In this document: piece by piece, positions 1-33,600 of the stretch | Layout of the letters: each line of letters begins with the position of its first letter | Numbering within the stretch: the stretch's first letter is position 1 | Translations under genes and position numbers: made by a program | NCBI GenBank assembly: GCA_018302085.1 | Contig: JAGWAF010000049.1 | Location: 1-33,600 of the forward strand | Reading direction: 5' to 3' | DNA from: Candidatus Woesearchaeota archaeon | GTDB lineage: Archaea; Nanobdellota; Nanobdellia; Woesearchaeales; JAGWAF01 | DNA length: 33,600 nucleotides | The notes under the pieces: model-generated | What the model was told of the DNA's origin: nothing | The model's database searches: none | Seen by the model: the letters and a program-made list of their open reading frames with translations, nothing else

Positions 1-2
1 AT

Positions 3-455
3 GAAGCAGATTATGATCTTGTACTCGGAACTACACCGATGATAACGCACTACTTCAAAGCGGGAATTGAGTATAAATACCAATTGGCGCAAATAAAAAG
101 GATAAAGATTTTACAACCTGCATCGGCGCAAGAAACGCAGGGAGGGTCACAAACAAGAACGGAAGCACCGATTATTACAGCGTATGAAGCAAAGAGTGTT
201 GCACAAACAACAGCGACGATCACGTGGACTACTGATCGGAACTCCGCAGGATTTGTTGAGTATTGGGAAGCAAGCAATCCCTCATTAATTTTTGAGGCGG
301 AATCCATGCACGCAGAAATAGAACATAATATTTTAATCATAGAAGGTCTTGCGCCTGGAAGAAGCTATGTGTTCAGAATAAATTTAGTTGATGATACAAA
401 TAATGGTATGATCATTAGAAAATCAGCGCCTAAAACATTTAAAACAAAAAAATGA
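3..455 (+). CDS. C-terminal part of a protein with a fibronectin-III-like domain (5' end beyond window edge)
   Basis: Frame is open from the window edge (E-A-D-Y-D-L-V-L-G-T-T-P-M-I-T-H-Y-F-K-A...), so the listed ATG at 39 is probably internal. APIITAYEAKSVAQTTATITWTTDRNSAGFVEYW...LAPGRSYVFRI resembles Fn3-type repeats. Confidence 0.65.
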   Translation, partial: EADYDLVLGTTPMITHYFKAGIEYKYQLAQIKRIKILQPASAQETQGGSQTRTEAPIITAYEAKSVAQTTATITWTTDRNSAGFVEYWEASNPSLIFEAESMHAEIEHNILIIEGLAPGRSYVFRINLVDDTNNGMIIRKSAPKTFKTKK

Positions 456-1429
456 AGAAAATAATATTTGTAACCATCTTGATGCTGCTCATACTGCTCC
501 TCGCAGGCTGTACTTTTTTTGGGGGAAAGCAGCAGGTTCCTGACGTGAATGTGCACATAGGCAGGGAAGGATTAACCATACGATTTCTGAAAGACACCCC
601 GCCAAAAAGCGTGTATGAAGATACGAACTTTCCTCTCCTGGTTGAAATTCAGAACAAGGGAGCTGCAGACATAGAAGCAGGATGGCTAATTATTGGATAC
701 GAACAAGCAAATGTAGAAATTTCAGGTGAAACTGTGCAGCCCTTCAGATTATTAGGGAGAACCAGTGCAGATCAGATAGGGGGCCAAGAAATAATAGATC
801 TTGTAGGGCACGCAAAAAAATTATCCTCGCAAATGCAGCGTGTAGACAGCACATTGAGCGTCACGGCGTGCTACGCATATACGACGGATGCAACGACTGA
901 CGTGTGCATAGAAACGGATATTTATGGCCTCGCAAAATATCAAAAGTCATGCAAGGTCGAAACGAAAGCAATGAGCGGAGGCCAGGGAGCCCCAGTTGGT
1001 GTAACGAAAGTAGAACCCAAAATGATCCCCCATGAAAATAGAGACAAGGTAATCCCAGAGTTTACGATTGAAATTCAAAATCTTGGAAGTGGGCAAAGCC
1101 TCGTCCCTGAAATGATCGATACTGCATGTTCGTCCCGCTCAATCAAGCATGAAGCTTTCAACATCGTTCGCGTGGAAGCAAAATTATATGAGTATGATTT
1201 GGACTGCAGACCCAAGATTGGGGATGTTATTACCGAAAATATACCTCAAGGAATCGCCAATGCCGGATATGTAAAATTGAAAGAGAAAAAAGGAACTGTC
1301 ATCTGCAGTTTACCCTCAGGAATTTCTAAAGCAAGAGGCACATACCTTTCACCTTTGAGAGTACATCTCGATTATGGATACATGGACACTATTGCAAAAC
1401 AAATGGAGATTAAGAGGCCTGCGAGCTGA
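452..1429 (+). CDS. Secreted lipoprotein, paralog 1 of 3
   Basis: Signal peptide with lipobox (LLILLLAGC). Shared block GREGLTIRFLKDTPPKSVYEDTNFPLLVEIQNKGAA and paired cysteines. ATGA overlap with the upstream ORF. Confidence 0.75.
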   Translation: MKKIIFVTILMLLILLLAGCTFFGGKQQVPDVNVHIGREGLTIRFLKDTPPKSVYEDTNFPLLVEIQNKGAADIEAGWLIIGYEQANVEISGETVQPFRLLGRTSADQIGGQEIIDLVGHAKKLSSQMQRVDSTLSVTACYAYTTDATTDVCIETDIYGLAKYQKSCKVETKAMSGGQGAPVGVTKVEPKMIPHENRDKVIPEFTIEIQNLGSGQSLVPEMIDTACSSRSIKHEAFNIVRVEAKLYEYDLDCRPKIGDVITENIPQGIANAGYVKLKEKKGTVICSLPSGISKARGTYLSPLRVHLDYGYMDTIAKQMEIKRPAS

Positions 1430-1491
1430 TTATATTCAAATAAATCAAAAGGTTTATATAAGAAAAAAAGGCTAATGGACGGGAAGGCTCT

Positions 1492-2433
1492 ATGAAAAAA
1501 GTATTTGCTCTCATGCTCATTATTGTGTTCTTAACCAGTTGCCAGTTCTTTGGTGCAAAAGAAACAACGAGAGAAGGTGCATTGAACGCAGAATTCAGAA
1601 CAGGAACTCAGGGTTTAACGATGCGTTTCATGCCCAATTTGCCTCCATCACGACTTTTTGACAATGAAAGATTTGTTACAATTATTGAAGTTGAAAATAA
1701 AGGCGCATTCCCAGTAGGGGGCTCATTAGATCGAATTTATTTAAGCGGATTTGATCCGTCAATTATTACCGGGATTCCATTGCAAGGAGAACCATTACTC
1801 GAACTTGAAGGAAGAAGTGTTTTCAACCCCACGCAAGGAGGAATTGATGCTGTAAGTTTTGAAGGACAAATTCAGCCCCTGGGGCCAGCAACGGACAAGT
1901 ATAATCCGACAGTTATGGCGACTGCATGTTATGGCTATAAAACCATCGCAACAGCCAACGTCTGTATCGACCCAGATCCTTTTTCAAGAACAAGCGAAAG
2001 AAAGGTCTGCATTCCTCAAGGGGTAAGCCTAGGCTCCCAAGGAGCACCCATTGCAATTACAGATGTACAAGTGGAACCTTCCCCAAGTAGGACAGTGTTC
2101 AGAATTTTTATACAAAATGTGGGGGGAGGAACACCAATTAAAGATCTTACTTTGCTCAATAAATGCAGCCCGTACGATTCTCGAGGCCTAGAATTTGATG
2201 AAGTGGATTACATCACTTTGGAGGGTGTAGAAGTTGCAGGCATGCATCCCGTATGTAAACCAGCACAAGAAATAAGATTAACAAATGGGAGGGGAACTAT
2301 TGTCTGCAGCCTTGGAAACACCTTTGGAAGGAGTGCTGCATTCATCAGTCCTTTGAACATTGTCTTACGTTACGGCTATCGACAGACGATTCAACAACCC
2401 GTTGAAATTGTAGCTTCAAGAGGGTTTAACTAA
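1492..2433 (+). CDS. Secreted lipoprotein, paralog 2 of 3
   Basis: Lipobox (VFLTSC). GTQGLTMRFMPNLPPSRLFDNERFVTIIEVENKGAF aligns with the neighbouring ORFs. Confidence 0.75.
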   Translation: MKKVFALMLIIVFLTSCQFFGAKETTREGALNAEFRTGTQGLTMRFMPNLPPSRLFDNERFVTIIEVENKGAFPVGGSLDRIYLSGFDPSIITGIPLQGEPLLELEGRSVFNPTQGGIDAVSFEGQIQPLGPATDKYNPTVMATACYGYKTIATANVCIDPDPFSRTSERKVCIPQGVSLGSQGAPIAITDVQVEPSPSRTVFRIFIQNVGGGTPIKDLTLLNKCSPYDSRGLEFDEVDYITLEGVEVAGMHPVCKPAQEIRLTNGRGTIVCSLGNTFGRSAAFISPLNIVLRYGYRQTIQQPVEIVASRGFN

Positions 2434-2448
2434 AAAGAGGATGAGACC

Positions 2449-3414
2449 ATGAAAATAAAAATATTATTGATCCTATGCTTGTTATTTGTGGCGGCTTGCG
2501 CTCAGGAAGAAGGGGCGCAGGTCCAAAGAACAAATCCATTTAGAGGAGGAACCGAGGGAGTTAGTATTAACTATGTAGAAAATTCTCCTCCATCAGAAGT
2601 GTTTGACGGTGGTGGCAGCCCTTTTAACATTGTTGTAAAAGTTAAAAACATAGGGGAATATTTCGTTCCCAAGAATAAGGCATTTGTAGAACTTTCAGGA
2701 TTTGCACCGGAAGCATTTGGACTCACTGCGGGGCAGTTGAAAATTAACCCACCTGAAGATCTCATCGCGGCAACAATTGATTCACAGGGAACAGAAATCC
2801 CAGGAAATGAGGTATACGCCGAATTTCAAAATCTTAATCATCAACAGGCCATCACAGGAGCTTCTTTCACTTACCCTACAATAAGGGCAGAAGTATGCTA
2901 CCAGTATGGAACCATTGCGCAATCCGTACTTTGTTCACGAGAAAACCTTGTGCAACCTGAAGAAGGGGGTATCTGTAATTTGAATGAACAAAAAGTAGTG
3001 TTTAATTCAGGAGCTCCAGTACAAGTCGTTAGTTTACGACAAACCCCAAGGGCAACGGATAAGATAGGATTCCAGTTTGATGTCCAACACCTTGGTACAG
3101 GGATAGGAGGAAAAGTCTTTGAACTCGGCACTGAATGTAAAGAGACCTTCAGAACATATGAAGATAAAGTCCTTGTTAGGGTACGCACGGACAGGCCTGG
3201 ACTTGAATGTACAGGTTTAATTCCCGCAACTGGGCAAACCGCACTTGGAGTTTCTGGGTACGTGAATTTGTACGGTGGCAAAAAGGCAGTACAATGCACC
3301 CAAACTATTCAAAGCCCAAAAGACTTTGAATTCCCAGTTACAATCGAGCTTGAATACGACTACAGAAACATGGCAGAAACAAGCCTAGTTGTAAAACATT
3401 CCGGAGGGATTTAG
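2449..3414 (+). CDS. Secreted lipoprotein, paralog 3 of 3
   Basis: Lipobox (LLFVAAC). GTEGVSINYVENSPPSEVFDGGGSPFNIVVKVKNIGEY aligns with paralogs 1 and 2. Confidence 0.75.
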   Translation: MKIKILLILCLLFVAACAQEEGAQVQRTNPFRGGTEGVSINYVENSPPSEVFDGGGSPFNIVVKVKNIGEYFVPKNKAFVELSGFAPEAFGLTAGQLKINPPEDLIAATIDSQGTEIPGNEVYAEFQNLNHQQAITGASFTYPTIRAEVCYQYGTIAQSVLCSRENLVQPEEGGICNLNEQKVVFNSGAPVQVVSLRQTPRATDKIGFQFDVQHLGTGIGGKVFELGTECKETFRTYEDKVLVRVRTDRPGLECTGLIPATGQTALGVSGYVNLYGGKKAVQCTQTIQSPKDFEFPVTIELEYDYRNMAETSLVVKHSGGI

Positions 3415-3600
3415 TTCTTTTTTTAATTTTTTATATTTCGATGTTTTTTTAAGTTTATATTTTTCATTTCTTACATTTATTTTTTAAGTAATTGATTTCT
3501 ATTGTTTTATTTTAGTATTATTTTCTGCCTTTTTATTTTTGAAAACTGGCACTTGATAAAGTTCTCATTGGAGAAGAGAAAAAGAAACGATCGTTACAAA

Positions 3601-3667
3601 AAATCCTTGTGCATAGAAATCCTGGATTTCTTGCACACAAAATCTTTGATTTTGTTGTGCCTAACTA
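3601..3667. repeat. R2 double-hairpin intergenic repeat, copy 1
   Basis: CCTTGTGCATAGAAATCctgGATTTCTTGCACACAAAATCtttGATTTTGTTGTGCCTAACT; near-identical to 14586-14653. Confidence 0.8.
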
Positions 3668-3682
3668 TATTATGTGCTAGTA

Positions 3683-4636
3683 TTATTTCTCTTTTGTGAT
3701 GCCAACTTGTGCAAGGAATGCCTCTAATTGCAGATAAGCATCGCTCCCCTCAACCATGCGGAATTCTGCCTCCGCACACTTGTCAATGAGAAATATTTTT
3801 TGCCGATCGGTAAGAGAAAGGTCCCAAATGGCCTTTTGGATTTGCTTGACAATGTCGATGCCTGACAAGCCATAATTAAGCATAATTGATAGCAGCCGGG
3901 ATCGCGCTTCTGCAAATTTACCCTGCGATGCAAGGTTGAGCATTTCCTTAATTTCCTCGGGCTCCGCAACCGCAGCCATAGAAAATATTAATTGAGGAGT
4001 AATATTTTTTTCCAATACTGCGCAGCTCTGCAGAATGTTTTCCATTCTTCTGCAATCGCCTTCACAAACTTGGTATAAAGCTTCCTTGGCTTCATTGTTT
4101 ATGGTCAGTCCTTCTTCATATGCAATTTTGTCAAGAATAACAACAACATCATGCTTGGGAAGGGGCTTAAAACGGAAAACTGCGCACCTACTTTGAATAG
4201 GGTCAATAATTTTACTCGAATAATTCGCGGAGAGAATAAACCTACATGTCGAGGTGTAATTTTCCATAGTTCTCCTCAACGCTTGCTGCGCCTCTTTTGT
4301 CAGGGCGTCACATTCATCCAAATAAATTATTTTGAAAGGGACATTACCTATCGCTTTCGTTCGTGCAAAATCCTTCACTTTATTCCTTACAACGTCAATG
4401 CCCCTTTCATCAGATGCGTTCAACTCAAGAAAATTCTGATGCCACTGATCCTTGAAAAGTGATTTTACAACGACTAAGGCGAGGCTTGTCTTACCAACAC
4501 CAGCAGGGCCTGTAAAAAGCAAGTGAGGCATGTTCTGCTGCTCCACAAACGCCTTAATTTTAGTAATGGCAACATCCTGCCCCTTCACATCCTCAAACTT
4601 TCGAGGCCGGTACTTTTCCGTCCAGAGATTACTCAT
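3683..4636 (-). CDS. rfcS: Replication factor C small subunit
   Basis: WTEKYRPRKFEDVKGQD, Walker A GPAGVGKTS, Walker B IIYLDECDAL, SRC box (QSRCAVFRF). Confidence 0.95.
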   Translation of the reverse strand: MSNLWTEKYRPRKFEDVKGQDVAITKIKAFVEQQNMPHLLFTGPAGVGKTSLALVVVKSLFKDQWHQNFLELNASDERGIDVVRNKVKDFARTKAIGNVPFKIIYLDECDALTKEAQQALRRTMENYTSTCRFILSANYSSKIIDPIQSRCAVFRFKPLPKHDVVVILDKIAYEEGLTINNEAKEALYQVCEGDCRRMENILQSCAVLEKNITPQLIFSMAAVAEPEEIKEMLNLASQGKFAEARSRLLSIMLNYGLSGIDIVKQIQKAIWDLSLTDRQKIFLIDKCAEAEFRMVEGSDAYLQLEAFLAQVGITKEK

Positions 4637-4732
4637 GGAAAAGGAGAATCAAAGTACATTTAAAAGCCTTTAGCTTTTACTAAATAATCACTAAATAATC
4701 TGAACACAATCTAAGCACCGCCCAAGCACAGC

Positions 4733-5008
4733 CTAAACAATATCTTCCTCAGAAATCACCATAAAATCACCAATGGCGATGACTGCAGAGAAAGGAATGA
4801 GGATTTCGCCCTCCTTATTTTTTTCCAGTTCAAGCTTTTCTGTGTATGCGGTAGGATTTGCAAGAACCAAGTGAATAAGCTCGCCACTTCGCGTTTCGAA
4901 AATAAGGTCGCCTACTTCACCGAAACGTTTTCCACTCTTGCTTACGACAGTCTTTCCAATCAATTGCTTTGAGAATTTTTTATCATCTGCCATAACGTAC
5001 ACCTGCAT
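4733..5008 (-). CDS. PRC-barrel domain protein
   Basis: LIGKTVVSKSGKRFGEVGDLIFETRSGELIHLVLANP...IPFSAVIAIGDFMVISEED pattern typical of archaeal PRC-barrel proteins. Confidence 0.8.
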   Translation of the reverse strand: MQVYVMADDKKFSKQLIGKTVVSKSGKRFGEVGDLIFETRSGELIHLVLANPTAYTEKLELEKNKEGEILIPFSAVIAIGDFMVISEEDIV

Positions 5009-5128
5009 TGCTGTTAAGCTTTCACTATGCTTTTGAAGAGGCGTGTGGACTATTTAAATGTTTCTGTTCACTGACGTGAGGAAAATGGGCAATCATCGTC
5101 TTGAGGATGAGAAAACGAACACGACAAA

Positions 5129-5222
5129 AGAGAACTTTGCAAAATGTCAAAAAAGAGAGTATTTTAGGCAAAGTTCTCTAGAGAGAAATTTGAATAACCT
5201 GTTAAATTTGTTCAAACTTCTC
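5129..5222. repeat. R1 double-hairpin intergenic repeat, copy 1 (inverted orientation)
   Basis: AGAGAACTTTGC...GCAAAGTTCTCT adjoining GAGAAATTTGAA...TTCAAACTTCTC. Confidence 0.8.
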
Positions 5223-5356
5223 AAAAGAACGAAGAAAAGACAGCATAATAAGCATGCCAGAATAAATAAAAATCCCAACCGCAGCAAGCTACGTGGTATT
5301 ACACCCAGTTAAGAAATAAAGAAAGGTTTTTATACGATTCTTATCTTTGAAAACTT

Positions 5357-6433
5357 ATGGACACCCAGAGCAGAATTGAACTGGTAAAGCAAGTCGGGGA
5401 AGAGATTGTTACAGAAGAAGAACTGAAGACGCTTTTGGAAACGAAAACACATCCCATTGCATACGATGGTTTTGAACCGAGCGGAAGAATCCATATTGCG
5501 CAAGGTATTCTTCGCGCATTAAATACAAACATAATGATTGAAGCGGGATGCAGATTCAAATTTCTCATTGCTGACTGGCACGCGTGGGCCAATAATAAGC
5601 TGGGAGGAAACCTTGAAAATATTCAAACTGCAGGAAAATATTTTGTAGAAGTCTGGAAAAGTTGCGGCATGAATTTAGACAAAGTAGAGTTTGTGTACGC
5701 GAATGATCTTGTTACCGACAGGGACTATTGGAAAAAAGTCATCAACATTGCGAGGAATAGCACTGTAAAAAGAGTTACGCGCTGCGTGGAAATTATGGGG
5801 AGGCATGAAAATGAAGCATTGCAAACCTCCCAAATGTTATACCCATGCATGCAAGCAGCAGACATTTTCCAACTCGAAGCGGACATCGCACAATTAGGAA
5901 TGGATCAAAGAAAAGTCAATATGCTCGCGAGGGAATTAGCACCCAAATTTGGATGGCAAAAACCTTTAAGTATTAGCCACCACATGCTCATGGGGTTAGG
6001 AACGCCGCCGGAAGGACATGAAAGCACTGTTGAAAGGGCCATCCATCTCAAGATGAGCAAATCAAAACCCCATACCGCCATTTTTATGACGGATAATGAG
6101 GCAGAAATCAACGACAAAATTAGCAAGGCACACTGTCCTGCAAAAATTGTTGAAGAAAATCCCATTCTTGATTATGTGAAACACATTATTTTTCGTAAAT
6201 ATCCTATATTAAGAATTGAAAGGCCTGCAAAATTTGGAGGGCCGGTTGAGTTTGAGAATTTTACAACATTAACAAATGCGTACGCGGCAGGAGAACTTCA
6301 TCCCATGGATTTGAAAAATGCCGTCGCATTCTATTTGAATGAGCTTGTTAAACCAGTGCGTGATCATTTTGAAAATAATAAGAAAGCCAAAGAATTATTT
6401 GAACAAGTCAAAGGTTTTGAGATTACCCGATGA
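5357..6433 (+). CDS. tyrS: Tyrosyl-tRNA synthetase
   Basis: YDGFEPSGRIHIAQG (HIGH-type) and LKMSKSKP (KMSKS); archaeal length. Confidence 0.93.
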   Translation: MDTQSRIELVKQVGEEIVTEEELKTLLETKTHPIAYDGFEPSGRIHIAQGILRALNTNIMIEAGCRFKFLIADWHAWANNKLGGNLENIQTAGKYFVEVWKSCGMNLDKVEFVYANDLVTDRDYWKKVINIARNSTVKRVTRCVEIMGRHENEALQTSQMLYPCMQAADIFQLEADIAQLGMDQRKVNMLARELAPKFGWQKPLSISHHMLMGLGTPPEGHESTVERAIHLKMSKSKPHTAIFMTDNEAEINDKISKAHCPAKIVEENPILDYVKHIIFRKYPILRIERPAKFGGPVEFENFTTLTNAYAAGELHPMDLKNAVAFYLNELVKPVRDHFENNKKAKELFEQVKGFEITR

Positions 6434-7500
6434 AACTCAAAGAGTTCCAACAGTATTTACAAGAAAAAAAGATTGATGCGACACTTCTTTACCAGTTTGA
6501 CCTGGGAAATCTTCATGCACCACTTTATTATTTCTCACGATATACCGGGTACGGAGCATTAATTATCCCTGCTTCCGGCAAACCAGTGCTTGTTGTGCCA
6601 AAATTAGACGAGGAGCGTGCAACACAAACAGGATTAGAGGTTGTCAGTTGGCAGAAAATCAAATTCAGCGAAGTTATAAAAAAGACATTTCGGCAGTGCC
6701 ATCTTGGAAAAGAAAGAATTGGCATCGATGAAGACAGAACAAGTATTGCGCTGGCAAAAGTGTTCAAGAAACAACTTGCAAAAACACTTGTTCCGATAGG
6801 CAAAAAAATTTCAGAATTACGAAGAACAAAAACAAATGACGAATTGAACATTCTCAGAGAAGGATGTTATGCCACCACACAAATTCTAAATAAGGCCCTT
6901 GCAAATTTTAGCGCTTTCAAAACGGAAAGTGATGTTGCAGCATTCCTGCAATATGAAGCGAAGAAAAGGGGATACGATCTTTCCTTTCCAGCTGTTGTAG
7001 CTTCGGGCAAGCATGCGTCCCTGCCCCACCATGAAACAGGGCCCATTAAGTTACAACATGGATTCTGTGTTATTGATTTTGGCATCAGATACCAACACTA
7101 TTGTACTGATATGACAAGAACAGTATTTATTGGAAAACCAAATTCGGGGCAAAAAAAGTTATACGAACTAGTTTTGAAAACACAAAGGAATACTACAAGG
7201 TTGTATGTTGAAAAGAAAAAATGCGTGGACATTGATGCATTTGCAAGAAAACAACTTGGCAACTATGAAAAATATTTTATTCACAGCTTAGGACACGGCA
7301 TTGGATTAGAAGTGCACGAGGCACCTGGCATTGGCCCTAGCTCAAAAGATCACCTGCAGATTTCTGATGTGGTTACGAACGAGCCAGGGGTGTATATCCC
7401 CAAAAAATTAGGGATAAGAATTGAGGATGATGTTGTAATAACAAAGAAAGGCCCTGAGGTGCTTACGAATAAGTGTAGTACTGATCTGACCACCCTCTGA
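6430..7500 (+). CDS. pepQ: M24 family Xaa-Pro aminopeptidase
   Basis: Metal-binding motifs VIDFGIRYQHYCTDMTRTVF, HSLGHGIGLEVHEAP, VVTNEPGVYIP. ATGA overlap with tyrS. Confidence 0.88.
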   Translation: MKLKEFQQYLQEKKIDATLLYQFDLGNLHAPLYYFSRYTGYGALIIPASGKPVLVVPKLDEERATQTGLEVVSWQKIKFSEVIKKTFRQCHLGKERIGIDEDRTSIALAKVFKKQLAKTLVPIGKKISELRRTKTNDELNILREGCYATTQILNKALANFSAFKTESDVAAFLQYEAKKRGYDLSFPAVVASGKHASLPHHETGPIKLQHGFCVIDFGIRYQHYCTDMTRTVFIGKPNSGQKKLYELVLKTQRNTTRLYVEKKKCVDIDAFARKQLGNYEKYFIHSLGHGIGLEVHEAPGIGPSSKDHLQISDVVTNEPGVYIPKKLGIRIEDDVVITKKGPEVLTNKCSTDLTTL

Positions 7501-7543
7501 AGATCCCAATACATTTATAAATACAGACCGTTTTAAAGACGTG

Positions 7544-8692
7544 ATGGACGGCAATAATACCAAGGAAAAGATTGACAATCTCATTTATTCTTACACACCA
7601 GATATGAGCGGGCTTGTGGAAGAAAATCGTTTTCTCAGAGAAACCCTGGAGAATGTCAAAAAGGAATTGGACAAATTCAAGAAAACTCCGCTCCTGCTCT
7701 GCGAACTTAAGGAAATAATGCAAGATAAGGCAGTAGTAAGACTCCAGAATGGAAACGAATTTTTAGTTGAAATCTCTAGTGAAGCAAAAGATTTGAAGCC
7801 CGGGGACACGGTTCTCTCTGAACAAAAAAATCTTACAGTTATTAAAAAAGTTACCCCAACAAAAAGTTTTAATGTAGAGAAATTTGTCATTTTAGAAAAG
7901 CCCAAAATAACCTGGGATGAGATCGGGGGCCTTGATCAACAAGAACAGGAAATCAAGGAGGTCATTGAGTTACCATTATTGAAACCGGAACTGTTCAAAA
8001 AAGTAGGAATACAGCCGCCTAAGGGAATCTTATTGCACGGCCCCCCTGGAACTGGCAAAACATTACTGGCAAAAGCGGTAGCGGCATCAACCCATTCTAG
8101 CTTTATAGAAATTGTAGGTTCAGAGCTAGTACAAAAGTTTATTGGAGAAGGTGCAAAGCTTGTCAGAGAAGTTTTTGAACTAGCAAGGGAAAAAGCACCC
8201 TCAATCATTTTTATTGACGAAATCGACGCGTTGGCATCTGTGAGAATTGAAATAGGAACAAGCGGGGAAAGGGAAGTGCAGCGCACTTTTATGCAGTTGC
8301 TTGCAGAGATTGACGGTTTCAAAAGCTTGGATAATGTCAAAATTATTGGTTGTACAAACAGAAAAGACATTCTTGATCCTGCCATGATAAGGCCTGGAAG
8401 GTTGGACCGCCTTATTTTTGTTGATAATCCCAATGATGAAGGGAGAAAAGAAATTTTCAAAATCCATTCTCGAAATATGAAACTTGACAGAAAAGTCAAG
8501 ATTGATGACATTGTGAAGAAAACGAAAGGATTTTCAGGAGCAGAAATTAAGGCAGTGTGCACAGAGGCAGGGTACTTTGCAATCCGGGAAAACAGAACAA
8601 AAATTCTTGCAAGAGACTTTGATAGAGCAGTGCAAAAGGTTCTTGAGCAGAAGGAAGTCCAAGATCAAGGAAATCCAGCGATGTTTGGATAA
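7544..8692 (+). CDS. pan: Proteasome-activating nucleotidase (AAA ATPase)
   Basis: N-terminal coiled coil, OB-like domain, GPPGTGKTLLAKAVA, IIFIDEIDALA, SRH IRPGRLDR. Confidence 0.93.
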   Translation: MDGNNTKEKIDNLIYSYTPDMSGLVEENRFLRETLENVKKELDKFKKTPLLLCELKEIMQDKAVVRLQNGNEFLVEISSEAKDLKPGDTVLSEQKNLTVIKKVTPTKSFNVEKFVILEKPKITWDEIGGLDQQEQEIKEVIELPLLKPELFKKVGIQPPKGILLHGPPGTGKTLLAKAVAASTHSSFIEIVGSELVQKFIGEGAKLVREVFELAREKAPSIIFIDEIDALASVRIEIGTSGEREVQRTFMQLLAEIDGFKSLDNVKIIGCTNRKDILDPAMIRPGRLDRLIFVDNPNDEGRKEIFKIHSRNMKLDRKVKIDDIVKKTKGFSGAEIKAVCTEAGYFAIRENRTKILARDFDRAVQKVLEQKEVQDQGNPAMFG

Positions 8693-8924
8693 AGTACATT
8701 CATCAGTTACATCCGTTCATCATCGTTTCCTCAGTGGGTGTTCACCAAATCATCATGTACAGTTGTCTTAAACGTTCATTGTTCTTAAAGATTGTCTTCA
8801 GCTGAAGTTAAATAGATTAACAGATTAACACTTATTTTTCTTTTTATATTGTTTAACAGATATTGTTTTATATTTTGTTTTTGTTATATTGGTTAACAAA
8901 GCATCCTAAAAAAATAAACTAAAG

Positions 8925-9012
8925 AGAGGTTTGAATAACCTATCAAATTTGTTCAAACCTCTATAGATTACTTTGAATAAATGATAAATCAGGGGGTTAT
9001 TCAAAGTCCTCT
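8925..9012. repeat. R1-like double-hairpin repeat, diverged copy
   Basis: AGAGGTTTGAA...TTCAAACCTCT then AGATTACTTTGAATAA...TTATTCAAAGTCCTCT; lies between convergent pan and trm5. Confidence 0.65.
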
Positions 9013-9015
9013 AAA

Positions 9016-9843
9016 TTAATTCAACACTTGAAAGTCCACGCAAATTCTAAACACGCGAGGAGCGTGCTGACCGCATTTTGTCAGAGAAATAATTTTACAA
9101 GTGCGCCCTGCAGTGTCACAGGCATCACTGATTTTTTGAGAAGCTTCTTCGAACTCGGATTCATGCAGAAAATCGTAAAAATGAATAATCGCATTTTTCT
9201 TTGCTGCACCGAGAGCAATGTCTAGGAAATCTTCACCACCTTTAGGAAGGGGCATGCAGATTCTGTCAAATTTCTCTTTGAGCTTCGGAATAACTTTTCT
9301 AACATCCCCCAAATAGAGACGAACGTTATACAATTTGTTTAACGCAACGTTTTCCAAGGCTAATTCATGACCCTGCGGATTAATTTCAACACCCACAATC
9401 TCCTTTGCTTTTGTATTTTTTGCAAAAACACAGGGATAAGGTGCGCAGCCAGAAAACATCACTAAAATTTTTTCACCCGGATTAATCTGATCCATGATCC
9501 TTTTTCTTTCTGAGCTCATACGAGGAGAAAAATATACATTTTCAACGTGCACCTTTAATCGCGTGTTTAATTCTTTATGGATCGTTGTCTTACGTTTCTC
9601 ACCAGCGATAACCTTTACCTTCTGTTTACGATATTTTCCTGTGTGGATTCCAACTCTTTTGCAAACGACCTTCACATTTTTATGCATATCAAGAAGAGCA
9701 TTTGCAATCATCTTTTCTTTTTTAGATAATTCATCTTTAATTTCAAGAATAATAATATCCCCAATCACGTCATAGCTCGTTGTCAAGTGTTGTAATTGTT
9801 TTTCACTTAAACTACTTGAGAGAATTTCCTTCAAGGTTACCAT
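9016..9843 (-). CDS. trm5: tRNA (guanine37-N1)-methyltransferase, Trm5 family
   Basis: HTGKYRKQKVKVIAGEKRKTTIHKELNTRLKVHVENVYFSPRMSSERKRI and MFSGCAPYPCVFAKN...GVEINPQGHELALENV. Start placed at MVTLKEIL. Confidence 0.9.
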   Translation of the reverse strand: MVTLKEILSSSLSEKQLQHLTTSYDVIGDIIILEIKDELSKKEKMIANALLDMHKNVKVVCKRVGIHTGKYRKQKVKVIAGEKRKTTIHKELNTRLKVHVENVYFSPRMSSERKRIMDQINPGEKILVMFSGCAPYPCVFAKNTKAKEIVGVEINPQGHELALENVALNKLYNVRLYLGDVRKVIPKLKEKFDRICMPLPKGGEDFLDIALGAAKKNAIIHFYDFLHESEFEEASQKISDACDTAGRTCKIISLTKCGQHAPRVFRICVDFQVLN

Positions 9844-10706
9844 AGCAAGAGCACCACACCAAAAATCATCACGCAACAGGATATTGTACGGACCCCTAAG
9901 TTATGCTCATGAAACAGTCTACCACCCATAATCACGGAGAACAAAGAACCTAAACTTAAAATAGGAGTGACAAGGCTGATAAGCACCTCAGGGTTTGCAA
10001 CGGTGGTAAAGTACAAGTAATCCCCTACTAGAGTTGCAATCGAAAAACCTATTATGTATTTCCAACTTTTTTTCAAAGTAGAAAGAAGATCTTGATACCC
10101 TCCGTATAGGAAACTGCTAATAAGAAAGTAGGAAGAAAAAACTAGCGCGTAATCAACAAAGAAGAATGTGAGGACATCAGCTTGTTTCAAAATAATTTTA
10201 TCAAGCAGGATAGAAAATGCGGTGAACAACAAAGCAGTAAAGATGTACGCCAAATAACGCTTCGGTAAAATTTTGAATCTTTTGATGATATGAAAAATAT
10301 ATTTATCGGTTTCCAACAGGGTAGTGCCTGCGATCAGTAATACAGCGCCTCCGAAATTGGAGGGAGTCCATCGCTCCCCTAAAAAAACAAAAGCGAGAAT
10401 GAAAACATACAATGTTGTTAAGGTTCTCATGGGTGCAACCTGGGAAAGCTCCATATGACGAGCTGCCTTAACAAAGAGGAGCCATGCAATTGAAACACAC
10501 ACTACTTTTATCAACATCAAAAAATATAATGAAATGGACCAGTCAAAATTCATTTGAGGTATAAAAGGAAGTAACATCAACAAAACGATGAATGTAATGC
10601 TCAGCAGAAATTCTAAAGAATGCTGTCTAAAGAGAGCTTTTTTAAGGTAGATATCCGCAATCCCTATACACGCTGCACTGAGCAATGCAAGCACAAACCA
10701 TTCCAT
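9837..10706 (-). CDS. EamA/DMT-superfamily transporter
   Basis: About ten hydrophobic segments; MEWFVLALLSAACIGIADIYLKKAL start; APMRTLTTLYVFILAFVFLGERWTPSNFGGAVLLIAGT. Confidence 0.78.
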   Translation of the reverse strand: MEWFVLALLSAACIGIADIYLKKALFRQHSLEFLLSITFIVLLMLLPFIPQMNFDWSISLYFLMLIKVVCVSIAWLLFVKAARHMELSQVAPMRTLTTLYVFILAFVFLGERWTPSNFGGAVLLIAGTTLLETDKYIFHIIKRFKILPKRYLAYIFTALLFTAFSILLDKIILKQADVLTFFFVDYALVFSSYFLISSFLYGGYQDLLSTLKKSWKYIIGFSIATLVGDYLYFTTVANPEVLISLVTPILSLGSLFSVIMGGRLFHEHNLGVRTISCCVMIFGVVLLLW

Positions 10707-10707
10707 G

Positions 10708-11730
10708 TTACAAAAATTCCCCCAACCCCTTCTGATGACCTTTCGTGTCAACAATTTTGCTTAACGAGCTAGTGATTCTTTCTTTTGAAAAGTCGTGTTC
10801 TCCTACGAGCAGTTCAACAATTTTTTCCGCATTCGGTTTTTTCCAGGTTAAATGGTACTCATCTGTCATCTGCATTTTTTTGAACAGGTTAAAAATTTCT
10901 TTCCAATCGTGGGGAGAGTACTCACTCCACTTGACATCTTTGAAGAGCTTATCAAAATCTTTTTTGTACTCTTTGACTAATTTTAAACCGTTTTTAGGAC
11001 CAATACCCTTGATACCTGCTCTGTTATAATCCGTTCCAATAAGCATGGACAGAACAATAAGCTGCTCCTGATCAATGCCCAGCTCATTAAGCATCTCACT
11101 GAGGACAATAAGCTCTGGCTTAATTTTTTCAAAACCTGCCCCCTTCTTTTTCTTTCCAGCAACAGAGAGGTTGTGAATAACTCTTGTCGCACCGTAGAGT
11201 AAACTATCATAATCCTGACTTACGACAGCGTAACCATCCCCCTTTCTCACCATATAAGCGGCTTGAGCTTCCCCTTCCGAAGGTGCCTGAATTATGGGTA
11301 ACCCAAAAGCGAGAATCAGCCGTTTTGCTTCCTCAATCATCTCTTTGGTTAAGACAGCAGTTCGTGAAGCATATTTTTTCATACTTTCAATGTCTTTTTC
11401 TTGGACTGCGACGCGGTATTTTGCCAAAGCTTCTTCTTTGATCAATGCACGACGTGCACGTTCCTCCTTCTTCAAAGCAGGGGCTTCTCCGTCAAATACA
11501 AAGACAAGTTTCATTCCTTTCTCCATAAAATTGGTTGTGCGCGAGAAGAGCCCCGCGAGGTGACTGGTGATGTTCCCTTTGCTGTCTAAAAGAGGGGTTC
11601 CATCACGCTGCCTAATCGTTGTAATCATTTGGTAGAGCAAGTTGAATGCGTCTATGATTAGGATCTTGCCATTCAGTTCCTCAAAACTTATTTCTTTGCG
11701 CGGCACCAACTCACGTATGTTAATTCCCAT
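10708..11730 (-). CDS. fen1: Flap endonuclease 1
   Basis: IDAFNLLYQMI, FVFDGEAPALKKEER, APSEGEAQAAYMVRKGDGYAVVSQDYDSLLYGA; C-terminal PIP-like QKGLGEFL. Confidence 0.96.
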   Translation of the reverse strand: MGINIRELVPRKEISFEELNGKILIIDAFNLLYQMITTIRQRDGTPLLDSKGNITSHLAGLFSRTTNFMEKGMKLVFVFDGEAPALKKEERARRALIKEEALAKYRVAVQEKDIESMKKYASRTAVLTKEMIEEAKRLILAFGLPIIQAPSEGEAQAAYMVRKGDGYAVVSQDYDSLLYGATRVIHNLSVAGKKKKGAGFEKIKPELIVLSEMLNELGIDQEQLIVLSMLIGTDYNRAGIKGIGPKNGLKLVKEYKKDFDKLFKDVKWSEYSPHDWKEIFNLFKKMQMTDEYHLTWKKPNAEKIVELLVGEHDFSKERITSSLSKIVDTKGHQKGLGEFL

Positions 11731-11753
11731 ATGGGGGTTGGGCTCAAATGAGT

Positions 11754-12680
11754 TTAAGAAAGTTGCGAAAATAGCACGCCCTTGAGACTGGCCAGGATAA
11801 ACTCCCTCGCTTTGGGACTCAATTCCCCAGAAGAGAGAAGAACTAGGGGAAGTTTTTGATCCTGGGCTTCAAGATATGCAGTGCTCAAATCTTCTGGGGA
11901 AATTTTCTTCTTGTTTTTTGCCTTGCAGAAATATTTTACTTCGCCCAAAGCGCTTGTAAAACTAATGATAAGATTGACTTCCTTTTTCTTTTTAACAAGG
12001 AAAGAAGAATGGATGGTGATATTTTTTTCTTTACAATGGTGTTCAATCAGTGAGTAAAAATCGTCATTGATTTGAGCTTGTTGCGTTGGTTGAGATTGTG
12101 TTTGGAGTGTAGACTGAACAATGCTGTGGGATGGTTGTATTTTCTCTTTTTTTATTTCCCGTTTCTCTTCCCTTTCTTCTTTTTTCTCATCTTTTATTTT
12201 CTTATCGTCCCTCTCCGCTTGCGGTTTCTCTACTTTGGGAGGCTCTAACAATTTTTTAATTTCTAGAGTTGCGTCGTCGTCAGAAAGAAGGTACCATTTC
12301 CAAAAGATTTCTTGCTGATTCTCGTACGTTACCTGCAAAGGAACTGCGAAATCCTTGATAGCGCGAAGACATACTTGGGTTAATGCGTCGCATGTCATGT
12401 CGCGGAGCACCTTGCTTGATTGTAGCAGTGCATACGCGCGCAGCTCTTTTTCATTGAGATGCATGTTAAACTTCTGAAGTTGGTCTTCCTGACCAGGCAA
12501 AAAATAAAGGGGGGTGCTTCCTACTTTTATTGAGGAGATTTTTACTTTTGTATTTGCGCTTAATTCAGAGAGAATGGCGCCAGCCATCATACCGTCCTTA
12601 CTAATATGCTTGGCAATTTGAGTGGGTGTACTGGGCCCGTGTAAACGCAGATAAGAAAGCGCTTGTTCTCGATAATCCAT
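11754..12680 (-). CDS. Hypothetical protein: N-terminal winged-HTH-like, charged linker, C-terminal possible restriction-endonuclease-like fold
   Basis: MDYREQALSYLRLHGPSTPTQIAKHISKDGMMAGAILSELS looks like a wHTH; Lys/Glu-rich linker; C-terminal VNLIISFTSALGEVKYFCKAKNKKKIS...KLPLVLLSSGELSPKA. Start moved from the ORF-track start. Confidence 0.6.
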   Translation of the reverse strand: MDYREQALSYLRLHGPSTPTQIAKHISKDGMMAGAILSELSANTKVKISSIKVGSTPLYFLPGQEDQLQKFNMHLNEKELRAYALLQSSKVLRDMTCDALTQVCLRAIKDFAVPLQVTYENQQEIFWKWYLLSDDDATLEIKKLLEPPKVEKPQAERDDKKIKDEKKEEREEKREIKKEKIQPSHSIVQSTLQTQSQPTQQAQINDDFYSLIEHHCKEKNITIHSSFLVKKKKEVNLIISFTSALGEVKYFCKAKNKKKISPEDLSTAYLEAQDQKLPLVLLSSGELSPKAREFILASLKGVLFSQLS

Positions 12681-12795
12681 AAAATAGGACAATGCTGATC
12701 GTTTTATATAGTTTATTGTTTGAGAAAAGACGTAGAGAAAAGATATACATTGAAAAGCACGCCATCTTTTTAAATTAAAACTTATTTCTCTTTGT

Positions 12796-13404
12796 ATGAC
12801 AATTGTTCTTGAGAAGTTGCTCACCCAAGCTTTAGAAGATATCGGCTTTGGAAATGGTGGAGAACACGTTATATACCAGTTACACCTTGAAGAGGTAAAC
12901 CTTAGAGAGATGCCACCGCCATACCAAGCCCAGTTAAAAAATAGAGCATTTGATTTGATGATGAACGAGATACCTGGACGTCTTAATAGAAAATTTGAAG
13001 GACAATTAATCAGACCTTTTGGCGCTAGAGAACTTGATGGAAAGGACCCTTCACTGTATAAGATATTATTTGAAACCTACTGTAATGCTACATTCTGGAG
13101 TGAGTATCATTCTCCTTTTAGCATGAGGTTATGGACTGGTGAATCAGGTTTTATTGTCGCGGTGGCACAATTAGGGCAGGGGTTTAACGCGATAGATATC
13201 GATCGAAGTAAAAAAATACAAAATGCGGGATGTGGATTTGATATGTTTAGAACACAACAAGGGTACGAAGTGTTTTTTGATAATCCTGTTGATGCAAGAA
13301 CTGTTTATGTTATGCATAGAATGTCCAATCCGTTGGAAGGACCTTCAGAAGATGTGCTAGCAACGATTGAAATGTTTAAAAAACTGAGACAACCCACACA
13401 GTGA
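12796..13404 (+). CDS. Hypothetical protein (weak resemblance to a GHKL-type fold)
   Basis: 202-aa intact ORF with its own ATG; SGFIVAVAQLGQGFNAIDIDRS...NAGCGFDMF vaguely resembles the G-x-G region of GHKL ATPases. Confidence 0.55.
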   Translation: MTIVLEKLLTQALEDIGFGNGGEHVIYQLHLEEVNLREMPPPYQAQLKNRAFDLMMNEIPGRLNRKFEGQLIRPFGARELDGKDPSLYKILFETYCNATFWSEYHSPFSMRLWTGESGFIVAVAQLGQGFNAIDIDRSKKIQNAGCGFDMFRTQQGYEVFFDNPVDARTVYVMHRMSNPLEGPSEDVLATIEMFKKLRQPTQ

Positions 13405-13416
13405 GACTAAACAAAT

Positions 13417-13953
13417 TCACGGCCTCAACCATCTGCATTCCCAATAACTGACATCATTTTCTTCATCGACAACCGCAATGAGAAGTCTTTTCTTAGTAGA
13501 ATGTGCCACTCTATTTTTCGCAGAGAAGTCATGCCATGTTAAGCTTTGTGATTCGTTCACAGGGAAAACAATCCATCGTGCGTGATCTTCTCCTGGTTTT
13601 ACACCACGATCATAGACGCGAAATTCTGCTCCGAATTTTAACGCGGTTTTAATGATGTAGCCGCGTTCTCTGATGTCACGATACACACAGTATTTAGTCC
13701 AGAACATTTTTTCAAGTCGCTGTGTTTTTTGGAGCAATTGATCAAATGTTATGGGACAATTTTTTCCGTCGAGAATGTGGATTTTTTCTTTTTCTAAAAG
13801 GTATGTGGATTCGAGCAGAGAAAGTTGCAAACTTCCGTTTGTAAGAATTTTTCCGTATGTACTTTGATTGAAGAGTTCTCTGGCCTGATCACTATTTTCG
13901 GTTAAGACCCTTTCTTTTGTAAACATAGCTTTGATGCTTTCTGGCTTTGTCAT
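13417..13953 (-). CDS. endA: tRNA-splicing endonuclease
   Basis: C-terminal catalytic region FGAEFRVYDRGVKPGEDHARWIVFPV (Tyr, His) and TKKRLLIAVVDEENDVSYWE (Lys). Confidence 0.9.
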   Translation of the reverse strand: MTKPESIKAMFTKERVLTENSDQARELFNQSTYGKILTNGSLQLSLLESTYLLEKEKIHILDGKNCPITFDQLLQKTQRLEKMFWTKYCVYRDIRERGYIIKTALKFGAEFRVYDRGVKPGEDHARWIVFPVNESQSLTWHDFSAKNRVAHSTKKRLLIAVVDEENDVSYWECRWLRP

Positions 13954-14041
13954 ATCATTTTTTCAGAGTGCTGTGCTTATAAAAGTTACTATAATTGTTA
14001 ACAATATTGTTATAAAAGATAAGCTGGGCTAAAGTGATGTT

Positions 14042-14110
14042 AATCTTTGTGCAAAGAAAAGCATTGCTTTTCTTGCACAGGAAATCATAGATTTCCTTGT
14101 GCCTAACTTT
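14042..14110. repeat. R2 double-hairpin intergenic repeat, copy 2 (covarying stems)
   Basis: TTTGTGCAAAGAAAAGCattGCTTTTCTTGCACAGGAAATCataGATTTCCTTGTGCCTAACTTT. Confidence 0.8.
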
Positions 14111-14139
14111 TGATTTTTCAATATTTTTTGTTATTATTG

Positions 14140-14227
14140 AGAAGTTTGAAATAATGAGAAATACTCAAACTTCTCTAGAGAACTTTGCCTAAAACACTCC
14201 ATTTTTTGCGTTTTGCAAAGTTCTCTA
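14140..14227. repeat. R1 double-hairpin intergenic repeat
   Basis: GAGAAGTTTGAAATAATGAGAAATACTCAAACTTCTCTAGAGAACTTTGCCTAAAACACTCCATTTTTTGCGTTTTGCAAAGTTCTCT. Confidence 0.88.
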
Positions 14228-14347
14228 TTCTTAATTTTATTCTTAATCTTGTTTATTACTCTATTTTTATTATTTTATTTTTAAGATGGCTCTATTTCTT
14301 TATGCTCCGTTATATTTGAAGCGTTATGCTCAGAGAAGGTTGAAATT

Positions 14348-14431
14348 AGAAAACGACACAAATAATAGGACTAAATGGTCGTTTTCTACTTAGAAACGGA
14401 CAGTAATGCCATAAAGGTTATGTCCGTTTCT
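14348..14431. repeat. Tandem pair of long inverted repeats (hairpins A and B)
   Basis: AGAAAACGAC(14348-14357)/GTCGTTTTCT(14378-14387); AGAAACGGACA(14392-14402)/TGTCCGTTTCT(14421-14431). Confidence 0.8.
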
Positions 14432-14509
14432 AAATAATAAGAAATACTCAAACTTCTCTAGAGAACTTTGCCTAAAACACTCCATTTTTTGACATTTGCA
14501 AAGTTCTCC
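14432..14509. repeat. R1 repeat, copy lacking the left arm of hairpin 1
   Basis: AAATAATAAGAAATACTCAAACTTCTCTAGAGAACTTTGCCTAAAACACTCCATTTTTTGACATTTGCAAAGTTCTCC; the left arm GAGAAGTTTGA is replaced by hairpin B's right arm. Confidence 0.8.
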
Positions 14510-14585
14510 TCAATAAAATTTTATAAAATTGATGGAAAAAAATTAAAAAAATATTTGAAAAGGGGAAAAAGACTGGTCGAACCGA

Positions 14586-14653
14586 AAAATCCTTGTGCAT
14601 AGAAATCTTGGATTTCTTGCACACAAAATCTTTGATTTTGTTGTGCCTAACTT
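14586..14653. repeat. R2 double-hairpin intergenic repeat, copy 3
   Basis: AATCCTTGTGCATAGAAATCttgGATTTCTTGCACACAAAATCtttGATTTTGTTGTGCCTAACTTT. Confidence 0.85.
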
Positions 14654-14714
14654 TACCTTCTCTTACCTGCAGACTAACGCAAACACATATAAACAAAAGA
14701 TCCGTATAAAGTGT

Positions 14715-15461
14715 ATGGAACTCACAGTTTTGGGGACAAGCAGCATGATCCCCACAAAGGAAAGAAATGTCTCTGGATATTTTCTTGCGTTTGAGAAAGA
14801 GGGCATCCTCCTTGACTGTGGAGAAGGAACTCAAAGACAGATGAATCATGCAGGCATTCGACGTACTAGAGTGACTCGCGTTCTCATTACCCATTGGCAT
14901 GGTGACCACGTTTCTGGACTCATAGGGTTATTACAAACGATAGGCAATGAAGAGCCTACGACAAAGTTAGAAGTCCATGGTCCTCAAGAAACCAAAAAAA
15001 GAATGCAACACCTCTTACAAAGTTGTGTCTTTGAAAATAAAGTTCAACTTGAAATCTACGAACACGATCCGAACTGGATGAGGGAAATATGTGAAGGAAA
15101 AAGTGTACACGTGGGCAAGATGGTTGTTAAGCCGGAACAAGTTACATTTGTAGAAAATGGAAAAAAGTTTGTTTATATTCCTGACACGACTCTTAACAAA
15201 TTCATTCCTATGCTCGCCAAAGATGCGGATGTTATGTTGATCGAATCGACGTACGCTGCTGATCTTCCTGAGAAAGCGGAGGAGTACATGCACTTAACAG
15301 CAAACGATGCTGCAATGATGGCACAACAAGCAAATGTGAAAAGGCTTGTCTTAACTCATTTTTCACAACGCTATAAAGAAGTAAGCCAAATTCAAAGTGA
15401 TGCATCAACTATTTTTCCTGAAACAGTATGCGCATATGATTTTATGAAGATAAAGGTTTGA
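14715..15461 (+). CDS. rnz: Ribonuclease Z (tRNA 3' processing, MBL fold)
   Basis: MELTVLGTSSMIPTKERNVSGYFLAFEKEGILLDCGEGTQRQM, HWHGDHVSGL, VLTHFSQRYKE. The ORF-track start at 14595 runs into repeat R2, so the ATG at 14715 is preferred. Confidence 0.93.
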   Translation: MELTVLGTSSMIPTKERNVSGYFLAFEKEGILLDCGEGTQRQMNHAGIRRTRVTRVLITHWHGDHVSGLIGLLQTIGNEEPTTKLEVHGPQETKKRMQHLLQSCVFENKVQLEIYEHDPNWMREICEGKSVHVGKMVVKPEQVTFVENGKKFVYIPDTTLNKFIPMLAKDADVMLIESTYAADLPEKAEEYMHLTANDAAMMAQQANVKRLVLTHFSQRYKEVSQIQSDASTIFPETVCAYDFMKIKV

Positions 15462-15669
15462 GACTCTTTGATGCGAGTTTGACATCCTCTTCTTTGATGG
15501 TTTTTCTTCCTGCGTGCAATGCAAACTTCACAGCGTCAGCAGCCAAATGCTCTGCAAATTCTTCGAGAACTTCTTTGAGTGCGACTTTGCCCTTATCTGA
15601 AACGCGCTCTGCCCCTCCAAACTTAAGAATTTTTTCCATCGCTGCCAAGGGTAATAATCGTTTTACCAT
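15442..15669 (-). CDS. Archaeal histone
   Basis: MVKRLLPLAAMEKILKFGGAERVSDKGKVALKEVLEEFAEHLAADAVKFALHAGRKTIKEEDVKLA. Overlaps the 3' end of rnz by 20 bp (convergent). Confidence 0.93.
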   Translation of the reverse strand: MVKRLLPLAAMEKILKFGGAERVSDKGKVALKEVLEEFAEHLAADAVKFALHAGRKTIKEEDVKLASKSLKPLSS

Positions 15670-15690
15670 ACTTTGTTCAAAGCTGCGTGG

Positions 15691-15700
15691 ATTTATAAAT
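15691..15700 (-). promoter_or_regulatory. TATA box of the histone gene
   Basis: ATTTATAAAT about 22-31 nt upstream of the histone ATG on the minus strand. Confidence 0.5.
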
Positions 15701-15794
15701 GTTTGTGGCAGTTTTTTTAGATTTTTTAATTTCTCCAAGGCTTGTTTTCGAAAGCTTTTTATACGGGAATGCGCTCAGATTTAAAAAGAGGTGT

Positions 15795-16028
15795 ATGTTT
15801 ATGGCTACCGACGCAATTCTCCGCGTTACGCTCGCGATTATTATTGGAACTCTCGCTGCAATTGTATACAGTTTACGCGTCCTCGTTCTTATGGAAAGAC
15901 GTGTTGCGCGCATGGAAAGACATATTGAAAGTATCGCACTGCGCATCGTTGAGGAAGAATACCGCATTGAGTCAGGTCTTGGCGCACGCGCTGCCAAAAA
16001 AGGAAGCAAGGGTAAAAAAAGAAGATAA
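15795..16028 (+). CDS. Small single-pass membrane protein with basic tail
   Basis: MFMATDAILRVTLAIIIGTLAAIVYSLRVLVLMERRVARMERH...KKGSKGKKRR. Confidence 0.6.
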   Translation: MFMATDAILRVTLAIIIGTLAAIVYSLRVLVLMERRVARMERHIESIALRIVEEEYRIESGLGARAAKKGSKGKKRR

Positions 16029-16036
16029 TTTTTCTT

Positions 16037-16951
16037 ATGACTTCTTTTTTGAAGACTACTGCCCAGGGGATAGAAAGTTTACGTATTCAGGGCGCGTCTG
16101 CCATTGCAAAGGCCGCGGTTCTTGCAATGAAGGATGTAGTGCATCATTCTAAAGCAAAAAAACCGAATGTATTATTATATGAGTTGCATGACGCGCAAAG
16201 ACAGCTTATTCGAACAAGACCCACAGAACCCTACTTAAGAAATAGCCTCAGATCCTGCCTCTACAAGCTGGTGATTGGTTCAGTGCCCAGTTTACGTGAG
16301 TCTGCACTCATGAGGATGCAGTGGACCTTGAAATTGCTCGAGAGAACCAATCAAGAGATCGCGGAAATAGGTGCGCGTCGTATTCCCAAAGGAGGTATTG
16401 TGTACACTCACTGTCATAGCTCTACTGTTGTTGCAGTTTTACGAGAGGCAAAACGCCAAGGAAAATCATTTATGGTGCACAATACCGAAACGAGACCTTC
16501 TTTTCAGGGAAGAATAACTGCAACACAACTTTCAAAGTTGGGCATTAAGGTACGACATTATGTTGACAGTGCAGCGAGACTTGCATTGAAGGACGCGGAT
16601 GTGATGTTGATTGGGGCGGATGCGATAACTGCAGAAGGCAAAGTCGCCAACAAAGTGGGCAGTGAACTCATTGCGGAGGCTGCGCAACGCATTGGCGTTC
16701 CCCTCTACGTCTGCACACCAAGTTTAAAATTTGACCCGCACACTCTGTTTGGATTTGAGGAGGTCCTTGAAGAACGCCATGCTACAGAGGTTTGGAAAAA
16801 CCCACCAAATGGGGTGAGTGTGGACAACCACGTATTTGAATTTGTGCAACCCGAACTCATTACTGGGATTATTTCAGAACTAGGTATCTTCAAACCTGAG
16901 TTATTGTTTTCAGAAATTAGAAGAAATTATCCATGGGTATTCCCACGATGA
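16037..16951 (+). CDS. eIF2B alpha-like / ribose-1,5-bisphosphate isomerase family protein
   Basis: GGIVYTHCHSSTVVAVLREAKRQGKSFMVHNTETRPSFQGRITATQL...DADVMLIGADAITAEGKVANKVGSELIAEAAQRIGVPLYVCTPSLKFDP. Confidence 0.88.
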   Translation: MTSFLKTTAQGIESLRIQGASAIAKAAVLAMKDVVHHSKAKKPNVLLYELHDAQRQLIRTRPTEPYLRNSLRSCLYKLVIGSVPSLRESALMRMQWTLKLLERTNQEIAEIGARRIPKGGIVYTHCHSSTVVAVLREAKRQGKSFMVHNTETRPSFQGRITATQLSKLGIKVRHYVDSAARLALKDADVMLIGADAITAEGKVANKVGSELIAEAAQRIGVPLYVCTPSLKFDPHTLFGFEEVLEERHATEVWKNPPNGVSVDNHVFEFVQPELITGIISELGIFKPELLFSEIRRNYPWVFPR

Positions 16952-16957
16952 TAAATC

Positions 16958-17455
16958 TCATAATTGTTTCTGTAAATCTCTAATCTCTTGCTCGATGTGT
17001 TCAATAGTTTTGCTATTGTCTTGTTGATTAAGAAGGTTTGCGCACTCAGGACACTTGTAGCTAAAGTCTGTGGATTGTTCGAAATTCAAGCGGATACACG
17101 CATTTGTACATAAAAAGTATTGATTTGCCTTTTCCTTTGTCAGGCGTTCCCTCAATTTTTCCAAACGTTTCTTCTTCAAATCTGTTGTAAGATAATTTAC
17201 TCGTTTGGGATTAAACGTCCAGTAGTAAATATACCATCCCTTTTGCTTGTCTTTTTTTCTTGTGAATGACACGAGGCTAGAATCGTAAAGTCGGTAAAGC
17301 TGATTTCTGATAGCGTTGATTTCTTGATGGGCATGCTCTGCAAGCTTAAATTCGGAAATATTTTTTTTATCTTTCAGAATTTTAACTAGTTCAATCACGT
17401 CCTGACCAGCAACCTGGGCGACTACTTCTTCTACAAGCTTATCAGAGACCTTCAT
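16958..17455 (-). CDS. tfe: Transcription factor E (TFIIE-alpha homolog)
   Basis: N-terminal wHTH EFKLAEHAHQEINAIRNQLYRLYDSSLVSFTRKKDKQKGWYIYYWTF and zinc ribbon CTNAC...CPEC. Confidence 0.9.
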   Translation of the reverse strand: MKVSDKLVEEVVAQVAGQDVIELVKILKDKKNISEFKLAEHAHQEINAIRNQLYRLYDSSLVSFTRKKDKQKGWYIYYWTFNPKRVNYLTTDLKKKRLEKLRERLTKEKANQYFLCTNACIRLNFEQSTDFSYKCPECANLLNQQDNSKTIEHIEQEIRDLQKQL

Positions 17456-17648
17456 ACAACCCCCGTCTTTTTAAGTGGTATGATTTTATAAACATTACTT
17501 TTTTAATGACTTTTTAAATCAGTTATTCTCTGATATTTAACGTTTATTTGGTATTTTTTATCTTTTTTTGGTTATAAATAGCTTTTTTAGGTGATATAAT
17601 AGAAAATAAGGAAGTATTAGCCATTTTCAAGCTCGAAAAGAGTTAATT

Positions 17649-18083
17649 TTAAAAAGAGTTGTTACTAGAAAATGAACCTGTATTTTGGGATTCTCTGAAT
17701 GTAATTAATTGCTCAAATGCTCTCCCCTTTTGCTCTGCATCCGACCGTGTAATGGAGAGTAACTTTCCAGAACTTTTCAAATGTTGGAGAGAAAGGAAGT
17801 ACCAAGGACTACGAAAAAAACGTATTCCGATCCAGGGTTCTGCCCCGAAACGTTGCGCAAATTCTGAAAGATGATCAAGTTCTTCCTTGTCAAAATATTT
17901 TGCTTCATCACTAGTAATCTTGCATTCGATGGCCAGCCTTCTTTGCCCATTGCCTGCAAGCACATCACAACAAGGATATTGCATAGAACCAGAACCCGCA
18001 GCCCTCAGCGCTGCCCATCCTTGTTGCCAGAAGAGGTGAATTAGCTCCCTTTCAGCATCACTGCCCTTCTTTTTCCTGTCCAT
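17649..18083 (-). CDS. hjc: Holliday junction resolvase Hjc
   Basis: MDRKKKGSDAERELIHLFWQQGWAALRAAGSGSMQYPCCDVLAGNGQRRLAIECKIT matches the archaeal Hjc nuclease core. Confidence 0.88.
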   Translation of the reverse strand: MDRKKKGSDAERELIHLFWQQGWAALRAAGSGSMQYPCCDVLAGNGQRRLAIECKITSDEAKYFDKEELDHLSEFAQRFGAEPWIGIRFFRSPWYFLSLQHLKSSGKLLSITRSDAEQKGRAFEQLITFRESQNTGSFSSNNSF

Positions 18084-18255
18084 CTTGTGCCTGATGTTGC
18101 GTTCGATTCTTAAGAGTTGTTCTTTTTGCGTAAATATCGTCATAGGAGCCGAGATAACGTATGACTTTTTGTCTGCACTTTCCGTTGTTCCAGGAGCCTT
18201 TCACAAGATAGCAGTATTTCCTGCCTTTAATGATCTTCGTACGAATGAATGCCAT
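18058..18255 (-). CDS. Small basic protein (IKGRKYxYLVK...KVIRYLG type)
   Basis: MAFIRTKIIKGRKYCYLVKGSWNNGKCRQKVIRYLGSYDD; overlaps the hjc start. Confidence 0.55.
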   Translation of the reverse strand: MAFIRTKIIKGRKYCYLVKGSWNNGKCRQKVIRYLGSYDDIYAKRTTLKNRTQHQAQDGQEKEGQ

Positions 18256-18426
18256 GTTGTAGTTAGGCACAAGGGAGTATATAAATGTTTCTTTTCAGAG
18301 CAGCCTTTAGTATATTTTTGACTATAAAAATTTAGAAATCATGTTGTTTCATAATAAAAAAGTAAAAACGATGAAAGTTAGGCACAAGGTTCTGTTTTTT
18401 TATTTTCTTGTTATTTCAAACTTCTC

Positions 18427-19134
18427 TTAAGGTGATGCTGGGTAATCCTTCCAGACTTTGCTGAAGATCCTTTCGAGGGCTTTTGCAAAGAAGGGCGTGT
18501 TGGCCCAAACCCCTACATCATAAGTAGGATGAATTTCTTTATCGTCCAGAAGAAAAAAAGCAACTTCCTTGCTGTCGATCACGCAAAACCTTGCCCGGAT
18601 ATCATCAATGTGTTTTACTTGCGCGATTTTACTCAATTCAATCAAGAGAGGTTGGGTTTTTTTTGTGATAGGAGCTGCAATTTTTATTTTCGCACCGTTT
18701 TTCTTTGCTTTTTCAAATGCTGTCATGAGAATTTCTGCCTTGCGTACGAGGCCATCTTCCGTCGTCATCAGAACTATGCTTTCTTTCGCATCCTTAATCA
18801 TGGAGTAGAGATGATTGTAAATATTTGTTCTTCCCTTGACTGCCCCTGCGAGGTCTGTGGGCTCAATTGTTTGAACACCTTGGGTATGCAGCACATTGAG
18901 TTCTTGAAGCACCTCGCCATCCCGAAGATGTTCTAAAGCTTCCGTTTGTTTCTTGGCGTCGTCTTTAATTTTATTTTTGACACGGTCGAGCACTTCAGAA
19001 GGATGAACAGCAATGTATTTGATGGGCTTTCCTAATTTCACGATGATGAATCCTTTTTTTTCAAGGGATTCAAGAACGTCATCTCTCAGCTTATTCAAAA
19101 AATCCTTCTGAATAATCATGATACCAGCTCCCAC
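18427..19134 (-). CDS. TrmB-family transcriptional regulator-like protein (short N-terminus)
   Basis: VLESLEKKGFIIVKLGKPIKYIAVHPSEVLDRV followed by a PLD-like effector domain (AEILMTAFEKAKKNGAKIKIAAPIT...RARFCVIDSKEVAFFL). Confidence 0.8.
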   Translation of the reverse strand: MGAGIMIIQKDFLNKLRDDVLESLEKKGFIIVKLGKPIKYIAVHPSEVLDRVKNKIKDDAKKQTEALEHLRDGEVLQELNVLHTQGVQTIEPTDLAGAVKGRTNIYNHLYSMIKDAKESIVLMTTEDGLVRKAEILMTAFEKAKKNGAKIKIAAPITKKTQPLLIELSKIAQVKHIDDIRARFCVIDSKEVAFFLLDDKEIHPTYDVGVWANTPFFAKALERIFSKVWKDYPASP

Positions 19135-19180
19135 TACCTGCTTTGCAGCCTAGTTTACGAGCACAGGGAGGCTTAACTAC

Positions 19181-19190
19181 TATATAAAGC
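19181..19190 (-). promoter_or_regulatory. TATA box upstream of the trmB-like gene
   Basis: GCTTTATATA on the minus strand, upstream of the 18427-19134 ORF. Confidence 0.4.
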
Positions 19191-19234
19191 TTTGCTAGTG
19201 TTAGTATTGGAGAGTAACAACTAGTTATTTATAA

Positions 19235-19760
19235 ATGGCACTGACACCTTTGTTTCTTATGGAGATATGGTATAGGGTGCCATTTCTTTTGCAGATTATC
19301 AATAAAATAAAAAAAGATTTATATTATTAAAAAGTTATAATATAAAATATATATTAATTAATATTATTTTCTATATAGAAAACTAAATATAACCTTAATA
19401 TAATAATAAGTAATTAATAATTAATATAATAGATAATTAATATAATAGATAATTAATATAATAGATAATTAATATGACCATCTAGATAATAATATAAAAT
19501 AATTGAAATGATACAACTATGTCTTTTCCTATATTACCTTTATTATCTTATTATGCTATCTTTTTTTTATGGTTTCTCTTCACTATGGTTTTTTAGCATG
19601 TTTTTAGCATAGTTTATCTAAAAAGCTTGCTGAAAAAGTGTTTAGATCTGCACCTGTTCCATAAGAAGTCATGGGGTGGGGGTGTTTAGAGAAAAATGTA
19701 AAAAAATGTAAAAATCAAAAGAATTAAATACCTCACTTTCATTTGGAAAAACCTATAAAA
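19235..19760. other. oriC: Candidate chromosomal replication origin region
   Basis: Large AT-rich intergenic region directly upstream of orc1/cdc6 and polD genes; tandem repeat at 19421-19475; ORB-like elements at 19243-19263 (minus) and 19656-19682 (plus). Confidence 0.6.
19421..19475. repeat. 16-bp AT tandem repeat, about 3.4 copies (TTAATATAATAGATAA)
   Basis: 19421-19436, 19437-19452 and 19453-19468 are identical; partial copy from 19469. Confidence 0.93.
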
Positions 19761-19764
19761 ATCT

Positions 19765-20922
19765 CTGTTCAAAAATAAAGCAGCATTACAAGCGTCGTAC
19801 ACCCCTGAAACGATTCCTCATAGAGATCACCAAATAGAATCCATTGCAAAAATCTTAGCACCCGCCTTAAAAGGGGAAAAACCCAGCAATCTTTTCATTT
19901 ATGGAAAAACAGGAACAGGAAAAACGTTATCAGTAAAATATGTTTCACAGCAAATGGAAAAAATTGCGCAGCAGCGTTCCCTATCTCTCAAGATGGTGTA
20001 TCTTAACTGCAAATTGAAAAAAATTGCAGACACGGAGTATCGCCTTATTGCACAACTCGCACGAGAATTTGGAAAAGCAATTCCTCCAACAGGTTTGCCC
20101 ACTGATGAAGTGTACAATCTTTTCTGTCAAACACTCGATGCAAAACCCCAACAAGTTGTGATTATTCTTGACGAAATAGACCAACTTGTAAAAAAGGCGG
20201 GGGATGAGTTATTATACAACCTCACAAGGATGAATACAGATCTTAAACAAGGCCAGCTTACCATTTTGGGTATATCCAACAACCTCGTGTTTACGGAACA
20301 GTTAGACCCCCGCGTTAAAAGCTCCCTCTCTGAAGAAGAGCTTGTTTTTCCACCCTACAATGCCTTGCAAATCCAAAACATTCTCAAACAGAGAGCTGAT
20401 GAAGCGTTCTGTGAACAAGTAATTCAACCAGGAGTTATTGAAAAATGCGCGGCGCTTGCCGCTCGGGAGCACGGGGACGCGCGGCGTGCCCTTGAATTAT
20501 TACGTGTTGCAGGAGAAATAGCAGAGCGCAATGATAGAACCCACGTTGATTTAACAGACCTTGACGTGGCGGATGAAAAAATTGAAGTTGACAGAATCCT
20601 TGACGTAATCGGAACCCAGCCAAAACAATTTCAGGCAGTGCTCTACATTGTCGTTAACCTCGCCTTACAAAAAAAGAACCCTATCTTCACTGGCGAAGTA
20701 TACGATCTCTATCGTGAACTCTGTAAAAAAATTTCGCTTATTCCACTCACCCAACGAAGGGTTTCCGATATCATCGCAGAGCTTGACATGCTTGGCATTA
20801 TCCAAGCAAGGGTTATTTCCAAGGGAAGGTATGGCAGAACAAGGGAAATTTGTTTGGCAACACCTTCAAACTTACACGATCAAATGTACGAAATTTTGGC
20901 AGAAGGATTAAATGTAGCTTGA
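19765..20922 (+). CDS. cdc6: Orc1/Cdc6 origin recognition/initiator protein (start uncertain)
   Basis: Reading upstream of the listed ATG in frame gives LFKNKAALQASYTPETIPHRDHQIESIAKILAPALKGEKPSNLFIYGKTGTGKTLSVKYV, which contains Walker A; IILDEIDQL is Walker B. In-frame stop at 19756-19758, so no ATG/GTG/TTG is available before Walker A. Confidence 0.9.
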   Translation: MFKNKAALQASYTPETIPHRDHQIESIAKILAPALKGEKPSNLFIYGKTGTGKTLSVKYVSQQMEKIAQQRSLSLKMVYLNCKLKKIADTEYRLIAQLAREFGKAIPPTGLPTDEVYNLFCQTLDAKPQQVVIILDEIDQLVKKAGDELLYNLTRMNTDLKQGQLTILGISNNLVFTEQLDPRVKSSLSEEELVFPPYNALQIQNILKQRADEAFCEQVIQPGVIEKCAALAAREHGDARRALELLRVAGEIAERNDRTHVDLTDLDVADEKIEVDRILDVIGTQPKQFQAVLYIVVNLALQKKNPIFTGEVYDLYRELCKKISLIPLTQRRVSDIIAELDMLGIIQARVISKGRYGRTREICLATPSNLHDQMYEILAEGLNVA

Positions 20923-20954
20923 GCTCCTTAAGATAATTCTTCCCCACCAAAACC

Positions 20955-22451
20955 ATGAACAGCGACCACATCCAACTAAAAAAAAGTATTGTGTCCCTTC
21001 TTATTCAAAAGAAGATTCTAGTGAGTGACGAACTTATTCATGTGTTGAATGATCCTGAGCTTCTTGAACGCCTCGGCAAAGAGGTCACTTCCGCTGACTT
21101 TGATGTCAACCTTGTTTTTCAATGGGTTGCAAAAAAGGAAAAAATTCCCACTGTGCTTTTCAACCCACTTGAAGTAGTATTCAGTTACAAAGATATCCCT
21201 AGGAAAAGAGAGTGCCGGGATTTCGTTAGCTATTTAAACGCCCGTTATGAGGCCCTCCAAAAAATGCTCCAACAGCGTCAAGAATTACAAGGTCTCACAA
21301 GCATTTCACGGGTGCTTGAAAAAAAAGACAAAGATACCCTAGCCGTTATTGCTATGGTGAACACGAAGGAGTACACTAAACAAGGAAATCTGATTCTCAC
21401 AGTAGAAGACCCTACAGGCATGATCAAGGTTCTCGTTAACAAAACCAAACAGGATCTCTTCACTTTGGCAAACGATCTCGTGCTGGATGAGGTTGTTGGC
21501 ATCATAGGCAAGACTGGCGATCGCATCATCTTTGCTAACGCCATCATCTTTCCGGATGTTCCCCTCACAAAGGAGTTGAAGAAAGGTCCTGATGATGTGT
21601 ATGCTATTTTCTTATCCGATGTGCATGTTGGTTCTAAATATTTTCTCAGGGAAAATCTTGAACGCTTTATCCGTTGGATCAGTGGGGAAGAAGGCACGGA
21701 TGAACAAAAAGCGATCGCGAGCAAAATCGGGTATGTTTTTGTTGTTGGGGATTTAATTGATGGAGTGGGCATCTACCCAGGGCAAGAAAATGAACTCCTC
21801 ATTAAAGATGTCAAGGACCAGTATGCTGAGTTTGCCAAAATATTTTCTGGAATTCCCCACCACATTAAACTTATTATTTGCCCAGGAAATCACGATGCGG
21901 TAAGGTTATCTGAGCCCCAGTTAGAACTCTATCATGAATTTGCACAACCTCTGTGGGATATGCCTAACGCAGTCCTCGTTACAAATCCGGCGTTGATCAA
22001 CATCGCGAGGGCCCCTGATTTTCCAGGATTTGATATTCTTGTCTACCACGGCTACAGCTTTGATTATTACGCTTCCCATGTTGGGGGCATTCGCAATAAC
22101 GGAGGGTATGAACGCGGGGATCTTATCATGAAATTTCTTTTACAGCGAAGACACCTTGCACCTACCCACACAAGTACGCTGTATATCCCCGACATAGAAA
22201 AAGATGCACTGATTATTCATAAAGTTCCAGACATTTTCGCGACGGGGCATATTCACAAATCTGCGGTTGCAAATTATCGTAATATTACTTTGATTTCAGG
22301 GTCGTGTTGGCAAAGCACTACTGCTTTTCAAGAAAAGGTAGGGCACAAGCCAGAACCTTGCAAAGTACCAATTGTTAATTTGAAAACAAGGCATGTTACT
22401 GTGTTAAATTTTGGGGATGAACAGGGCTATGAACGTGGTGGCGAAGAATGA
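20955..22451 (+). CDS. polB: DNA polymerase D small subunit DP1
   Basis: OB domain plus calcineurin-like phosphodiesterase motifs: FLSDVHVGS, VVGDLIDGVG, CPGNHDA, GHIHKS. Confidence 0.95.
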   Translation: MNSDHIQLKKSIVSLLIQKKILVSDELIHVLNDPELLERLGKEVTSADFDVNLVFQWVAKKEKIPTVLFNPLEVVFSYKDIPRKRECRDFVSYLNARYEALQKMLQQRQELQGLTSISRVLEKKDKDTLAVIAMVNTKEYTKQGNLILTVEDPTGMIKVLVNKTKQDLFTLANDLVLDEVVGIIGKTGDRIIFANAIIFPDVPLTKELKKGPDDVYAIFLSDVHVGSKYFLRENLERFIRWISGEEGTDEQKAIASKIGYVFVVGDLIDGVGIYPGQENELLIKDVKDQYAEFAKIFSGIPHHIKLIICPGNHDAVRLSEPQLELYHEFAQPLWDMPNAVLVTNPALINIARAPDFPGFDILVYHGYSFDYYASHVGGIRNNGGYERGDLIMKFLLQRRHLAPTHTSTLYIPDIEKDALIIHKVPDIFATGHIHKSAVANYRNITLISGSCWQSTTAFQEKVGHKPEPCKVPIVNLKTRHVTVLNFGDEQGYERGGEE

Positions 22452-25400
22452 GCGATGTACCCTTACCCATATCCCAATTGTCTGGTGCGGGTCTGCCCCC
22501 TATCCAAATCTATTTTGAAAAAATTGATAAGGAAATTGAAAGATCATATGTGGTCGCAAATGCCGCAAGAGCTCGTGGGTACGATCCTGCTCCCCAAGTT
22601 GAGATTCCTCTTGTGAGGGATATGGCACAGCGTGTTGAAGGAATTATTTCTGTCGTAGCTCCCCAAATCATCGGTTCGGGGGTAGCTGAACGCATCAAGG
22701 AGCTTGAACAAAAATACGGTGCTTTAGATTGGAGAGTTGCTTTAACGATAGCACTCGAGATAGCGCAGGAGAAATATTGTAAGTTTAAAGATAAAAAAGA
22801 GGCCATGGAAATAGGAATTAGGGTGGGCCTCGCATATCTCACCCTGGGGACAGTTTCTTCTCCATTGGAAGGTTTCGTCGAGCTTGTCATTAGAAAAACA
22901 AGGGATGGGAAAGAATATTTTGCAGTGAGTTATGCTGGTCCTATTAGAAGTGCCGGGGGGACAGGAGCTTCTGTTTCCGCAATTATTGTTGATTATGTAC
23001 GGAAGAATATGGGTTATGCAAAATATGATCCGACTGAAGATGAGATTAAACGTATGGAAAATGAGTTATATGATTATCATGAGCGTGTTGCAAATTTGCA
23101 ATATTTGCCAAGCAAAGAAGAAATAGAATTTCTGGTGAGAAATCTTCCAATTCAAATGGATGGTCCTGCCTCAGAGAAAATCGAAGTATGGAATTTTAAG
23201 GATCTTCCCAGAATTGAAACGAATAACATTCGCAACGGTCCTTGCCTAGTTCTTGGAGAAGGTATTGCACAAAAAGCTCCCAAATTATGGATGCAGCTTT
23301 CAAAGTGGGGAAAGGAATTTGGTTTAGAAGATTGGAACTTTTTAGAAGAATTTGTCAGTTTACAAAAAAAAATTAAAGCCCATGGTCAGTCGAAAGGAAC
23401 TGATAAAAAAACGATCGCCCCCGATTTTACTTTTATTAAAGACATTGTCGCGGGAAGGCCTGTGTTTACCCACCCTTTACGTGCAGGAGGTTTTCGTTTG
23501 AGGTATGGGAGATCAAGAACCTCAGGACTTTCTGCCGCTTCTCTGCATCCTGCGACCATGTACCTCTTAAATCAATATGTTGCAACAGGTACTCAGTTAA
23601 AATTAGAACGCCCTGGAAAAGCAGCGTCAATCACAGCATGTGACACTATAGAGGGGCCTATTATCAAAAAGAAAGATGGCTCTGTCATGCTTATATCGAC
23701 GTTGAAAGAAGCAAAGCAGATTGCAAATGAAGTTGAAGAAATTTTATTTTTAGGGGACATTCTTATTTGTTATGGTGATTTTTTTAACAGAGCTCATAAG
23801 CTTATTCCTCCTGGGTATTGTCCTGAGTGGTGGGTTGAAGAATTAAAAGAGAAATTAAAAGAGAAAGGGGGTGTTGAAAATAGTGAGGTCAATAATAATG
23901 TGAATAAGGAGGTTATCACAAAAGCGCTCAAAGATCCTTTGCAATATATCCCGTCAGCCGAAGAGGCTTTAGAAATTGCAAAAACATACGGGATTCCTTT
24001 ACATCCTTTCTACACATATCACTGGAAATTGCTTTCATATGAAAAGGCAATTGCCTTTATGCATTTTTTAGAAAAGGCAAATGTTCTGAAAGCTGAAAAT
24101 GGAGAGACGAATAAGATCGAAAAGATGATGATTGTTTACGATAAACAGCAAGATCAAGAAGCTAAACGCGCTTTGGAGGAGGCTGGTGTTCCGCACATTT
24201 TAGTCAATGAGGAGCATTGTGTCTTTGAAGAAAATACAGCATTAATATTACACGAGATGTTTCAATTATCCGATTCTTCAAAGATTCGGCAACTTATAAA
24301 AAATGCAGAAAATACAAAAGAACAATTTGATTTTCTTTCTTTGATCAATCAACATGCTCCATTTACCGTTAAGGACAAATCAGGTGTTTTCATCGGTGCA
24401 AGAATGGGTCGTCCTGAGAAAGCAAAGATGAGAAAGTTAACAGGTTCTCCCCATGTCTTATTCCCTGTGGGGGAGGAAGGTGGAAGGTTTCGTTGCTTTC
24501 AAAGTTCTTTAGAAGCAGGGAAAGTCACAGCAGAGTTTCCAACATTTTATTGTTATGAATGCGAGAAAGAAACAATTTTTCCTTTTTGCGAAGAATGTTT
24601 ATCACAAACAAGTAAACACTATTACTGTAAATTGTGCAAGCGTTTGATGAAAACTGAGTCATGCCCCCAGCATGGGATGGCGCGGCCATACCGTATAAGG
24701 GAATTAGATATCGGGCAATATTTTAGTTCAACACTAAAAAAATTGGATATGCAAGTTTTTCCTGACCTGATTAAAGGTGTAAAAGGAACTTCTAATAAAG
24801 GGCACATTCCAGAGCATATCGTGAAGGGAATTTTAAGAGCCAAGCATGATGTTTATGTGAACAAAGATGGCACAACACGTTATGACATGAGTCAGCTTCC
24901 TATCACTCATTTCAAACCAAATGAAATTGGTACTTCCATAGAAAAATTACATGAACTGGGTTACACCCACGACATTTATAATCAACCGTTGACTGGCAAA
25001 GGACAAATTCTCGAGTTAAAACCACAAGATATCATTCTTCCTGCAAGTGATGCATCTCCTGACGAGCGTGCAGATACTGTTTTTTTTAATGTAGCAAATT
25101 TTATTGATGAGTTGCTAGTTAAATTTTACAAATTGCCTTCGTTTTATAATTTAAAATCCCCCCAGGATTTGGTCGGGCATCTTGCCATTGCTCTGGCGCC
25201 TCATACTTGTGCTGCGATTACCACGAGGATTATTGGTTTTTCCAAAACCCAAGGTTTCTTCGCGCATCCATTAATTCATGCTGCTACCAGAAGAGATTGT
25301 GATGGCGACGAGGCCTGTGTAACTCTCCTTTTGGATGCTCTCATTAATTTTTCCCGTAGTTATCTTCCGGCGCATCGCGGAAGTACTCAGGATGCCCCTC

Positions 25401-26047
25401 TTGTCCTCACCTCACGATTAAAACCATCAGAAGTTGACGACATGGTGTTCCACATGGACGTTGCATTCTTCTATCCTCTTGAATTTTACAGGGCGTGTGA
25501 GGAATATAAAGATCCTTGGGAAGTAAAAATTGATCAGATTGGAAAACGTTTAGGGACACCTTTGGAAAATGAGGGGATGGGGTTTACGCATGACACAAGC
25601 AATATTAATAACACGGTGGAATGCGCAGCGTACAAAATCCTTCCTAGCATGGAAGAGAAGCTCAAAGGTCAAATGGATTTAGCCGTTCGAATCCGTGCTG
25701 TGGATGCTTCTGATGTCGCTCGTTTAGTGATTGAAAAGCATTTTTTGAAAGACACGAAAGGCAATTTAAGAAAATTTTCAACACAAGAGTTTCGTTGTGT
25801 TCACTGTAACGAAAAATATCGTAGGCCACCTCTCCTAGGTAAATGTTTGAAATGTAAAGGAAAGCTCATCTTCACAGTTTCTGAAGGCTCCGTTGTAAAA
25901 TATCTTGAACCCATGATCAGCTTGGCGGAACATTATCATGTCAGTGACTACTTGAAACAAACTATTTACTTGCTCCAAAAAAGGATCGAAGCGGTCTTTG
26001 GCAAAGAAAAGGACAAACAAATGGGTCTAGGGAGATGGTTTGGATGA
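22448..26047 (+). CDS. polC: DNA polymerase D large subunit DP2 (no intein apparent)
   Basis: YAGPIRSAGGTGASVSAIIVDYVR, HPLRAGGFRLRYGRSRTSGLSAASLHPATM, HAATRRDCDGDEACVTLLLDALINFSRSYLPAHRGSTQDAPLVLTS; ATGA overlap with DP1. Confidence 0.97.
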   Translation: MSDVPLPISQLSGAGLPPIQIYFEKIDKEIERSYVVANAARARGYDPAPQVEIPLVRDMAQRVEGIISVVAPQIIGSGVAERIKELEQKYGALDWRVALTIALEIAQEKYCKFKDKKEAMEIGIRVGLAYLTLGTVSSPLEGFVELVIRKTRDGKEYFAVSYAGPIRSAGGTGASVSAIIVDYVRKNMGYAKYDPTEDEIKRMENELYDYHERVANLQYLPSKEEIEFLVRNLPIQMDGPASEKIEVWNFKDLPRIETNNIRNGPCLVLGEGIAQKAPKLWMQLSKWGKEFGLEDWNFLEEFVSLQKKIKAHGQSKGTDKKTIAPDFTFIKDIVAGRPVFTHPLRAGGFRLRYGRSRTSGLSAASLHPATMYLLNQYVATGTQLKLERPGKAASITACDTIEGPIIKKKDGSVMLISTLKEAKQIANEVEEILFLGDILICYGDFFNRAHKLIPPGYCPEWWVEELKEKLKEKGGVENSEVNNNVNKEVITKALKDPLQYIPSAEEALEIAKTYGIPLHPFYTYHWKLLSYEKAIAFMHFLEKANVLKAENGETNKIEKMMIVYDKQQDQEAKRALEEAGVPHILVNEEHCVFEENTALILHEMFQLSDSSKIRQLIKNAENTKEQFDFLSLINQHAPFTVKDKSGVFIGARMGRPEKAKMRKLTGSPHVLFPVGEEGGRFRCFQSSLEAGKVTAEFPTFYCYECEKETIFPFCEECLSQTSKHYYCKLCKRLMKTESCPQHGMARPYRIRELDIGQYFSSTLKKLDMQVFPDLIKGVKGTSNKGHIPEHIVKGILRAKHDVYVNKDGTTRYDMSQLPITHFKPNEIGTSIEKLHELGYTHDIYNQPLTGKGQILELKPQDIILPASDASPDERADTVFFNVANFIDELLVKFYKLPSFYNLKSPQDLVGHLAIALAPHTCAAITTRIIGFSKTQGFFAHPLIHAATRRDCDGDEACVTLLLDALINFSRSYLPAHRGSTQDAPLVLTSRLKPSEVDDMVFHMDVAFFYPLEFYRACEEYKDPWEVKIDQIGKRLGTPLENEGMGFTHDTSNINNTVECAAYKILPSMEEKLKGQMDLAVRIRAVDASDVARLVIEKHFLKDTKGNLRKFSTQEFRCVHCNEKYRRPPLLGKCLKCKGKLIFTVSEGSVVKYLEPMISLAEHYHVSDYLKQTIYLLQKRIEAVFGKEKDKQMGLGRWFG

Positions 26048-26057
26048 AATAGTTGTA

Positions 26058-26876
26058 TTAAAGCAAAAAAGCCTCGACGAAAGCTCCTAAAATAATGACC
26101 CCTGCAGAAATCAAAAATAGGACAAGGCCGTCGATCGTAATTATCTTAAATTTTTTTGAAAATAACTTCTCACGCAATGTTGCCGTACTGATGATGCCCC
26201 CGCTTAAACTCGCTCCAAAATAACCCAGGGCTTCTAGAAATGTGTGGGGAAATACTCCCAGAAATAATGAAAGAAAGGCAATGAAGGGGGAAATTCCTTG
26301 GGCTGTCGCAGCTTGATGCGCAATGTAACCGAAGATCGCGCCCCACACGGATGCGTTCCACGTCAATAAAAACACGGAACCAGCACCATAAATGAAAGAT
26401 AAAATAAGGAAGATAACTAGCACTTTCAAATTATTTTCCAACAATGAAAAGAATCCTTGTTGAAAGGTCGCTGCCGCTCCAGAACCGTCTATAATCATTC
26501 TTTGGTAAATACTTAATTGGGATGAAAACAAATGCTGCCTTGCAAGATTTGGCAGTATGATGGAAAACGCTGAGAAGGTTAACAAAATTCCAAAAAACAT
26601 GAAAAAATAAATTTTCATCATGTCCTTATGCGCCGAAAACAATTTTCTTAAGCTAAACTTTTTGAACTTCGCCTCAGCGTTTTCCTCCAGTTGCAATAAT
26701 CGGTTTAATGAAGGCACGATGGCAATGGTGGTAAAGGCGATTGCGGCAAGACTTGGGTTACCAGGAAAGAGGATCAATGCAGTAACCATACTAAGCAGGG
26801 AATAGAATAGCCCAAGAAGAAATGCATACTGCGGCTTCTTTGTCAACCATTTCTCAGAGTATATTTGTTCAAACAT
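26058..26876 (-). CDS. SpoIIM/DUF95-like multi-pass membrane protein
   Basis: Five to six hydrophobic segments; NNLKVLVIFLILSFIYGAGSVFLLTWNASVWGAIFG...GVFPHTFLEALGYFGASLSGG. Confidence 0.75.
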   Translation of the reverse strand: MFEQIYSEKWLTKKPQYAFLLGLFYSLLSMVTALILFPGNPSLAAIAFTTIAIVPSLNRLLQLEENAEAKFKKFSLRKLFSAHKDMMKIYFFMFFGILLTFSAFSIILPNLARQHLFSSQLSIYQRMIIDGSGAAATFQQGFFSLLENNLKVLVIFLILSFIYGAGSVFLLTWNASVWGAIFGYIAHQAATAQGISPFIAFLSLFLGVFPHTFLEALGYFGASLSGGIISTATLREKLFSKKFKIITIDGLVLFLISAGVIILGAFVEAFLL

Positions 26877-26985
26877 ACCCTTTTTGTATTTTTGAGGTAT
26901 AAAAAAGTGTCGATATCTTTTTCTTGAATTTTTTTGATTATTTTTATTTTTTTAAAGAGAAGTTTGAATAATCTCTCAATTTGCT

Positions 26986-27073
26986 GAGAAGTTTGAAATA
27001 ATGAGAAATACTCAAACTTCTCTAGAGAACTTTGCCTAAAACACTCTATTTTTTGCGTTTTGCAAAGTTCTCT
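26986..27073. repeat. R1 double-hairpin intergenic repeat
   Basis: GAGAAGTTTGAAATAATGAGAAATACTCAAACTTCTCTAGAGAACTTTGCCTAAAACACTCTATTTTTTGCGTTTTGCAAAGTTCTCT; extra half-arm at about 26956-26967. Confidence 0.88.
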
Positions 27074-27134
27074 ATAGTGAAGGCACCAAATATTCGAACA
27101 TGAATAGTGCATTTTCACTATCACGAAAAGTATT

Positions 27135-27222
27135 GAGAAGTTTGAAATAATAATAAATACTCAAAATTCTCTAGAGAACTTTGCCTAAAACACTCCATTT
27201 TTTGACATTTGCAAAGTTCTCT
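27135..27222. repeat. R1 double-hairpin intergenic repeat
   Basis: GAGAAGTTTGAAATAATAATAAATACTCAAAATTCTCTAGAGAACTTTGCCTAAAACACTCCATTTTTTGACATTTGCAAAGTTCTCT. Confidence 0.88.
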
Positions 27223-27263
27223 ATTGTAATGTTCGATAATTTAATGTTTTGAGTATATTTTCT

Positions 27264-27329
27264 TTAAGTTTTGCCAAGTCGTTTGCGCTTTTCTTTCTTC
27301 ATGCGCTTGCGTTGCCATTTCCAACGCAT
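27264..27329 (-). CDS. Putative ribosomal protein eL41-like micropeptide (21 aa)
   Basis: Minus-strand ATG...TAA encoding MRWKWQRKRMKKEKRKRLGKT; below the ORF-track size cutoff. Confidence 0.45.
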   Translation of the reverse strand: MRWKWQRKRMKKEKRKRLGKT

Positions 27330-27395
27330 CTGCCCCTTTTTTTTCCAACGTCGTGAACTTCGTTTCATGCTGTATACCTCAAATGTTATCTCAAA

Positions 27396-27470
27396 TGCCC
27401 CCGTCGGGATTTGAACCCGAGTCGCAAGCTCGAAAAGCTCGCATGATTGGCCGGACTACACTACAGGGGC
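27396..27470 (-). tRNA. tRNA-Glu(UUC), no intron
   Basis: GCCCCTG...CGAGC-TTTTCGA-GCTCG...GGGTTCAAATCCCGACGGGGGCA forms a cloverleaf; no encoded CCA. Confidence 0.93.
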
Positions 27471-27479
27471 TCTTAATGA

Positions 27480-27596
27480 TGGGCCCTCGGGGACTTTCAC
27501 ATTGCTGTTTTGAACCCCGGACCGCTGGCTGTCTTGAGTGTGCTAGAACACCGCCATATAAGACCAGCGCTCTAGACCAGGCTGAGCTATGGGCCC
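27480..27596 (-). tRNA. tRNA-Ile(UAU) with two introns (anticodon loop 27531-27556; T-loop 27494-27508)
   Basis: Mature GGGCCCA-TA-GCTC-AGCCTGGTCTA-GAGC-G-CTGGT-CTTATAA-GCCAG-CGGTC-CGGGG-TTCAAAT-CCCCG-AGGGCCC-A (76 nt) only if a 26-nt and a 15-nt insert are removed. Confidence 0.8.
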
Positions 27597-27620
27597 ATCA
27601 GGTACTGCGAAATCGTAAAC

Positions 27621-27632
27621 CATTTATAAAGC
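27621..27632 (-). promoter_or_regulatory. TATA box upstream of tRNA-Ile
   Basis: GCTTTATAAATG on the minus strand, about 25-36 nt upstream of the tRNA 5' end. Confidence 0.5.
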
Positions 27633-27738
27633 TTTTGACAAATTCATTTGTTTATACTCTCGATTCCTTCTTGCCAGGTGCAAGCCAGTTAAGTGCGTAA
27701 AGATAAAGAATTTATACTGCATCGGCTCCTATTTTTCC

Positions 27739-28611
27739 ATGCTTGTTCAAATTTCCCAACAGCCCCTCCAAAAACCGGACTGGATTAGGGTAAGGCTTCC
27801 AACCACGGAACAATTTTCACGTCTGAAAACTATGCTCAGAAGGGCAAGTCTACACACGGTTTGCGAAGAAGCAGCGTGCCCCAATATTTACGAATGTTTT
27901 TCCCAAGGTGTTGCAACGTTCATGATAATGGGGGATGTTTGCACTCGTCATTGTCTCTATTGCCATGTCAAATCAGGAAAACCTCATTATTTTGATGATA
28001 ATGAACCGAGAAAAGTTGCAGAGAGTGTGCGTCACTTAGGTCTTCACTATACGGTTATCACTAGTGTCACTCGAGACGACCTTCCTGATGGGGGGGCAAC
28101 ATGGTTTGCGCGAACGATACAACAGGTTAAGGAGAAAAGCTCTTGCATTGTCGAGGTGCTTGTTCCTGATTTTCAGTACAGCCCTGATTCGTTGAAGACG
28201 GTTGTCGCGGCTTCCCCCGATGTCTTTTCGCACAATATCGAAACCGTGCAGCGCGTTTATCCCCATGTCAGGCCACGCGGGGACTTCAAAAAAAGCTTAC
28301 AACTTTTGAAGGACATAAAAAAAATAAATCCTGCCATGCACACAAAATCAGGATTCATGCTAGGACTTGGAGAAGCTCATGAGGAAATTGTGGAACTGCT
28401 CCATCAGTTGAGGGATGTTGGTTGCGATTTTCTTTCTGTCGGGCAATATCTGCAACCATCTCCAAAACACGTAAAGGTACAAAAGTTTTATACTCCAGAA
28501 GAATTTTTTCAGATACAAAAAAGGGCATATCAGCTTGGTTTTAAGCATGTGGAAGCGGGTCCACTCGTGAGGAGTTCATATCGTGCAGACAAATTAAAGG
28601 AAAAATTATGA
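27739..28611 (+). CDS. lipA: Lipoyl synthase
   Basis: CEEAACPNIYEC (auxiliary cluster), CTRHCLYC (radical SAM), C-terminal VRSSYRAD. Confidence 0.94.
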   Translation: MLVQISQQPLQKPDWIRVRLPTTEQFSRLKTMLRRASLHTVCEEAACPNIYECFSQGVATFMIMGDVCTRHCLYCHVKSGKPHYFDDNEPRKVAESVRHLGLHYTVITSVTRDDLPDGGATWFARTIQQVKEKSSCIVEVLVPDFQYSPDSLKTVVAASPDVFSHNIETVQRVYPHVRPRGDFKKSLQLLKDIKKINPAMHTKSGFMLGLGEAHEEIVELLHQLRDVGCDFLSVGQYLQPSPKHVKVQKFYTPEEFFQIQKRAYQLGFKHVEAGPLVRSSYRADKLKEKL

Positions 28612-28901
28612 AAAGCATTTACAAAGTTCCACGGGGAAAATTAATTAGGGTTGATTGTGTTCTTGATCAGGAGAGGAATGAGAAGATTAAAGCGATCAAA
28701 ATCACAGGAGATTTTTTCTGTCACCCTGAAGAAAAATTTAATGCCATTGAGCAAGGGTTATATGATACTTATTTTGAAGAGGCAGCACTTCTTGAAAAAA
28801 TAAAAAAAATAATTCATGAAGAGAAACTTTCCATCTTAGGATTTTCTCCTGAAGACTTAGCAAAAGCTATTCTGTTATGTACCCCGATGTGCAAACCATG
28901 A
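28608..28901 (+). CDS. lplB: Lipoate-protein ligase accessory/C-terminal domain protein (LplB-like)
   Basis: PRGKLIRVDCVLDQERNEKIKAIKITGDFFCHPEEKFNAIEQGL matches the LplA C-terminal domain; ATGA overlaps both sides. Confidence 0.85.
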   Translation: MKSIYKVPRGKLIRVDCVLDQERNEKIKAIKITGDFFCHPEEKFNAIEQGLYDTYFEEAALLEKIKKIIHEEKLSILGFSPEDLAKAILLCTPMCKP

Positions 28902-29656
28902 ACATTCGTTGTATCTCTCTCCAACAGCATAATGCGGCCATGAACATGGCTCTTGACGAGGCGTTAACTGAAAGTATTGGCTCCGGGGTGGCCCCGGCAA
29001 CGTTGCGATTCTACACATGGAGTCCCCCCGCAATTTCCATTGGTTATTTCCAAAGTCTTACCGAAGAAGTCGATTCGGAAGAATGTAAAAAAAATAAGAT
29101 TGATCTTGTACGAAGAATGACGGGCGGGGGAGCCGTTTTTCATGACAAAGAAATTACATACAGTTTTATCGTGAAAGAAAACAATCCATTGATTCACAAA
29201 GATCTTCTCAAATCCTATCAACATATTTGTGGCGCCATTGTCTACGGGTTATCTCAATTTGGACTTGGCGCAGAATTTGCTCCCATCAATGACATTCTCG
29301 TTGGAGGAAAGAAAATTTCTGGCAATGCACAGACACGAAAAAATAAGTGCATCCTCCAACATGGTACCCTTTTGCTCGATGTTGATGTTGACAATATGTT
29401 TTCATTATTGAAGGTGCCGAATGAAAAGCTGAAAGGGAAATTGATTGCTGAAGTTAAAGAAAGAGTTACGAGCATGAGGCATTGTCTGGGAAGGTTGGTG
29501 ACTCCAGAAGAAATGCAGCAAGCATTACTCAAAGGATTTCAAAAAACATTCCCTGTTCCTTTTTTTGACGGAACAATAAGCCCTTCAGAACTTCAAAAAG
29601 CTCTGATGCTAAAAACAACAAAATATTTAAACCGTCAATGGCTTGAGCTGAGATAA
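28898..29656 (+). CDS. lplA: Lipoate-protein ligase A catalytic subunit
   Basis: NMALDEALTESI, VRRMTGGGAVFHDKEITYSFI, INDILVGGKKISGNAQTRKNKCILQHGTLLLDVD. Confidence 0.92.
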   Translation: MNIRCISLQQHNAAMNMALDEALTESIGSGVAPATLRFYTWSPPAISIGYFQSLTEEVDSEECKKNKIDLVRRMTGGGAVFHDKEITYSFIVKENNPLIHKDLLKSYQHICGAIVYGLSQFGLGAEFAPINDILVGGKKISGNAQTRKNKCILQHGTLLLDVDVDNMFSLLKVPNEKLKGKLIAEVKERVTSMRHCLGRLVTPEEMQQALLKGFQKTFPVPFFDGTISPSELQKALMLKTTKYLNRQWLELR

Positions 29657-30774
29657 TGCCTCCTCTCAAAGTTTCTTATCTCAAAAACGTTCCCCCGATA
29701 CAGAAGGAGTTAAAACTTTCTTCCGTGCGATTTTTGCAAATTCTCGATGAACAAGGAAACTGTAATGAAAAAATCAAACCGAAGATTTCAGAATCAACGC
29801 TTCGTGAGTGGTACAAGCTTATGGTGCTAACGCGAAAGACTGACGAAAAATTGTTTGTGCTGCAACGCCAAGGAAGAATTTCAACATTTGCACAAGTGAA
29901 AGGACAAGAGGCTTCACAAATCGGAAGCGTGGGTGCGTTGCAGAAAGAAGATTGGATTGTGCAAGCATTCAGGGAAACCGCGGCGATGCTCATGCGTGGC
30001 GTTCCTCCGAAAAACATCATGGCATACTATGGTGGGGACGGTAGAGGTAGTGTTTATCCTGAGGGTACAAATATGCTTCCCATTGCAATTCCTGTAGGTT
30101 CACAAATTCCCCATGCCGTAGGGATTGCGTGGGGTATGAAATTAAAAAAAGAAAAGAATGTTTGTCTTGTATATTTTGGGGATGGGGCAACCAGTGAAGG
30201 GGACTTTCATGAAGCCATGAATTTTGCAGGGGTTTTTCAACTGCCTTGTATTTTTGTTTGCCAGAATAATCAATGGGCAATTTCTGTGCCAAGAGCCAGA
30301 CAGACAGCTTCCGCATCCATAGCGCAAAAAGCCGTTGCGTATGGTTTTGAGGGAATTCAGGTAGATGGCAATGATGTCTTCGCAGTGTATGCAGCGACAC
30401 AACAGGCGGTACAAAAAGCAAGAGTGGGCAAGGGTCCTACCCTTATTGAATGTTACACTTACCGTTTAGCAGATCATACAACGAGCGATGATGCGAAACG
30501 CTATCGTGATGAGAAAGAAGTTGCAGCATGGATAAAAAAAGATCCACTTGTCAGGTTTAAAAAATATTTGGAGAAGAAAAAGATATGGAATACAAAATAT
30601 GAGGAAGCTATCCAAAAAGAGATTGAAGGCATTGTCGAAAGAAATGTTCAAGAGTATGAAAATATGGGGGTACCTCCTGTAGAATATTTATTTAATCACA
30701 TGTACAAAGAAATGCCCCCAGCGCTCAAAGAACAACTTGCGTATATTAAACAATTTGAAAGGAAAAAAGAGTAA
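29656..30774 (+). CDS. pdhA: Pyruvate/2-oxoacid dehydrogenase E1 component alpha
   Basis: TPP-binding GDGATSEGDFHEAMNFAGVFQLPCIFVCQNNQWAIS. Confidence 0.93.
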   Translation: MPPLKVSYLKNVPPIQKELKLSSVRFLQILDEQGNCNEKIKPKISESTLREWYKLMVLTRKTDEKLFVLQRQGRISTFAQVKGQEASQIGSVGALQKEDWIVQAFRETAAMLMRGVPPKNIMAYYGGDGRGSVYPEGTNMLPIAIPVGSQIPHAVGIAWGMKLKKEKNVCLVYFGDGATSEGDFHEAMNFAGVFQLPCIFVCQNNQWAISVPRARQTASASIAQKAVAYGFEGIQVDGNDVFAVYAATQQAVQKARVGKGPTLIECYTYRLADHTTSDDAKRYRDEKEVAAWIKKDPLVRFKKYLEKKKIWNTKYEEAIQKEIEGIVERNVQEYENMGVPPVEYLFNHMYKEMPPALKEQLAYIKQFERKKE

Positions 30775-31742
30775 TGGCAAATCTCAACATTGTAGAAGCA
30801 TTGAATCTTGCACTGAAGCAAGAAATGAAAAAAGATTCCAAGGTGCTAGTTCTTGGAGAAGATGTAGGTGTTGACGGCGGAGTTTTTAGAGTAACCCAAG
30901 GAATTATAGAAGAATATGGTGAAAATAGGGTCATCGACACGCCACTCTCTGAGCTTGGTATTGTAGGAACAAGTGTTGGTTTGGCCATCTATGGTTTTAA
31001 GCCCGTCGCTGAAATTCAATTCGATGGATTTATTTATCCAGCGTTCAATCAAATTATTAATCACGTTGCAAGGATGCGATATCGCTCAATGGGAAAGTAC
31101 ACCTGTCCTCTCGTTATTCGTGCACCATATTGCGGGGGCATTCATGCATTAGAGCATCATAGCGAAAGCATGGAAGCGCTCTATGCGCACATTCCTGGAT
31201 TAAAGGTCGTTATTCCTAGCAATCCTTATGATGCAAAAGGATTGTTAATTTCCGCAATTCGTGATCCTGATCCCGTGCTTTTTTTGGAACCTAAACGCAT
31301 CTATCGCGCCATAAAACAAGAAGTTCCAGAGAAAGAATACACAGTTCCCATTGGAAAAGCAAAAATTGTTCGAGAAGGAACTGATCTTACTCTTATCGCT
31401 TGGGGCGCAATGGTGCGAGAGGTACAAGCGGCTGCAGATCAAGTAGATCTCTCTTGTGAAGTTATAGACGTGAGAACTCTTTCCCCTTTTGATGCGGAAA
31501 CAATTATCGAAAGTGTTAAAAAAACTGGAAGAGCTATCATCGTGCATGAAGCACCGAGAACATGTGGTTTTGGCGCGGAGATTAGCGCTCAAATTACAGA
31601 AAAAATGATAACGCAGTTGAAAGCCCCGGTATTGAGAGTGACAGGGTTTGACACTATTTTTCCACTTTACAAATTAGAAAATGACTATCTTCCAAATCCT
31701 GAACGTATTATTGATGCAATAAAAAAGGTGATGATGTTCTGA
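30774..31742 (+). CDS. pdhB: Pyruvate/2-oxoacid dehydrogenase E1 component beta
   Basis: NIVEALNLALKQEMKKDSKVLVLGEDVGVDGGVFRVTQGI...DTPLSELGIVGTSVGLA. Confidence 0.94.
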   Translation: MANLNIVEALNLALKQEMKKDSKVLVLGEDVGVDGGVFRVTQGIIEEYGENRVIDTPLSELGIVGTSVGLAIYGFKPVAEIQFDGFIYPAFNQIINHVARMRYRSMGKYTCPLVIRAPYCGGIHALEHHSESMEALYAHIPGLKVVIPSNPYDAKGLLISAIRDPDPVLFLEPKRIYRAIKQEVPEKEYTVPIGKAKIVREGTDLTLIAWGAMVREVQAAADQVDLSCEVIDVRTLSPFDAETIIESVKKTGRAIIVHEAPRTCGFGAEISAQITEKMITQLKAPVLRVTGFDTIFPLYKLENDYLPNPERIIDAIKKVMMF

Positions 31743-32932
31743 TGGTATTCGTTTTTAATTTTCCAGATGTTGGTGAAGGTCTCACAGAAGGTACTGTTGT
31801 AAAATGGCTTGTAAAACAAGGAGATAATGTGAAAAAAGATCAAATTATTGCTGAGATAGAAACTGCAAAGGCAGTTGTAGAAATTCCTACTCCTAAAACA
31901 GGAAAGATCATTACACTACATTACAAAGCTGGGGAAATTGTAAAAGTAGGCCAACCACTCGTCACAATTGAAGAACAGGAAAGTGCATTGCAGAAAAAAA
32001 TTCCTGAAATCAAAACGGAAGAGAAAAAAGTAGAAAAGGCAACTGGAAAAGCGAGTATGGCGGAAAAAGCAGGAGGTGTAGTCGGATTTCTTGAAGAAGA
32101 ACAAAAAGTTATTGCTCCAAAACAAAAAATTCACATTGAAAGAAGGGAACAGGGAATGCTATTTGGAAAGGGCAAGGAGATTGCAAAGCAGAGCATAGAC
32201 GCTCCTAAAATAGGATTTGAAAGTTATGGCAAAGTTCTCCAAATACCGCTCAGCAGTGTACGAACGGCTATTGCTCAACACCTCTCACAAAGCTGGCAAA
32301 CAATTCCCCATGTCATGCACTATGATGAAGCTGATGTTACTGAACTCTGGAATGTGAGGGAGAAAGAAAAAAAAGTCGCTGAAAAGAAAAATATTAAACT
32401 TACCTTTTTACCCTTTATTATAAGGGCATGCATTGCAGCGTTTAAAGATAATCCATATTTGAACTCTTCTCTCGATGAAACCAATAGGATCATTGTGGTA
32501 AAAAATTATTACAACATCGGATTTGCTGTTGACGCACCACAGGGGTTACTTGTTCCAGTCATCAAAAAAGCGGACGATAAAAGTGTTCTTGAATTAGCTG
32601 CCGAAATTCAAACCCTAGCAGAGAAGGCTCGTGACAAAAAACTTTCTCCTGAAGACATGAGCGGAGGAACTTTTACCATCACAAATATTGGCAGTGTCGG
32701 GGGTTTGGCAGCAACACCCATAATCAATTCTCCGGAAGCGGCCATCCTTGGATTGTATCGTATTCTAGACAAGCCAGTTGTTCGTAATGGAAAAATAGAA
32801 ATCAGAAAAATACTTCCCTTAACGATCAGCTTCGATCATCGCATTCTCGACGGAGCACAAGCAGCCAAATTCATGAACGCCCTTAAGGAACACCTTGAAG
32901 ATCCAGATCGGCTGTTAGTGGATTTAAGCTGA
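31742..32932 (+). CDS. pdhC: Dihydrolipoamide acyltransferase (E2)
   Basis: Lipoyl domain EIETAKAVVEIPTP; catalytic SFDHRILDGAQAAKF. Confidence 0.93.
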   Translation: MVFVFNFPDVGEGLTEGTVVKWLVKQGDNVKKDQIIAEIETAKAVVEIPTPKTGKIITLHYKAGEIVKVGQPLVTIEEQESALQKKIPEIKTEEKKVEKATGKASMAEKAGGVVGFLEEEQKVIAPKQKIHIERREQGMLFGKGKEIAKQSIDAPKIGFESYGKVLQIPLSSVRTAIAQHLSQSWQTIPHVMHYDEADVTELWNVREKEKKVAEKKNIKLTFLPFIIRACIAAFKDNPYLNSSLDETNRIIVVKNYYNIGFAVDAPQGLLVPVIKKADDKSVLELAAEIQTLAEKARDKKLSPEDMSGGTFTITNIGSVGGLAATPIINSPEAAILGLYRILDKPVVRNGKIEIRKILPLTISFDHRILDGAQAAKFMNALKEHLEDPDRLLVDLS

Positions 32933-32933
32933 G

Positions 32934-32981
32934 GAGAAGTTTGAAATAATAAGGAATACTCAAACTTCTCTAGAGAACTTT
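32934..32981. repeat. R1 repeat fragment (complete hairpin 1, truncated hairpin 2, then T-run)
   Basis: GAGAAGTTTGAAATAATAAGGAATACTCAAACTTCTCTAGAGAACTTTTTT, beginning 2 nt after the pdhC stop. Confidence 0.75.
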
Positions 32982-33060
32982 TTTCTTTTTTGTTCAAAAA
33001 TAATATTTTTGCTCACAAAAACAAAAACTATAAAAAGAGCTGAATAATTTTCCGAACGTT

Positions 33061-33303
33061 ATGATGCGTGTGAAAGTGTACTCGACGAAAAACTGCCCGG
33101 GGTGTGAAAAGGTTAAATCTTTTCTCAAAGAACACAAAGTTGCTTTTCAAACGATAGACATTTCTGAGGACGCGCAAGCTTTAACAGAAATGATTGAACG
33201 CACAGGACAAATGAAGGTCCCTGTGACAGAGATTGATGGTGAATTAATTGTTGGTGCGATGATTTCTCAGATTGCAGAAAAGTTAGGGATTGAAGGGTAT
33301 TAA
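33061..33303 (+). CDS. Glutaredoxin/NrdH-like protein
   Basis: VYSTKNCPGCEKVKSFLKEHKVAFQTIDISED...TGQMKVPVTEIDGELIVGA. Confidence 0.88.
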   Translation: MMRVKVYSTKNCPGCEKVKSFLKEHKVAFQTIDISEDAQALTEMIERTGQMKVPVTEIDGELIVGAMISQIAEKLGIEGY

Positions 33304-33312
33304 TAAAAAAAC

Positions 33313-33429
33313 TGCGCTGGCCGGGAATTGAACCCGGGCCGAAGCCTTTTCGCAAGTGCGAAAAGACCAGAAAAATTCTGGTTTTCGCTGCCTTGGCAAG
33401 GCCCCATTGTACCACTCAACCACCAGCGC
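33313..33429 (-). tRNA. tRNA-Gly(GCC) with anticodon-loop intron (33348-33393, 46 nt)
   Basis: Mature GCGCTGG-TG-GTTG-AGTGGTA-CAAT-G-GGGCC-TTGCCAA-GGCTT-CGGC-CCGGG-TTCAATT-CCCGG-CCAGCGC-A (71 nt); intron has a strong internal hairpin. Confidence 0.88.
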
Positions 33430-33432
33430 ATA

Positions 33433-33592
33433 TGGGCCCACCCGGACTTTCGTTATTTTGCGACTGAACGTAAGGTTCATGAGATTGAAAATCTCACTTG
33501 AACGCTTTTTACCAGATTTTTCGCAAAAATCTGTTCGAACCGGGGATCTACTCCGTGTAAGGGAGTTGTCATAGCCACTAGACCATAGGCCC
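33433..33592 (-). tRNA. tRNA-Val(UAC) with T-loop intron (33447-33533, 87 nt)
   Basis: Mature GGGCCTA-TG-GTCT-AGTGGCTA-TGAC-A-ACTCC-CTTACAC-GGAGT-AGATC-CCCGG-TTCGAAT-CCGGG-TGGGCCC-A (73 nt) after removing an 87-nt insert between positions 59 and 60. Confidence 0.85.
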
Positions 33593-33600
33593 ATGCTGAG

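Follow-up and report, generated by a model that had tools for sequence, protein, structure and literature searches.

The window, the whole stretch of DNA analysed here (33,600 nucleotides), is an entire contig of the 1.29 Mb genome of an archaeon, Candidatus Woesearchaeota, and carries genes for RFC, Orc1/Cdc6, PolD DP2, tRNA endonuclease and tRNase Z. A 16-bp tandem repeat, TAATAGATAATTAATA, lies at 19411–19474, upstream of the Orc1/Cdc6 gene (19954), in what is a candidate origin region, and a 117-nt tRNA, probably intron-containing, was identified by Rfam at 33313–33429 on the minus strand and missed by ARAGORN. Three copies of a double-hairpin repeat, R2, are found between the genes of this contig, along with copies of another hairpin repeat, R1, and of a 12-nt motif, TTGTGCCTAACT:

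3601–3666, unstranded: R2 copy between convergent genes (2449–3414, plus strand; RFC small subunit, 3683–4636, minus strand)
14042–14110, unstranded: R2 copy with two hairpins in the divergent endA/rnz intergenic region (BLAST, folding)
14047–14052, unstranded: left arm T (TTGTGC) of the 14042 copy
14054–14074, unstranded: hairpin 1 of the 14042 copy, AAGAAAAGC-ATT-GCTTTTCTT
14074–14079, unstranded: middle arm T' (TGCACA) of the 14042 copy, complementary to both outer arms
14079–14097, unstranded: hairpin 2 of the 14042 copy, AGGAAATC-ATA-GATTTCCT
14097–14108, plus strand: TTGTGCCTAACT host motif of the 14042 copy, including the right arm
14586–14652, unstranded: R2 copy, nearly a duplicate of the one at 3601
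3607–3612 and 14593–14598: left arms TTGTGC of the other R2 copies
3655–3666 and 14641–14652, plus strand: right TTGTGCCTAACT of the other R2 copies
14116–14228, 14399–14511, 26963–27224 and 32934–32981: R1 repeat, made up of two hairpins in succession, GAGAAGTTTGA..TCAAACTTCTC and GAGAACTTTGC..GCAAAGTTCTC
14139–14228 and 14422–14511, unstranded: the two R1 copies that lie between the 14042 and 14586 copies of R2
18261–18272, minus strand: hairpin-free ('empty') TTGTGCCTAACT motif
18376–18387, minus strand: hairpin-free TTGTGCCTAACT, second of a direct pair

The sequence-only reading had described three R2 copies, and all are present with the scaffold, palindromes and coordinates it gave. Each follows the layout T-hp1-T'-hp2-T, namely TTGTGC, an A-rich hairpin of 7–9 bp, TGCACA, a hairpin of 7–8 bp and TTGTGCCTAACT. 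The upper stems differ between copies (AGAAATC/GATTTCT and AAGAAAAGC/GCTTTTCTT in hairpin 1; ACAAAATC/GATTTTGT and AGGAAATC/GATTTCCT in hairpin 2) and are perfect in all three, the position of a 1-nt bulge is conserved, and the middle arm can form a stem with either of the outer arms at close energies, all of which agrees with that reading. The alternative lower stems come to −23.5 versus −23.3 kcal/mol for the copy at 14044 and to −18.0 versus −16.3 kcal/mol for the other two. Folding z-scores of the three copies were −3.84, −4.16 and −4.32, and none of 200 dinucleotide shuffles was equally stable. Because the 3601 and 14586 copies share 85% identity across 103 nt, flank included (3567–3669 versus 14553–14655), the window yields one independent comparison, that of the 14042 copy with the other two, in which two base pairs of hairpin 2 are substituted (CA/TG to GG/CC) and the stem of hairpin 1 is replaced and lengthened. 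The gene contexts are mixed, being convergent at 3601 and divergent at 14042 and 14586, and BLAST with R2 returned 15 related places in the same genome.

The motif at the right end of R2 is itself a dispersed repeat. Exact copies of TTGTGCCTAACT number 38 in this genome and 62 in that of a related genus of the same family (G003), compared with 0 in both for a reversed-pattern control, and each remaining relative has between 0 and 2. The copies are intergenic and often form direct pairs 76–241 nt apart with an AT-rich spacer; only 1 of 25 classifiable own-genome copies in the loci examined lies between convergent genes. In viral contigs, a 16-mer of the motif gave 25 matches, by our estimate about the chance level for a collection of that size. 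Hairpins occur in about six own-genome copies (the three in the window, C84, C10 with one hairpin and C59 in decayed form), and since most copies are hairpin-free, R2 amounts to two hairpins set into a repeat that was already there, at TTGTGC^CTAACT. No orthologous empty site was demonstrable at rnz or RFC, where the spacers have diverged or been rearranged; the endA-rnz spacer of G003 is diverged and holds a MITE instead. A nested pair, TTGTACTCCCTAAATT, which resembles the TTGTGCCTAACT pairs, was seen at C21 and C32.

Other repeats also host such units. One is the CTTGGAG MITE, with terminal inverted repeats and target-site duplications of about 9 bp (TIR GGGTGTGTCCCAA with TSD TCGTTTTTA; GGCTAATATGAAATCC with TTAAAGTTC), whose TIRs differ between lineages and include GGCTTAGTAGAAA / GGCTCTGTCCCAA. 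Its loci lie in the same genome, G000 (L124, L142, L026–L046), and in related ones (L126–L157, L215–L271); none was seen in the window. A second MITE family (L184 and L185 in G000; L191–L193 in G003) has the TIR GGCTTAGTAGAAA in common with the first and a different interior (GGTCGCCAGCCTAAGGTCGAGCTTC...). The cassette hp1(AGAAAAGC)-TGCACA-hp2(CGAAATC)-TTGTGC also occurs in the CTTGGAG MITE, directly before CTTGGAG at C34, with relatives in C1 and C89, so that a shared hairpin cassette sits at GC^CT in both the TTGTGCCTAACT motif and the MITE, many copies of which are empty at this point. Further points of this MITE carry double hairpins, again with empty and filled pairs, and at its site 3 an identical first hairpin is found with different second hairpins. 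The second MITE is filled at L184 and empty at L185. R1 loops vary and, outside the window, accept double-hairpin inserts: the loop is empty (GCAAAATGTCAAAAAATGGAG) in more than 10 copies and filled in L304, with a close relative in L314. The filled loop in L304 reads TCAAAAA-loop-TTTTTGA-GCACGC-C-hairpin-TAGCG-TTCAAAAA, where the target is present as a direct repeat and once in inverted form. One unit is nested inside the loop of another (L312, 19564), and the matching MITE loop is occupied by a double hairpin in G283 (L152), a genome from another family. Target duplication is clear at few sites only (R1 loop, L184) and is ambiguous in R2 because arm and duplication coincide.

Pairing within these units was assessed against shuffled and permuted sequence. 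The first 19 insertions, at several kinds of site, hold 41 hairpins with 32 distinct stems, and their stem score is 224, against an average of 20.5 and a maximum of 50 for shuffles. A-rich 5' arms, present in 41 of 41 hairpins, were dropped as strand evidence because a palindrome shows the same on both strands. In 16 hand-picked units with defined arms, the middle arm paired better with its own left arm (p=0.0014) and with its own right arm (p=0.0002) than permuted arms did. A scan of 2.35 Mb of collected sequence gave 49 units, of which 44 were distinct after filtering; here the middle arm matched both of its own arms (p=0.0002 each, the floor of 5000 permutations), and keeping a single unit for each distinct middle arm (n=32) gave the same values. 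The scanned sequence is not a random sample and related units have inherited part of their arms, so these values overstate independence and point to arm-specific matching without being exact probabilities. The arms vary jointly (GTGC/GCAC/GTGC, GCGC, GTAC, GAAC/GTTC), a middle-arm consensus, GCRYGC, recurs, and longer chains with alternating arms were found in L360 and L369. A-type double hairpins number 13 in 368 kb of own-genome contigs, chosen partly for carrying repeats, versus 0.3 per 100 kb in shuffles. The units are mostly extragenic, with 11 of 49 within an ORF while ORFs cover 73%. A MAFFT alignment of the divergent double hairpins was too poor for a covariance model. Of 353 genomes from the order, 41 gave BLAST matches to R2 (E<=0.001), many of them single-hairpin matches, and R2 had no match in plasmids and phages.

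We consider it probable that R2 is a non-autonomous mobile DNA palindrome, in which two A-rich hairpins (T-hp1-T'-hp2-T) have been inserted at GC^CT of TTGTGCCTAACT. It belongs to a family of units across Woesearchaeota that also insert in the loops of MITEs and other hairpin repeats. The observations that carry this reading are dispersal, empty and filled sites, nesting, arm matching and mixed gene contexts. Movement would proceed through an intermediate, either single-stranded or formed in replication, whose middle arm may pair with the target or be copied from it, so that stems and arms would be made complementary at each event. Preserved pairing would then be largely a by-product of copying together with a structural need of the intermediate, not a cellular RNA function. 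The sequence-only reading had taken covariation between copies to argue for selection on an RNA or cruciform. Structure is indeed kept while sequence changes, as the 32 distinct stems among 41 hairpins and the arm co-matching in 44 units indicate, whereas the step to selection is unsupported, the units being insertions with empty and filled sites and mixed gene contexts. That reading had also named inverted duplication during copying as an outcome that would tell against it, and the filled R1 site, a direct repeat plus an inverted target copy, comes close to this.

Compensatory changes can also arise without selection through template switching, as published work shows, and hairpins made in this way resemble R2 in their perfect stems and multi-base compensatory changes (PMC8794818). 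An account with no mobile unit, in which palindromes repeatedly arise and are corrected in place through local template switching wherever short inverted repeats already exist, draws on this known mechanism and would suit the inverted target copy at the R1 site and the differing second hairpins at MITE site 3; it is nevertheless unlikely, since template switching alone does not bring a single cassette to host sites as unrelated as the motif and the MITE, or the R1 loop and the MITE, and the recurrence of GCRYGC also speaks against it. A role for R2 as a functional RNA or transcript-end element, with its fold under selection and a switch formed by the two alternative lower stems, is quite unlikely. 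The strong fold, the near-equal energies of the alternative folds and the three-way arm matching would favour such a role, but the contexts are convergent, divergent and codirectional, the palindromes fold equally well from either strand, copies are located in transposon loops and the majority of motif copies have no hairpins; Rfam scans of the window and loci gave tRNAs only, or nothing at relaxed E-value, and R2 matched none of the Rfam covariance models. Movement of R2 as a REPIN-like element by a Y1 (RAYT/IS200) transposase is very improbable: the hairpin pairs are extragenic and without coding capacity, and the middle arm is positioned like an IS608 guide, but PF01797 had no match in G000 (about 95% complete) or G003, though 5 of 14 control genomes match, and the R2 stems are AT-rich.

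Mobile double hairpins have been described for fungal, algal and sponge organelles, where mitochondrial double-hairpin or repetitive hairpin elements include Allomyces DHE, sponge RHE and yeast GC clusters (PMC2800124, PMC4478555). R2, in which two adjacent hairpins form one repeated unit that occupies different sites of a genome with empty and filled pairs, is like these elements in being a small paired or single hairpin that is intergenic, multi-copy, nested or merged and without a known enzyme, and some R2-type units share their short target duplications. The differences are that R2 is archaeal, with A-rich stems and a conserved middle arm able to pair with the outer arm on either side, and that R2-type units form chains with alternating arms and lie within MITE loops. 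The likeness is one of anatomy, the units being too short for a signal of descent to be expected in their sequence. R2 resembles REPINs as an extragenic, non-autonomous hairpin doublet, but REPINs are inverted copies of one conserved REP served by RAYT (PMC3116915), whereas the two stems of R2 differ and a cognate Y1 transposase was not found in the genome. Its ends are direct arms T...T, not TIRs shared with a transposon, which separates it from MITEs. Our literature search found no description of such elements in Woesearchaeota. Three features set R2 apart among mobile double-hairpin elements: the three-way matching of the arms, the spread through the order and the insertion into other repeats. 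We would suggest, with more doubt than belief, that these double hairpins are mobile palindromes of a new class, needing no HUH transposase; their middle arm would guide by target pairing or be remade as the target complement at each insertion, and their T-hp-T'-hp-T units would extend into chains of alternating arms and nest across Woesearchaeota.

The CTTGGAG MITE adds a covarying four-helix core that is absent from Rfam. This core, CCTTGGAG...GATTCATGCA...CTCCGC, spans about 106 nt. Across 76 distinct sequences from the collected loci, 94.7% of cells pair versus 64.6% when shuffled, both partners change in 23 of 25 pairs, and the covariation score is 0.746 versus 0.184 shuffled and <=0.147 when slid, in an alignment fitted to the model, which favours this score. 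All four helices covary, including a change from GGAG/CTCC to GTAG/CTAC. Of 353 genomes from the order, 18, spanning five families, carry the core, often in many copies. A pattern search of 84,980 species gave 58 stretches, 55 of them in Candidatus Woesearchaeota / Nanoarchaeota MAGs; the other three, bacterial, were taken as chance because none matches the covariance model. Viral contigs gave 0 matches. Orientation relative to genes is not fixed, and a search by TIR pattern for an autonomous partner returned only MITE-sized copies in the loci inspected. The core is possibly a new structured RNA carried by transposons, or else a structure of ssDNA.

These results bring a caution, in that covariation between dispersed repeats can arise from copying and need not mean functional RNA. 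If our reading of R2 is true, a single middle arm serving two alternative stems, together with alternating chains, would constrain the mode of copying, and mobile double hairpins would be common in an uncultured archaeal order.
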